Assembly: GCA_021199235.1 (NCBI GenBank)
Contig: JAJQIL010000037.1
Coordinates: 1-64,000, forward strand
DNA length: 64,000 nt
Reading direction: 5' to 3'
From: Lachnospiraceae bacterium
GTDB taxonomy: Bacteria; Bacillota; Clostridia; Lachnospirales; Lachnospiraceae
Positions 1-64,000 of this stretch are shown here, piece after piece. How positions within the stretch are numbered: position 1 is the stretch's first letter; each line of letters opens with the position of its first letter. The position numbers and the translations under genes were made by a program. The notes beneath the pieces are model-generated. The model was not told the origin of the DNA. It saw only the letters and a program-made list of their open reading frames with translations, and did not search any database.

Positions 1-1799
1 CCCTCCACCACATGGCTCAGCGGCAAAAAGGACAGATAGACTGCCTGTTTGGTTCGGCTTTTGAAGCTGAGCAGGGATGCCATTGTCTCGGCCATCCACC
101 GCAGCTGCGCCTGGGAAAAGGCTACGCTCCTGGAATTGCCGGTGGTACCGGAGGTATAGCGCAAGGTGGCCAGATCCTGATAAGAAACCTGAACAGGCGT
201 GAGTTCCCGTCCTTTCCCCAGAGGAGCATTTCCATTAGAGAGAAACTGCTCCCATGACAGGATGCGGGCGTCCTCCGGCAGAGGCGCATTTTCCGTAAAG
301 GAAACCATCGTCCCGCCAAAGGTCATCTGGCTGACATGGGATAAAATACGAATGTCCCCGATGAAGAACCAGTTCGCACCGCTATTTTGCAGCAGCTCAT
401 CCAGTTCATCGGCGGGGGTGGTATAGTACAGCGGTACGCTGATAGCACCGGACAACCCGATTGCTGCATCCAGAACAAAGTATGTGACGCTGTTGATTCC
501 GCTGACAGCAACCTTGCTGCCCGAACCGATGCCAAGAGCCTGGAGTGCCCTGAGCGTCTCCTCAATGCGTTCACTGACAGATGAAGCGCTGCTTTCCCGT
601 ATGCCGTCACTGGTCACGTCGTAATAGGTAATGGATGTATTCTTCCGGCTCAGGCAGAAGCGTACCTGCTCAAATACTGTTCGGCTGTTGTGGTCGAGAA
701 AGTTCCTGCTGGTGGCATAGGCCAGGAGATTCGGCAGATACTCCCGCCAGTCCAGACAATAGGCTCCCATAAACCGTTCGGTGTTTGTCGTGTCGTATAT
801 TTTATCCTCAGTGAAGTAGGGAGCCAGAGAAAGCATATTGGTCAGGACGCTCTTTTTAACAGGCTTTTCTTCTGACAGATTGCGGGATGCTCCGATTTTT
901 CCAAGAAACGGAACCGGGAAAAATAAAGGCTTCGGCAGCCGTAAGGAGAGATTTTTCTCTGCCCAGTTCCGTACAGCGTCAATTAGCTCCGCCACCGTCG
1001 GCTGCGCAGAATCTGGAGCGGTCAGGTGGAAGGTTTTCCCCACAGAGTCCCTGGCATAGGTGATGCGGACAATGGATTTTGCCACATAGTCCACCGGCAC
1101 CATATTGACGCGCATTGACTTTTTGATTGGGAAAACACGCATTTGCTGTTTCAGGTACAGCTTCAGCGGATAGTAAAGCGTATTGAAATTTTTCACTCGT
1201 CCGGTTCTGGAATCTCCCACGATCTGACCGGGGCGAAAAACAGAGACAGGGAGCTGCCCCATTACCCGTGTGACAAGACGCTCTCCCTCAAACTTGCTTT
1301 GCTCATACAGACTGGAAAAACCAGAGTCTGTCAGGGAATCCTCCATGATGTGGCCGCTTCTTGTTCCAGCCACATATGCGGTGGACACATGGGAAAAGCG
1401 CCGGAGCGGATGGTCGGCCTGGATGCGCCTGGCAAAATCCAGTACATGATCTGTGCCGGTGACGTTGACCGCCCAAAACTGTTCCCGGCTGTGTCTGATG
1501 CCGATCACGGCAGCAGTGTGAATGACGTAATCGGTATGATGGATCAGCCGCTCCTGATCTATGTCAGAAAGGCCGAGATTTTCTTTCGTGATGTCCCCCA
1601 GCACCGGCAGGATGCGGCTCCCAAGATTCTCTGTCAGCTCCGGGCGTCCGTACCAGAGAGCGGTAAGGGTGTTAATTGCCTCCGAGACAGAATCGGCTCT
1701 TGTGAGGCCATAGACGACATCGTCCGTCGTCTGCATAAGTTCAGAAATGACTTCTGTCCCCAAAAATCCGGTTGTGCCGGTCAGAAATATATGGTACAT
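1..1799 (-). CDS. Partial fusion protein: N-terminal NAD(P)-binding thioester-reductase/SDR (male-sterility type) domain + C-terminal AMP-binding (acyl-CoA synthetase-like) domain; continues past left window edge
   Basis: Own minus-strand translation: ATG at 1799 after GGAGGA; MYHIFLTGTTGFLGTEVISEL (TGxxGFLG NAD motif); no stop seen to position 3; downstream LRYTSGTTGNSRSVAFS (AMP-binding core motif) and YLSFLPLSHVVE (LPLSHVxE motif of acyl-CoA synthetases). Missing from the ORF track because it is open at the window edge. Confidence 0.88.
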   Translation of the reverse strand, partial: MYHIFLTGTTGFLGTEVISELMQTTDDVVYGLTRADSVSEAINTLTALWYGRPELTENLGSRILPVLGDITKENLGLSDIDQERLIHHTDYVIHTAAVIGIRHSREQFWAVNVTGTDHVLDFARRIQADHPLRRFSHVSTAYVAGTRSGHIMEDSLTDSGFSSLYEQSKFEGERLVTRVMGQLPVSVFRPGQIVGDSRTGRVKNFNTLYYPLKLYLKQQMRVFPIKKSMRVNMVPVDYVAKSIVRITYARDSVGKTFHLTAPDSAQPTVAELIDAVRNWAEKNLSLRLPKPLFFPVPFLGKIGASRNLSEEKPVKKSVLTNMLSLAPYFTEDKIYDTTNTERFMGAYCLDWREYLPNLLAYATSRNFLDHNSRTVFEQVRFCLSRKNTSITYYDVTSDGIRESSASSVSERIEETLRALQALGIGSGSKVAVSGINSVTYFVLDAAIGLSGAISVPLYYTTPADELDELLQNSGANWFFIGDIRILSHVSQMTFGGTMVSFTENAPLPEDARILSWEQFLSNGNAPLGKGRELTPVQVSYQDLATLRYTSGTTGNSRSVAFSQAQLRWMAETMASLLSFKSRTKQAVYLSFLPLSHVVE

Positions 1800-1852
1800 T
1801 GGCTGTTCCTCCGAATGTTCTGGAATTTATACGGCGTAATTTCTGCGCTAAA

Positions 1853-2275
1853 CTATACGTTTCCCTGATGCAAAATATCCATTGTAAACCTCTCGGCGGC
1901 TTTCAGGTCATCTGTATCTGGATGCCCTTTATGCAAAGCTGTGAACTCACCGCGGCAGTAGAAGTTTTCTTCGGCAACGGGAATGCCCTTTTTCTCCAAC
2001 CGTTTCCGGATATCAGGAAACGCCCTCTGCGCGAGAGCGGATGTTGAGAATATGACCACTTTTCTGATCTTTTTGGGATCAAGCTGTTCAACATAATCTT
2101 TTACTTTATTGTCGATCCCGCCCCAGTACACGGAGGCTCCCAGAAAGAGAATGTCAGCCCGATCGGAAGCTCCGTTGCGGATAGGCTGTGCCTGCACACC
2201 AGCCGTCCGGGCAATGCACTTAGCAAGTTTTTCCGTATTTCCGCCTTTTGAAAAATACCGTACCTGAATCATCAT
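1853..2275 (-). CDS. Flavodoxin-domain protein
   Basis: MMIQVRYFSKGGNTEKLAKCIA (FMN-binding loop like T/SxxGNTxxxA), ILFLGASVYWGG; ATG at 2275 preferred over the 2353 ORF start. Confidence 0.85.
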   Translation of the reverse strand: MMIQVRYFSKGGNTEKLAKCIARTAGVQAQPIRNGASDRADILFLGASVYWGGIDNKVKDYVEQLDPKKIRKVVIFSTSALAQRAFPDIRKRLEKKGIPVAEENFYCRGEFTALHKGHPDTDDLKAAERFTMDILHQGNV

Positions 2276-2350
2276 GGTCTTTCTCTCCTTATCGTCTATT
2301 GACAAATTCACGTATTTACAGTATGATTGTAGCATATAAAAAGCAGAAAA

Positions 2351-2381
2351 CAAGTACTATCATAAAACATATATAGTATTG
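2351..2381. promoter_or_regulatory. Inverted repeat in divergent flavodoxin/HxlR promoter region (CAAGTACTAT...ATAGTATTG), candidate HxlR operator
   Basis: Arms CAAGTACTAT (2351-2360) and ATAGTATTG (2373-2381), imperfect dyad between divergent genes. Confidence 0.5.
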
Positions 2382-2407
2382 TTTAACGTACTATTGGAGG
2401 AGAAAGA

Positions 2408-2764
2408 ATGGAAACGGAGATAAATTGTCCACTACGTTATTTACAGTCACTTCTGGGTGGCAAATGGAAGATGCCGATTGTCTGCATGCTGGCAGGAGGA
2501 ACCCCTTTGCGCAACGCTACAATCAAACGGCGGCTGGGGCAGATCACAAGTACAATGCTCTCGCAGACACTAAGGGAATTAGAAGCTGATGGAATCATTA
2601 GTCGAAAACAATTCAACGAAGTGCCACCTCATGTGGAATATTCCCTGACGGAGCGTGGGCAAAGCGTTGTTCCGATTCTGGCTGAACTTGGCACATGGGC
2701 GACGGAACAGATGGCGGAGCAGCAAAAAATCCCTGCCTGCGGAGGTTGTTCTGTCAAATGTTAG
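2408..2764 (+). CDS. HxlR-family winged-helix transcriptional regulator
   Basis: CPLRYLQSLLGGKWKMPIVCML...LRELEADGIISRKQFNEVPPHVEYSLTERG, classic HxlR signature. Confidence 0.93.
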   Translation: METEINCPLRYLQSLLGGKWKMPIVCMLAGGTPLRNATIKRRLGQITSTMLSQTLRELEADGIISRKQFNEVPPHVEYSLTERGQSVVPILAELGTWATEQMAEQQKIPACGGCSVKC

Positions 2765-2892
2765 GAGAAAAAAAGATTCAGGCATTGTTCACGTATCCAA
2801 CACAGAATAGACAACCTTTTGTCACAAATCAAATGATAAAATGCATCGGCAGTGTAAACACTGCCCAAATATAAACAGGAGGCATTCATATC

Positions 2893-4665
2893 ATGAAATG
2901 CAGTATGAAAAAAAATCTGTCCTCTTTTCTTTCCCTGACGCTTGCCTTTTCGCTAACTGCGGGCTTCGGAATCAGCGCCAGTGCCGAAGAAAGTGCAAAG
3001 ACATTCACAGAGACTGTCGCAGAGGAAAACCTGTCCGAAAACATAACAGATACATCAGGCGTTAATAACTATTATCTCGTGACAAATATGTACGGCGATG
3101 GGCAGAAGCCCTGGTATATTGTGATCGACTACGGCGTGGAACTCGACCCGTCAGGTGTCTCTACAGACGATTTTGAAGTGGACAATTATGAAATTGAAGC
3201 CGTTTATACAAATTCAGAGGCTGCTCTTCCAGACAGCAGCACATCTGGAAGTTTTGTACTAATTGAACTTTCCACCGACTATACTACCACAAACTACGGA
3301 GGGAGCGGTTCCGGAAGCAGTGAATCAGATGAATATAATTCCTTCGGAAATAACTCTTTGGGGGATGACTCACTTGAAGAAGGATCAGAGGATGCGCGTT
3401 CCCTGGGAGAAGGCTTTGTCGGAGGTGGTTCTTTCGGAGATGATTCTTCTGGAAATGATTCTTTCGGTGATGATTCTGCGGAAGACAGGGAGATTTCCAA
3501 CAATAGTGGAAACACAGAATTCCTCAGCTATGAGGAAAACGAAACGGAATCCGGTAACATGAATGGCCTGGATGATTCCGGCTTCGGCAATCGCGGCGAC
3601 CGCTCCGGGTTGGGCGGCTCCGGTATGGATGACTTTGGTACAGGCGACTCGAATACAGGTGACCCTGACACGGACGACTTCGATGCGTCCGATAAGGCAG
3701 AACGTTCCATACAAGAAGGCAACAGCAGCAGAGGCTCCATGTTCTCCTCACAGTCTGCGCTCAGCAACCAGCTGACCGTGACGTTCCGGCAGACTGGCAG
3801 CATTTCCTGCCTAGATGGAACGACTCTGGATGCGTGGGCAGAAAGCTGTACTACCAATTATGAAAATAATGTAAATCTTCTGGTTGAAAACTTTTCCCAG
3901 TATACATTTACACTCTCAGACGGTACTTCCCTGATGTACAGCCTGTATCTGCCGGATGATTACTCGGAAGATACCGAATATCCTCTTGTCCTGTTTATGC
4001 CGGACGCTACCGGAGAAGGCAGTGATGAATATCTCGCCCTGACGGAAAGCCTGGGCGGCGTGATCTGGACGACCGAAGAATGGCAGAGCGAACATGAAAC
4101 CATCGTGCTTGTCCCGCAGTATGAATCCTCCAATACCGAAGACCCTGCGTATACCATGGAGCTGGTCGCCGAAATCGTTAGCCAGTACAGCGTAGATACT
4201 TCCAGAGAATATCTGGTCGGACAGTCTTCCGGAACCATCCGCTCCATCAAGCTGCTCATTGATTACCCGGATGAATTTGCCGGAGCGCTTCTGGTTGCCG
4301 GCCAGACCGATTCCGCCTACACCGATTCAATCTCGCAGCTGTCCACGCAGAACATCTGGATGATCTGCTCCGAAGGAGACGCGAGAGCTTATCCGGGCAT
4401 GACCGAGATCACCGAGGCCGTGGAAGCAGAGGGAACCGAAGTGACTATTGCCCAATGGGCAGCCACACTCACCGATGAAGAACAGGAACAGCTGGCAGCC
4501 GGGCAGGCTTCAGCAGGAACAACAATCAACTGGACAATTTTTGACGCCAATACCGTAATGAGAGACGATGTAACTTCTACGGACGCTACAGAGCACATGA
4601 ACACCTGGCGTGTGGCATATGATCTGGACACCGTAAGAGAATGGCTGTTTGAACAGACACTGTAA
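2893..4665 (+). CDS. Secreted PHB-depolymerase/PhaZ-like alpha/beta hydrolase with G/S/D-rich low-complexity insert
   Basis: N-terminal signal peptide MKCSMKKNLSSFLSLTLAFSLTAGFGISASA; low-complexity segment; hydrolase domain with GQSSG nucleophile elbow and C-terminal EHMNTWRVAYDLDTVREWLFEQ. Confidence 0.8.
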   Translation: MKCSMKKNLSSFLSLTLAFSLTAGFGISASAEESAKTFTETVAEENLSENITDTSGVNNYYLVTNMYGDGQKPWYIVIDYGVELDPSGVSTDDFEVDNYEIEAVYTNSEAALPDSSTSGSFVLIELSTDYTTTNYGGSGSGSSESDEYNSFGNNSLGDDSLEEGSEDARSLGEGFVGGGSFGDDSSGNDSFGDDSAEDREISNNSGNTEFLSYEENETESGNMNGLDDSGFGNRGDRSGLGGSGMDDFGTGDSNTGDPDTDDFDASDKAERSIQEGNSSRGSMFSSQSALSNQLTVTFRQTGSISCLDGTTLDAWAESCTTNYENNVNLLVENFSQYTFTLSDGTSLMYSLYLPDDYSEDTEYPLVLFMPDATGEGSDEYLALTESLGGVIWTTEEWQSEHETIVLVPQYESSNTEDPAYTMELVAEIVSQYSVDTSREYLVGQSSGTIRSIKLLIDYPDEFAGALLVAGQTDSAYTDSISQLSTQNIWMICSEGDARAYPGMTEITEAVEAEGTEVTIAQWAATLTDEEQEQLAAGQASAGTTINWTIFDANTVMRDDVTSTDATEHMNTWRVAYDLDTVREWLFEQTL

Positions 4666-4714
4666 GAACGGAATCACAAACAGAAACGTGAGCCGCCAGG
4701 CACAAACGATTATC

Positions 4715-4746
4715 AGGCCGGATAAGAAAAATATCCGGCCTGTTTT
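4715..4746 (+). terminator. Rho-independent terminator after secreted esterase
   Basis: Perfect stem AGGCCGGATA/TATCCGGCCT followed by GTTTTA. Confidence 0.85.
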
Positions 4747-4777
4747 ACCATATCGTTTGCTTTTCAAAAAAGCACTT

Positions 4778-5060
4778 TTAATAAGCTTCCTTCTCCCCTT
4801 GAAGCAAAGCATACAGTTCTTCAATAATATCCTCCGTCGCAGCCTTAAGAACATCTTCAAGGATTTCATTTTTACCGGTGTTTACCCAGTATGCCCCGGG
4901 GGTGCATCCCTTTGAAATATAGTTGATTACCGACCAGAGATTATAGATTTCCTTGCTGCCAAATAAATATCCGTCATACCAATCCCTTATTTCGCTTTCC
5001 TTCTCCGATGCGCCATAGTATGCAAGCATCTTTGTCACTTCTTCGCTGTCGCCATATTTA
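4778..5060 (-). pseudogene. Fragment of AAA-ATPase-like/PD-(D/E)XK family protein
   Basis: YYGASEKESEIRDWYDGYLFGSKEIYNLWSVINYISKG...AYWVNTGKNEILEDVL resembles the middle of the AAA-ATPase_like family; no P-loop N-terminus or nuclease C-terminus; abuts galK 3' end. Confidence 0.7.
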
Positions 5061-5072
5061 CTCCCCGTCGTA

Positions 5073-6245
5073 CTACAACAGCTTTCTTGCTCCATCTCCG
5101 ATTTCTACAACATAGAATTCGGCCTCGTGTCCAACTTTTTCTTTATACTGCGCGCCAAGCACTTCAATAAATTTATTCACCACATCCGTTTTTACAATAC
5201 TTACCGTACATCCTCCAAATCCGCCACCGGTAATTCTTGATCCGATCACGCCGGGAATCTTCCATGCAAGGTCAACCAGAATATCAATTTCTTTACAGGA
5301 TACCTCGTAGTCATCCCGAAGAGATATATGAGATGCATTCATCAGCTGACCAAATGCTTCAATATTCCCCTCTTTCAAAGCCTGCACTGCCTGAATGGTT
5401 CTCTGGTTCTCATATACGGCATGTTTTGCACGTTTACGGCAGATTGGATCTGGAATCGCATCTTTATTTGCCTCAAACTGTGCCTCATTTAAATCTCCCA
5501 GCGTTTTCACATCCAGAATCTTTTGCAGATCCCTCAGTGCAGTTTCGCTTTCATTCCTCCTGTCATTGTATGCAGAACTTACAAGGCTATGTTTCACTTT
5601 ACTGTTTGCAATCACAATTTTCGCATCTGATAATATTACCGGAGCGTATTCAAAATTCAGCGTATTGGTATCCAGAAAAATTGCGCAGTCTTTTTTGCCC
5701 ATTGCACTTGCAAACTGATCCATGATGCCACAATTCATACCATTGAAATTATTCTCCGAAGATTGACCTATCAGAGCAAGGTCCTGCATTGTCAAATCAT
5801 CAATTCCATACATATCCTTTAGCATAGTGCCAGTCAATACTTCTAATGACGCAGAAGACGAAAGCCCGGAACCATCAGGGATATTTCCCCATATCAAAAA
5901 ATCTACACCTGCATCCAGCTTATATCCTTTTTTCTCAAATGCCCATATAACTCCCTTGGGATAATTGGTCCATCCGGCCTCTTCAGCAGGAATCAGATCA
6001 TCCAAAGATGTTTCCATCACTTTTTGCTCTGAAAAGTTCAGAGAACAAAAACGTAATTTTCTGTCAGTTCTTTTTCTTGCCAGACCATAGGTTCCAATAC
6101 TCAATGCACATGGAAAAACATGTCCTCCATTATAATCTGTATGTTCTCCGATCAGATTCACGCGTCCTGGTGCAAAATAATACCGGATATCGCCTGCGCC
6201 ACCATAAATTTCCTGATATGTTTTCAGTAATTGCTCCTTTGTCAT
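5073..6245 (-). CDS. galK: Galactokinase
   Basis: YYFAPGRVNLIGEHTDYNGGHVFPCAL galactokinase signature; GSGLSSSASLEV; GGGFGGCTVSI. Confidence 0.97.
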   Translation of the reverse strand: MTKEQLLKTYQEIYGGAGDIRYYFAPGRVNLIGEHTDYNGGHVFPCALSIGTYGLARKRTDRKLRFCSLNFSEQKVMETSLDDLIPAEEAGWTNYPKGVIWAFEKKGYKLDAGVDFLIWGNIPDGSGLSSSASLEVLTGTMLKDMYGIDDLTMQDLALIGQSSENNFNGMNCGIMDQFASAMGKKDCAIFLDTNTLNFEYAPVILSDAKIVIANSKVKHSLVSSAYNDRRNESETALRDLQKILDVKTLGDLNEAQFEANKDAIPDPICRKRAKHAVYENQRTIQAVQALKEGNIEAFGQLMNASHISLRDDYEVSCKEIDILVDLAWKIPGVIGSRITGGGFGGCTVSIVKTDVVNKFIEVLGAQYKEKVGHEAEFYVVEIGDGARKLL

Positions 6246-6250
6246 CTCGA

Positions 6251-6392
6251 TTACTCCTTTACCGCATAACCATTTGGATGATTTTTATGCCATTTCCATG
6301 CTGTTTCAATAGTTTCCCTTTCCTGCTTCAATTAACTCGTATTCTGTATGTGAACCAATATAACCGGCTCCTCCCAATACTAAAATACTCAT
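6251..6392 (-). pseudogene. galE: galE relic (UDP-glucose 4-epimerase) with internal deletion joining the extreme N- and C-termini
   Basis: RBS GGGAGGATTTGAAATG then MSILVLGGAGYIGSHTEYELIEAGKGNY*; C-terminal reading ETIETAWKWHKNHPNGYAVKE* ends just before galK. Confidence 0.8.
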
Positions 6393-6485
6393 TTCAAATC
6401 CTCCCATATATTTTTTGAGCCCTGGAAACCTGACATTTCCAGGGCCGCTGTCCTATCTTAATAAATATTTGTGTTTACTTCTGTT

Positions 6486-8465
6486 TTAACTAATTATAAG
6501 GCATACTTCTTTCTGACCTTCCTCCAGATTTAAGATACAAAGATTCTCATATACTTCCACCTGATCCGTACAGTCTTCTCCGTTTACCAATACCTGATGC
6601 AGTGGGGTCTCCATGATCCAGCCAATTGTTCCACTCTCATGAATAACAGCCATCAACCGCTTCGCACATCCCTTTTGATACTCCACTGCCTGAAATCCTG
6701 CATATTTATTTATCAATCCCAGAACTTCAACCTGCGTTTCTACAGGCAGCACCCAGTATAGCGCATAATCCGATGCCTCGATTTTATCTCGATACTCTGT
6801 TCCTGCCTTTAGCAGTGTTGCTTTTTTCGCCTGATAATCGTACAGCCAGTAATCTTTTTCTTTGCAAAGTTCCGGAACCAACTGCGCTGAAACTTCAAAT
6901 ATCTGTGACTGCCTTGTCAGATTATATACGGCTATCACACCTGCTTTTCTTCCGGCAGAGATTCCGTAATTATGCAGTTTCAATACTCCATTTTGGCGTG
7001 GATCTGCAAAGATACAGTCCTCGGAAGGCTTTGCGGAACGTTCCAGCATCAAAATTTTCCCATCAAAATATGTCAATGACTTCAGAATCTCCGGATCCGA
7101 TTCTCCGATTTTATCACTAACATAAATCGGACCTCCGCTGATTGCACGAAGAACACTATGCTTCTGTGCATCTTCATGTCTGCTCCAGAACATGTCCCAG
7201 TCACAGCAGTAAATTTCATTATGATATAAGGAATTATATGCATTCTGCAACAGATGTTCTGTAAATCCATCTTCCTTTTCCGGCATAAAATCATCGCTGT
7301 TCCTTGACAGAGCCATGGTCGGGCGAGCCAATATATTTTCCATTGCCATCCCCATACAGTTTATCACAGCACCATCCATGCGCGATGCTCCCTGTTCCAA
7401 AGCAAGACTTAGTCCTCTTGCTGCTGTAGTAAGGTCTATGTCATTTTCAAAATAACAGGCTGTAGAACTCTGTCCGTCTACTTTCACAAAACGGATCCCC
7501 TGTCGAAACAGTTCCTCATACCAGTCTGCATAAAATCCGGATCCATTCATTGGATTGGGAAGAATTTTGTGACTTCTGGTTTCATACAGATATTCTTTCT
7601 CATTTTTATAAAGATCAGAATTTTTCTGAATCCCATTCCAAAATCCTGCCAGTGCATGCCATACTCCTACCCACTGAATATCTGCCTCTTTTTTTAGTCG
7701 ACCCACCATAGCAGAAAAACCATTCGGAAATTTATCGCGATCCGGAATATATTCACAAAGATTATCCTCTTCCACCGATAGCCAGCCATCATCTATCAGC
7801 ATCCATTTTACAGGAATTTTCTTATTCCGAAATTCCTCAGCCTTTTTTATGATCGCGTTCTCGTTCATGTCACGATAAAATGCATTCCAGCTGCACCAGC
7901 CAAGGTAGTGGAACATTTCCGGAATACGCCGTTCTTCTCTCGGACGTATTCCTTTATCACGTTCCAGCCACAGAAAGGCTTTTCGTATCGCTTCATATAC
8001 TGTTTTGCCTTCTGCGATCAGGTACACCGGCTCCTCAATCCTATTCTGACCGCCAATGCCAGATGTCAGTTCAAAACAGAGTTCTTCTTTTGTTCCAGGC
8101 ATCAAGTATGTCTTAAACTGTTCGCCAACCACAGGAATCATACATCTGTACGTTTCTTCATATTCCATCAAAAGAACCTGCGTCTTTTCAGGTATCTGTC
8201 CAAACTCACGAATGAAGGACGGGCGTGTCCACCATTCATTATACAGATAAAACGCTGTCATCCTCTGTGGTTTTTTTACCGGTATCCAGAGCCTGACCGG
8301 ATGTTCCATTCTAAGATTTTTATTCTCCCGAAACGCCTCGTTTTTTATATTAATTTTGATACTCCCCAGCAGACAGTCCTCCTGCAGACATTCCCGGAAT
8401 TGAATATCCTCTGCACGTTCACCGGTAATCTGTTCTGATTTCTGACAGTTGATCTCGTATCTCAT
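6486..8465 (-). CDS. GH36-family glycosidase (raffinose synthase/Sip1-like, alpha-galactosidase-type)
   Basis: HYLGWCSWNAFYRDM...KWMLIDDGWLS...FVKVDGQSS; MRYEI start at 8465 likely, ORF extends to 8495. Confidence 0.8.
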   Translation of the reverse strand: MRYEINCQKSEQITGERAEDIQFRECLQEDCLLGSIKINIKNEAFRENKNLRMEHPVRLWIPVKKPQRMTAFYLYNEWWTRPSFIREFGQIPEKTQVLLMEYEETYRCMIPVVGEQFKTYLMPGTKEELCFELTSGIGGQNRIEEPVYLIAEGKTVYEAIRKAFLWLERDKGIRPREERRIPEMFHYLGWCSWNAFYRDMNENAIIKKAEEFRNKKIPVKWMLIDDGWLSVEEDNLCEYIPDRDKFPNGFSAMVGRLKKEADIQWVGVWHALAGFWNGIQKNSDLYKNEKEYLYETRSHKILPNPMNGSGFYADWYEELFRQGIRFVKVDGQSSTACYFENDIDLTTAARGLSLALEQGASRMDGAVINCMGMAMENILARPTMALSRNSDDFMPEKEDGFTEHLLQNAYNSLYHNEIYCCDWDMFWSRHEDAQKHSVLRAISGGPIYVSDKIGESDPEILKSLTYFDGKILMLERSAKPSEDCIFADPRQNGVLKLHNYGISAGRKAGVIAVYNLTRQSQIFEVSAQLVPELCKEKDYWLYDYQAKKATLLKAGTEYRDKIEASDYALYWVLPVETQVEVLGLINKYAGFQAVEYQKGCAKRLMAVIHESGTIGWIMETPLHQVLVNGEDCTDQVEVYENLCILNLEEGQKEVCLIIS

Positions 8466-8491
8466 ATTTCTGCCATGTTCCCTTCTGGTTG

Positions 8492-10711
8492 TCACTCTGA
8501 TTTTTTAAAATAAATCTGGAATGCAGGATAATTCCCTCTTTCTATCGGATCACACTCTCCAATAATTTCCTTTATCACATATCCGCCGTACATCAGCGCC
8601 GCACCAGTCAGTTTTATATCGGTACCTGCTACCTGATAAAGTGCAGTCTCTTCTAGTCCCTGCAGTCTGATACACGGAAACTGCGGATTTGCCTGTACAT
8701 GTGTTACCACAACATTCAGTAATGCCTCTGATTTGTCCTCAGCAGCAAATTCCCATGCGGTATAATAATCATCCTTCTGCGGATTCGTCAGACGATAATA
8801 GCTTCCTTTTTGAATCAGCCAATAGTACTCATGAAAATCTTTGATCTGCTGACGTATCTTATCTTTTTCATCTTCTGTCAACTTTGTAAGATCAAGTTCG
8901 TATCCAAAGGTTCCAGACATCGCAACAACACCTCTGGTATGTAAGGAAGCGACTCTTCCAGTCTGATGATTCGGTACTGCAGAGACATGACTGCCCATAC
9001 TGCTGATGGGATATCCATAGGAAGTTCCATGTTGAATTTTCAGTCGCTCGATTGCATCCGAATCGTCAGAGCACCAGATTTGCGGACAATAATAAAGCAT
9101 TCCTGCATCAAATCTGCCCCCGCCTCCGGCACATCCTTCGATCATAAGATCCGGAAAAGCCTTTAAGAGACGCTCCAGAAGGCTGTATGTTCCCAACATA
9201 AATCTGTGAGCTGTTTCCCCCTGACGCTCTGCAGGCAAAATATTGGAATATGCATTTGCCATGGAGCGGTTAAAATCCCACTTTACATATTCAATGTTTG
9301 CATCGGAAAGCACTTTACTGATACAGTCAAAAAGATAATCTATAACTGCCGGATTCCCCATATCAAGAAGCATCTGTTTTCTTGACATCATTGGCTTTCT
9401 GCCCGGATCTGCAAGAACCCACTCCGGATGCGCTCTGTACAGGTCTGAATCTTCATTGATCATCTCAGGCTCAAACCAAAGTCCGAACTTCATGCCAAGT
9501 GCGTTAACTCCATCCGCAATTACCTTCAGTCCTCCCGGCAGCTTCTTTTCATTGACGACCCAGTCTCCAAGACCGGAGTTATCATCATCACGCTTTCCAA
9601 ACCATCCGTCATCGAGAACCATCATCTCAACGCCCAGTTCAGACGCTGCGCTGGCAATATCCAGAATTTTCTGTGTATCAAATCTGAAATACGTTGCCTC
9701 CCAGTTATTAATCAGAACCGGCCTTCTTATAGTCTGGTATTTCGGAGGGCAAACATTATCTCTGATAATTTTATGATAATTCTGACTCAAAGCATTCAGA
9801 CCCTGACTACTGTAAGACAAAATTACCTCTGGGGAATAAAACTCATCCTGCTTTGTCAACTGCCACGAAAAATTCTCATCATGGATTCCTACAACCACCC
9901 GTGTACTTCCTGCCTGATCCATCTCAGCTTCTATTTTGTGATTTCCGGAATATACAAACATAAAGCCATAGCAATCTCCCTGGTGCTCCGTCGCATCCTT
10001 TTCAGAAAGAATCACAAACGGATTCTCATGATGAGAGCTCATGCCGCGTCTGGAAGCAATTGTGTGAATATCGTGTGTCAGTGAAATTCTTTCCATCTGA
10101 CGTTCCATACAATGTCTTCCATGAAAATGCACCAGATCAAATTCCCCATATGGAAAATCGATGCTCATGGACGCCGCTTTTTCCAGTACGAGTGTTTCAT
10201 TTCCGATATTTTTATAAACTGCCCGCCTCGTGATGATATCTTTTTCTTCAAAGACATCATAGATCAGACTTACCTGAAGTCCTGTAATCTCATCTGCAAG
10301 CTCAATCCTGAGTTCTGCTGCCATACAGTCATTCTGTCTTACAGACGGCAGGCCCGGAATCGCTGTTTTCTCTTCAGCAATCACATGAGAAACATATCTT
10401 AAGTCACAGCTTCTGCTTCCATCTGCTGCTTTTACTGACATGGAACTGACTCTATAGTCTCCCACACCGCATCCCGAAAATTCCTGTGGAAGTACATCCA
10501 AAGACATTCCCCGGTCTGACTTTCGCTCATACGGGTTCCCGGAAAACCCCCGATCAGGAAATGTATTCTGAAACCGCATATCCTGACCGAAGGTTTTTCT
10601 GCCATAATACAAATGCTGTACAATTCCAATTTCATTCACACTGATCTGGTACTCTGTATTTACTGTTTCTAATATAAATGTGTTTGCATCCTGATTAAAT
10701 CGAACACCCAT
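8492..10711 (-). CDS. Alpha-galactosidase, GH36
   Basis: MMVLDDGWFGKRDDDNSGLGDW; GLWFEPEMINEDSDLY; YVKWDFNRSM; EGCAGGGGRFD. Confidence 0.96.
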   Translation of the reverse strand: MGVRFNQDANTFILETVNTEYQISVNEIGIVQHLYYGRKTFGQDMRFQNTFPDRGFSGNPYERKSDRGMSLDVLPQEFSGCGVGDYRVSSMSVKAADGSRSCDLRYVSHVIAEEKTAIPGLPSVRQNDCMAAELRIELADEITGLQVSLIYDVFEEKDIITRRAVYKNIGNETLVLEKAASMSIDFPYGEFDLVHFHGRHCMERQMERISLTHDIHTIASRRGMSSHHENPFVILSEKDATEHQGDCYGFMFVYSGNHKIEAEMDQAGSTRVVVGIHDENFSWQLTKQDEFYSPEVILSYSSQGLNALSQNYHKIIRDNVCPPKYQTIRRPVLINNWEATYFRFDTQKILDIASAASELGVEMMVLDDGWFGKRDDDNSGLGDWVVNEKKLPGGLKVIADGVNALGMKFGLWFEPEMINEDSDLYRAHPEWVLADPGRKPMMSRKQMLLDMGNPAVIDYLFDCISKVLSDANIEYVKWDFNRSMANAYSNILPAERQGETAHRFMLGTYSLLERLLKAFPDLMIEGCAGGGGRFDAGMLYYCPQIWCSDDSDAIERLKIQHGTSYGYPISSMGSHVSAVPNHQTGRVASLHTRGVVAMSGTFGYELDLTKLTEDEKDKIRQQIKDFHEYYWLIQKGSYYRLTNPQKDDYYTAWEFAAEDKSEALLNVVVTHVQANPQFPCIRLQGLEETALYQVAGTDIKLTGAALMYGGYVIKEIIGECDPIERGNYPAFQIYFKKSE

Positions 10712-10736
10712 GCTTTAACCCCTTTTACGTTGTTCT

Positions 10737-11621
10737 TTATCCCTTAACACTTCCAAGTACAAGTCCTTTTGTGAAATACTTCTGCAGGAATGGATATACC
10801 AGCATAATTGGCAATGCTCCCAGGAAAAGCTGTGCCGCTCTTCCCGTTCTTGCATTCATCTGTGCAAGTAAAGATGCTATATCTGCAGATTTATTCGTAA
10901 GTAATAATGTATCGAAATCCTTGATCACTGACTGCAGATAGGTCTGCAGCGGATACATGTCTTCACTCATATAAATCATACCGCTAAACCAGTCATTCCA
11001 GTGATTTACCATACAGAACAGTCCTACTGTTGCCAGGGACGGCTTCAAAAGCGGAAGAATGATTTTCGTAAGTGTCTGAAATGGAGTTGCCCCATCAAGT
11101 GCCGCAGCCTCTTCGATTTCATCCGGGAGCTCACGAATAAAGTTCATAAGAATAATCATATTGCTTACCGGAAGTGCTCCAGGCAGGATCAATGCCCACA
11201 TGGTATTTTTAAGTCCGAGTCCCGATACAACCAGATAAGTAGGAATCATTCCTCCTCCCACCAGCATGGTGATCATAAAGAAATAGACATAAATTTTTCT
11301 TCCTAACAACTGACCCGGCTTATCTCTGGAAAGTGGGTATGCTACAAGCACCATTAACGTTAAATTTAATCCGGTTTCCAGGAGTACTCTGAGTATAGAT
11401 ATGCCCATAGCCCTGAAAAATTTTCCTGATGTCAACACATATTTATAAGAAGAAAGAGTGAAATCAACTGGCCAGAATCCAACTTTTCCGGCAGCTACCG
11501 CTGTACTTCCACTGAAAGAAACAGCCAGCAGATTTATAAAAGGCAGCACGCAGGTTGAACAAATCAGGCCCAGGAAAATTGCATTGACGATATGAAATGC
11601 TGTATTTTTTTTCTTTTTCAT
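10737..11621 (-). CDS. Carbohydrate ABC transporter permease (MalG/LplC type)
   Basis: Multi-TM; EEAAALDGATPFQTLTKIILPLLKPSLATV EAA loop. Confidence 0.93.
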   Translation of the reverse strand: MKKKKNTAFHIVNAIFLGLICSTCVLPFINLLAVSFSGSTAVAAGKVGFWPVDFTLSSYKYVLTSGKFFRAMGISILRVLLETGLNLTLMVLVAYPLSRDKPGQLLGRKIYVYFFMITMLVGGGMIPTYLVVSGLGLKNTMWALILPGALPVSNMIILMNFIRELPDEIEEAAALDGATPFQTLTKIILPLLKPSLATVGLFCMVNHWNDWFSGMIYMSEDMYPLQTYLQSVIKDFDTLLLTNKSADIASLLAQMNARTGRAAQLFLGALPIMLVYPFLQKYFTKGLVLGSVKG

Positions 11622-11630
11622 CGCAACCTC

Positions 11631-12533
11631 CTACCAGATTTTATATCCGGCAAATTTATCTGCCAGTTTATAGGAAACCAATACAAGCATACAAGAGATA
11701 GCTGACTTAAACAATCCTACCGCAGCTCCCACCGAATACTGTGCCTGTTCAATACCAAGACGATAAATATAAGTATCAATGATATCGCCATGTTCATAGA
11801 CAATCGGTGAATACAGATTATAAATCTGATCAAATCCTGCATTAAATACATTTCCCAAAGCCAGAACCAACATCAGGACCATGATTGGTTTCAACATAGG
11901 AATTGTCACGTACCAGATTCTCTGCCATCTTGTCGCTCCATCCATTTCTGCTGATTCATACAGTCCCGGATCAATTCCCGTCAGCGAAGCCATATACACA
12001 ACGGTACCGTAGCCAAAACCCTTCCAAACATCGGTAACAATCATCGTCCATGGAAAAATCTTATCACTTCCAAGAAAGTTTATAGTTCCAAGCCCCATTG
12101 CGCTGAGTGCAGTATTAACAATGCCATCATTTCCGAGCAAGTCCATAATTAAACCGGCTACAATTACCCAGGAAAGGAAATTAGGAATATAAATCAAAGT
12201 CTGATAGAGTCTTTTCAATTTATCCGAAACCATCTCATTTAAAAGAATTGCTACAAATACCGGTACAACAATTCCAAGAATCAGCTTGATTACTGAAATA
12301 ACAATCGTATTGCGTATCGTTCTTAAAAAGGTAGGCTGCGAAAACAAATATGTAAAATTCTGTAAGCCAACCCAGGGTGAATTGAAGCCAAGTCCTGGAT
12401 TGTATTTTTCAAATGCAATAATCAGACCATACAGCGGAATATAGCTGAATATAAATACTAAAATCACTGCAGGGAGCAGCATAATATGATACTGCCACTG
12501 ATTTTTCAGTTGTGTTTTTAACCCCTTTTTCAT
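11631..12533 (-). CDS. Carbohydrate ABC transporter permease (LplB type)
   Basis: MKKGLKTQLKNQWQYHIMLLPAVI...YESAEMDGATRWQRIWYVTIPMLKPI; start at 12533 preferred. Confidence 0.92.
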   Translation of the reverse strand: MKKGLKTQLKNQWQYHIMLLPAVILVFIFSYIPLYGLIIAFEKYNPGLGFNSPWVGLQNFTYLFSQPTFLRTIRNTIVISVIKLILGIVVPVFVAILLNEMVSDKLKRLYQTLIYIPNFLSWVIVAGLIMDLLGNDGIVNTALSAMGLGTINFLGSDKIFPWTMIVTDVWKGFGYGTVVYMASLTGIDPGLYESAEMDGATRWQRIWYVTIPMLKPIMVLMLVLALGNVFNAGFDQIYNLYSPIVYEHGDIIDTYIYRLGIEQAQYSVGAAVGLFKSAISCMLVLVSYKLADKFAGYKIW

Positions 12534-12547
12534 AGCCTGCCTCCCAA

Positions 12548-14182
12548 CTATTGCTCTGCTCCATACATGGTATTCACATCTGCTGTAACTGTATCTCCAC
12601 CTGCAGCTTTCCAATTTGCTACAATTGTATCAAAGTAATCAATATCTTCCACTCCAGTAATAATCTTTGTAAAGCCTTCCGTCAGAATATCATTCAATGT
12701 ACTTCCCATTGTATTAAGTGATTCCGGATTTGCTCCCCATATCTTATTCTTAACATACTGCTCATTATCTACATATTCTTTTGCAATCCCATAAGCAGAT
12801 CGCTCATTTCCCTGCTGGAGCCAGTCACCTACACCTGTGCTGTCTGCATTTTCAACCCATCTCATACAAGCACTGATCTTGGATCCGTTCTTTCCATAAG
12901 CAGAAACATCAATATCTTCTTCACCAGCAAGGTATTTGTCTACGGCCTCCTTTACTTCCACAAACTGATTGTAATCTGTCTGCGGGTTAATTACATTCAG
13001 ACCAAATGGGATATTTGTATAACTGTTATCAAATAATTTCAGAATAAAGTCGATGTCTTCGTTTCCAATTGCATCATCCATCATGTAGCAGAAAAAATTA
13101 ATCAATTTCATTGCTGCTTCCGGATGCTCACAATTCTTGTTGATTACAATATATCCACGATTTCCAAAGCTTACGCTTGCCTTAACCGGATCTCCTGAGA
13201 TTGTCGGAATCTCATATGGCTCAAAGATCGCTTCTTTTCCAAGATTGTCAACTACATATGGTACCGGGTTATATCCCAGCCACTGTGCCCAGAAAATAAT
13301 TCCACATTTTCCATTGATCAATTCCTGACTTACTGCCTCCCAGTCATCTGTTGTCATATTCGGATTGATTAATCCTTCTTTATAAAGTTCTGCATATGCT
13401 GCCAGCGCCTCTTTCATTTCCGGCTGCACATTTCCATACTGAATTCCATCATCCGTATCAATCCAGATATCCGGATTTGCCCCATACGCAAGCGCAAATT
13501 TCTTAAATCCATCAATCGACTGATTTTCTCCAAATCCATATGCACCGTAATTCTCTTTAAATGCTTTCGCAATGTTAATAACATCTTCCATAGACTGCGG
13601 ATCCGCAAGTCCCAGTTCATCCTTCCAGTCTTTTCTGATCCATACATACTGGAACTGATCGATAATACCGTAGCTTTCCTGTGGGAGACCATATAATTTA
13701 CCATCAAATACACCGGTCTGATATGTATCCGGATCATATTCATAGTATCCCTTTAAGGTATCTGATCCGTAATAATCCAGAAGTTGTGTCAGATCCATAA
13801 TCATGTCTGCCTCAACAAGCTGCTGAAGCTGTGTAGCATCTACATGAAACACATCCGGAAGATCACCGTCAGCAATAGCAAGATTTAATTTTGTGCCGTA
13901 ATCATTGCTTACCCAGAGATTTTCTACATTGATATTAAACTTGTCCTTGTACGCATCGTACCATGCATTATCATCCCAGTCTTCTCCATCATAGAACACG
14001 GTTCCGGTATTTTCTTCTACAACGGTTGTCAGTGTAACTTCCTCATCGTATTTCGCCCAGATATCATCCGGTTTTTCTAAAGCAACTGCCTCATTTGTTT
14101 CTTCATTTTTCTTTCCGCATCCAGACAATACAGATGCTGCCATCACTGCTGCAACTCCAAACAATACCCACTTTCTCTTCAT
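12548..14182 (-). CDS. Extracellular solute-binding lipoprotein of sugar ABC transporter
   Basis: Lipobox MKRKWVLFGVAAVMAASVLSGCGKK; solute-binding fold; immediately upstream of the permeases. Confidence 0.92.
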   Translation of the reverse strand: MKRKWVLFGVAAVMAASVLSGCGKKNEETNEAVALEKPDDIWAKYDEEVTLTTVVEENTGTVFYDGEDWDDNAWYDAYKDKFNINVENLWVSNDYGTKLNLAIADGDLPDVFHVDATQLQQLVEADMIMDLTQLLDYYGSDTLKGYYEYDPDTYQTGVFDGKLYGLPQESYGIIDQFQYVWIRKDWKDELGLADPQSMEDVINIAKAFKENYGAYGFGENQSIDGFKKFALAYGANPDIWIDTDDGIQYGNVQPEMKEALAAYAELYKEGLINPNMTTDDWEAVSQELINGKCGIIFWAQWLGYNPVPYVVDNLGKEAIFEPYEIPTISGDPVKASVSFGNRGYIVINKNCEHPEAAMKLINFFCYMMDDAIGNEDIDFILKLFDNSYTNIPFGLNVINPQTDYNQFVEVKEAVDKYLAGEEDIDVSAYGKNGSKISACMRWVENADSTGVGDWLQQGNERSAYGIAKEYVDNEQYVKNKIWGANPESLNTMGSTLNDILTEGFTKIITGVEDIDYFDTIVANWKAAGGDTVTADVNTMYGAEQ

Positions 14183-14335
14183 TTTTCTTCTCTCCTTTCG
14201 TCAGATACCCTTCGTCCTATATAAGGTTGTAAATATTGTATATTGAAAGTTCTTAAAAAAAAATGGTTCAAAAATAGCATTTTATGTTATAGTAAATATG
14301 TCTTTTTGAATAATTTTATGTGAAAGGGAATACCT

Positions 14336-15226
14336 ATGAATCCAAAACTTACTTCTCGATATACAGATTGTGCAAGTTATAAATGTTTAGAAAATTTAAG
14401 GGAAAATTCTCTGGAATTATCCCTGGTTCATTGTGGGAAAGAACAATGTACTCCTCAACACTACTGTACCGGAAAAAGAGATGAATATATCATCCACTTT
14501 GTAGTAAATGGTTCCGGAACTTATTCTACTGGAGGTCGATCCTATAAGGTTACCGCCGGTCAAATGTTTCTGCTGTATCCTGATACAGAGAACTCATATG
14601 TTTCAGACACGAATGATCCATGGACTTATGTATGGGTTGGATTTAAGGGGATCCTTTCTGACAATCTGATCTATCGCTGCGGTTTTATCAAAGATCATCT
14701 TGTTTTAGATTGTCCTGACATGGAGCCAGTATTGAGCTATTTTGAAAAAATGCTTGAATATCGCCAGCTAACTTTCACAAATGATATTCGACGTCACAGC
14801 ATTCTTATGGAGCTTTTTGCCTTTTTAATTGATGAAAGAAAAACGAATTCTTCCAACGTTGAAAATCTTTCCGGTGACTACAGCTCAAATATTTATGTTT
14901 CACACGCAATCCAATATATTCAAAATTTCTATCATCAGGAAATTACGGTTCCTATTGTCGCTGAATATGTTGGTATCAGCAGAGCTCATTTAAATAATTC
15001 CTTTCAAAAAGAACTGGGCATTTCTGTTCAGAAATTTATTATGGATTATCGTCTTCATAAAGCAGCTCATCAACTGGTAAGCACTACAGATTCAGTCACA
15101 AAAATTGCCGCTGATGTAGGGTATTCAGACTCTCTGGTATTCTCAAAAGCATTTAAAAAGAAGTTCCATGTAAGTCCCAAAAACTATAGAACTGAACACG
15201 GAACCTTAGATTCAAATATTTTTTAA
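14336..15226 (+). CDS. AraC-family transcriptional regulator
   Basis: Cupin-like N-terminus and C-terminal double HTH (VAEYVGISRAHLNNSFQKELGISVQKFIMDYRL...IAADVGYSDSLVFSKAFKKKFHVSPKNYR); divergent from sugar operon. Confidence 0.95.
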   Translation: MNPKLTSRYTDCASYKCLENLRENSLELSLVHCGKEQCTPQHYCTGKRDEYIIHFVVNGSGTYSTGGRSYKVTAGQMFLLYPDTENSYVSDTNDPWTYVWVGFKGILSDNLIYRCGFIKDHLVLDCPDMEPVLSYFEKMLEYRQLTFTNDIRRHSILMELFAFLIDERKTNSSNVENLSGDYSSNIYVSHAIQYIQNFYHQEITVPIVAEYVGISRAHLNNSFQKELGISVQKFIMDYRLHKAAHQLVSTTDSVTKIAADVGYSDSLVFSKAFKKKFHVSPKNYRTEHGTLDSNIF

Positions 15227-15249
15227 CAAACAGAAAATCTTTGAGCAAT

Positions 15250-16011
15250 TCAGGCAATCAGATCCAGGCATATTTTTATGAAGAATATGACCAGAACAAC
15301 CAGCATCAGCGGCTTCACAGATTTTGCTCCCCACCGCGCAAAGAACCATGTGCCTGCATAATTCCCTGCTACGCTGAAACATCCTGCCGCCAGCCCCAGA
15401 ATCAAAATCACTTTTCCATTCAGAAGATAAACAGCCAGCGCTGTGAGATTCGTTGTCAGATTGATTACCTTTGCCACTCCATTTGCTGATGTAAGCCGCA
15501 TATGGGCAACCGCAGTCAGCAGCAGCAACAGAAATGTACCTGTTCCCGGACCATAAAAGCCATCGTAAACACCAATCACCGCTGCAACGGCCATACTTAA
15601 AATCGTGGTTATCTTCTCACTATAAGGAGTCTTCTGTATATCAAGCGAATGGCAGCGCATCACATAAAACGCAGTAACCGGCAGGATGACCAGCATAATG
15701 ATTTTGAAATATTCATCGCTGATCATCAATGCCAGATTGGCTCCGGCGCTGGAGCCAAGCAAAGCACATATGACACACAAAGCGGCCTGTTTCCAGATGA
15801 TATATCCGTTTCTGGCAAATCGCCAGGTTGCCAGCGCGGTTCCCATGCCCGAACTGAGTTTGTTTGTGCCAATCGCCATATGCACAGGAAGGCCGGCGAT
15901 CATATAGGCCGGCAGGGAAATCAACCCGCCCCCGCCTGCAACCGCATCCACAAAACCTGCCAGGAACACCAGCGGGCATATAATCATAAACTGCAGCGCA
16001 GTGATTTCCAT
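15250..16011 (-). CDS. TSUP family (TauE/SafE-like) permease
   Basis: FLAGFVDAVAGGGGLISLPAYMIAGLPVHMAIGTNKLSSGMGTA; GFYGPGTGTF. Confidence 0.93.
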   Translation of the reverse strand: MEITALQFMIICPLVFLAGFVDAVAGGGGLISLPAYMIAGLPVHMAIGTNKLSSGMGTALATWRFARNGYIIWKQAALCVICALLGSSAGANLALMISDEYFKIIMLVILPVTAFYVMRCHSLDIQKTPYSEKITTILSMAVAAVIGVYDGFYGPGTGTFLLLLLTAVAHMRLTSANGVAKVINLTTNLTALAVYLLNGKVILILGLAAGCFSVAGNYAGTWFFARWGAKSVKPLMLVVLVIFFIKICLDLIA

Positions 16012-16026
16012 ACAACGCCTCCGCAG

Positions 16027-16590
16027 TTATTTCAGTTTCAGGCCATCTCTGAACGCTTCGCCTACCCGCTCCGTAACCTTATAATATCCATGTGTATATG
16101 GGTCAAAGGCGATTGCGGAAACTTTTGAAATATTCACCTTGTCGCCATCCATAACAGCTTCATCCGCGCTCGTATTGACTACTTTACCTATCACCCCGCA
16201 ACCGTATTCTCCATCCTGATATTCGATAAACTCGCACTCCATGCACAGGGGAAATTCGTTGATGATCGGGGCATCCACATATTCCGACTTTGTCGTGGTC
16301 AGACCGCTCTTTTCAAATTTATTCACAGTATTATTCCCGGATACGACACCAAAATAATCCGCTTCCACTACGTGCGCTGCATCCGCAATACTTACCGTAA
16401 AAGCTTTTCTTGCCTTGATATTCTTTACCGTCTTATGTGACTCCGTCAGGTTCAAAATCACCTGATTTCTTTCAAGCATGGTTCCCCAGGCGGCGTTCAT
16501 GACATTAACACTTCCATCCTCGTTGTAGGTTGCAATCATCAGCACCGGCATTGGAAAAATTGCTTCCGTAGTCTTTATATCTTTTCTCAT
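16027..16590 (-). CDS. Flavin reductase family protein
   Basis: PMPVLMIATYNEDGSVNVMNAAWGTMLERNQVILNLTESHKTVKNI; MRKDI start at 16590. Confidence 0.88.
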   Translation of the reverse strand: MRKDIKTTEAIFPMPVLMIATYNEDGSVNVMNAAWGTMLERNQVILNLTESHKTVKNIKARKAFTVSIADAAHVVEADYFGVVSGNNTVNKFEKSGLTTTKSEYVDAPIINEFPLCMECEFIEYQDGEYGCGVIGKVVNTSADEAVMDGDKVNISKVSAIAFDPYTHGYYKVTERVGEAFRDGLKLK

Positions 16591-16664
16591 TTCGATAAAC
16601 CTCCTGAATTTTTTCTGATTGCCCTTTGGCTGCACCTATGCTATCATAGCGTCAAATTTAAAAC

Positions 16665-16691
16665 AAGTACCAACTTTTATGTCAGGTACTT
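16665..16691. promoter_or_regulatory. Perfect inverted repeat AAGTACC-N13-GGTACTT, candidate HxlR operator
   Basis: Dyad between the divergent flavin reductase and HxlR genes. Confidence 0.6.
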
Positions 16692-16708
16692 ACCTGGAGG
16701 TAAGCGTA

Positions 16709-17062
16709 ATGAAAAATATAGAAACCGCAAACTTTGAAGACACCGGGTATTGCTATACTCTGTCCCTTATTTCCGGCAAATATAAGCCGATTATTCTTTA
16801 CTGCCTGATGGAATACGAGCCGGTGCGCTTTAACCAGATGCGGAGATATCTGAAAAACGTGGCGGATAAAACGCTGAGCCAAAATCTCAAAGAACTGGAA
16901 GCTGACGATCTGCTCATTCGCCATGAATACCCGCAAATCCCTCCGAAAGTGGAGTATTCACTCACGGAAAGAGGGCATTCGCTGGTTCGCGTGTTGGATA
17001 AACTGTGCGATTGGGGAAATGAAAACCGGCGCTTGTGCAATGATCAATCATTGAAAATCTGA
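16709..17062 (+). CDS. HxlR-family transcriptional regulator
   Basis: MKNIETANFEDTGYCYTLSLISGKYKPIILYCLM...LKELEADDLLIRHEYPQIPPKVEYSLTERG. Confidence 0.92.
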   Translation: MKNIETANFEDTGYCYTLSLISGKYKPIILYCLMEYEPVRFNQMRRYLKNVADKTLSQNLKELEADDLLIRHEYPQIPPKVEYSLTERGHSLVRVLDKLCDWGNENRRLCNDQSLKI

Positions 17063-18981
17063 TGACGGCTGACTGGACTGCTCATAAAAAACCATCCCTC
17101 ATTTCTTTTCCAATTCAACAGCAATGCTGAATTTATAATTACAAAAACCGATCCGGCGTTGTGGACAAGAGCGCCAACGACCGGGTTCAATATACCTGTG
17201 ATCGCAAGGGTAATTGCGATAAAGTTGAGTGTCATAGAGAATGTCATATTCAAACGTATGGTGGTCATCATTCGTTTAGAAAGCGCTACAAGATGCGGCA
17301 GTTCTTCCACTTTATCGTCTACCAGTGCAATATCAGCGGCATCCACCGCAATATCACTTCCGATACCACCCATAGCAATTCCAATGTCCGCCTTTTTCAG
17401 TGCCGGAGCATCGTTTACGCCATCACCGATCATGCAGACCGATTCCTGCTTTTCCTGATAAGAACCGATCCATTTTAGCTTATCTTCCGGCAGACACTCT
17501 GCATGGACTTCCTCGATATGCAGCTGCCCGGCAATCGAAACAGCTGCTTCTTCATTGTCTCCGGTCAGCAGTACAGGTTCTATAGAAAGGTGCTTGAGCT
17601 GGTCGATCATAGAAGCACTATTCTCCCGAGGCGTATCGGAAAGGACAAGGAAGCCGGCCAGTTTTTTGTCTGCACTCACATAGATCACCGTGCATCCCTG
17701 TTTCAGGAATGCTTTTGTTTCCGTAAGCACTGCTTCTGTGACTGCGATATTCTTTTCCGCCATCATTTCATAATTACCGGCAAGAATCGCTGTCCCGTTA
17801 ATCACAGCAGATACCCCGCGTCCCGGCAGCATGGCAAACTGATCGCAGGGTGGAAGGACTTTCCCCGTCTCTGTGCTGTAGCTCTTTACAATTGCCCTGC
17901 CCAGCGGATGCTCCGACAGCTGTTCTGCGGCGGCGCAAAGAGAGTAGAGTTCCTCAGAGGACAGCTCCGGAAGAATGCTTTTTGCACAAATAACCTTCGG
18001 CGTTCCATAGGTGAGGGTTCCTGTTTTGTCAAACGTGATCTTTTCCGCCTTCGCCAACCGTTCCAGTGCGTCTCCTTCTTTCACAAGAAAGCCATGCTTC
18101 GCGGCATTTCCGATTGCCGCCATGATTGCTGTCGGCGTCGCCAGAACCAGCGCACAGGGGCAGAACACGACCAGAATCGTTACAGCCCGGATAATCTGTC
18201 CGGTCACAAGCCAGATGATGGCCGCGGCAGAAAGCGCGATCACCACGATCCAGGTCGCCCAGCGGTCTGCAATCCCCACAATTTTTGCTTTTCCGGCATC
18301 TGCCGACTGTACCAGGCGTATCATTCTCTGGATGGAGCTGTCTTCGCCGACCTTTGTCGCTTCCATATCAAATGCTCCGAACTGATTGACCGTTCCGGAG
18401 GAAACCTCATCACCGGCTGTCTTATCTACCGGCATGGATTCGCCGGTCATTACCGCCTGATTGATGGAAGTCTGGCCAGAAAGGATTACGCCGTCCACCG
18501 GGATCGTCTCCCCCGGAAGAACCCGGATTTTATCGCCAACTCTGACCTGCATGGATGGGACAATCTTTTCCATACCATACGAGTCCAGTATCCGGGCCGT
18601 CGTCGGGGTCAGCTTTACGAGCTTCTCAATGCCGCTTCTCGCTTTCGCAACAGTCAATTCTTCCAGAAGACCCCCAAGCTGCATAATGACCGCCACCTCA
18701 CCGGCTGCAAAAATTTCTCCGGTAATCACCGAGGCGATCAATGCAATGGAGACAAGGACATCCGCTTTGATGTCGAACGCCGTCACAAGGCCAATGATGG
18801 CTTCCATAATGATCGGAATTCCGCAAAATACAATAGCGATCCATGCGGCATCAAAAGGAAATGGCGACCATCCGGTCAGGCTGCATAGGACCGCTGCCCC
18901 TGATATGATAAGGAAAATAATATCCTTTTTGATTCCACCTGATTCTAATACCCATTCAAGTCTGGATATCGCTGCTTTCAT
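17044..18981 (-). CDS. Heavy-metal-translocating P1B-type ATPase
   Basis: VVFCPCALVLATPTAI (CPC), TFDKTGTLTYG, MIGDGVNDAPALKKADIGIAMG. Confidence 0.96.
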   Translation of the reverse strand: MKAAISRLEWVLESGGIKKDIIFLIISGAAVLCSLTGWSPFPFDAAWIAIVFCGIPIIMEAIIGLVTAFDIKADVLVSIALIASVITGEIFAAGEVAVIMQLGGLLEELTVAKARSGIEKLVKLTPTTARILDSYGMEKIVPSMQVRVGDKIRVLPGETIPVDGVILSGQTSINQAVMTGESMPVDKTAGDEVSSGTVNQFGAFDMEATKVGEDSSIQRMIRLVQSADAGKAKIVGIADRWATWIVVIALSAAAIIWLVTGQIIRAVTILVVFCPCALVLATPTAIMAAIGNAAKHGFLVKEGDALERLAKAEKITFDKTGTLTYGTPKVICAKSILPELSSEELYSLCAAAEQLSEHPLGRAIVKSYSTETGKVLPPCDQFAMLPGRGVSAVINGTAILAGNYEMMAEKNIAVTEAVLTETKAFLKQGCTVIYVSADKKLAGFLVLSDTPRENSASMIDQLKHLSIEPVLLTGDNEEAAVSIAGQLHIEEVHAECLPEDKLKWIGSYQEKQESVCMIGDGVNDAPALKKADIGIAMGGIGSDIAVDAADIALVDDKVEELPHLVALSKRMMTTIRLNMTFSMTLNFIAITLAITGILNPVVGALVHNAGSVFVIINSALLLNWKRNEGWFFMSSPVSRHQIFND

Positions 18982-19390
18982 ATGAGTTTAGTTCCTCCTC
19001 TTTTCGCATACCGCCTGCCGCAATCCGTTCAAAGCTTTCATCGCTTAACGAGTGACCCATCCGGCTTCCTTCTCTGTCCGCTAAAACAGGATCAACACCG
19101 GCAAGCACCAGGTTTTTCTTGAAAAAAATATGCTTGCGATGTGTTCTCTCGGCGACCAGACTGCCTTTCTCTGTCAGGTGGAGGTAATACTTTTCATCCA
19201 TCAAAAGAAAACCATCCCGTTCCAGTGACAAAACTGCCTGGCTGACGCTGGCTCTGGAAAAGCCCATAAAGGACGCAAGGTCGGAAGATCGTATTTCGTT
19301 TTGCTCTTCGAGAAGCAGAAACAAAGCTTCCAGATAATCCTCCCTGGACTCCTGGCGTATTTGTTTCATACGATTTTTTTGCGTATCGTT
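18956..19390 (-). CDS. DtxR/MntR-family metal-dependent transcriptional regulator
   Basis: RQESREDYLEALFLLLEEQNEIRSSDLASFMGFSRASVSQAVLSLERDGFLLMDEKYYLHLTEKG; start near MNDTQ inferred. Confidence 0.85.
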   Translation of the reverse strand, partial: NDTQKNRMKQIRQESREDYLEALFLLLEEQNEIRSSDLASFMGFSRASVSQAVLSLERDGFLLMDEKYYLHLTEKGSLVAERTHRKHIFFKKNLVLAGVDPVLADREGSRMGHSLSDESFERIAAGGMRKEEELNSYESSDIQT

Positions 19391-19417
19391 CATTGACGAT
19401 TCCTGCCTGTTCATTTA

Positions 19418-19433
19418 ATACCCGTGTGGGTAT
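19418..19433. promoter_or_regulatory. CsoR-like operator (ATACCC-GTGT-GGGTAT)
   Basis: Perfect 6-bp arms; further similar half-sites ATAGGGGTAT near 19449-19459 and TATACGTAAGGGTGTAT upstream of csoR-like gene (about 19937). Confidence 0.6.
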
Positions 19434-19537
19434 GGGTTTATTATACATATAGGGGTATAGGAATGTCAAGTGATACGCGCGAAGATTAGGATATCCTGAC
19501 AGATTTGACTCCTGTGCAGAGGAAGGGATGCATAACC

Positions 19538-19571
19538 AGAAAAAAAACAAAAGCAGCCGTGAAAGGCTGCT
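19538..19571 (-). terminator. Intrinsic terminator downstream of CsoR-like gene
   Basis: AGCAGCC GTGAAA GGCTGCT stem; minus-strand T tract TTTTGTTTTTTT. Confidence 0.8.
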
Positions 19572-19645
19572 CTCGTTTTGAATATTTTTAGAAATTATAT
19601 GATACCACGGATTTCTACGCGCTCTGCGCTCCCGAAATCCTTGTA

Positions 19646-19921
19646 TCATCCCATATTTGCGAAGCGTTCTACGGCTTTCGTAAAGTCAGCAATCGTTTTG
19701 TCAGCGTCGCCATGTTCGATGCCGTCACGCACACAATGCTGAATGTGTCCTTCAAGGACAACTTTACCGCATCCATGCAAGGCGGATTTCGCCGCATTGA
19801 TCTGAGCCAGAATATCTTCACAGGGAATGTCCTCATCTATCATACGGTCAATAGCCTGCACCTGCCCGATTATTTTTTTCAGTCTGCGATGCAGATTTTC
19901 TGCGTCCATACACTGTTTCAT
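19646..19921 (-). CDS. CsoR/FrmR-family metal-sensing repressor
   Basis: LHRRLKKIIGQVQAIDRMIDEDIPCEDILAQINAAKSALHGCGKVVLEGHIQHCV. Confidence 0.93.
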   Translation of the reverse strand: MKQCMDAENLHRRLKKIIGQVQAIDRMIDEDIPCEDILAQINAAKSALHGCGKVVLEGHIQHCVRDGIEHGDADKTIADFTKAVERFANMG

Positions 19922-20106
19922 GTTCGTTCCTCCTCGTATACGTAAGGGTGTATGTGTACATGATATAGCATTTAGGATTGTTTGTCAATCGACCGTCAAA
20001 AAGCCAAACTTTCATCTTCTCAGATATTTTCCGCAGAAATTCTTAAAATACCACTTAAAAAGAAACCTCATCAGGCAGTAATTTCTTCCATTGCGATCGC
20101 GCAGAA

Positions 20107-20775
20107 TTACATCCACTCAAAATTATCTTTACCGGCGCCGAGTTCAAAATGATATTTGCCGATTCCCAGATCAGCACCGGAATAAGAGCCATTATTGCAG
20201 GTCATACTTACCTTATTTCCCTTACCCTTGATGGTAAATGCCTGTTTATTCATGGCCGTCGGAGCTAACAAAGCCGCCTTAACGCCATCGTTGAACCATT
20301 TCGGAGCGGTGCCTTCATAGGACGATACATCGGATGCCGCTTTCGATTTGTGCGGAACGCCCTGATTTTCACCGTAGCCGACCACGACGATTCCGATAAT
20401 TTTCGTGTTGTCCCCCGCATTTGCGTTCTTTTTCGCGTTCTTACGGCTGAACATTCCGCCAATCCACCAGGTATTCAGGCCGAGCGTTTGCGCATAAAGC
20501 ATCAGATCAGCGCTGCTGTATCCCAGTTTTTCATCAATGCCCGTCGTGTCGGGACCCGCCAGAATGATATAATTTTTGACGCCCTTTGACATCAAAGCAG
20601 CTATGATTCCCGGCATCGCATCTTTGCTTTCCGTGACAAGCTTCATATTCAGACCATATTTCTGATTCTGAGCCTTGATTCTGTCATTGAGCTGCCGAAC
20701 ATCATTTGCTGACAGCGGCTTATCCGTGTATTTGCTCACTTTATGTCGTGCGCTCATTGCTTCCTGTAATGTCAT
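20107..20775 (-). CDS. Nitroreductase-family protein
   Basis: LQEAMSARHKVSKYTDKPLSANDVRQLNDRI; LGLNTWWIGGMFSRK; VVVGYGENQGVPHKSK; start inferred at MTLQEA. Confidence 0.85.
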   Translation of the reverse strand: MTLQEAMSARHKVSKYTDKPLSANDVRQLNDRIKAQNQKYGLNMKLVTESKDAMPGIIAALMSKGVKNYIILAGPDTTGIDEKLGYSSADLMLYAQTLGLNTWWIGGMFSRKNAKKNANAGDNTKIIGIVVVGYGENQGVPHKSKAASDVSSYEGTAPKWFNDGVKAALLAPTAMNKQAFTIKGKGNKVSMTCNNGSYSGADLGIGKYHFELGAGKDNFEWM

Positions 20776-20848
20776 AATGACCTCCTTTTTTGCTGTGGTT
20801 TCCTGCATCTGGACATAACTGTTCATGCTCAGTACCTTCGCAGTTCCA

Positions 20849-22057
20849 TCAGGTTTTCTTTTTCCTTACAAAAAACGGCAGAACCGCTTTTGCGCCTTTA
20901 AATAACGGTCCCTCAAATTCCTTCGCTACCGCCTTCAGGTTTTGCCTTATCGGCAGGGACTGCGGACAATGCTGCTCGCATTTCCCACATTCCTTGCACA
21001 GACTGGCATAGCTTGGTTTATCATTCATCAGAGTTCCCATATAATACTGGATCAGTCCCTGGCTTTTGCTGATGGAGTAACGGGTATTGTAAGCGGTAAA
21101 GCAGGCCGGGATATCCACTCCGGCCGGACATGGCGTGCAGTAATGACAGCCTGTACAGTGAACCTTATAGGACTCTTTAAAGATTTCGCGGACATCCCGG
21201 ATCGCTTCCTGTTCAGTCTCTGTCAGCATTCCGGGCGCGGCAGTGTCCGCAATCCGAACATTATCATCCAGCTGTTCCTGTTCATTCATGCCGCTTAAGA
21301 CTACTGTGACCTCCGGTTGGTTATAAAGCCAGCGGAATCCCCATGCAGCCGGGGAGATATCCGAATTCGTCTGTCGAAATCGCTCCACTGCCTTTTTCGG
21401 CAGGTTTTTCGCCAGCTTGCCGCCCAAAAGCGGCTCCATGATCATGACCGGCATTCCCTTCGCCGCAGCCGCTTTTAATCCGGTGACGCCAGCCTGATAG
21501 TTTTCGTCCGAATAATTGTACTGAATCTGGCAAAAATCCCAGTCATATGCATCCAGCAAAGCCAGGAATTCACTTTGCGCTCCGTGGAAGGAGAATCCGA
21601 AGTTCTGGATCTGTCCGGATTTCTTCTTCTCTTCCGCCCACTCACGGATGCCCCAGCTGCAAAGAGTTTCCCACGTTTTCATATCCGTCAGCATATGCAG
21701 CAGATAATAGTCGATGTGATCGGTCTGCAGATGTTCCAGATGCTTATCGAAAAACTTATCCAGATCCTCTGCCTTGCGGCACATGATCAGCGGCATTTTG
21801 GTAGCGATGAAAACCTGATCCCGCAGATTGTGCTTTTTCAGGACACTTCCCAGGATTTCCTCGCTCCCGGTATACACATAAGCTGTATCAAAATAATTGA
21901 TTCCCTGCTCCACAGCAGAGACGATCAGCTTTTCCACCTTTTTCTCGTCAAAGCGGCCAGTGAACGACGTCACGATGCTGTCCCCGGCAAACCGCATACA
22001 GCCATAGCCAAGGACGGAAAGTCTGTCGCCATTTCCGGGATTGATCTTATATTTCAC
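20849..22057 (-). CDS. Aldo/keto reductase with C-terminal 4Fe-4S ferredoxin motifs
   Basis: LGYGCMRFAG; GINYFDTAYVYTGSEEILG; CTGCHYCTPCPAGVDIP; CKECGKCEQHCPQ. Confidence 0.95.
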   Translation of the reverse strand: MKYKINPGNGDRLSVLGYGCMRFAGDSIVTSFTGRFDEKKVEKLIVSAVEQGINYFDTAYVYTGSEEILGSVLKKHNLRDQVFIATKMPLIMCRKAEDLDKFFDKHLEHLQTDHIDYYLLHMLTDMKTWETLCSWGIREWAEEKKKSGQIQNFGFSFHGAQSEFLALLDAYDWDFCQIQYNYSDENYQAGVTGLKAAAAKGMPVMIMEPLLGGKLAKNLPKKAVERFRQTNSDISPAAWGFRWLYNQPEVTVVLSGMNEQEQLDDNVRIADTAAPGMLTETEQEAIRDVREIFKESYKVHCTGCHYCTPCPAGVDIPACFTAYNTRYSISKSQGLIQYYMGTLMNDKPSYASLCKECGKCEQHCPQSLPIRQNLKAVAKEFEGPLFKGAKAVLPFFVRKKKT

Positions 22058-22124
22058 GAGTCCCTCCTGTTCCTGTCAATTTCACCGCTGGTTTTTCTTG
22101 CAGGTGCACAGTTTACATCAGATA

Positions 22125-22952
22125 TCACATCTCACTTCCGTCGCCACCTACATGGAACCTGGAATGAATCATATCGACCAGCCGGATATTCGGGTTCTGG
22201 TAGCGCCTGCGTTTTTCCGGCACGTTAGGATGGCGGATGGCATGGTTCGGACACCACATAATACAGGCCATGCACTGCTGGCAGTCATGCCCCCAGACCA
22301 CGCCGTCTTCCGTCAGAAGGATGTTTCCGTTCTTACACAGCTTCTCACAGGTACCGCATTTGGTACAGTCATCCGTTGTATAAAATCCGCCTTCTGTCGA
22401 ATCACGGTCAACGCCCAGCCAGCCGTTAAAGGTTTTCGATGCCCAGGAAAGTGCCCTGCGGTTGAGCCCTTTTCTGTTCTTTGTCGGCTGATCCGTTTTT
22501 ATCTTCTCTGCTATTTTCGCAGATGCCTTTTTCTCATGCCGCAGATAAATGCGGACGATCCAGTCCGGCATCGGCGAAAAACCCACGATATGATTGGGCG
22601 GCATCGGCAGCATGAATGTCTGAACCAGATAATCTGTTTTGGGTTGCAGAATCGCTTTCAGGTCGATACAGACATAGCCATCATAGCCGCCGCAGGTAGC
22701 GATGATAAATACCTTCTGTGACCGGGAGAGCATAAGCTTTTCGCAGACCTCCCTCACAATCCGCGGCGGGCGGACGAACCATGTGGCAGTCACGATGCCA
22801 ACCCGCGCGTATTCCGCAGGAACCTCCGGCTTATCACGCAGCTTATAAACTGACACAATGTCGGTGTTTCCCAGTTTCCTGCCGACATGCTTTGCCACAG
22901 AGAGGCTATTGCCGGAACCGGAATAATAGTAAATAATGTTTTTACCCGCCAT
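22125..22952 (-). CDS. EFR1-type flavodoxin/4Fe-4S ferredoxin protein
   Basis: IIYYYSGSGNSLSVAKHVG (flavodoxin loop) + CTKCGTCEKLCKNGNI and CQQCMACIMWCP. Confidence 0.92.
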   Translation of the reverse strand: MAGKNIIYYYSGSGNSLSVAKHVGRKLGNTDIVSVYKLRDKPEVPAEYARVGIVTATWFVRPPRIVREVCEKLMLSRSQKVFIIATCGGYDGYVCIDLKAILQPKTDYLVQTFMLPMPPNHIVGFSPMPDWIVRIYLRHEKKASAKIAEKIKTDQPTKNRKGLNRRALSWASKTFNGWLGVDRDSTEGGFYTTDDCTKCGTCEKLCKNGNILLTEDGVVWGHDCQQCMACIMWCPNHAIRHPNVPEKRRRYQNPNIRLVDMIHSRFHVGGDGSEM

Positions 22953-23149
22953 ACTGTTTCCTCCAGCTGTTCATAGAGCGAATTGTGCTGCGCCAAAAAT
23001 CCGTTGACAATTTTCTTTACTCTTATTATAATTATCACTATCTCAAAAAGTCAACAAACTGTTCAGTTTAAAATGTTTTGTAGTCAACTATTTATCTTTT
23101 ATTTGTTTTAAAATCAACAGAATTCAAATATTTGTTGAGGTATAATGCA

Positions 23150-23761
23150 ATGGAAAATCAGAGAATCCGCATCAGCAAAACCATGCTCAAATCCGGCATG
23201 ATCCAGCTGCTGAAAGAAAAGTCACTCAGTCAGATTACAGTCTATGAGCTGTGCAAGGTATCGCAGATCAACCGCACGACTTTTTATAAATACTACGGCA
23301 GCCCGGAGGAGCTTCTGAACGAAATCGAAGCTGATTTCCTGACGCAGCTGGACAATGAGATAAAGCCTGTCCGTACACAGGCGGATATGTCTTCTCAAAA
23401 AGGTCATCAACAGGGGAATTTATCCACGCAAAATCCCCATGCGGCAGACGAAACAGATGCAAATTCGCTTCTGCCGGTCCTGCACCATTTATATGAGCAG
23501 CGGGATCTGTTCTGCCTTCTGGTGCGTTCCCTTCCCGCACAGGAATTTGCTTCACACCTGTTTTCCATTCCAAGCATCCGCGCAATTTTTCAAAACATGA
23601 CAGAAGAAAGCAGCTGTTCGGAAACAGAAGAAAAGTATATCCGTCAGTTTATCTTTCAGGGTACCTTTGCCATGCTCTATGACTGGCTGGACAGTGAAAA
23701 TCCCGAACCGGCAGAAAGGATCGCTGAGATTCTGGAAAAATTAAAAGAAAAGCTGCTATAG
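23150..23761 (+). CDS. TetR/AcrR-family transcriptional regulator
   Basis: RIRISKTMLKSGMIQLLKEKSLSQITVYELCKVSQINRTTFYKYYGSPEELL. Confidence 0.93.
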   Translation: MENQRIRISKTMLKSGMIQLLKEKSLSQITVYELCKVSQINRTTFYKYYGSPEELLNEIEADFLTQLDNEIKPVRTQADMSSQKGHQQGNLSTQNPHAADETDANSLLPVLHHLYEQRDLFCLLVRSLPAQEFASHLFSIPSIRAIFQNMTEESSCSETEEKYIRQFIFQGTFAMLYDWLDSENPEPAERIAEILEKLKEKLL

Positions 23762-23882
23762 CGAATGCCTTATCTTTTACCTGGTCAGTCTAATAAAAAA
23801 CCCCGGCACGGAAGCCAGCTTTTACCTGCGACTATCGTACCAGGGTACCATTATCTAATCAATACATTTTCCAAATCCTGTG

Positions 23883-25064
23883 TTACAGCGGCAGGTCCTT
23901 TTTCTGGAACCGAATCATACCCACCACATAGCAGGCAAGCGCAATTACAGCAAGAGCGACCAGCTTCGGTACAAAAGCATAGTCTACGCTGCCGGAGCCA
24001 ACGGTTCCCAGTGCCTCGATATCAAACAGACCAACAATGGTAAGCTTATTGAAGTTTCCAAGCATTTCCACGCCGATACCCATGCTGACCATGCTTTCCG
24101 ATCCAAACATACCGAGCAGCGAGCAGAGGAAAAACCAGACATTTAAACCGCCACCCAATGCCAGCGCGTATTTGCTGAGGTTAAACAGGCAGCTTGCCAG
24201 ATAGCAGATTGCCGCCATTGCCTCCGCCAGCAGATACAATCCTCCATAAAGTGCGGCAAATCTTGCGACCTCCACTTCCCCGGCAAACGCCTGTGTCGCC
24301 GCCAGCTTTACCAGAAACGCACATCCAACCATGATGAACGGCATGATAATCATATAAATCGCCTGCGTGATGACCACCGCACTGCGCTTCGTCGGGGTAG
24401 AGAGGATATAAGCCATGGAACCCTTATCCACCTGATCGACCACCAGCGCGTTTCCGGCAAATACAAGGAACAGAATTAGCGGCAGCAGGCTCATGATCGT
24501 GAAATACATCTGATTCATCATGGCAGTCGTGTCCATTTCGCTCATCGTTTCCAGCATATCGGAAGGGATACCCATCATCTCCAGCATCATGGTCATCATA
24601 GACTCGATGTCCAGATCATCGCCGGAAAAGCAGCCTTGTACGGAGCCCAGAGCGTAAACATACTCAAACTGGGAAATATACGCGTCCAGACCAGCCTCCG
24701 ATTCGGCCAGCGTTTCTGCCGCCGTTTCAAAGTTCTCGCAGGAAAGGTCGAGGTCGTCGGACTGTGCGGAGGCCATCTCAAAGGCTGTCTCATACATAGT
24801 CTGATCTTCCGCTTCCGCAAAATCCTCATAGCTCAGTTCCGTTCCCATCATTTCATTGTAGGAAGCCAATACATACAGATGGCTGTAGAAATCGGTCTGT
24901 GCATCGGTATAATCCACGGTCTCCGTTCCGCCAAGCAGATTATTCGCATAGGTTGTGACCACCGTCATCAGGCAAAGAACAACCGTGCAGGCGATAAACA
25001 GGACTTTATTGGCATTCAGGCTCTGCTTCATCAGCGGCCAGGAAAATATTTTTGTAACTTTCAT
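23883..25064 (-). CDS. ABC-2-type transporter permease
   Basis: N-terminal TM plus cluster of C-terminal TM helices; translationally coupled to upstream ATPase. Confidence 0.88.
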   Translation of the reverse strand: MKVTKIFSWPLMKQSLNANKVLFIACTVVLCLMTVVTTYANNLLGGTETVDYTDAQTDFYSHLYVLASYNEMMGTELSYEDFAEAEDQTMYETAFEMASAQSDDLDLSCENFETAAETLAESEAGLDAYISQFEYVYALGSVQGCFSGDDLDIESMMTMMLEMMGIPSDMLETMSEMDTTAMMNQMYFTIMSLLPLILFLVFAGNALVVDQVDKGSMAYILSTPTKRSAVVITQAIYMIIMPFIMVGCAFLVKLAATQAFAGEVEVARFAALYGGLYLLAEAMAAICYLASCLFNLSKYALALGGGLNVWFFLCSLLGMFGSESMVSMGIGVEMLGNFNKLTIVGLFDIEALGTVGSGSVDYAFVPKLVALAVIALACYVVGMIRFQKKDLPL

Positions 25065-26047
25065 TATTGTCTGATCTCCTTCCGATATATATTCATGAAG
25101 TATTCTTCAAGATCCTCATGTGTCTCATCAACCGAAATCACCGGCAGACCTTTTGTTGCCTTAATCATACGGTCAGTTTCGGCAGCAGGAACGGCAAAGG
25201 ATACCTTTGCCTTTTCGTTCTCATCCACGACTGCATCGGGAGCGCCGACCCTACGCGAAGCGTTCTCTAAATGGTCGGCGCAACCTGCCGCCGAAGCGCA
25301 GCGAGGGGGCATTTCCTTAATTCTCTGCGCATATTCCTGCGCAGCTGCTTCACTGGCAAACGTGATCCGGAACATTCTCGGCGTGTCGTGGCGCAGCTTA
25401 TAGAGACTCAGTACATCCTTAATTTTACCGTTCCCGATGATGGCAACCCGGTCGCAGACATCCTCGATTTCCTCAAAAATATGGCTGGACATAAAGATAG
25501 TTCTGCCCTTTTTCTTTTCCTCGCGGACCAGTTCCAGGAAGGTCTCCCGCATCAGCGGATCGAGGCCGGTGGTCGGTTCGTCCATGATCAATATTTTCTT
25601 ATCACCCATCAGTGCCGCTACAATCGCCGTCTTCTGCTTCATTCCTTTGCTCATGCGTTTCAGATTGGCGGACGGGTCCAGCCCCAGAAGGTCGATCAGG
25701 TGATTCATGTAAGTAAAATCCTTCACGCCCAGGAACTGCGCCTGCACTTTAAAAAAGTCCGTGCCGGTGGGCAGATCCGGGAAAGCAATCTCCCCTGGAA
25801 TGTAGCTGACATCTTTCATCACCTCCGGCGCCTGTTTCCATGGGTTCAGCCCGTTCACCAGCACCTCGCCGGAATCCGGCTTCAAAAAACCCATCATATG
25901 GCGGATCGTGGTCGTTTTTCCGGATCCGTTGGTTCCAAGATAGCCGAACACCTCGCCTTCCTGGATATCAAGGGAGATGTCAAACACACCGCGGTTATCT
26001 CCATAATCCTTCGTCAGATTTCTCACAGATATAAGACCTGCACTCAT
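25064..26047 (-). CDS. ABC transporter ATP-binding protein (exporter type)
   Basis: GYLGTNGSGKTTTIRHMMGF; LKRMSKGMKQKTAIVAALMGDKKILIMDEPTTGLDP. Confidence 0.95.
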   Translation of the reverse strand: MSAGLISVRNLTKDYGDNRGVFDISLDIQEGEVFGYLGTNGSGKTTTIRHMMGFLKPDSGEVLVNGLNPWKQAPEVMKDVSYIPGEIAFPDLPTGTDFFKVQAQFLGVKDFTYMNHLIDLLGLDPSANLKRMSKGMKQKTAIVAALMGDKKILIMDEPTTGLDPLMRETFLELVREEKKKGRTIFMSSHIFEEIEDVCDRVAIIGNGKIKDVLSLYKLRHDTPRMFRITFASEAAAQEYAQRIKEMPPRCASAAGCADHLENASRRVGAPDAVVDENEKAKVSFAVPAAETDRMIKATKGLPVISVDETHEDLEEYFMNIYRKEIRQ

Positions 26048-26958
26048 GCACTCACCCCCTGAAAATGATGGCCGGTATCGTAGAAGCCCATGAAATAGTC
26101 TTCCAGAGTAAACGGGATCTCAATAAAGTCCGCAACATTATAATCGCACAGACAGGTCATAAGCTCGCCGACCCGGTCTGCTTCCATCTGCACCCTCGCA
26201 CGGAGCTTCCCTTTGTTTTTCGAAGTGAACCGGAACGGTTTCTGAACAAAATTCATATAAGAGATTTCGTCCGCAAATGTTACGCGATAGATGCGGTCAT
26301 GCTTCTGCTTCAGTTCCTCCGATTTGAATTCGGAGACAATCTTTCCATCCCTTATGATGGCAATGCGGTCGCAGGTGGCATCTACCTCATGGAAAATATG
26401 GGAAGAAAGGAAAATCGTCTTGCCCCGTTCCTTTTCTTCCTTTACAAATTCAATGAACGTCTCCTGCATGACCGGATCAAGTCCGGACGTCGGCTCATCC
26501 AGAATCAGAATATCCGGATCCTGCATAAAGGCCGTAACAACCGCGAGCTTACGCTTTACGCCCAGGCTCATCCGTTTGATGCTGACGTTGGGATCCAGAT
26601 CAAACTTTTCCAGCAGCATCTTCAGATAGCTGTCATTCTCCACATGGCGCATCTGTCCCATCATGCGCAGGAACCCGGTTCCCGAAAGTCCCGCCGGCAG
26701 AGTTACTTCCCCCGGAAGGTATCCGACCGTATTTTTCAAAGTCGCGCTGTTTTTCCAGCTGTCCATCCCGGAGATCGCCGTACTGCCCTTCTCCGGTTTC
26801 GAAAAGCCCATCAGATGACGGATGGTCGTGGTTTTCCCGGCACCGTTTGGACCCAGGAATCCATAACATTCGCCTTTATCTACTTGAATCGATACATCGA
26901 ACACACCGCGGCCGTGGCCGTAGTCTTTTGTCAGATGATCCACAGAAATCACTGTCAT
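26044..26958 (-). CDS. ABC transporter ATP-binding protein (exporter type)
   Basis: GFLGPNGAGKTTTIRHLMGF; SLGVKRKLAVVTAFMQDPDILILDEPTSGLDP; MTVIS start at 26958 preferred over 27033. Confidence 0.95.
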   Translation of the reverse strand: MTVISVDHLTKDYGHGRGVFDVSIQVDKGECYGFLGPNGAGKTTTIRHLMGFSKPEKGSTAISGMDSWKNSATLKNTVGYLPGEVTLPAGLSGTGFLRMMGQMRHVENDSYLKMLLEKFDLDPNVSIKRMSLGVKRKLAVVTAFMQDPDILILDEPTSGLDPVMQETFIEFVKEEKERGKTIFLSSHIFHEVDATCDRIAIIRDGKIVSEFKSEELKQKHDRIYRVTFADEISYMNFVQKPFRFTSKNKGKLRARVQMEADRVGELMTCLCDYNVADFIEIPFTLEDYFMGFYDTGHHFQGVSA

Positions 26959-27077
26959 AAAATTTCTCCTTGATTTTTCCAACATTCTGTTGTACGATGC
27001 ATTATACACACGACAAAAGCATAATTCAACCATCAGATTTTCAAAATCTGTCGGATTTTTGTGACGGAGGAACGTAA

Positions 27078-27698
27078 ATGAAAAAGCAATCAGAGACCAC
27101 CAAAAGGACGCGCCGAATCTTCATTGACGCCTTCTGGGCATTGGTAAAGGAAAAGCCGATTTCCAAAATCGCAGTCAACGAGCTTACAAGGCGCACATCC
27201 TATAACCGCGGTACATTTTATGAGTATTTTATAGATATTGACGACCTGGTCGCAAATGCAGAGGCAGACCTGCTGGATGAGCTGAAACAGACGATTCGTC
27301 AGGTTATGCCGGAATCAGATTCCGGGAATACAGTACACCAGATGGCTTCTGAAAGGGCGGATTCCCTGAAAAACCTTTTTCAGATTGTTTTTAATGCTAT
27401 GAATGAAAAAATCTACCTCCTGCTTGGGCCGAATGGGGATTCTGCTTTTTTCCCAAAAGTAAAATCCGAGTTACTCCCTTTGGTGGAAGATTATCTTCCA
27501 CTCCCGGCTGATTCGCCATATTTTGATTATCTGTTAGACTACATAAATTCTGCAATGTTCAGCATTTTGCAGTTATGGAATGAAAGAGGGAAAGACCTGC
27601 CTGCCGAAGAAGTCAGCACATTAATGCAAAATCTGGTGCTGCGCGGTCTGATGGCTTATCTTCCGGAAACCAACGATCCATTTAGCCTTAATCCATAA
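27078..27698 (+). CDS. TetR/AcrR-family transcriptional regulator
   Basis: TRRIFIDAFWALVKEKPISKIAVNELTRRTSYNRGTFYEYF. Confidence 0.92.
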   Translation: MKKQSETTKRTRRIFIDAFWALVKEKPISKIAVNELTRRTSYNRGTFYEYFIDIDDLVANAEADLLDELKQTIRQVMPESDSGNTVHQMASERADSLKNLFQIVFNAMNEKIYLLLGPNGDSAFFPKVKSELLPLVEDYLPLPADSPYFDYLLDYINSAMFSILQLWNERGKDLPAEEVSTLMQNLVLRGLMAYLPETNDPFSLNP

Positions 27699-27717
27699 TC
27701 GAGCAGGGTGATTTTCT

Positions 27718-28869
27718 TCAACTTTTTTCCAGAGCTTCAAAAAAGGTTTTGTACATCAATCCGGAAAACCCTTTCCGGACTGAAATCTCGTAATAATCTT
27801 CATTATTCATAGAAAACAGAAGTACCCCTTTGTTGCGGGTATCCATGCGTGAGATTTTTTTTAAAGGAAATACATGCTCCCCTACCGACAGTTTTGCTCT
27901 GTTCAGGATCAGAGTCCCCGACTCACACAAGTGCCGTTTATGATCATCGGCAATGCGAAACAATCTGGCGTTCAGATTCGATATTTTAAAATTTACATTG
28001 TCCTCAACAAGTTTTTTCACAAATTCCACTTGCCAGCGGTTCCACTGCCAGATGGTTCGGAATCGACCGCCCTCGATTTTTTCAAAACCATTATATCCCC
28101 AGGTCTTCCCACACCCATGGCAGCAGATTTTATTTCCTTTTCCCCTTATTTTCCCCAGTGTACCGCACTCAGGGCAGGCATAAAGCACATAATGGATACC
28201 CTTCGCACTGCGGTGACAGGCTTTTTCGGTAATGGAATCAGGTTGTTCCACATACAGATCCTGATTAAAACGCGCCACAATCTCCTCCGGAGTCATATTA
28301 TGCAGCATTTCTTTTGTATAAACACCTTTTAACTTTGCAGAGACATTGCCTCTGCATAATCTGCTGCTCCACCGTGGAACGATCTCATAAGCGCCGGTCA
28401 CGGAAACAGTCACAACCGTACACTGCAATGCTCTGAAAAGTTTTCCATTTACAGGAGCCAGAGGTGCCGTCGTTCCATCATAGGTAATGTTCCCTTCCGC
28501 GAACATACAGACATAATTCCCCGTTTTCAGACTCCGGGATATTTCAAGGATGGTTCCCGCATTCATTTTTCCTTTGGAACAGGGAATACTGCGGAAAACA
28601 TCGACTGCCAGAAAGTTCGCAAGCCTGTGGCGAAGCAGGTTTTCTCCTGTCACATAACAAATGGGCTGATCCACAGACATTGCCACAATCAGAGGGTCAA
28701 AATAACAGGTATGATTGACCACCACAAGACAGGGCTCTTTCGGCAGACTGATCTCATCTTCCTTTTTCATTCCAAAAAGATAGTGGCAAACGGGTCCTGC
28801 CGCCGTTTTCAATGCATGGTATAATTTAAAATATCTCTGTTCCTTTTTATCATTCGTCTTCATTTTCAT
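27718..28869 (-). CDS. Lysophospholipid acyltransferase (PlsC-like) with embedded zinc-ribbon-like region
   Basis: VVVNHTCYFDPLIVAMS (HX4D-type motif), FAEGNITYDG; CPECGTLGKIRGKGNKICCHGCGKTW. Confidence 0.88.
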   Translation of the reverse strand: MKMKTNDKKEQRYFKLYHALKTAAGPVCHYLFGMKKEDEISLPKEPCLVVVNHTCYFDPLIVAMSVDQPICYVTGENLLRHRLANFLAVDVFRSIPCSKGKMNAGTILEISRSLKTGNYVCMFAEGNITYDGTTAPLAPVNGKLFRALQCTVVTVSVTGAYEIVPRWSSRLCRGNVSAKLKGVYTKEMLHNMTPEEIVARFNQDLYVEQPDSITEKACHRSAKGIHYVLYACPECGTLGKIRGKGNKICCHGCGKTWGYNGFEKIEGGRFRTIWQWNRWQVEFVKKLVEDNVNFKISNLNARLFRIADDHKRHLCESGTLILNRAKLSVGEHVFPLKKISRMDTRNKGVLLFSMNNEDYYEISVRKGFSGLMYKTFFEALEKS

Positions 28870-29014
28870 TTACCAGAATTCCCGGCAGTGCCGACCGCTG
28901 GGAAAGCTACTGCTTTTCTATGTCATAGATGTGTTATAATACAGTTTTATTAATCAAGAAGTCTGCGAAGCATCAATACAAAAAAATATACTAAAAAAAG
29001 AATGGAGGCAGCTT

Positions 29015-29065
29015 ATGAAACGAATTATCACCATCAGCAGAGAGTCAGGCAGCGTAGGACGCAGT
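29015..29065 (+). pseudogene. 5' relic of a cytidylate-kinase-like gene
   Basis: ATGGAGGCAGCTT-ATG; MKRIITISRESGSVGR matches the start of cytidylate kinase-like proteins (MKxIITISREFGSGGR); homology then stops. Confidence 0.55.
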
Positions 29066-29076
29066 CCCTCGCCGGG

Positions 29077-30345
29077 TTATGCCCTGTGTCCGCCGATCTG
29101 GTTGTTCCGCTCCCTGAAATTCGAGCATTCCAGAAGATTGCAGCCCCGCATAACAGCATTCGCTCCATATCGTTGTCTGATCTGCAGAAGTGCTTTCTGC
29201 AGGTTTTTTTCGCGTTCCTGCGCTTCGTAATCCATAAACAGATTGAGCTGCTCACATCCTTCCGGCCGCACTCTTCCGAAGCAGATATTGATCCTGCGGA
29301 TACCGGTATACCGGTCCGCAATCTCCTGATACAACACTTCGACCGCTTCAAGCAGCACGGATGTGCTATTTGTAAAATAGCTGAGCCGGACGCTCTTCCC
29401 GGCAGATGGGATTCCAAAGCGATGATCATAGCTGATATAAAGGGAAAGAGAGTTTGTGACCAGCCCCTTATCAACCAGATCAAGAGTAAGCTGATCCGTC
29501 ATCTCACGCACGATCACCCAGGCTTCCTCAAAGGAATAATTCCGCATGAGCACCTGTCCGGAAGAAAGACTGTTCGTCTCCGGCACATAGGCTTTGATGT
29601 CTTCCATGGTACACGGCTCATATCCCCATGCATGGTCGATCAGCAATTCCGCGTCAATACCAAACAACCTGTGCAGCCATTCCGGCTGTCGTAAGCTGGA
29701 ACGTGCGATATCTCCCATGGTGAGTATCCCATAGCGGCCAAGGGTTCTGGCCGTACCTGATCCGATCCTCCAGAAATCTGTCAGGGGACGGTGTCCCCAC
29801 AATTTTTCCCGATAATCCATTTCATCCAGATATCCGATATGGTCATCCACGTGTTTTGCCACAATATCCATGGCAATCTTGCACAGGTACAGATTCGTGC
29901 CGATCCCTGCAGTGGCGCAGATGCCGGTCTCCTTCATGACCTCGTCCATCAACTGCACCGCCAGCTCCTTTGCTGTCTTTCCATACAGTCCCAGATAATC
30001 AGTCACATCGATAAAACACTCATCTATCGAATATACATGGATGTCAGCCGGACTGAAATATCTTAAATAGACGCCATATATGCGGACGGAGTAATCAATA
30101 TAAAGCTGCATTCTGGGCATAGCGGTAATGTATTTCACGGTCGGCGGGATTTCATGAATCCGGCATCTGTTCTTCACACCAAGCTGCTTCATCGCAGGAG
30201 TTATCGCCAGGCAAATGGTAGAAACCGAACGCGTCGGATCTGCCACAACCAGATTTACCTGAAACGGGTCAAGGCCGCGCTCCACGCATTCCACCGATGC
30301 GTAAAACGATTTCAGGTCAATCGCTATATACATATGCCCGCTCAT
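29077..30345 (-). CDS. Y-family DNA polymerase (UmuC/DinB-like)
   Basis: MYIAIDLKSFYASVECVERGLDPFQVNLVVADPTRS; VYSIDECFIDVT; GICATAGIGTNLYLCKIAMDI; ERNNQIGGHRA C-terminus; start at 30345. Confidence 0.95.
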   Translation of the reverse strand: MSGHMYIAIDLKSFYASVECVERGLDPFQVNLVVADPTRSVSTICLAITPAMKQLGVKNRCRIHEIPPTVKYITAMPRMQLYIDYSVRIYGVYLRYFSPADIHVYSIDECFIDVTDYLGLYGKTAKELAVQLMDEVMKETGICATAGIGTNLYLCKIAMDIVAKHVDDHIGYLDEMDYREKLWGHRPLTDFWRIGSGTARTLGRYGILTMGDIARSSLRQPEWLHRLFGIDAELLIDHAWGYEPCTMEDIKAYVPETNSLSSGQVLMRNYSFEEAWVIVREMTDQLTLDLVDKGLVTNSLSLYISYDHRFGIPSAGKSVRLSYFTNSTSVLLEAVEVLYQEIADRYTGIRRINICFGRVRPEGCEQLNLFMDYEAQEREKNLQKALLQIRQRYGANAVMRGCNLLECSNFRERNNQIGGHRA

Positions 30346-30461
30346 AAAATCACTTCCTTTGAAAAACCATGTTCTGAAAGTCCAAAAAGCTTTCACACAA
30401 GCCGGAAAACTTTTTACCTGCACTTTCTGACAACCCATGCAATTTATTTTATACTGTACAT

Positions 30462-30550
30462 GAAGTTTAGCTTCCTGTTTTTCGTCAATTATACGAAGTT
30501 GTGATTCATATGTCAAGAGTTTTTTTTAATTATATATGAAGTTCATCTTC
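30462..30550. promoter_or_regulatory. Three copies of a GAAGTTnnnnTTC dyad upstream of the Y-family polymerase
   Basis: GAAGTTTAGCTTC 30462-30474, GAAGTTGTGATTC 30495-30507, GAAGTTCATCTTC 30538-30550. Confidence 0.6.
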
Positions 30551-30808
30551 TCATTACCGTTTTCTTCACAAAAGCAGAACCTTTATTTAGAATGTTTCCT
30601 GTGACTATATCATGATGGGACGCGAGGATAAGAATGACATATCCGATGTGCTGAAACGTCCGGAATACCTGACACCGGGACAGATGAATGTTGTAGAGCA
30701 TGGCATTAATGTCCTGTCAGAAGCGGCGGAACTGACAGGAGCTGACCACTAATTTATTATAAGATGGAACTGCGTGAAGTCTGACCACGAATGTATTATG
30801 CAGAATGG

Positions 30809-33088
30809 TCAGCACAATCCTGTTTTTTCCAGCACATCCGATACTGTTTGCACCGGAATAATCTCCAGACTTCTCTTTACTTCCGAAGGAACCTCGTCAA
30901 GGTCATTTTCGTTTTCTGCAGGGATAAAGACGGTCGTGACACCTGCCCGTACTGCAGCCATGAGTTTCTCAGGCAGCCCTCCGATCGGCATCACGCATCC
31001 GCGAAGGGACACTTCTCCCGTCATCGCAATCTTCGGAGAAACTGCCTTTCCGGTTATAAGGGATATGATCGCAGTGGTCAGGGTGATCCCGGCCGACGGT
31101 CCATCCTTTGGAACGGCTCCGGACGGAACATGAATATGCAGATCGTTTTTCTCAAATAATTCCGCCTTCTCCGGGAATCTGCTCTTCGCAAGGCTGACCG
31201 CGATCTGTACGGATTCTTTCATGACATCGCCCAGCTGGCCCGTTATAATCACATTTCCCTTTCCTTTGGTAAAAAGAGCTTCAATAAACAGGATCTCGCC
31301 GCCTGCCTGTGTCCACGCAAGACCGGTCACCACGCCAGACTGCTGCTGCTCCAGCATATGGTCGTGCAGGAGAGGTTTCATATCCAGATATTTCTGCAGC
31401 TGACCGGGTGTGACTGATATACGCCGGCTGTTCCCTTCTACCAGACGGACAGCGGCTGTACGGCAAAGAGTATCCAGCCTCTTCTTCAGGCCGCGCACAC
31501 CCGCTTCCATCGTATAATCGGATATGATCGCACGCAGCGCAGCATCGGAAACATTCAGATTGTCCTTCTGAATCCCCATTTCTTCCATGGATTTCGGAAG
31601 CAGATGCCGTTTCGCGATCTGAAATTTGTCTGAGGCTGTATATCCCGGAAACTGAATGACTTCCATACGGTTCAGCAGCGGCTCCTGAATCGTGTCCGTG
31701 GTATTTGCCGTGCAGACAAACAGCACGTCCGAAAGATCATACGGTACGTTCATGTAATGATCGGTGAATGTACTGTTCTGCTCCGGATCAAGGACTTCCA
31801 GCAGCGCGCTGGAAGGGTCGCCGCCATAATCTTTACAAAGCTTGTCCACCTCGTCCAGCACCATCACCGGATTCGACACGCCGCTCCGTTTGATTCCTTC
31901 CATGATACGTCCCGGCATGGCTCCGACATAGGTGCGGCGGTGTCCGCGGATTTCCGCCTCATCGCGAATACCGCCAAGGCTCACCCGCACATATTCCCTG
32001 CCCAGTGCCTTCGCAATACTCTGTCCGATACTCGTTTTCCCTGTGCCGGGAGCCCCGACGAAAAGCAAAATAGAGCCGGACTGCTTTTGATTCAGCGTCA
32101 TCACCGCCAGCTGCTGCACGATCCTGCGTTTTACCTTTTCAAGGCCGAAATGATCCGTATCAAGGATTTTTCGCGCTTCCTTCAGATCTACCGGCTGCAT
32201 CTCTTCCTTTTTCCAGGAAAGCGATGTTGTAAAATCAAGATAATCATACAGCATCCCGTACTCGTGGCCGTCTTTCCCTTCCTGCTTCATGCGGTTCAGG
32301 ACTTTTAACGCCTCCGCATGGGCCGGCTCATTCATCCCGGAAGCTTCGATTTTCTTCTCAAATTTCCTCACATCGGAAATGTTTTCCGGATGCATCTCAT
32401 CCAGTTCATTTTGCAGAAATTCAATCTGTTTCTTAATCGCCTGCTCGCGGTAAACCTTTTCATTCTCACTCTGCTGCGCTGCGGCCGCTTCCTTCTTTAC
32501 CTTCTCTGCCTCCAGATACTGGTAAATCGCCTGCTCCATGCGCTCCGTCCGCTCAGACAGCGTATCAGCCGCCAGGATCTGATATTTCTCTTCATTTGAA
32601 ATCGTAAGCTGATAAGACAGGGTCGCGGTCATTTCCCCCAGAGAATCCCATTGCTGTATATAATTACGCGCAAGCAGATTAAACTGCATATTTTGTGAGT
32701 TCTGGATGCTCTGGGCAAATGCCGTCCTGACATTGCCAAAACGTTTCGCAGCCTCTTCCGGGTCCAAATCCTCAATATCCTGACGTTTGCTCAGCGTCAC
32801 TTCAATCTTCCCATCCATTGTATCGATGGAATCAAGATTGACGCGGCTGCCGGTTTTGATCTTTACGTTTCCTTCTTTATCGACCGCCTCTATCGTACCG
32901 GTAATGCCTGTCGGATAAAAATCATCCGGCCGCATGTCCTCCCGTGATTTATCCTCTTTCAGCATCAGAAACACTACAGTCTGTCCCTGTTCTCCGGCTG
33001 CCTGTGATACCTCATGAAAATATTTCCCGTCAAAATACAGATTGATCTCCGGAACAATCACAATATTATAAAAAGGAACAATAATCAT
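30809..33088 (-). CDS. lon: ATP-dependent protease La
   Basis: LLFVGAPGTGKTSIGQSIAKALGREYVRVSLGGIRDEAEIRGHRRTYVGAMPGRI; HVPSGAVPKDGPSAGITLTTAIISL catalytic Ser motif. Confidence 0.98.
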   Translation of the reverse strand: MIIVPFYNIVIVPEINLYFDGKYFHEVSQAAGEQGQTVVFLMLKEDKSREDMRPDDFYPTGITGTIEAVDKEGNVKIKTGSRVNLDSIDTMDGKIEVTLSKRQDIEDLDPEEAAKRFGNVRTAFAQSIQNSQNMQFNLLARNYIQQWDSLGEMTATLSYQLTISNEEKYQILAADTLSERTERMEQAIYQYLEAEKVKKEAAAAQQSENEKVYREQAIKKQIEFLQNELDEMHPENISDVRKFEKKIEASGMNEPAHAEALKVLNRMKQEGKDGHEYGMLYDYLDFTTSLSWKKEEMQPVDLKEARKILDTDHFGLEKVKRRIVQQLAVMTLNQKQSGSILLFVGAPGTGKTSIGQSIAKALGREYVRVSLGGIRDEAEIRGHRRTYVGAMPGRIMEGIKRSGVSNPVMVLDEVDKLCKDYGGDPSSALLEVLDPEQNSTFTDHYMNVPYDLSDVLFVCTANTTDTIQEPLLNRMEVIQFPGYTASDKFQIAKRHLLPKSMEEMGIQKDNLNVSDAALRAIISDYTMEAGVRGLKKRLDTLCRTAAVRLVEGNSRRISVTPGQLQKYLDMKPLLHDHMLEQQQSGVVTGLAWTQAGGEILFIEALFTKGKGNVIITGQLGDVMKESVQIAVSLAKSRFPEKAELFEKNDLHIHVPSGAVPKDGPSAGITLTTAIISLITGKAVSPKIAMTGEVSLRGCVMPIGGLPEKLMAAVRAGVTTVFIPAENENDLDEVPSEVKRSLEIIPVQTVSDVLEKTGLC

Positions 33089-33234
33089 AGCCGTCTCCCT
33101 TCAGATTTAATGGTCACGCCGTCGTTCGCGATCAGCGGAGAACCGTAAGAAACGAAATACATGGCATGATCGTTTCGCATATATAAACTCTCTCATGTGC
33201 CGTTCTTCTTGTTACACGGAATATAGCACACTTG

Positions 33235-33261
33235 TTAGCACTCGTCAATAGTGATTGCTAG
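33235..33261. promoter_or_regulatory. CIRCE-like element upstream of lon
   Basis: TTAGCACTC-N9-GATTGCTAG versus consensus TTAGCACTC-N9-GAGTGCTAA (7/9 in right arm). Confidence 0.7.
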
Positions 33262-33413
33262 TAATTTATTCTTTTTTTAGATTTATGTCATACTGCAAAA
33301 CCAATTTCATTCCTGTCACTTCCCTTCAATCGAGCAGGGTGATTTTCCCCTACTCGCCCGCGTGGGCTGCGTCCGGCTTCAGCCGGAAAACTTCCCTGCG
33401 CAGCCCTGTGCAT

Positions 33414-33442
33414 AAAAATCCCCGGGATTGCTCCCGGGGAAA
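33414..33442 (-). terminator. Terminator of hydrogenase operon
   Basis: CCCCGGGAGCAATCCCGGGGATTTTTAT on minus strand. Confidence 0.85.
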
Positions 33443-33456
33443 ATACAACGAAATTA

Positions 33457-35211
33457 TTATTCTGTCTCCTGCGGCATACTCCATGCATGATGATCCGTAT
33501 GCAGCAGCTCATGCGCCCTTTGTGAGAGCGGCGCTCCGAGATAATCCTGATAGCACTGTTTCACGGCAGGATTCTCATGCGAGTAGCGCAGCTGATTGTT
33601 TTTATCAAGTCCGTAGAGCACGTCACAGCGCCCGGCAGCCATCTCTTTCCCGTCATGGATGGGCTGGCCGCCGCCGCCGGAGCACCCGCCCGGACAGGCC
33701 ATGACTTCTACAAAGTGATAATTTACTTCTCCTCTGCGCAGCGCTTCGATCAGTTTCCGGGTATTTCCCAGGCCGCTGACCACCGCCACCTTCAGCTGCG
33801 TTCCGGCAAGGTTGAACTCTGCTTCCTTCCAGCCTTCCATTCCCCTTACATTTTTGAAAGAATCCGGATCCGGGTTTCTTCCGGTGACCAGATAATACGC
33901 ACTGCGCAGGGCGGCTTCCATTACGCCGCCGGTCGCGCCGAAGATCACACCCGCACCGGAGCCGACACCAAGCGGCATGTCAAATTCCTCCTCGATGAGC
34001 ATCTCCGGATGGATCTGTTCTGAACGGATCAGGCGGTCGACTTCACGGGTGGTCAGGACCACGTCCACATCATGATTCATCACCGGAATTTCACATTCGT
34101 GCTTCTTTGCCACGCAGGGCATAATCGAAACACAGAATATTCTCGACGAATCCACGCCAAGGATCTGCGCGTAATACGATTTCGCGATCGCGCCGAACAT
34201 CTGCTGCGGGGATTTTGCAGTGGAGAGCTGATCCACCATGTCCGGATACTGCGACTTGAGGAACCGCACCCATCCGGGGCAGCAGGAAGTAAAGAGCGGG
34301 AAATTCTGTTCCGCAGAAGCTGTGTCTTCACCGGATTTTGCAGCGGCCGCCCTTTTTATCTTCTCAATCAGCTCGCTGCCTTCCTCCATGATGGTAAGGT
34401 CCGCGCTGAAATTGGTATCGAAGATATAGTCAAATCCCATCTGCCGCAGAGCCGCCACCAGGCGTTTTGCGGTCGCAAATTCCGGGGAAAGGCCGAACGG
34501 CTCGCCCCAGGCTGCGCGTACGGCGGGAGCGATCTGTACGACCGTGATCTTATCCGGATCCGCAAGTGCATCCAGCACCCGGTCCGTGTCATCCCACTCA
34601 CGGAGCGCACCGACCGGACAGTGGGTAATACACTGGCCGCAGAGGGCGCAGTCGGATTCTTTGATTTTACGGTTCCTGGAAACATCGACGGTCGTCCGGG
34701 ACCCCGTTCCGGAGATGTCCCAGATGTGCATCCCCTGCACCTTGTCGCAGGTCTGTACGCAGCGCATACATTTGATGCATTTCCGGGCATCCCGAACCAG
34801 CGGGAAGCGCATCGGCCACTCGAATTTCGGAACCTTTTTGCGGAACGGGAGCTCCACGATACCAAGGTCATTCGCGATGGTCTGCAGGGTACAGTTCCCG
34901 CTGCGGACGCAGGTCGCGCACTGTCCGTCATGCTGCGAGAGGATCAGCTCGACCGTGTTGCGGCGGCTCTCACGCACCTTCGGACTGTTTGTATGTACCA
35001 CCATTCCGTCCCAGACCTGATTGTTGCAGGCGGAGACCAGCTTTGCGCAGCCCTCTACCTCCACAACACAGACGCGGCAGGCGCCGATATCGTTGATGTC
35101 TTTTAAATAACAGAGGGTAGGAATGTAAATACCGGCCGCTTTTGCAGCATCAAGAATGGTAGAACCATCTTCCGCCATATAATGTTTTCCATTAATCGTC
35201 ACATTTACCAT
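33457..35211 (-). CDS. NADH-linked-type [FeFe] hydrogenase catalytic subunit (2Fe-2S, multiple 4Fe-4S, H-cluster)
   Basis: N-terminal 2Fe-2S (CYLKDINDIGACRVCVVEV), ferredoxin motifs CIKCMRCVQTC and CALCGQCITHCP, H-cluster signatures FTSCCPGWVRF, SIMPCVAKKHE, VMACPGGCSGGGGQP; ATG at 35211. Confidence 0.96.
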   Translation of the reverse strand: MVNVTINGKHYMAEDGSTILDAAKAAGIYIPTLCYLKDINDIGACRVCVVEVEGCAKLVSACNNQVWDGMVVHTNSPKVRESRRNTVELILSQHDGQCATCVRSGNCTLQTIANDLGIVELPFRKKVPKFEWPMRFPLVRDARKCIKCMRCVQTCDKVQGMHIWDISGTGSRTTVDVSRNRKIKESDCALCGQCITHCPVGALREWDDTDRVLDALADPDKITVVQIAPAVRAAWGEPFGLSPEFATAKRLVAALRQMGFDYIFDTNFSADLTIMEEGSELIEKIKRAAAAKSGEDTASAEQNFPLFTSCCPGWVRFLKSQYPDMVDQLSTAKSPQQMFGAIAKSYYAQILGVDSSRIFCVSIMPCVAKKHECEIPVMNHDVDVVLTTREVDRLIRSEQIHPEMLIEEEFDMPLGVGSGAGVIFGATGGVMEAALRSAYYLVTGRNPDPDSFKNVRGMEGWKEAEFNLAGTQLKVAVVSGLGNTRKLIEALRRGEVNYHFVEVMACPGGCSGGGGQPIHDGKEMAAGRCDVLYGLDKNNQLRYSHENPAVKQCYQDYLGAPLSQRAHELLHTDHHAWSMPQETE

Positions 35212-37044
35212 TGTTCGTTCCTCCCTCCTTTGAATGCTCCATAGCCAAAATGGTCGCACCGCAGGCAGCGCCGCGATTCCTGGCCGGCTTCCTCGCAGGT
35301 CATGCCGCACTCAACCGGCTCAAAATCCTTCGCCCGATCAGAAGCCTGACGCTCCTTGAGATTGATGCGCGCACAGTTCTTCCGGTCATCCAGACGCACC
35401 TGCGGAAGCTCTACATCCGCAGAGATCAGGTGCTGATACCCAAGGAATTCATCGATATTGGCTGCCGCAACCTTGCCCGCCGCAATGGCACGGATCACGG
35501 TCGCAGGCCCCGTCACGCAGTCGCCGCCGGCAAATACGCCGGTAAGATCCTTTGCGTTCACGCCGCTCCAGTTCAGTGCGTCGATGACACCGCGCTTTAC
35601 AGGGATTCCCTGTTTTTCAAACGCTCTGGAATCAATGCCCTGACCGATGGCGACAAGCACGATATCACAGGGCAGCCGAACCTCATCCTCCGAAGAATCC
35701 ACCGGCGCCGGACGCCCGTTTTTCATCGGCCCGATGATCTGCGGTTTCACCCAGAGGGCAGCCACATTCCCTTCGGCATCCTTTTCAATGCGAAGCGGCG
35801 CGTGCAGATCCAGTAACTCACAGCCTTCCTCGATCGCGCCCGCGACCTCTTCCGGCATCGCTGTCATATCCACCGATCTCCTGCGGTACGCGATGCGGAC
35901 ACGGCTGGCCCCAAGCCGAATGGCCGAACGGGCCACATCCATCGCCACGTTTCCTCCGCCGATGACAACAATGCTTTTTCCGGTAAAATCAGGCATCTCA
36001 TCGTCGCCGATCCCGCGCAGCAGCTCCACCGCGGAGATCACGCCCTTTGCATCCTCGCCTTCGATGCCGATCTTGCGATCGGTGTGCGCACCAATCGCGA
36101 TATAGACAGCATCGTACTCTTTTCTCAAATCTACAATGCTCGGAGATTCCCCGACCGTCACACAGGTCTTCACAGTAATCCCCAGGCTTAAGATCTGATC
36201 GATCTCCCGGTCCAGTTCCTCCCGCGGAAGACGGTAATTCGGAATTCCGTAGCGCAGCATGCCGCCCAGCTTTTTACGTTGCTCGAAAATCGTCACCTGA
36301 TGTCCCATCAGGGTCAGATAATACGCCGCACTGATGCCGCCCGGTCCTCCTCCGATCACAGCGACCTTTTTGCCGGTCGGCGCCGCCGGTACCGGAAGCG
36401 GCACGTCCCCCGCATGATCTACGGCAAAACGCTTCAGTCCGCGGATATTGACAGGATCATCGATCAGTGTTCTGCGGCAGCGCACTTCACAGGGATGCTC
36501 ACAGATCCGCCCGCAGACCGCAGGCAGCGGGTTGTCCTTGCGGATCAGCCGCACCGCATCGCCATAGCGTCCTTCTGCCACAAGGGCAACATAACCGGGA
36601 ATATCTACGCCTGCCGGACACTGCGACACACAGGGAACCGGCTGATACAGCTCGCATTTACAACGATGGCGCAGCACATGTTCCTCAAAATCGTCGCGGA
36701 ATCCCCGCAGCCCTTTCAGGACCATGTTTGCCGCCTCATAACCGATTGCACAGTCTGCAGAGTAAAAAATATTCTGTGCTGTCTTCTCAATCAGATCGAT
36801 GGTTTCCATCGTCCCTTTTCCATCCAGGACCATCTCCAGCAGATCCTGCAGCTGCCCCAGACCAATCCGACACGGAACACATTTTCCGCAGGACTGGGCA
36901 TGGCACATCTTCAAAAAAAGAAGAGGCCAGATCCACCGGACACAGACCGGGCGGGCTGGCGCTGATCCGACGTTCCAGATCCTTGTAGAGAGATTCTACC
37001 GTTGTCTGAGCTTTGTTATTCGTGATAATACTTAATCTGCTCAT
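35205..37044 (-). CDS. NuoF C-terminal-like 4Fe-4S region fused to GltD-like FAD/NAD(P) oxidoreductase; N-terminus frameshifted at a 7-nt homopolymer
   Basis: MKMCHAQSCGKCVPCRIGLGQLQDLLEMVLDGKGT; CPAGVDIPGYVALVAEGRYGDAVRLIRKDNPLPAVCGRICEHPCE; KVAVIGGGPGGISAAYYL. Upstream frame supplies MSRLSIITNNKAQTTVESLYKDLERRISASPPGLCPVDLASSF (ATG 37044). Confidence 0.85.
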
Positions 37045-37326
37045 TGCGATTCCAGTATCTCCTTCCTGTAATCTCCGGCCGTGCTTCTTATTTTCAGCAG
37101 GAAACCGGGCTACTCTTATGATTTTTCGTAATAGGTATAAACTAGCACAAAAAAACATGATAATCAATAGAAGATTTAGGCTTTTTGCACATAAATAAGA
37201 AACCAATACGATCAATATGTTGCGCTCAGTGATGCCTGCAATCCGATGAAAGCCGGTGAAAATATGCTTGACTTGACCAATCCTGTACGGTATTCTGAAA
37301 ACAGAACCGAAAAGGAGGAATTTATT

Positions 37327-38307
37327 TTGAAACATTATATGCACATCACATCTTTCGCAGCAGCGCTTGCGCTGGTGTTTTCCTTATCAACAGGCTGCGC
37401 TGCGGAAGAATCAGTTACCGTAAAGTTCGGAGTTCTCTCCGGTCCCACCGGAGTCGGCGCCGCAAAGCTTCTGACGGACAGTGACAGCGGTGAGACCGCA
37501 AATTCCTATGATTATCTCATAGCTGCTGACAACAGCGAGATTGTTTCCGGTCTTACGACCGGAGAGCTGGATATCGCGTGTATGGCATCGAATACCGCAC
37601 TGAATCTGTATAATCAGGATGTCGGCATTCAGGTGATCGCACTTGGAACGCAGGGAGTGCTTCATATTCTGGAAAGCGGCAGCAGCGAAGAAATCCAGTC
37701 CATCAGCGATCTGTCCGGAAAAACCATCTATACAACAGGACAGGGCAGCAATCCGGAATATATTCTTCGTTATCTGCTCGAATCCTGCGGCCTTGATCCG
37801 GATACGGACGTGGAAATCGTATTTGCTGATGCCAGTGAGATCAGTGTCGGACTGATTTCCGGAGAAATCGAGACAGCAATGCTCCCGGTTCCGGCCGCGA
37901 CTGCAGCTATTCTTCAAAGCAGCGGTACGGTCCGGGACGCGATTGACGTCAATGAGGCCTGGGAGGAGATTGGAGAGGATTCTTCCCTGATCATGACCGC
38001 AGTCGTTGCGCGCACCGAATTTATTGAAGAGTATCCGGAAGTGATTGGTACGTTTCTGAGTGAGTACGAAGCTTCCATTGAATATGTGAATACGAATGTG
38101 GATGAGGCTGCAGAACTGATAGCCGGACTGGGTATCACTCCATCTGTAGAAATTGCCGCGGCAGCCATCCCGCAGTGCAATCTCGTATTTATCTCCGGAA
38201 AAGACATGGAACCGGCGATCGCGGATTATTATCAGGTACTCTATGATGCAGATCCGGATTCCATCGGCGGCTCACTTCCTGACAACGGATATTATTATGC
38301 AGAATAG
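37327..38307 (+). CDS. ABC transporter substrate-binding protein (NitT/TauT/SsuA type)
   Basis: AAAGGAGGAATTTATTTTG TTG start at 37327; lipobox-like signal ALVFSLSTGCAAEE; periplasmic binding-protein type fold; followed by permease and ATPase. Confidence 0.85.
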   Translation: MKHYMHITSFAAALALVFSLSTGCAAEESVTVKFGVLSGPTGVGAAKLLTDSDSGETANSYDYLIAADNSEIVSGLTTGELDIACMASNTALNLYNQDVGIQVIALGTQGVLHILESGSSEEIQSISDLSGKTIYTTGQGSNPEYILRYLLESCGLDPDTDVEIVFADASEISVGLISGEIETAMLPVPAATAAILQSSGTVRDAIDVNEAWEEIGEDSSLIMTAVVARTEFIEEYPEVIGTFLSEYEASIEYVNTNVDEAAELIAGLGITPSVEIAAAAIPQCNLVFISGKDMEPAIADYYQVLYDADPDSIGGSLPDNGYYYAE

Positions 38308-39082
38308 CAGACCAGTCCATCGGTTTCGAAACAAATGCGTCCGCATTCTTATTCCGCTGATCTTCTGGCTGGGAATATGGCAGATTGCGGCAATGACTGC
38401 AGGATTCCAGCTCCTGCTGCCGACGCCTGTTGCTGTGATTCGTGTATTGCTTGGGCTTGCAGCTACCGCATCTTTCTGGCAAAGCATCGTTCTCAGTCTG
38501 GGACGCGTGCTGTGCGGGCTGATACTTGGGTGTGTTCTCGGATGTGCGCTGGCCGTGCTGACATGGCGTTTCCGATGGGCGGATCTGCTCTTTTCTCCGG
38601 TGATCCGTGTGATACGGGCGACACCGGTGGTTTCTTTTATTCTGCTGGTTTATCTCTGGGTGGCGCGCGCAGATATTCCGGAAGTGATTTCCGCACTGAT
38701 GGTGATGCCCGTCATCTGGAACAGTCTGCGGACCGGTCTGGAAACCGCTGACAGACAATTGCTGGAGATGGCCAAAGCATATCGGTTCAGCCCTCTTAAG
38801 ACGCTCCGCCTGATCTGGCTTCCTTCCCTTCGCCCGCATCTGGCCAGCGGACTAAGCACCGGTCTTGGGCTTGCCTGGAAATCCGGCATCGCCGCCGAAG
38901 TGATCTGCCCTCCCCGCTACGCGATCGGCACTGAACTCTCGAAAGCAAAAACAGCATTGCAGTCGCCCAAGCTCTACGCCTGGACTGTCACTATTGTGAT
39001 CCTGTCACTGACGCTGGAGAGCGTGCTGAAATGGGTACTTCGCCCCCGGCAAAAAGACTCTGGAGACAGGGAGAAAACATGA
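38297..39082 (+). CDS. ABC transporter permease (SsuC/TauC type)
   Basis: ADRQLLEMAKAYRFSPLKTLRLIWLPSLRPHLASGLSTGLGLAWKSGIAAEV. Confidence 0.92.
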   Translation: MQNSRPVHRFRNKCVRILIPLIFWLGIWQIAAMTAGFQLLLPTPVAVIRVLLGLAATASFWQSIVLSLGRVLCGLILGCVLGCALAVLTWRFRWADLLFSPVIRVIRATPVVSFILLVYLWVARADIPEVISALMVMPVIWNSLRTGLETADRQLLEMAKAYRFSPLKTLRLIWLPSLRPHLASGLSTGLGLAWKSGIAAEVICPPRYAIGTELSKAKTALQSPKLYAWTVTIVILSLTLESVLKWVLRPRQKDSGDREKT

Positions 39083-39672
39083 GTGTACTATGTATTGAAA
39101 ACCTTACCTTTTCCTATGCGAACCGCACCGTCCTTGATCAGTTCAGTCTGACGATTCCGCTCACCGGGATGACCGCCATATCAGGGCCTTCCGGCTGCGG
39201 TAAAACGACTTTGCTGCGCCTTCTGGCAGGACTGGAAAAGCCGGTCCTGGGAACCATTACAGGTATCTCACAAAAGCGAATCGCTATTCTGTTTCAGGAG
39301 GACCGGCTGCTGCCATGGCGAACCGTGCGGGAGCATATTCTGGATGTGCTGCCAAATGACCGCAGCGAAGATGCCGACGGCTGGCTTACGTTTGCAGAAC
39401 TGGAGGATTCCGCTGACCTTTATCCTGCAGAGCTTTCCGGCGGAATGGCGCGTCGTCTGGCACTGGCACGCTGCTGTGCCCTGGGAGGCGAGCTGCTGCT
39501 TCTTGACGAGCCTTTTGCGGGAGTTGACGCAGCGAGACGGACGCGCATCATCGAACGATTGTCAAGTCAGCGCGTCCCCATGCTTCTGGCCACTCATGAG
39601 CCGGACGTCGTAGAAGCCTGTCAACGGCAGATCATTCTGGACGGGCCACCGCTGCAAATCGTATCCCACTAA
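39079..39672 (+). CDS. ABC transporter ATP-binding protein (SsuB/TauB type)
   Basis: ISGPSGCGKTTLLRLLAGLEKP; ELSGGMARRLALARCCALGGELLLLDEPFAGVD. Confidence 0.94.
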   Translation: MSVLCIENLTFSYANRTVLDQFSLTIPLTGMTAISGPSGCGKTTLLRLLAGLEKPVLGTITGISQKRIAILFQEDRLLPWRTVREHILDVLPNDRSEDADGWLTFAELEDSADLYPAELSGGMARRLALARCCALGGELLLLDEPFAGVDAARRTRIIERLSSQRVPMLLATHEPDVVEACQRQIILDGPPLQIVSH

Positions 39673-39708
39673 TATTTCGCCGTCTTACTCCCATTAAAAG
39701 AGAAGCTA

Positions 39709-39746
39709 AAAATCCACTGATCGCATAACAGAAATCAGTGGATTTT
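39709..39746. terminator. Bidirectional intrinsic terminator
   Basis: Perfect 13-bp stem AAAATCCACTGAT / ATCAGTGGATTTT between convergent genes. Confidence 0.9.
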
Positions 39747-39783
39747 CTTATTTCATATAGTCAGGAATCCAGCCGCCGGCAAC

Positions 39784-42564
39784 CTACTTTGTTTGTTCAA
39801 ACAGCCAGTCGCGCACAGCTTCGATCGGATAAGTGATCTCCCATCCGCGCTGATGGTACATGATTCCGAAATACTTTTTCCCATCATCCGGCAGACTGGA
39901 TTCTTTGGTATAGATGGCGAGCTTAATGTTCGCGTCGCCGGAAAGATACTCTGCCATCGCGGCATTCAGCTCTTCCTTGCCCGCTCTGGCATTGAAAAAC
40001 CGTTTCTCTACGCTCGCTCCGCGCTCCTTTAGCAGATCATACAGCTTGCTCATGGAATCAAACTCGCCCAGTCCTCCTTCGCTTAAAGCGATCAGAAGCT
40101 TTTTCCCGGAAAGAGTATCGGCGATCTTTTCGGCATCCCAGTGTCCGGAAACCAGCAGCGCCGCTGCGAAATAGTCCGGATAGCGAATGTTCAGTTCAAA
40201 GGAAGCCATGCATCCCTGAGACTGCCCGGTGGTATAAATGCGGTCCGCATCAATACTGTAGGTCTCCTGCAGGAAATCCAGCAGCTCTTTGATGGTTTCC
40301 AGCTGCGGAGAGCAGGTGTAATCGTTGTTGGTCAGTGGTTCGCCGTCGATCTGCGGCGCCACGATAAAGCACGGATGCTTTTTCTGCTCAGCGTCTGTCG
40401 CCCAGATGGTCGCTCCCATTCCCTGGATCAGGGTTCTGTCCTGCTCAGGGCCGTTTCCCGTCGCGTCCGGGATGAACAGAAGCATCGGATATTTTTGCGT
40501 CTCATCGTAGTCCTGCGGGATGAAAAGATTGTATTTCATTCCGTGGAATTCGCCCGCCTGGAAGCGATTTACTACCAGATCGACCTCTCTGTCACCCAAA
40601 ACCATTCCTTCAAACGGCGCAATCTCCGAACCGTCTGCAGCCGACAGGGCTTTTTTCTGGATCAGATGAAGCCGGGTGTCCTTTTTCTTCATGCCTATGA
40701 ACTTCTTGCCGCCGGCGCCAGGGCCGCCTGGACCACCTGGACCTCCCGGACCGCCCGGACCGCTTGGACCTCCCGGACCTCCCGGGCCTCCCGGACCGCC
40801 TGGGCCTCCCGGACCGCCTGGGCCTCCCGGACCACCTGGGCCTCCCGGACCGCCTGAACCTCCCGGACCGCCTGGGCCTCCGCCGGGGCCGCCTGGACCT
40901 CCCGGGCCGCCTCCCGGACCGCCTGGGCCTCCCGGACCACCGCCCGGGCCTCCTCCCGGACCGCCTGGACCTCCTGGGCCTCCCGGACCGCCTTTCGGGC
41001 CGCGATTCTGAATGTATACCTTCTGCATGAGGCGGCTGCTCTCGTCTTCACTGGAAAGACGGAAAATCACATAGTTTCCATCTGCCTTCTCTGCGTTGAA
41101 TTCCGGCTTGTCGCTTACATAGCAGTCGAGAATCGGCGCTTCCGTGAACGCAAACATTTCTTTATCAACCCTGCTGGCATCCAGCACACGGTCATACTCC
41201 ACGATGGCTCCGCAGACACGCTGACCGTCATAAGACGGCTCGGTTACGGTCGTGATATGAAGCACCGATGCGGGCTGCTCCTTCATCTCTTCCATGACCT
41301 TCTGGATATCTTCGACAAGCCGCTCAGCGGTGCCCTTTGCGTAAGCTGAGCTGACGGCCTGCATGGTGATTTTATCATAATAATCGCTCTCACCCAGGTA
41401 TTTTCCGTTGCCGGACTCAATCGGGCCGCTGCCGGTAAAGGTCTGCACGGCCACATTCTGGAAGGGAGACGTTGTACGCAAAGCGATTTCCGTCCGGGCG
41501 CAGATTTCCGGAATCAGACCCACGACAGCGATGTCTCCGATCTGCATTACCGAGAACTCCAGCGTCCGCTCTCCTTCCGGCTTGAACTCATATTCCTTCT
41601 GCGGCTCCCGTGTATTTCCAATTTCCTGTCCGTCATAGGTAAACACCCGGCGCACAATCTGCAGCGGTCCGTCCATTTCCTTACACTGGATGCGCTCCGC
41701 CGCCATGACGACCTGCATGCCAAGGCGTTCCCCAAGCAGTTCGCAGAGCAGGAACGTCTTTTCATGTAAATCTTTTTCAATGATCCGGCCGCCTCTGCCG
41801 GTCATCGTATACTGGCCGCGCAGATAAGGGCTCTCGTCGCCGCCCGCTCCCGTACAGTACATTGCCACGGCATTCGGATATTCCTGCTCCACAAAAGCCG
41901 CGGAGTATCCGGCGATATCTCCGGATATCAGATGGGTCCCGTCCGCATTCCGCGTCTGATCCAGCACGGCCGGCTGCGCGTTAAAGAAAAATATAACGGC
42001 GATCGGCTCGTTTTCGGTATCGTCGATCCGGATAATGGGCACTTCATGATCCACCGGCCCCTCATCGTTAACACTGACCGTCCATCCCTTTTCTGTACAG
42101 ATGTTGCGGTTCGCGTTTGCCGCGCAGTAGCCTTTTCCAAATCCGTATCTGGCTTCTTTCAGAGACTGTACCGCATCCTCAGCCGCTTTTTTGGCAGCCG
42201 CAAGCGTCAGCTCATGAAGCATCGCGATTTTTACCGTATCCGCCTCTGTGCGTGGAGGCATTTTTGAGGTCAGCGACCAGACATGCGGGGTAGAAAGCAC
42301 ATGCGAAGAGTGATACCAGACATCCTCCGGATCCACCTTCGTGATTTCTGCCACTGCGTTGACAACCTTCTCCCGCGCGTCGCCGAAAAGATTGACGCTT
42401 TCAATGTTAATGACGGTGATTCTTTTTCCATAGTCTAATACAAGAACTCTTACCGCGGGAGAATCATGAACCCCGGTAAAATTTTCAAACGGTGTCGGAA
42501 AAATCTCCTCCGGGTACTCCAGGTATGCTTTTCCGGCGCCGGCCTGTAGCTGTAGTTTTTCCAT
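39784..42564 (-). CDS. Neutral-ceramidase-like N-terminal domain fused to PHB-depolymerase-like esterase with collagen-like GGP insert
   Basis: LQAGAGKAYLEYPEEIFPTPFENFTGVHDSPAVRVLVLDYGKRITVINIESV (ceramidase-like N-terminus); (GGP)n segment; esterase domain with TTGQSQGCMASFELNIRYPDYFAAALLVSGHW. Confidence 0.8.
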   Translation of the reverse strand: MEKLQLQAGAGKAYLEYPEEIFPTPFENFTGVHDSPAVRVLVLDYGKRITVINIESVNLFGDAREKVVNAVAEITKVDPEDVWYHSSHVLSTPHVWSLTSKMPPRTEADTVKIAMLHELTLAAAKKAAEDAVQSLKEARYGFGKGYCAANANRNICTEKGWTVSVNDEGPVDHEVPIIRIDDTENEPIAVIFFFNAQPAVLDQTRNADGTHLISGDIAGYSAAFVEQEYPNAVAMYCTGAGGDESPYLRGQYTMTGRGGRIIEKDLHEKTFLLCELLGERLGMQVVMAAERIQCKEMDGPLQIVRRVFTYDGQEIGNTREPQKEYEFKPEGERTLEFSVMQIGDIAVVGLIPEICARTEIALRTTSPFQNVAVQTFTGSGPIESGNGKYLGESDYYDKITMQAVSSAYAKGTAERLVEDIQKVMEEMKEQPASVLHITTVTEPSYDGQRVCGAIVEYDRVLDASRVDKEMFAFTEAPILDCYVSDKPEFNAEKADGNYVIFRLSSEDESSRLMQKVYIQNRGPKGGPGGPGGPGGPGGGPGGGPGGPGGPGGGPGGPGGPGGGPGGPGGSGGPGGPGGPGGPGGPGGPGGPGGPGGPGGPSGPGGPGGPGGPGGPGAGGKKFIGMKKKDTRLHLIQKKALSAADGSEIAPFEGMVLGDREVDLVVNRFQAGEFHGMKYNLFIPQDYDETQKYPMLLFIPDATGNGPEQDRTLIQGMGATIWATDAEQKKHPCFIVAPQIDGEPLTNNDYTCSPQLETIKELLDFLQETYSIDADRIYTTGQSQGCMASFELNIRYPDYFAAALLVSGHWDAEKIADTLSGKKLLIALSEGGLGEFDSMSKLYDLLKERGASVEKRFFNARAGKEELNAAMAEYLSGDANIKLAIYTKESSLPDDGKKYFGIMYHQRGWEITYPIEAVRDWLFEQTK
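40716..41008 (-). repeat. GC-rich minisatellite encoding collagen-like Gly-Gly-Pro triplets
   Basis: Recurrent 18-nt pattern like CCTCCCGGACCGCCTGGG. Confidence 0.95.
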
Positions 42565-42715
42565 TCAAATGCCTCCACATACTTATACTTTTCTTTTGCA
42601 GCACATGAAATCATGCGCAGCCGAAAACTCTGTCATCCGGTTTTTCTATTATAATTTCATATGATCTTCACAGCAAGTGCAAAAACCGTTCCTGAACAGT
42701 TGCGGCTTTTTCAAA

Positions 42716-42762
42716 ATATTCCGGGGAGAACTGCCGGTTTTCACAGACTCTCCCCGGAATAT
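42716..42762 (-). terminator. Intrinsic terminator/strong hairpin downstream of Opp-type SBP
   Basis: Perfect 14-bp stem ATATTCCGGGGAGA/TCTCCCCGGAATAT followed on minus strand by TTTTG. Confidence 0.85.
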
Positions 42763-42805
42763 GATTTCTCACTCAGTCATGACTGTCACTAAAGTACAAT
42801 CTTTA

Positions 42806-44470
42806 TTACAGATCCAGATAATACTCGCAGGCGCCGATAACGAAGTTGGACGTACCGGATACGGTGTAGAAATCTGCCATTACCGGTGAATACACGCCTA
42901 CCTTGATCGCATAGCATCCGGCATAGCCAAGGGCGTTGTCATAGATGTACTGCATGATCTCGTTGGTGCCTTCCTCGCTGTAGGTATCAACATTAAATAC
43001 GGTGCTCAGCATCTCCTGGAACTCATCGTTCTCGTAGAAGCTTAAGTTGTAGCCGTCTGCATAGCCATGAGCGATTGCATAGGTCTTCATGAATCTGGAA
43101 ATTGCATAGTCCTTATCAGCGGAGCTGTAAATGAGGATATCCCACTGTGTCGCGTCGCCTGCCGTGTTCTCGATCAGCGCATGATCCAGTGTCACGATCT
43201 CGCTCTTGATGCCGGCGATCTCAAGGTAAGCCTGTACGACCTCGGCGATGGTATTCTTCTCAGAATTGTCCTCGGTGATGATCTTCAGCGTCTCGCCGTT
43301 GTAGCCGCTCTCTGCCAGATACTGTGCGGAAAGCTCCGGATCATAAACGGTGTTGTAGGTCTCCCAGGTATCCCAGTCAGACTGATAATCACCGACTACC
43401 GGTGCGCAGTCTACGGTACACGGATAGTATACGCGGCTGCCGAGCGCGTCAGCAAATGCCTCGGAATCCAGTGCGTAATAAACTGCCAGACGCATATTGA
43501 TGTCGCTCATCAGAGAATTGCTGCTCATGTTCGGAAGAATGGTCTGTGCCTGTGCATCCTCGTAGCAGTAAATGTTAAACTGACCTGCATAGTCGCCGCC
43601 CTCTTCGAAAAGGCTGAGACTGGTGTCATCAATTGCGCAGTAAGCGATGGTGCCGGATTCCAGGGCGATCAGTCTCATGGAATCATCCAGGATAAACTGA
43701 TACTCGATCGTCTGTACGTTGCTCTTCTGGCTCTGATACAGATTCTCCTCGGACTGCCAGTAATCATCTCTTGCTTCCAGGATGCAGGTAGCGCCTTCCT
43801 CATAGCTGGTGATCTTGTACGGGCCGGTGCCGATCGGATCTACGTTAAAGTTATGGCTCTCATATGCCGTCTGGCTTACGATATAGGTGCTGGCAAAAAT
43901 GTTATCAAATCCATCCAGGGAACTCATCTTCTGCTTAAAATGGAAGGTTACCTGATAAGTGTCGGTCGCTTCGCAGTAATCAAGATCATCAAAATCTCTT
44001 GCATTTCCGGAATCAATGTAGGTCTGGAAACTGAACACGACATCCTCCGCCGTAATTTCATTGCCGTCAGAGTCCGTCACGCCTTCATAAATGTTCATGA
44101 CCAGCTCCGTCTCGGTATCGTCCGTGTAAGCCCAGTCCTTCGCGATAATTCCGACAAAGTCGCCGTCGTCTGTCGCTACGACCAGAGTTTCAAATACTTC
44201 TACCGTGATCTCACTGGATTTGTTGAAGCTGTACGGATCCATGGAAGACGGCACCGTGCCAAGTCCGATGGTGATGTAGTCCAGCTTCTCATCCGAATTT
44301 GCGGTGGAAGTGCGGGATTCGTCCGCGGTCACTGAGGACAGCAGATCCCATTCATAGGAAGCCTCTTCCGCTTCCTCCGCAAACGCGGTCACGCCAAAGC
44401 TTCCCATTGCGACTGCAAGAGTTCCTGCCAAAAGGCTTTTCAGAACTCTTTTTCCGGTCATTGTTTTCAT
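42806..44470 (-). CDS. Peptide/nickel-type ABC transporter substrate-binding protein (SBP_bac_5)
   Basis: Signal peptide MKTMTGKRVLKSLLAGTLAVAMGSFGVTAFA; ITIGLGTVPSSMDPYSFNKSSEITVEVFETLV; followed by Opp-type components. Confidence 0.93.
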   Translation of the reverse strand: MKTMTGKRVLKSLLAGTLAVAMGSFGVTAFAEEAEEASYEWDLLSSVTADESRTSTANSDEKLDYITIGLGTVPSSMDPYSFNKSSEITVEVFETLVVATDDGDFVGIIAKDWAYTDDTETELVMNIYEGVTDSDGNEITAEDVVFSFQTYIDSGNARDFDDLDYCEATDTYQVTFHFKQKMSSLDGFDNIFASTYIVSQTAYESHNFNVDPIGTGPYKITSYEEGATCILEARDDYWQSEENLYQSQKSNVQTIEYQFILDDSMRLIALESGTIAYCAIDDTSLSLFEEGGDYAGQFNIYCYEDAQAQTILPNMSSNSLMSDINMRLAVYYALDSEAFADALGSRVYYPCTVDCAPVVGDYQSDWDTWETYNTVYDPELSAQYLAESGYNGETLKIITEDNSEKNTIAEVVQAYLEIAGIKSEIVTLDHALIENTAGDATQWDILIYSSADKDYAISRFMKTYAIAHGYADGYNLSFYENDEFQEMLSTVFNVDTYSEEGTNEIMQYIYDNALGYAGCYAIKVGVYSPVMADFYTVSGTSNFVIGACEYYLDL

Positions 44471-44634
44471 GATACTTTCCTCCTTAAATTTTTTATGTGA
44501 AACGCCGTCAGGCCGCTTCATTCTAAATATTGTATTATGGTTCAAAATCATTTCTCAATATTGCTCCGGAATCTGGCGATTCCGTCACATTCTCACATTC
44601 CATTCCTGACCGTTGATTCCCCGTATCATACAGA

Positions 44635-45594
44635 TCAGCTGTTGATTTCCTCCGCGCGGCAGCAGGATACAAAATGATCCTTCGAGAGCTCCCGCAGCTG
44701 CTGTGGCTCCTGACAGCGCTCTGTCGCGTATGGGCAGCGCGCCGCAAACCGGCACCCCGGCTTCGGGTTGATAGGGCTGGAGATCTCTCCCTTCAGCTGA
44801 ATCCGCTGCATCGGGTGATCCAGATCCGTTGACGGGATTGCGGAAAGAAGCGCTTTGGTATAAGGATGCAGAGAGCGGACAAACAGCTCTTTTGTCGGAC
44901 TCTTTTCCACCATCTGCCCCAGGTACATGACCACTATATGATCCGAGATCAGACGCACCACAGAAAGGTCATGGGTTACAAACATATAAGAGAGCTTCAT
45001 CTGGTCCTGCAGATCCATCAGGAGATTCAGTACCTGTGCCTGGATCGAAACATCCAGAGCCGATACCGGCTCATCACAGACGATAAATTCCGGATTCAAC
45101 GCAAGCGCGCGGGCGATCACGACTCTCTGCCTGCGGCCTCCGTCCAGCTCGTGCGGATAGGATCTCCTCAGACGCTCGTCGATACCGACGAGATCCATCA
45201 GTTTAACGCTCTCCTCCTGAAGCTGCTTTTTCGTATAGTGACCGGCGTATTTCATCGGCTCCGTCACCGCAGTGTCGATCGTCATACGGGGATTCAGGCT
45301 GGAATACGGATCCTGGAAAACAATCTGCATTTTTTCATGCACCTGTTTTAATTTATGCCCCTTTACATGCGTGATGTCCTCGCCGTTCAGTTTAATCACT
45401 CCGTCTGTCGCCTCCTGCAGACGGATAATCGTTCTTCCAAGGGTTGATTTTCCGCAGCCGGACTCACCAACGACTCCCAGAGTCTGCCCCTTTTCAATCG
45501 TAAAGGTCACATCATCCACCGCATGGTTCTGCGCACCGCCGGGACAGGGGAAGTATTTTTTTAAGTTTTGCACCTCAACAATCGGTTCCGCCAT
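44635..45594 (-). CDS. Oligopeptide/dipeptide ABC transporter ATP-binding protein (OppF/DppF type)
   Basis: GVVGESGCGKSTLGRTIIRLQ; ELDGGRRQRVVIARALALNPEFIVCDEPVSALDVSIQAQVL; C-terminal CRFAARCPYATERC. Confidence 0.96.
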   Translation of the reverse strand: MAEPIVEVQNLKKYFPCPGGAQNHAVDDVTFTIEKGQTLGVVGESGCGKSTLGRTIIRLQEATDGVIKLNGEDITHVKGHKLKQVHEKMQIVFQDPYSSLNPRMTIDTAVTEPMKYAGHYTKKQLQEESVKLMDLVGIDERLRRSYPHELDGGRRQRVVIARALALNPEFIVCDEPVSALDVSIQAQVLNLLMDLQDQMKLSYMFVTHDLSVVRLISDHIVVMYLGQMVEKSPTKELFVRSLHPYTKALLSAIPSTDLDHPMQRIQLKGEISSPINPKPGCRFAARCPYATERCQEPQQLRELSKDHFVSCCRAEEINS

Positions 45595-45597
45595 TTT

Positions 45598-46578
45598 TTA
45601 TCCCTCCTCAGTCTCTTTTAAACATTTGCAATAGTGGCCCGGAGCGACTTCTTTCATCGGAACCTCCGTGCGGAAGCATTCCTTTGTCGCATAGGGGCAC
45701 CGTTTCGCAAACCGGCATCCTTCCGGCAGATGAGTCGGATCAGGCGGCAGCCCCGGGATCGGAGTCAGTCTGGTCTCGTCCCCGGTCAGGCTCGGGATCG
45801 AGTTGAAAAGTCCTTTTGTATACGGATGCTTTGTCCGTCGGAACAGGTCTTCCTTTGACGCGTACTCGACGACCTCACCCGCATAGACGACTGCTACACT
45901 GTCGCAGGTCTCCGCGACCACACCCAGATCGTGAGTGATCAGGATCATAGAAGTGTTCTGTTTTGCCTGAAGCTCTTTGATCAGGTCCAGCACCTGTGCC
46001 TGGATCGTCACGTCCAGGGCGGTCGTCGGCTCGTCCGCCAGAATCAGATCCGGGCTGCAGGCCAGCGCCATGGCGATGACCACACGCTGCTTCATTCCGC
46101 CGGAAAACTGATGCGGATATTCTTTATAGCGTTCTCCCACGATGCCTACCATCTCCAGCAGCTCTTTGGTGCGCTCTACCGCCTCTTCCATCTTCATATG
46201 AGGATTGTGGATCTGCAGCACCTCGACGATCTGATCGCCCACCGTCATCAGCGGGTTCAGCGCCGTCATCGGATCCTGGAAAATCATCGCGATCTGATTG
46301 CCGCGCACCTTACGCATATCCTCCTCGCTCAAAGCGGTCAGATTCTTTCCATCGAGCCAGACCTCGCCGCCCTTGAATCTGGCCGGAGGTACCGGAAGAA
46401 TCCGTAAGATAGTCTTGGCGATCGTCGTCTTGCCGGCGCCGGTTTCTCCGACGAGGCCCAGCGTTTTTCCCTTTTCCAGATCAAAGGATACGTCATTGAC
46501 CGCATGTACAATATTTTTACCCTGTGTGTATTCTACCGTGATTCCCCTGACAGAGAGGAATTGATTTTTCTCAGCCAT
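45598..46578 (-). CDS. Oligopeptide/dipeptide ABC transporter ATP-binding protein (OppD/DppD type)
   Basis: [68 protein letters not shown]. Confidence 0.96.
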
Positions 46579-46593
46579 TGTATGTCCTCCTTA

Positions 46594-47571
46594 TCAGGAT
46601 CTCATCTTCGGATCCAGTGCGTCGCGCAGACCGTCGCCCATCAGGTTGATGGACAGTACGCAGATGGCAATCGCGATGCCCGGGAAAATCACCATATGCG
46701 GATATGCGCTGATGTAGCTGATGCCGTCGGAGAGCATTGCGCCCCATTCCGGTGTCGGCGGCTGAATACCAAGCCCTAAGTAGCTTAAGCCTGCAACCAT
46801 TGTGATGGAACCGCCGATCTTCATCGTGGTATTGACAATCGTCGGAGAGATGACATTCGGCAACAGGTGACGGAACATGATCACCCGCTTCGGGCAGTTA
46901 AAGGATTCTGCCGCCTCCACATACTCTTTTCCTCTCTCGCCCAGGATCTGGCCTCTCGTCATACGCGCGCCGTTCGGGATGGCACTGATGGAAAGAGAGA
47001 CGATGGTCTGCCAGAGGCCTGCTCCGAAGGATGCCGCTAAAAGCAGAGTCATCAGAGAGCCCGGAAGTGCGCCCCAGATATCACAGAAACGCATGATCAG
47101 GTCTTCTACTTTTCCTCCGAAATAGCCCGCGATGCTTCCCACAATTACACCGCCGACCGAGCCAACGATCGCGGCGGTAAGGCCAAGTGCCAGGGAATAT
47201 CTGCCGCCGTAGAGAAGTCTTGAGAAAATATCTCTTCCCAGCTTATCCGTCCCGCACAGGTGGGCAAGCGACGGCGTCGCGAAAGTATTTTTCAGATCAA
47301 CTTCAGTCGGTTTATAGGGGGCGATGACTGGTGCAAATACCAGCAGCAGTACCACGATCACAAACATGATGCCGCCGAGCTTCGCGCTCGGGCTGATAAA
47401 TACCCGCCGGAAGGTCTCCATGAAATTATTGAAGGCCGGGCTGTAATGCCGTCCGTGATGCTCTCCGTGATGTCCTCCATGATGCGGCCCCTTTTTGTGC
47501 GGTCCATGATCCTCCCCGTGAGGACCGTGATGTCCGCCTTTTTTCTCTAAATTCAGATCTTTTTCAGCCAT
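46594..47571 (-). CDS. Oligopeptide/nickel-type ABC transporter permease (OppC/DppC) with His-rich N-terminal extension
   Basis: GGHHGPHGEDHGPHKKGPHHGGHHGEHHGRHY followed by DppC-like TM domain (GTDKLGRDIFSRLLYGGRYSL); start at 47571. Confidence 0.94.
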   Translation of the reverse strand: MAEKDLNLEKKGGHHGPHGEDHGPHKKGPHHGGHHGEHHGRHYSPAFNNFMETFRRVFISPSAKLGGIMFVIVVLLLVFAPVIAPYKPTEVDLKNTFATPSLAHLCGTDKLGRDIFSRLLYGGRYSLALGLTAAIVGSVGGVIVGSIAGYFGGKVEDLIMRFCDIWGALPGSLMTLLLAASFGAGLWQTIVSLSISAIPNGARMTRGQILGERGKEYVEAAESFNCPKRVIMFRHLLPNVISPTIVNTTMKIGGSITMVAGLSYLGLGIQPPTPEWGAMLSDGISYISAYPHMVIFPGIAIAICVLSINLMGDGLRDALDPKMRS

Positions 47572-47579
47572 GATACTGC

Positions 47580-48536
47580 TCACCTCCCTGATTTTTTGCC
47601 GGATGTATACTGGGCCTTGATACGCGGGTCAATCCATGCATAGACCAGATCCAGCAGCAGATAGACCAGTGCGGAAAACGTTGCAAAGAACAGCGTACAG
47701 CCGCGGATGATCGGGTAGTCGCGGTAGCTGATGCCATCAAGCAGGTAGAGTCCGACGCCCGGGATGGAAAACAGTCTCTCTACGATCGCAGAGCCGCATA
47801 CCACCAGAGCCAGGCTGCCGCCGAGCATCGTGATGACCGGCATCAGCGCGTTCGGCAGGATGTGCTTGCGGACGATCAGGTCTTCACTTTGCCCTTTCGC
47901 CCTCGCGGTAGTTACAAAGTCGGAATGAATGACCTCCAGCATACCGGAACGCATCAGTCTTGCCTGTCCGGCGATGCCGCCCATGACACCGGATACGATC
48001 GGAAGAATGTAATACTGCGGTCCGCCGATACCATAAGCCGGAAGCCAGTGAAGCTGAAGAGAAAACAGCAGTACAAACATCAGCGCTACCCACATATCCG
48101 GCAGGGATACCAGAACCATGCAGACACCCAGCACACCATAATCCTGCCAGTGTCCCTGATGCCGTGCCGCGAAGATTCCCAGCGGAATGCCGATCGCCAC
48201 TGTCAGGATCATCTGGCCGACGCCGATGATCGCCGTACGCGGCAGTCTCGAAAGGATGGTAGACATCACAGGCTCGTTGTAGGTCCAGGAAGTGCCCCAG
48301 TCCCACTTAATGAACGAGTTATAAAGGAAAGTCACAAGCTGCTGCAGGAAAGGCTTGTCTATTCCCAGCTTTGCCCGCAGAGCAGCCAGATCAGCGGCGC
48401 TCGCGTCGGAGCCGATCAGCTGTGCAGCCGGATCTCCCGGAGTGAAATAGGTCAGCAGGAAAATAATGATACCTGCACCGACCATAATAACGATCGACCA
48501 TAACAGTCTTTTTACAATGTATTTCCACATGTTCAT
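47580..48536 (-). CDS. Oligopeptide/nickel-type ABC transporter permease (OppB/DppB)
   Basis: MWKYIVKRLLWSIVIMVGAGIIIFLLTYFTPGDPA; FVTTARAKGQSEDLIVRKHILPNALMPVITMLG. Confidence 0.95.
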   Translation of the reverse strand: MNMWKYIVKRLLWSIVIMVGAGIIIFLLTYFTPGDPAAQLIGSDASAADLAALRAKLGIDKPFLQQLVTFLYNSFIKWDWGTSWTYNEPVMSTILSRLPRTAIIGVGQMILTVAIGIPLGIFAARHQGHWQDYGVLGVCMVLVSLPDMWVALMFVLLFSLQLHWLPAYGIGGPQYYILPIVSGVMGGIAGQARLMRSGMLEVIHSDFVTTARAKGQSEDLIVRKHILPNALMPVITMLGGSLALVVCGSAIVERLFSIPGVGLYLLDGISYRDYPIIRGCTLFFATFSALVYLLLDLVYAWIDPRIKAQYTSGKKSGR

Positions 48537-48548
48537 CCCTTCCTTTCG

Positions 48549-49217
48549 TCAGCTGATCTCGATACCGGCTTTGCCTGCCTGTTCGCTTTCCTCTGTCTCG
48601 TATTTCGTTCTTATCTCGACGAAGCGTATCATCCAGAGGAGGCCCGCCGCTGCCACGAGGATCACCGCGTTTTGAATATGACGGACATCCAGGGCCCGTT
48701 CATAAACCGCGTAAATCAGCTTCGCCGCCGCCGTAGCTGCCAGTGACACGCTGCCGGCCAGGGTTACCTGCGTCATGCGGATGTGGCTGCCCTTGTATTC
48801 GCTGTAAACCATTTTTCTTCCGGCAAGCAGACCGCAGACATAGATATACGCCAGCCACAGAAACAGGAAGATGTCCACAGACTGGAGCACCGACACTGCC
48901 GTCGCGTAATTCGCGGCCAGCTGTCCGGTAAAGCAGGATGCATAATACAGGTAAACGGCTCCTGCAAGCAGGATGGCGTACAGAACTCGTTTTCCTATAT
49001 AGTCCGCCGTCTTTTCCTGATCCAGGTAATAGCATCCCGCGTAAAACCGTTCCACTTTTTTATGCTTTCCGTTCTGATCAGCGGTCGTATTTTCACGGTA
49101 GCCTTCAAAATAGCGGTGATAAAAGCCACTGTGCCAGGTACGGGCAGGCTGATCCTCATTCCAGGTGCGGTACATCAGCCTGTCAATTCTCCGGATAATC
49201 TGATCCTTCAGTTTCAT
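48549..49217 (-). CDS. Membrane protein of unknown function
   Basis: Several hydrophobic helices (VLYAILLAGAVYLYYASCF, IFLFLWLAYIYVCGLL, NAVILVAAAGLLWMIRF); same operon orientation. Confidence 0.65.
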   Translation of the reverse strand: MKLKDQIIRRIDRLMYRTWNEDQPARTWHSGFYHRYFEGYRENTTADQNGKHKKVERFYAGCYYLDQEKTADYIGKRVLYAILLAGAVYLYYASCFTGQLAANYATAVSVLQSVDIFLFLWLAYIYVCGLLAGRKMVYSEYKGSHIRMTQVTLAGSVSLAATAAAKLIYAVYERALDVRHIQNAVILVAAAGLLWMIRFVEIRTKYETEESEQAGKAGIEIS

Positions 49218-49221
49218 ATGA

Positions 49222-50547
49222 TCACTCCTGTCCGCTTTCCCTGCGACTGGTAAAAAGCCAGTCCCTGACCGCCTCAATGCCGTAGGCTACCGGCCAGGTA
49301 CATACATGATTCGTCGCCGGGGTCACTTCCTTTTCCGGCGGTACTACCGAGCTGCCCTCAAATACGGTGTAACGGATCCGGTACGAATCCGATGCCGCCT
49401 TTGCCGCCGCTTCGTTGAGCAGCTGCGGATCCATTTTCGCGTCCCAGCGGTATCTGCCGATCAGGGCACCTTTTTCTTCGAAAGCAGAGGTGATGGCGTT
49501 CATACCGGGCAGAGCCTTTTTGTCGCCCTCCGATACCAGGATCCAGATATTCTGATTCCAGAGAACGCTGCTGCGCTCAGGATCCCACTGTCCCGCCACC
49601 AGCAGGAATCCCGCGAAGAATTCCGGATAGCGGATCCCCAGCTCCAGGGAAGCCATGCAGCCCTGTGACTGACCGGTTGTGTAAATGCGGTCCATGTCGA
49701 TGCTGTACTGTTCGGCGAGCAGATCAATCATGCGCTTAATCGTCTCAATCTCCGGATGAGCCACAAAGTCGTCATCTGTCAGTCGGATCCCCCTGGGAAT
49801 CTGTGGACAGAGGACAAAGCAGGGATGTTTTTTCTGTTCTTCAGGCGAAGCCCAGATCAGGCCGCCGTTCCCCTGCGCAAGTGCCAGCATCGGATTGTCT
49901 CCGCAGGGCCCCGCGTCATGAATGAACAGCACCAGCGGATACTTTTTCGCCGGGTCATACCCTTCGGGCACAAACAGGCTGAATTTCAGTGCTCCGAGCT
50001 TCATCTGACGGAAATCATCCGCTACCGGACAGAGCTTTTTGTTGGAAATGCGGAAGATGTCACTGCCTTTGCAAAGTTCGCCATTCACACCGAAGATATC
50101 GTCTTTCTGTTTCACAGAAACCTCTACCGGCCGCAGCTCCGCCGCCGAGCCTGCCGGGCCTCCCGGACCTCCCGGTCCTCCCGGACCTTCTGGTCCACCC
50201 GGACCTCCCGGACCGCCGGGACCTTTCGGACCATCCTTTGGCGGACCGCCCGGACCTGGTCCTTTTAAGCCGCCCGGTCCTTTGTCAATCTGCACACTGG
50301 CCGTCTCATCCTTCTCACTCAGCTGCAGCACCACATAGTTTCCGGAGCGGGCCGGCTCCTTTCCGCACGCATCTGCGCTGACATACGCGTTCAGAATCGT
50401 GCGCTGATCCGCCTCGAACCCCTCCGGGCTGACCTGACTGCCGACGACCTCGAAATCATATTCCAGAATTGCTCTGGAAATCACCATTCCGTCCGGCCGG
50501 TTGGATGTCATTGCCGTGATGTTTCTGATCGTTCCGTTTTTACCCAT
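49222..50547 (-). CDS. PHB-depolymerase-like esterase with short collagen-like insert, no obvious signal peptide
   Basis: GPGGPGGPGGPEGPGGPGGPGGPAGS; TTGQSQGCMASLELGIRYPEFFAGFLLVAGQW; NHVCTWPVAYGIEAVRDWLF. Confidence 0.82.
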   Translation of the reverse strand: MGKNGTIRNITAMTSNRPDGMVISRAILEYDFEVVGSQVSPEGFEADQRTILNAYVSADACGKEPARSGNYVVLQLSEKDETASVQIDKGPGGLKGPGPGGPPKDGPKGPGGPGGPGGPEGPGGPGGPGGPAGSAAELRPVEVSVKQKDDIFGVNGELCKGSDIFRISNKKLCPVADDFRQMKLGALKFSLFVPEGYDPAKKYPLVLFIHDAGPCGDNPMLALAQGNGGLIWASPEEQKKHPCFVLCPQIPRGIRLTDDDFVAHPEIETIKRMIDLLAEQYSIDMDRIYTTGQSQGCMASLELGIRYPEFFAGFLLVAGQWDPERSSVLWNQNIWILVSEGDKKALPGMNAITSAFEEKGALIGRYRWDAKMDPQLLNEAAAKAASDSYRIRYTVFEGSSVVPPEKEVTPATNHVCTWPVAYGIEAVRDWLFTSRRESGQE

Positions 50548-50732
50548 CCTTTCGCCTCCGTCTCCTTTTATCGTTCTTTTCGTCTATATTAGCTCTGGGC
50601 TTCGTTTCATCCAAACGTCCCACTGTCTCAATATACTCATGCCTGTATGACTTAATAAGCTCTGTCTGTTTTTTATCCTTTACAGATCCTTCAAAGCGTT
50701 CCTGTCTGCGTGCGTCCATGTCTGCATGGAGT

Positions 50733-52217
50733 TCATTTCAGTTCATATCCTTCCAGCGAAGTCAGCAGGCCGGGATGCTCCTCCGTAATCTTCAGTGCCA
50801 GTCTTTCCGCATCCGTTTCCACCAGATCCGTCATCTGATAGCCTTCGTCGCCAAAACGCATGGCCAGCGGCGTCTCCGCAGTATAGGCTTCCCAGCGACA
50901 AATACCTTCTCCGGGCAAATCTCCGGCAGCATCTCTGTTTGGATCGCCTGTCTTCGCAAAATTCGTCCAGTAGGTCTGCATTGCCTCGGAGAGTTCCGCA
51001 TCCAGCGCCTGAAATTTATTGCTGCGGCTTTCGAGCGTTCCAAACACATAGACAATCTCGGAAGAATGCGGAGTCCCTGCACCATACGCCGGAGCTCTTC
51101 CATGTGTCGGACCGCCTTCCTTTTTCGGCTGTGTCCGGTCCATATAATACGTATAGATCGGCGTACGTCCCTCTTTCACACAAAGCCCTGCCCAGGCCTG
51201 ACTCGCCGCATAGGAAAATCCCCGGAAGTACCGGTCATTTGGAAACTGCCGCATGACCTTTCCGGAGAACATCCAGGCATCCCCGGCCACGGTCCCGCAG
51301 ATAATCGGGATATCGGGATACTCGCCTTTTGCGATCAGTTTTCCCGGTACCTCTATCAGGGAAATGCCATCCAGGAACGGCTGGAAATACCCGACTTCAA
51401 AGCCTTCCGCCGTTTCCTTTGCCGCCTGCGCCATCTTCTCTGAAATCTCTGCCGCATCGCGCGTCAGCATATCCTCAAGCGTCCATCCGAGATGCTGCAT
51501 CGCCCGCTCGCAGACTGTCATAAACTCTTCCTTCGGCCGGATCGGATCCGCTTCATTCAGGCCGCCTCCGGATTCAATAATTGCCCTGGAAAACATCCCT
51601 TTTGCAAGCGGGGACGTCATCAGCATTCTCGTTGACATCCCGCCGGCGGACTGTCCAAATACCAGGATGCGCTCCGGATCGCCTCCGAATGCGCTGATAT
51701 TTTCGCGAACCCAGGAAAGCGCCGCAATCTGATCGAGAATACCGGCATTTACCACCTGCCCGTTTCGCTTCTCCAGCTCCTTTGTAGCAAAAAAACCAAA
51801 CACCCCGCAACGGTAATTGATGGTAACGACCACCACATCTTTCCGGGTCAGGCTCTCGCCATACATCTCCGGATCTGAGGATCTGCCGCCGCCAAAGCCG
51901 CCTCCGTAAATCCAGAACATGACCGGAAGCTTTTCCTCCGCCGTTTTCGCCGGTGTATACACATTCAGGTACAGGCAGTCCTCCGAGATCGGAAACTCTT
52001 CCCCTTTTCGATCCTGGATGCAGGCCGGGGAAAAAGAAAAGCATTCCCGCTCTCCTTCCCAGCTCTCTGCCTTCTGCGGAGCCTGATAGCGCAGCTCTCC
52101 AACCGGCGGCTTTGCGAACGGAATCCCGAGGAACATGGTACATTCTGTCTGTTTTCCCGGCATTCCGACCACAATTCCATTCGTTGTCACCGCTTTTGTT
52201 ATTGTCATTTCGTACAT
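50733..52217 (-). CDS. Type-B carboxylesterase/lipase family protein
   Basis: FLGIPFAKPPVGELRYQAPQ; EDCLYLNVYTP; ILVFGQSAGGMSTRMLM. Confidence 0.95.
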   Translation of the reverse strand: MYEMTITKAVTTNGIVVGMPGKQTECTMFLGIPFAKPPVGELRYQAPQKAESWEGERECFSFSPACIQDRKGEEFPISEDCLYLNVYTPAKTAEEKLPVMFWIYGGGFGGGRSSDPEMYGESLTRKDVVVVTINYRCGVFGFFATKELEKRNGQVVNAGILDQIAALSWVRENISAFGGDPERILVFGQSAGGMSTRMLMTSPLAKGMFSRAIIESGGGLNEADPIRPKEEFMTVCERAMQHLGWTLEDMLTRDAAEISEKMAQAAKETAEGFEVGYFQPFLDGISLIEVPGKLIAKGEYPDIPIICGTVAGDAWMFSGKVMRQFPNDRYFRGFSYAASQAWAGLCVKEGRTPIYTYYMDRTQPKKEGGPTHGRAPAYGAGTPHSSEIVYVFGTLESRSNKFQALDAELSEAMQTYWTNFAKTGDPNRDAAGDLPGEGICRWEAYTAETPLAMRFGDEGYQMTDLVETDAERLALKITEEHPGLLTSLEGYELK

Positions 52218-52484
52218 CTCCTAAACCATTCGTTCTTTTATCTTGGTCATATTATACAAAAGCCGGTCTTCCTTTTCAATTCGTTATGTCTTAGCTTCAT
52301 TCCGTTTTGGAATCCATTCGGACATTCTTTTTGACATCGTTTCCATCATCTGCTATACTACCAGCTATAAAGAATATCATCCTTTGCAAAGGGTCGGAAC
52401 CGATACGGATTTTCTCTGAAGTCTGTTATCGAAGCTTTGCATTTTTGCACCATTCTCATGGTGCTCCGGAAGCGAGGTACCATT

Positions 52485-53345
52485 ATGGAATTAAATTATA
52501 TCAACGAATTTGTCGTCCTGGCACGCGTACTGCATTTTCAGGAAGCGGCGGATCTTCTTTTTATCAGCCAGTCCTCTCTCTCAAAGCACATCAAGTCGAT
52601 TGAAACGGACCTGGGAGAGGATCTGTTCATCCGCTCCAAAAAGGGAGCTGTCCTGTCTGATTTCGGAAAAGCATGGCTTCCCTATGCAGAGCAGATGGTC
52701 AGCGTCCAGAAGGAATACACGCAGAACCTGCTTGACCGGGAATCCGATGCGCCGGAGGTCAACATCGGATATATTCCTCTTGTGACCCTCTACAATTTTA
52801 TTCCTTTCTTTAAGGATTACAAAAAGCAGCATCCACACTGCCAGTATTCGTTTCTGCAGGGCGGCGACCGGGAACTGCTCGACTGGCTGCAGCAGAAAAA
52901 GGTCGATTTTATTCTGACCGGGAATTATGATATCCCGGAGGATCTCTATCAGAAGCAGTTTTATACTTCTGATACCCTCTCTGTCGTAGTACCCGAGGCG
53001 CATCCTCTCGCCGGGAAAAAGACGGTCTCTCTGGATGACCTGAAAAATGAATCCCTGATTGAGTTCCGTCACATGAGTTCCCTGCGCGACAGCATCCGCA
53101 GGGCGGATCCGTCCTTTGATCTGCGCCCTTCCATCTCCGTAGACAAGGCCTCTGTTCTCTTTGACCTGATCCAGAAGGGGATGGGACTGTCAATCCTGAC
53201 GCACAATATGTCTTCCCATCTGGAGATGGAAGGAACTGTGATCCGTCCCATCACGCCGGATATTTTCTATGAGATTTACATGGTCTACCCGGTTCGGAAA
53301 ACGTCTCTGGTCGCCAGAGAATTTGCTGCCTTTCTCAAGGGGTAA
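52485..53345 (+). CDS. LysR-family transcriptional regulator
   Basis: MELNYINEFVVLARVLHFQEAADLLFISQSSLSKHIKSIETDLGEDLFIRSKKG; divergent from esterase/Opp block. Confidence 0.95.
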   Translation: MELNYINEFVVLARVLHFQEAADLLFISQSSLSKHIKSIETDLGEDLFIRSKKGAVLSDFGKAWLPYAEQMVSVQKEYTQNLLDRESDAPEVNIGYIPLVTLYNFIPFFKDYKKQHPHCQYSFLQGGDRELLDWLQQKKVDFILTGNYDIPEDLYQKQFYTSDTLSVVVPEAHPLAGKKTVSLDDLKNESLIEFRHMSSLRDSIRRADPSFDLRPSISVDKASVLFDLIQKGMGLSILTHNMSSHLEMEGTVIRPITPDIFYEIYMVYPVRKTSLVAREFAAFLKG

Positions 53346-53407
53346 GGAATCTCAGCTGTCCGCTCTGCCGGATCAGACCAGTCGCTGCTTACCGGCAGAG
53401 CAGGATT

Positions 53408-54253
53408 TTATTTTGTAATGTACGAGAAGCTGTCGCCGGACTGCACATATTTCATCGGCACTTCACAGCCAATGACATTTGGCAGATACTGAACCATGTA
53501 ACGCATGCCCAGCTCTTCCACATTGAAGTGTCCCATCTCCAGTATGGTTTTCGGTATCCCTGCCGCGCAGGAATCACGGACATAGGCACTCAATGTCCAG
53601 TCGATGATCTCAAACGGAATCAGCACGTCCGCCTGCTCCCGCCTTACTTTTTTCATCGTCTCATTATCCGGAATCTCTGTCTTGTTGCCAAACGGTCTGG
53701 CTCCCTGCACATGCTCACAGAAGAACACTCTGCGGACGATCGTGTCATGGCTTCCTACTACACGGATACCGGAAATATTCAGCTTCTTCATCAGGAAATC
53801 CGCCAGCTCCGGCACTGTTGTCTGCGGAATCTCATAGAGCAGCGGCTTTTTCGTATCCCCGACGACATATTCTTTCCAGCCAAGCTCATTCATAATTCCG
53901 TAGAAAATGCCGTCAATGTTCGCTCCGCCATGGCCCCCGTGGATGTGGTCATGATCCCGGTAGACAACGATCTGGTTCTCTTCCAGCAGTTTTCTCTTTT
54001 CCTCGTATACCGGATCGTCTTCCAGCCAGTCCGTCGTATCCTCGTGGCTGTAAAAGAGCGGCTCGTGGCAGATGATCAGGTTGGCATTTTCCTGCACCGC
54101 TTTCCGGATCACTTCGATCGACGCAAAACAGGTGAGGATGATTCCGCTGCACTCGGCGTCCGCGTTCCCGATCTTTACAACATCGCAGGTATGCGGGTGC
54201 TCCAGCGGCGGGTGAAACGCTTCCAGCTTCTGAATAATTTCTCTTATTTTCAT
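53408..54253 (-). CDS. Nif3-like dinuclear metal center protein
   Basis: ANLIICHEPLFYSHEDTTDWLED; VYRDHDHIHGG; EMGHFNVEELGMRYM. Confidence 0.85.
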   Translation of the reverse strand: MKIREIIQKLEAFHPPLEHPHTCDVVKIGNADAECSGIILTCFASIEVIRKAVQENANLIICHEPLFYSHEDTTDWLEDDPVYEEKRKLLEENQIVVYRDHDHIHGGHGGANIDGIFYGIMNELGWKEYVVGDTKKPLLYEIPQTTVPELADFLMKKLNISGIRVVGSHDTIVRRVFFCEHVQGARPFGNKTEIPDNETMKKVRREQADVLIPFEIIDWTLSAYVRDSCAAGIPKTILEMGHFNVEELGMRYMVQYLPNVIGCEVPMKYVQSGDSFSYITK

Positions 54254-54340
54254 GGGGTCTCCTTCTATCGTTTCTCATGCAAATTTCTTGTGTGGATTTC
54301 CTGAACAGTAAATGACAGACAGCCTGAAATCTCATCCATT

Positions 54341-54643
54341 TCAGGGCAGTTTTCCCTTTGTCAGTTCCTTAATCACACCCGGCTCTGTGACAATCATGCG
54401 GTTCATTGGAGAGGACGTCGCTCCGCGGAAAGCTGTGATCGGGTAGCCGTAGGTGTCATTCGACATCCCTATGGCACGTCCGCGGCAGTTCAGATAGCAC
54501 TGTCCGCAGCTCTGGCAGTTTTCCGGATAGGCCAGCACGGATTTGCGCGCCTTCTCATCGAAGTAGAAAACATCCATCGGACAAATCTCTACACAGTTTT
54601 TGCATCCGATGCAGCGATTCAGATCAATTCTCACTACGCTCAT
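54341..54643 (-). CDS. 4Fe-4S ferredoxin (AprB-like small subunit)
   Basis: CIGCKNCVEICPMDVFYFDEKARKSVLAYPENCQSCGQCYLNCRGRAIGM; overlaps start region of flavoprotein gene. Confidence 0.9.
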   Translation of the reverse strand: MSVVRIDLNRCIGCKNCVEICPMDVFYFDEKARKSVLAYPENCQSCGQCYLNCRGRAIGMSNDTYGYPITAFRGATSSPMNRMIVTEPGVIKELTKGKLP

Positions 54644-56586
54644 TTTTGCTCCCCCTTTCCTTTCCGGCCTCTTTCTGGCAGCTGAAAGCCCATTTTTTCC
54701 GGCTCTCCGGGGAAATAAAATACATAGCGGAACTGATAAGCTTCCTCTCTGTCGCCAGCCCAGGCGTCCGGAACCGGCACCTTATCAAACGTACTCTCTC
54801 CGTTTTCTGCCTTTCTCTGAGTGATATAGCATAAAAAGTTCTCATCATCCCGGAACGGATAATCCTCGCGGTAGGTCGACCCGCGGCTCTCCTTTCGTTC
54901 CAGACCGGCGCGGAGCTTTAATTCCGCGGAGAGTACCTTGTGTTTCATTTCCAGGCAAAGACGCAGGTCGTGACTGGTAGCGGCCTGCAGCTTCGGTACC
55001 ACATGATCACGCATATATTCCACCTGCACCAGCGCTGCCTTCAGGGTTTCCTCGCTTTTTACCACCGTAATCCAGTAAGGCGCCATGATGGAATGCAGCA
55101 CGTCGCGCGCCCAGTTCGGGTCAAAACCATTTTCACGGCTCAGCGGGGCAAGGATTTCTTCTTTTTTCCGCTGAATTTCTTCCTCCGGCAGCGATGCAAA
55201 GCTTTCACCGGCTGCATAAGAGGCTGCCGCGCGGCCCGCATGGTCGCCATCAATGGAAGTAAAGCAGGAGGTAAAACCAACGCCGCACGGGTAAGCGGAA
55301 CCCGACGGAGATGTCGCATGGATTCCGTCTCCGGCCACATAGAGTCCGGCAATCTCTGTTTTTCCGTCTGTCTCTCCAAGTCCGCAGAACACGCCTGATG
55401 TAAGATGGCAGCACATACCGGTCGCCGCTCCCGCCAGCGTACTTGCCGCTACCGGCGTACTCATTTTTCCGGAACGTATCTCTTCCGGATCCGTCTCATA
55501 GACCTTCGAACCGCCGCGGCGGGTATAATTGGCTGTCGCCACGTTCTGAATCTCACTTCCATTTGCAAGCGGCACGCCATTTACCGAGTTCTGTACCCGC
55601 TTCATGACCATCGCGTACCCTTTCGCCGACGCGTATCCTGCAGCATTCTCCAGATCTACGTCGCCGCCGCACAGCCAGATGTTTTCCAGATACTGCCAGT
55701 GGTTATCCAGAAATACGTTGCCCGGCGCCTGGCTGGAGGTCGTGTGGAAATCCTCGAATTCCTTTCCCGTAATCGGAAGTCCCATCTCCCAGGCCATGTA
55801 TTCTCCGTCAAAGGTATCGCCGCCGACCGGATACCCCGTCGGCTTATAGCTTCCGCCTCCGGTCGCCATGACCACCGCTTTCGCACTCACAGTAATGACC
55901 TGTCCGCTCGGAACATGGAACGCGATCACCCCGCAGATTTTTTTTGCAGCTTCCGCCGCCTGGTTCTCTGTTTCCATTTCCGGCTCTGCGGCCCCGGCAA
56001 TCAGATCTGTCACCATCGTGTGCTCCAGATACGGAATCTCATAACGATTCAATACCTCAATCCATTTTTTATGACGGTCAAATTTGTCATACATCTCCCG
56101 GTATCCGACAAAATCTTCCCGCTCGTAAAAATCGCCGGCCTCCGCAGCCTTCGGATACTGGGCAAGAATCCCCCAGTCTGTCAGGCGCTCATAGATGCCT
56201 TTGGATTCCTTCAGCCAGCACTCATACCAGCTCAGATTACACAGATAGTCGCCGCCGCGTTTCATCGCTTCCTTAAAGGTTTCCTCATCATCTCCGCGCT
56301 CCGGGTCGAACCAGCGAAAGCTTGACGGCCAGGGAGAGAGTCCGGAATAGCCGGGTCTTCCCTTATCAATCACGAGGACATTCTGTCCTGCCTCTTTTGC
56401 AGAAACGGCTGCATTCAGCCCCGCGAACCCGCAGCCGATCACCACAACATCCGCCTGATAAGCCTCTTCATAAGGACATGTTACCTTTTCCGGTCTCGGC
56501 AGCTCCATCGTACGGGGCGTACGTGGCGTTTTGTTATTATCTTTCATGCTGTTCACTTCCTTATTCTCCATCCTTAAAATGTACAC
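54640..56586 (-). CDS. FAD-dependent oxidoreductase (fumarate reductase/AprA-like flavoprotein)
   Basis: ADVVVIGCGFAGLNAAVSAKEAGQNVLVIDKG; VVMATGGGSYKPTGYPVGGDTFDGEYMAWEMG; LYVAGDGIHATSPSGSAYPCGVGF. Confidence 0.9.
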   Translation of the reverse strand: MYILRMENKEVNSMKDNNKTPRTPRTMELPRPEKVTCPYEEAYQADVVVIGCGFAGLNAAVSAKEAGQNVLVIDKGRPGYSGLSPWPSSFRWFDPERGDDEETFKEAMKRGGDYLCNLSWYECWLKESKGIYERLTDWGILAQYPKAAEAGDFYEREDFVGYREMYDKFDRHKKWIEVLNRYEIPYLEHTMVTDLIAGAAEPEMETENQAAEAAKKICGVIAFHVPSGQVITVSAKAVVMATGGGSYKPTGYPVGGDTFDGEYMAWEMGLPITGKEFEDFHTTSSQAPGNVFLDNHWQYLENIWLCGGDVDLENAAGYASAKGYAMVMKRVQNSVNGVPLANGSEIQNVATANYTRRGGSKVYETDPEEIRSGKMSTPVAASTLAGAATGMCCHLTSGVFCGLGETDGKTEIAGLYVAGDGIHATSPSGSAYPCGVGFTSCFTSIDGDHAGRAAASYAAGESFASLPEEEIQRKKEEILAPLSRENGFDPNWARDVLHSIMAPYWITVVKSEETLKAALVQVEYMRDHVVPKLQAATSHDLRLCLEMKHKVLSAELKLRAGLERKESRGSTYREDYPFRDDENFLCYITQRKAENGESTFDKVPVPDAWAGDREEAYQFRYVFYFPGEPEKMGFQLPERGRKGKGEQK

Positions 56587-56649
56587 ACGATCATCCAGGC
56601 CATGTGCGTTTCCGCTTTTTCGGATGCCGCACAGACTCGATTCCGCTTT

Positions 56650-59232
56650 TCAGAAGAGTTCCTCATGCCTCGCGTGTTCCATCACTGCTTTTGTGACATC
56701 CGCAGTCTTATCCGGGCGCCCGATCAGCACCGCACCCTGCAGGGCGCTTCCCATGAACCAGTACTGCTCCTGGCTGTTGTCCACATCGTCGACGGTTTTT
56801 ACCAGTCGATAAGGTACGCCACTTTGCTTACCCGGATCTCCGATCGCAAAAAGCGTGGTCCCAAATCCATCCAGATTCAATCCCAGCAGCTGCGACTCGT
56901 ACGCCAGCCGTTCGCCCGCCGCGTTCGCGCCCGCAATGCGGCCCTGCTCGGATGCTTCCGCCCAGAGCTGGAAATTCACGCCGTCGTACTGCGCACAATC
57001 TCCGCAGGCATAAACAGAAGGAATGCTCGTCTCCATAAAAGCGTTCACAACAATCGCACGCTCCACCTGCATTCCGGCATCCTGTGCTGCTTTCACATTC
57101 GCCCGGTTGCCGCAGGAGACGATCACGAAATCCGCCGGGAAGATCTCACCGGTCTTCAGCTTCACTCCTGTCGCCCGTTCTTCGCCGGTAATGCCTTCAA
57201 TCTGCACGCCTTCCAGGCATTCCACGCCCAGCGCCGCCATCTTTTTGCGCAGCACTGCGGCGGAATCTGCGTCCGCCTGCCTTCCGATGATCTGAGGCGC
57301 GGCTTCCAGCACCGTCACATGAATCCCGTTCTTCAACAGCTCGCTCGCAGCCTCCAGTCCCAAAACGCCACCTCCGATCACAACTGCGTTTTTGGCGGTT
57401 TTCATCCAGTCCTGAATTTTCCGGCTGTCCCAAAGATGACGGATCGTCACCACTCCTTCTTTTTGCCAGCCTTCAAACGGCGGAATGAAACACTCCGCAC
57501 CGGTTGCAAAAATCAGGCGGTCATAAGGAATCTCGTCGCCGCTTTTCGCAGCATGGACGACCTTCCGGTCGGCATCAAGCGCATCGACTGTCTCCCCCAG
57601 CTGCAGGGAAATTCTTCGTTCCTCATACCATCCGGCCGGGTGAAGATAAAGCTCCTCGTCCGGCGCGTCGGCAATGCTGAGATTTTTCGTCAGCATCGGA
57701 CGATGGATGGGCAGATAATCCTCCGCTGACAGGATCAGGATTTCACCCGTCTGATCTCTCTTGCGGATGGCCTCAGCCGCTGATACACCGGCGACACCGC
57801 CGCCAAGAATGACATAGCGCAGGTCGGTATCCTTCTGATAGGAAATTTCTTCCTCTTCGACCGGCACGCACTGGTCAAGTCCCACTCCGCAGACCGGACA
57901 GGTGCCAAGCGAGGCATCAAAAATTTCCCCGCAGACCAGACATTTTACAAGCTTCGGCTTTCTGGGATTTGGTACCCGGCGGGCGCTGCATCCGACGCCA
58001 AAGCCATAATTCCCGGCATTTTTCAGATCATTTTCCGTGAGCTCCCCTGTAAAAAAGCTGCTCTGGATATTTAAATCAAATCCAAGGAACGCCAGATGCT
58101 CTCTTAATATGTCCGCGTTGTCATCCTGCGTGGAAACCTTATAGAAAATCGACGCCAGCTTACCCTTGCAGCTTTCCGCTTTTAAAGACGTCACCACATC
58201 CCAGATTGCCTTTGCAGGAGTCCCCTTCGAGATCGTCGTTCCAAGAAGCAGGACATCTGCCGAGAGCGCCATGCGGATCACTTCATTACGATCTGTGGTG
58301 GAAAGGTTACAACGTGTGACGTTGGAAACCTCAGCCTCCTTCAGGCCATTTTCCACACAGGCCGCGTAATCTGACAGTTCGTTCGTCCCTTCATATATCA
58401 TTACCACATGCGGATCCGCAGAAGCTCCCGTTTCCGCCATCCCGGCCGCCAAAACTGTGTCCGGCCGCTCTTCTGGCCTTCCGGCTGATTCCCGAAGTGC
58501 CGCACTGCTCTGCTGCTGGTAGAAATCCAGCATTTCCTCCAGTCTCCCGCCGTTCACCGCCGGTCCGACAGACGGAAAGACAGCTGTCACTTTCTGTTCC
58601 CGCACAAACGCGGCCGCGTTGCCCGCATCAATCGCTCTGCCGGAGACTGCCAGATCTTCAAAATAATCTTTCATCCCCAGATGCCATTGAATATCTCTTT
58701 CGCTTTCCGCCTCCGGAAGCTCCAGGCCGCTGTACAAAGTTCCAAATGCATCGGATGCGTAAACGCGGTGTTCCTCCTCATCCAGCACATACAGAGCCGG
58801 ACTGAGGTTCCCGCCGCCGATCATCTGGAAACGGAACAAACTTCCTGAAAAAGTCAGGCTGCGGTTGTTCCGGATCTCCAGGCTCTTCGTCCCCTCCGGC
58901 AGGATTTTCTTCAGCCGGTCAAGCACCGGATACGCGGCAATGATCTCAATCCCGGCATTCTCCTGCAGAGCACGTAAAACTGCTCTTCTGCTGTTCTCCT
59001 CTGTAAACACGACCAGATGGTCAATCCGGTCAAAGGAAACCGTCCGGCAAATCTGCTCCATCCATTGTTCCACACAGTCATCCGGCACGGTGCCAATCAG
59101 CTGGTACCTCTCCTGCGTCTGAACCAGATACGAGCTAAATGTCAGTCCGTTTCCCGCATACGACTGATTCCGGAACACGCGGAGCCCGCTTCTCTTCACT
59201 CCAACATTCCGGACGTCATGGCTTTTGTCCAT
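56650..59232 (-). CDS. Fused ODP/FprA-like domain + flavodoxin + rubredoxin-like + NADH:rubredoxin oxidoreductase
   Basis: N-terminal FprA-like fold signature VYASDAFGTL; flavodoxin segment VVMIYEGTNELSDYAACVENGL; rubredoxin-like CLVCGEIFDASLGTCPVCG; NROR module YVILGGGVAGVSAAEAIRKRD...VVIGGGVLGLEAASEL; ATG 59232 preferred. Confidence 0.88.
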   Translation of the reverse strand: MDKSHDVRNVGVKRSGLRVFRNQSYAGNGLTFSSYLVQTQERYQLIGTVPDDCVEQWMEQICRTVSFDRIDHLVVFTEENSRRAVLRALQENAGIEIIAAYPVLDRLKKILPEGTKSLEIRNNRSLTFSGSLFRFQMIGGGNLSPALYVLDEEEHRVYASDAFGTLYSGLELPEAESERDIQWHLGMKDYFEDLAVSGRAIDAGNAAAFVREQKVTAVFPSVGPAVNGGRLEEMLDFYQQQSSAALRESAGRPEERPDTVLAAGMAETGASADPHVVMIYEGTNELSDYAACVENGLKEAEVSNVTRCNLSTTDRNEVIRMALSADVLLLGTTISKGTPAKAIWDVVTSLKAESCKGKLASIFYKVSTQDDNADILREHLAFLGFDLNIQSSFFTGELTENDLKNAGNYGFGVGCSARRVPNPRKPKLVKCLVCGEIFDASLGTCPVCGVGLDQCVPVEEEEISYQKDTDLRYVILGGGVAGVSAAEAIRKRDQTGEILILSAEDYLPIHRPMLTKNLSIADAPDEELYLHPAGWYEERRISLQLGETVDALDADRKVVHAAKSGDEIPYDRLIFATGAECFIPPFEGWQKEGVVTIRHLWDSRKIQDWMKTAKNAVVIGGGVLGLEAASELLKNGIHVTVLEAAPQIIGRQADADSAAVLRKKMAALGVECLEGVQIEGITGEERATGVKLKTGEIFPADFVIVSCGNRANVKAAQDAGMQVERAIVVNAFMETSIPSVYACGDCAQYDGVNFQLWAEASEQGRIAGANAAGERLAYESQLLGLNLDGFGTTLFAIGDPGKQSGVPYRLVKTVDDVDNSQEQYWFMGSALQGAVLIGRPDKTADVTKAVMEHARHEELF

Positions 59233-59403
59233 ATTCTCACCTCTCCGTTCATTCATTCCTGTGATATTTTTTAGTAATTGTGGAGTTTTTTCAATGAAAA
59301 TTATAATAAATGCACAGCAAAAGTACAATTCGATTTCCATAGAGGTCATTCCTGTTTGGAATAATTGACGAAATATCGCCTGGTGCGGCTTTAGCTGAAA
59401 AAT

Positions 59404-59492
59404 CCCTCGCCGGGTGGCATCCCACGCTTCGCATGGGATAGGCCCTCGCCGGGTGGCATCCCACGCTTCGCATGGGATAGGCCCTCGCCGGG
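59404..59492. repeat. 39-bp tandem repeat, about 2.3 copies
   Basis: CCCTCGCCGGGTGGCATCCCACGCTTCGCATGGGATAGG starting at 59404, 59443 and (partial) 59482. Confidence 0.95.
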
Positions 59493-59559
59493 TTTTGCAC
59501 ATTAAAAAAACTGCCCTCAGGCAGCTCTTACCGCAGAATCAAACTGCAAACAGATTATT

Positions 59560-59715
59560 TCACAGAAGATAACTGTTCAGTACCTTCACAGTTACGAGGG
59601 AAAAGCCCATTTAAAATCGCTTCGCGATGGGGCTTTCCCCCACATAATATACGTTTTCATACGTACTTCGCAGCAAGTGCGAAGTGCTGTCCTGAATAGT
59701 TATCACAGAAGGTAA
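59560..59715. repeat. MITE-like palindromic intergenic element with terminal inverted repeats and flanking direct repeats
   Basis: TIR GATAACTGTTCAG (59568-59580) / CTGAATAGTTATC (59692-59704), 12/13; flanks TCACAGAAGATAA / TCACAGAAGGTAA; internal hairpins. Confidence 0.6.
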
Positions 59716-59716
59716 T

Positions 59717-59756
59717 AAAAACCGCTGATCCCATCATGGCAATCAGCGGTTTTTTC
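59717..59756. terminator. Intrinsic terminator downstream of MATE gene
   Basis: AAAAACCGCTGAT / ATCAGCGGTTTTTT perfect stem. Confidence 0.9.
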
Positions 59757-59760
59757 ATCA

Positions 59761-61209
59761 TCAGAACCCTGCTTTTTTCTTTGTCTCCTTCCGAATGCTC
59801 AGGAAACTGTAGATAAACGCCAGCACTTCTGAGGTCCACATCGCGTACCAGGTATAGGAGATTCCGAGGAAGTTTGTGAACACCCATACAAGCGGCACAA
59901 GCACCACCAGCTGACGGATCGCGCCGCCGATCATGTTGATCACGCCATTGCCAAGGCCAGAGCCGAAGTAGCCGAAAATGATGGTCATCGTGGCAAAGAC
60001 AAAGGTCACGGAAATAATCCGCAGTGCCGGTACGCCGATCGCGAGCATCTCTTCACTTGCCGCGAAGAGGCCAAGCAGCTGCTTCGGGAATGCCAGGAAA
60101 ATCACCGTGCCGATCAGCGCCATCACGATACCGGCCGGAACAACGCATTTCCACGCCTGTCTGATCCGGTCTTTATTACCGGAACCAAAGTTGAACCCAA
60201 CAATCGGGATCGTCGCCTGGCCAAGTCCGTTCATCGGCATCATCAGGAAGTTCTGCAGCTTGTAGTAGACACCGAAGAACGCTACTGCTGTTGTGGACAC
60301 AGACATCAGAACCGCATTTACAGCAAAGGTCATCACGCTGCCGATCGCCTGCATGACGATGGTCGGCATGCCGACGCGATAAATCGCCTTCACATCGTCC
60401 AGGTTGAAATGATAACCTTTGAAATGTACGTGGATCACCGGGTTCTTCGTCTTATTCAGCACCAGGGCCACCACCGCGCCTGTACACTGTCCGATAACGG
60501 TCGCAATCGCAGCGCCGCGAATGCCCATTTCCGGGCAGCCAAGCAGGCCGAAGATCATGATCGGATCCAGGATAATATTGATGACCGCGCCCGAGATCAA
60601 TGAAACCATGCTCAGGATCGTGTCGCCGACCGCCTGTAAAAGCCGCTGTCCGTAGGTCTGAATAAACGTACCATAGCAGAAGATCACGCAGACCTGCATG
60701 TACTGAATGCAAAGCTCTCGAAGCTCCGGATCACTGGTCATCAGCGACGCGATCGGCTTTGAGAAAAAGATCCCGACCAGAGAGAAAATCAGGGCTGACG
60801 CAATGTTCAGAATCAGGCCTGTGGTAGCCGCCCGGCAGGCATCCTCCTCCTTCTTCGCACCGACATATCTGGACAACAGAGAATTCAATCCGACATTGGT
60901 ACCGACACCGACAGCGATCATCAGGAACTGCACCGCATACACGAGCGAGGTGGCGGTCAGCGCCTGCTCCGAATATCTCGATACAAAAATGCTGTCCACA
61001 ATATTATAAAGAGACTGCACCAGCAAAGACAGCATCAACGGTACAGACATCGTCAAAAGCAGCGTATTCATCGGCATGACTGCCATTTTATTCTGTGAGC
61101 CGCCCGCGCCATGCGCATTATTTCCACCCACGTTCTGTCCGCCAGCCGCATCCTTTCCTGCACCTGCGGATGCGTTTTGTCCTGCCTGTTTCGTTTTACT
61201 CTTTCCCAT
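59761..61209 (-). CDS. MATE-family efflux transporter
   Basis: 12-TM pattern; MPMNTLLLTMSVPLMLSLLVQSLYNIVDSIFVSRYSEQALTATSLVYAVQFLMIAVGVGTNVGLNSLLSRYVGAKK. Confidence 0.96.
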   Translation of the reverse strand: MGKSKTKQAGQNASAGAGKDAAGGQNVGGNNAHGAGGSQNKMAVMPMNTLLLTMSVPLMLSLLVQSLYNIVDSIFVSRYSEQALTATSLVYAVQFLMIAVGVGTNVGLNSLLSRYVGAKKEEDACRAATTGLILNIASALIFSLVGIFFSKPIASLMTSDPELRELCIQYMQVCVIFCYGTFIQTYGQRLLQAVGDTILSMVSLISGAVINIILDPIMIFGLLGCPEMGIRGAAIATVIGQCTGAVVALVLNKTKNPVIHVHFKGYHFNLDDVKAIYRVGMPTIVMQAIGSVMTFAVNAVLMSVSTTAVAFFGVYYKLQNFLMMPMNGLGQATIPIVGFNFGSGNKDRIRQAWKCVVPAGIVMALIGTVIFLAFPKQLLGLFAASEEMLAIGVPALRIISVTFVFATMTIIFGYFGSGLGNGVINMIGGAIRQLVVLVPLVWVFTNFLGISYTWYAMWTSEVLAFIYSFLSIRKETKKKAGF

Positions 61210-61630
61210 TTTCTTCCACTCCTTTTAAATTTTGATAAATGCGGGAAAGCACGCGCATGAACTGCTCCTGCGCCTCTTCTGATATTCCCGCGAATGCCAA
61301 CTCATCCAGCTGCTTCATATACACATCCATTTTTTCTCCCAGTTCGGTGCCCTTCGATGTAAGAAACAGCTTCTTCTTCCGCCGGTCGTCCTCTTCCCGT
61401 TCGACACGGATCAGGCCGTCGCGTTCCATCCGTTCGATCAGGCCGGAAACTGTGGATTTATCCAGATCCCAGGCTTCGCAGACCTCAGTCTGCGAACAGC
61501 CGTCATTCGTCGCCAGATACTCGAGAATGTGCGGCTGACCCCGCAGCAATCCGATGTCTCTGGCCTTGTGCAAAATATATTTGCTGAACTGCCCTTTTGT
61601 CAGGGCAATCCGGACATGCAGGCTGTCCAT
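61196..61630 (-). CDS. MarR-family transcriptional regulator
   Basis: GLLRGQPHILEYLATNDGCSQTEVCEAWDLDKSTVSGLIERMERDGLIRVEREEDDRRKKKLFLTSKG. Confidence 0.95.
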   Translation of the reverse strand: MDSLHVRIALTKGQFSKYILHKARDIGLLRGQPHILEYLATNDGCSQTEVCEAWDLDKSTVSGLIERMERDGLIRVEREEDDRRKKKLFLTSKGTELGEKMDVYMKQLDELAFAGISEEAQEQFMRVLSRIYQNLKGVEENGKE

Positions 61631-61806
61631 TCCCTCTCTCCTTTCCCGTCTGGAATTCCGCATGGTCTTCCGGTTGGAATTCCATTTGATTTTTGTTTGG
61701 TTTACGTTTCATTCCCTGTACGGTTTCGCATATAATTGGTTTGTATGCGAACCGTTCGCTTGCCAACTATTATACGCGCATAATTCTTTTTGTCAACTGG
61801 CAATTT

Positions 61807-62226
61807 TCAATTATCTCCGAGTTTTTCTACCACACGGCAGATCCGCAGCAGGGCCTCTGCGTCTTCTGTTCCCAGAAGGTCTATGAGCCGGGCGGTCTCT
61901 TCCCGTTTTTTCTTTCGCCGCTGCTCCACACGCTCCCTTCCCAGGTCGGTCAGCTTCACGCTCACACGCCTGCGGTCGCACGCCGCCGTCTCTCTGACGA
62001 TGAGCCCGTCTTCTTCCAGTTCATTTAGTACCGCCGTTACGCGCGGGGTAGTGACATGCATATAATCGCGCAAATCCCCAGGGGAAGCCTGCCCCTGGTG
62101 CTCGTACAGATAATTGAGGACCATCCCCCGCCCGGAATCGGATTCTCCGAAGCGATTTCTTTTCCGGCTCACACGCATTTTCCAGATTGCATTCGTAACT
62201 TCTTCAATCAGCTGTTCTCTGTCCAT
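61807..62226 (-). CDS. MarR-family transcriptional regulator
   Basis: MVLNYLYEHQGQASPGDLRDYMHVTTPRVTAVLNELEEDGLIVRETAACDRRRVSVKLTDLG; start MDREQ at 62226. Confidence 0.9.
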   Translation of the reverse strand: MDREQLIEEVTNAIWKMRVSRKRNRFGESDSGRGMVLNYLYEHQGQASPGDLRDYMHVTTPRVTAVLNELEEDGLIVRETAACDRRRVSVKLTDLGRERVEQRRKKKREETARLIDLLGTEDAEALLRICRVVEKLGDN

Positions 62227-62339
62227 CTGTCTCTCCTTCTGCCTTTCGTCATAACGCTTTCCGGTTATTCCCCAGTCGCTTTGGGTCACTTTTCCATTAC
62301 TCTTTGTTCGCTCCCCTGACACTTTTCGAGCAATTTCGG

Positions 62340-63242
<903 letters not shown>

Positions 63243-64000
63243 TTACAGCTCTTCCTGATCCAGCCAGGCATCCAGTGCACCGCCCATCATGTTAAACGCT
63301 TCCATTGATTCTGCCGGAAACATACTGCCTGTATTGGGGAGCTGCACCCAACGCACTTCTTTTTTCACCAGCGGCCGCAAGTCTCCATCGGCACATATGA
63401 TGCGGACAGACGCTGCATTGGCCTGCCTGACAAAGTCATCCTCTCCGGTCAGCTTCTGATCACCAGTCTCCATACAGGACCTGTCCATATCATAAAAACT
63501 GAGCACCCGGATCTTTGTTTTTCCGCGGCGAAGTAATTCCCGGCGGATCGCGTTGGCCGTAAACTGCTCCCCAACGATCAGAATTTCCGGCTCTGTATCC
63601 ACATCATTTTCTTTTCTCTGATCTTCATTCGGGCTCGCGGCAGACTCAATCAAATCGACATCTATCCTTTGTTTCTCTCCCGAATATTCCGTGTCAGTCA
63701 CTGGAACGGCTTCTTTTAACCTGATCTTCAGTGTCGCCGTAAAGTCCGCACCGAACGGCGCTCCTGCCAGATAGGGGATCCCATATTCGCTCTCCATATA
63801 CCTGGCCAGGCGCAGACCGGATTCGTTTACTACCAGGTTCAGCGCCGCGGCAGATGCCAGCTTCAGATTTTCTGTCGTCTCCTTCCATCCCCAGCGGGAG
63901 AGAATCTGAAATCCTTCCTGCTTCAAAAGTGCCTCCAGATCGGCAAACGATTCCTTTGCCCAGTCAATCGTATTGGCGCCAAGAATATTCAGGGATCCCG
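63243..64000 (-). CDS. Nitrogenase component 1 (NifD/K)-like protein, partial, runs past right window edge
   Basis: My reading through 63927-64000 stays open: GSLNILGANTIDWAKESFADLEALLKQEGFQILSRWGWKETTENLKLASAAALNLVVNESGLRLARYMESEYGIPYLAG...; adjacent to NifH-like gene. Confidence 0.82.
   Translation of the reverse strand, partial: GSLNILGANTIDWAKESFADLEALLKQEGFQILSRWGWKETTENLKLASAAALNLVVNESGLRLARYMESEYGIPYLAGAPFGADFTATLKIRLKEAVPVTDTEYSGEKQRIDVDLIESAASPNEDQRKENDVDTEPEILIVGEQFTANAIRRELLRRGKTKIRVLSFYDMDRSCMETGDQKLTGEDDFVRQANAASVRIICADGDLRPLVKKEVRWVQLPNTGSMFPAESMEAFNMMGGALDAWLDQEEL

Follow-up and report, generated by a model that had tools for sequence, protein, structure and literature searches.

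The stretch of DNA analysed here, 64,000 nucleotides from a Lachnospiraceae bacterium (hereafter the window), carries a gene for a fusion protein with the layout of an FprA-type flavodiiron protein (FDP), in which the motifs that normally hold the di-iron site have been replaced. The locus raises the question of whether such a protein can still reduce O2 or NO and, if not, which function has kept it in the genome.

Domain layout and descent of the fusion protein

The gene is an 860-aa ORF on the minus strand (56650..59232) with an ATG start at 59232. Its start and frame are conserved in relatives, and conservation within the clade begins at Met1. A longer ORF from 59502 was rejected, as it spans a 39-bp tandem repeat upstream of that boundary. 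The repeat itself (59404-59481) consists of two perfect tandem copies between a MATE gene and the fusion gene and gives rise to the spurious N-terminal extension. Promoter and terminator scans yielded matches at chance level.

Four domains follow one another, all encoded on the minus strand: a metallo-beta-lactamase-like (MBL, ODP) domain (residues 1-240, 58513..59232), a flavodoxin-like domain (274-413, 57994..58413), a short rubredoxin (425-460, 57853..57960) and an NADH:rubredoxin oxidoreductase (NROR; 470-860, 56653..57825). A linker of variable length joins the first two (241-273, 58414..58512). The order of core, short rubredoxin and NROR is that of Class F FDPs.

Proteins of this kind, which we call pseudo-FDPs, were found in 12 of the 47 genomes of the genus, namely that of the window and those of eleven sister species. 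They form one clade (support 100/100) on a long branch (2.35), whose exact placement relative to Class F is not settled by the tree. Canonical-type relatives occur in 38 other genomes of the 397 sampled in the family.

The idea that the motifs were wrongly assigned and that the N-terminus is no FDP core draws on the database searches: Pfam matched nothing in the first 420 residues of the window protein (neither ODP nor flavodoxin), and Pfam and NCBIfam together recognised its NROR half alone, with rubredoxin at most marginal. Against it, profile-profile comparison (hhalign) aligned the whole core with the Class F core over 383 columns (probability 99.85, E 9e-31), and an hmmsearch of the PDB with the core profile returned flavodiiron structures as the sole matches. 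Additionally, three of eight pseudo-FDPs match Pfam ODP (PF19583), albeit weakly (best E 4.4e-4), and full-length identity to canonical relatives is 33-37%, reaching 37% with one Class F protein. The full-length homologue at 33%, a Class F protein from another family of the same order, has HTEPDH, DVFG and GHGP intact. A misassignment is therefore hardly conceivable, and the window protein is best regarded as a diverged, degenerate descendant of Class F FDPs. An AlphaFold model of its core, built from a two-row alignment, had a pLDDT of 34, too low to be of use, and was set aside.

The catalytic sites and the electron-input half

The ligand positions were read from an alignment of eight pseudo-FDPs with 32 canonical FDPs from relatives; a second alignment, of all 12 pseudo-FDPs with 19 canonical Class F proteins, gave the same result. 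The seven di-iron ligand columns are H/E/D/H/H/D/H in 32/32 canonical FDPs and F/E/N/S/N/D/V in the window protein. The H-x-E-x-D-H motif is replaced by F76-T-E78-E-N80-S81-R82 (58987..59007, minus strand), with H, E, D and H corresponding to F76, E78, N80 and S81. On the same strand, the His of LHWP is N142 (58807..58809), the Asp of the DAFG motif is present as D161 (58750..58752), and the His of GHGP is V222 (58567..58569).

Across the eight aligned pseudo-FDPs the columns hold F, E/A/S, N, S, N/T/K, D/E/T/A and V/M/I/A. The two ligands still seen in the window thus drift in the 12-species clade, the Glu to Ala or Ser and the Asp to Glu, Thr or Ala. The full ligand set is absent from 12/12 pseudo-FDPs and present in all 32 FDPs and all 19 Class F proteins; HTEPDH was found in 19/19 canonical-type relatives examined, and H-x-E-x-D-H in 29/29 loci examined from the phylum.

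The MBL domain contains no His or Cys that is invariant among the 12 pseudo-FDPs, which makes it unlikely that a metal site of the usual type has taken over and led us to reject a new His/Cys site. At the sequence level, loss of the di-iron site from the clade is shown, and there is strong support for the view that the N-terminal domain does not act as an O2/NO reductase.

These results agree in most points with an earlier sequence-only reading of the window, which had noted the ORF and its coordinates, FTEENS and SVGP in place of the metal-binding motifs, the CLVCG and CPVCG pairs and the NROR module, and had concluded that the reductase activity was gone. Its motif assignment is borne out by both alignments and by the whole-core profile comparison, and the alignment showed no invariant His or Cys that could serve as an alternative metal ligand. 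It had also described DAFG as kept; this holds for the window, but the motif is no conserved remnant, since its Asp is Glu, Thr or Ala in three relatives.

The same reading took the flavodoxin domain to be intact, and here the alignments contradict it: two of three FMN-binding loops are destroyed in 12/12 pseudo-FDPs, whereas all 32 canonical FDPs and all 19 Class F proteins retain theirs. The phosphate loop (Y-x-S-x-Y-G-x-T) is replaced by YEGTNEL (58375..58395, minus strand), where G-T-N-E-L, shorter by one residue, takes the place of S/T-x-Y-G-x-T, and no S/T-x-x-G-x-T is left, whatever the gap placement. In the third loop, YKVSTQ (58126..58143, minus strand) stands in place of GSYGWS; at the position of its Trp, which 32/32 canonical FDPs have, all 12 pseudo-FDPs carry Thr. 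The second loop keeps T-T and has lost its final T. FMN binding is improbable because of the replaced phosphate loop and the Trp-to-Thr change, and we infer that the FMN site is probably gone as well. Even canonical Class F proteins can be near-devoid of FMN as purified (PMC9364112), and sequence alone does not reveal occupancy.

The claim that the electron-transfer modules persist thus fails for the flavodoxin domain and stands for the other two. Cys431, Cys434, Cys445 and Cys448 of the rubredoxin are invariant across the clade, in the two closely spaced CxxC pairs of the short, rubrerythrin-type form. The FAD and NADH motifs of NROR (GGGVAG and GGGVLG...E643) are likewise invariant, and the window protein matches Pfam Pyr_redox_2 at E 8e-60. 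NADH to FAD to rubredoxin is the part of the pseudo-FDP predicted to be still active.

Selection and the surrounding cassette

All 12 reading frames are intact, which rules out a frame error or an assembly artefact as the cause of the losses. Nei-Gojobori dN/dS among pseudo-FDPs is 0.15-0.28 for MBL, 0.06-0.18 for flavodoxin, 0-0.07 for rubredoxin and 0.03-0.10 for NROR; for the linker it is 0.4 to >1, around 1 and noisy. These values rule out a pseudogene. The survey of homologues that had been proposed for this locus shows losses common to all 12 genomes, under purifying selection.

The domains, however, rank in the opposite order of conservation to that in Class F. At 50-60% NROR identity, Class F pairs have mean identities of 66% for MBL, 71% for flavodoxin, 74% for rubredoxin and 56% for NROR, whereas pseudo-FDP pairs at 70-80% NROR identity average 53%, 68%, 96% and 78%, respectively. 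The core is thus better conserved than NROR in Class F and less conserved than NROR in pseudo-FDPs, yet its dN/dS is low. This suggests that the catalytic constraint on the core has been lost and that some constraint is left. The genome also encodes a separate canonical FDP at another locus, which can fill the ordinary FDP role.

Downstream of the fusion gene, on the same strand, lie genes for a 648-aa flavoprotein (54643..56586), a 100-aa 2[4Fe-4S] ferredoxin (54341..54643; its start overlaps the 3' end of the preceding gene) and a NIF3/DUF34-like protein (53408..54253). A LysR-type regulator of the cassette is encoded on the plus strand (52437..53345), followed by two esterase genes and by what looks, from ORF sequence only, like an ABC transporter. 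This gene order is conserved in the genus. Upstream, a MATE-family transporter (59761..61209, minus strand) is the neighbour in most, not all, genomes.

Two further features of the window were recorded. A NifH-like gene (above the nifH equivalog cut-off) lies beside a NifD-like gene at 62340-64000, and no further nif genes were seen in the vicinity; the pair adjoins the pseudo-FDP operon in several relatives and not in others. An Rfam GA-cis RNA (RF02987; 25238-25320, plus strand) overlaps a minus-strand ORF that resembles an ABC transporter ATPase.

The neighbouring flavoprotein combines FAD_binding_2 with Succ_DH_flav_C. It scored 48.9 bits against the AprA NCBIfam equivalog cut-off of 641.75 and is also far below the FrdA and SdhA cut-offs, and its predicted assignment goes no further than the AprA/FrdA/SdhA superfamily. 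In the genus, the pseudo-FDP and this AprA-like gene (type I cassette) occur in the same 12/47 genomes and are adjacent by coordinates. Among the 397 family genomes, a search at E 1e-60 for flavoproteins of this group returned that of the window and one other (46% identity).

Paralogous flavoproteins (46-51% identity) sit in other cassettes. In type II (genomes G008 and G033, with a related arrangement in G256), the AprA-like gene lies next to a 2Fe-2S protein and an 801-aa fusion of FAD_binding_5 (an XDH-type FAD domain), Fer4_20 and Pyr_redox_2; LysR and esterase/lactonase genes are present as well. The fusion is an unrelated NAD(P)H-oxidoreductase in the slot that the pseudo-FDP fills in the window. 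It is mainly this swap of donors that leads us to read the pseudo-FDP as an electron supply, a reading that the swap suggests and does not prove.

Type III paralogues (L098, L100-L104; ORF of about 650 aa) have a twin-arginine signal and no adjoining donor or Fe-S gene. A linked donor is thus not obligatory for the flavoprotein family. The NIF3 proteins of the G008 and G033 cassettes are about 82% identical to that of the window, and their presence in both cassette types suggests that NIF3 is specifically linked to the AprA-like family.

Two type II loci (L105:6669-14652 and L106:6228-14297) encode LysR, a lactonase, a 253-aa DUF7305-like protein, the AprA-like flavoprotein, the 2Fe-2S protein, the 801-aa fusion and NIF3. 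The architecture of the fusion, in which the Fer4_20/Pyr_redox_2 NAD(P)H module interrupts the XDH-type FAD domain, looks unusual.

Possible role of the core and comparison with known systems

In Class F enzymes, electrons pass from FAD to Fe(Cys)4, FMN and finally the di-iron site (PMC9364112; for the C. difficile enzyme, PMC6033852). Once FMN and di-iron are lost, rubredoxin would be the last carrier and would need another acceptor; the most evident candidates are the ferredoxin and the flavoprotein encoded next to it. We consider it probable that the pseudo-FDP is a scaffold for a supply line from NADH through rubredoxin and ferredoxin to the AprA-like flavoprotein. NADH to FAD to rubredoxin would remain working; gene linkage suggests that electrons leave at rubredoxin for the 2[4Fe-4S] ferredoxin and reach the FAD of the flavoprotein, the putative acceptor, which would then reduce or, run backwards, oxidise a substrate. 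The dead core would be retained as the platform on which the complex is built, dimerises or docks. A bolder version, which we put forward tentatively and hold to be less probable, assumes a new NADH-driven reductase of several subunits, the AprA-like protein being the catalytic one; this reductase could not do without the metal-free and flavin-free core, which would serve it as a platform for docking or regulation and might carry a new ligand site at F-T-x-E-N-S-R.

The sequence-only reading had left the choice between a scaffold and a new activity; we favour the former and keep the latter as a lesser option. A new activity or ligand site around F-T-x-E-N-S-R, for instance one that binds the operon substrate and is fed by rubredoxin-NROR, would explain why F76, T77, E79, N80, S81 and R82 are invariant in a domain that otherwise evolves fastest, and 75 MBL positions are invariant among the 12 sequences. 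It is nevertheless unlikely: the same domain lacks an invariant His or Cys from which a new metal site could be built, its dN/dS exceeds that of any other folded domain of the protein, and we found no homologue with known new chemistry.

The opposite proposal, that the core is a relic being lost and that rubredoxin-NROR alone matters, rests on a second copy of the pseudo-FDP type in genome G010 (L043, around 7161-8504). There, an in-frame deletion has removed almost all of the core, and about 20 N-terminal residues run straight into a rubredoxin-NROR that stays open, with a dN/dS of about 0.12 against its closest relative. This copy fits a separable rubredoxin-NROR unit. However, it is a single case, has a NIF3-like fragment nearby and no adjoining AprA-like gene, carries changes at residues invariant elsewhere (C581G, W589R and G751D) and may itself be decaying, whereas 12 species have an intact core on which purifying selection acts. 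We judge the proposal quite unlikely.

A heterodimer, in which NADH electrons pass to the di-iron site of a canonical partner, would have a precedent, as non-canonical Flv1/Flv2 are thought to pair with Flv3/Flv4 (PMC4390876), and the genus does have canonical FDPs. Yet FDP dimers pass electrons from the FMN of one monomer to the di-iron of the other, and the pseudo-FDP probably has no FMN. Moreover, the operon has no canonical FDP gene linked to it, and canonical FDPs occur throughout the genus, pseudo-FDPs in roughly a quarter of its genomes. We regard this arrangement as highly improbable.

On the supply-line reading, what was once an oxygen reductase now seems to power a different enzyme. 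If true, this would be a clear bacterial Class F case in which both catalytic cofactors were lost, selection was kept and the electron-input half was re-addressed. The pseudo-FDP lends itself naturally to testing which functions the FDP core has apart from catalysis, and the locus draws attention to an uncharacterised cassette for an AprA-like reductase in which the NAD(P)H donor is interchangeable. For annotation, domain order alone is insufficient to count Class F-like genes of gut-type Lachnospiraceae as O2/NO reductases.

Among known systems, AprAB and the FrdA-SdhA superfamily with separate donors resemble the window in the succession of a FAD_binding_2 and Succ_DH_flav_C protein and a 2[4Fe-4S] ferredoxin, although the flavoprotein scores far below their cut-offs. 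A literature search, incomplete in coverage, found no report of a ligand-less FDP in Firmicutes. The flavodoxin domains of Flv1/Flv2 retain FMN. Photosynthetic organisms are known to maintain FDPs that have likewise lost the canonical di-iron ligands, namely Flv1/Flv2 (Class C) of cyanobacteria and plants, but these belong to another class, have a flavin-reductase domain in place of rubredoxin-NROR and are paired with Flv3/Flv4 (PMC4390876).

Class F proteins, such as C. difficile CD1623 (PMC6033852) and Trichomonas vaginalis FDPF1-3 (PMC9364112), share with the pseudo-FDP the same four domains in the same order, the short-spaced rubredoxin, the FAD and NADH motifs of NROR and homology over the full length. 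The pseudo-FDP differs from them in its seven lost or unconserved ligand positions, two lost FMN loops, inverted order of domain conservation and operon with an AprA-like flavoprotein and a ferredoxin. Finally, the supply of electrons by NROR and rubredoxin, as in the NROR-Rd-FprA system of C. acetobutylicum, follows the same chain from NADH through FAD to Fe(Cys)4; in the pseudo-FDP, however, this chain is fused to a non-functional FDP core and has apparently been re-addressed to another acceptor.
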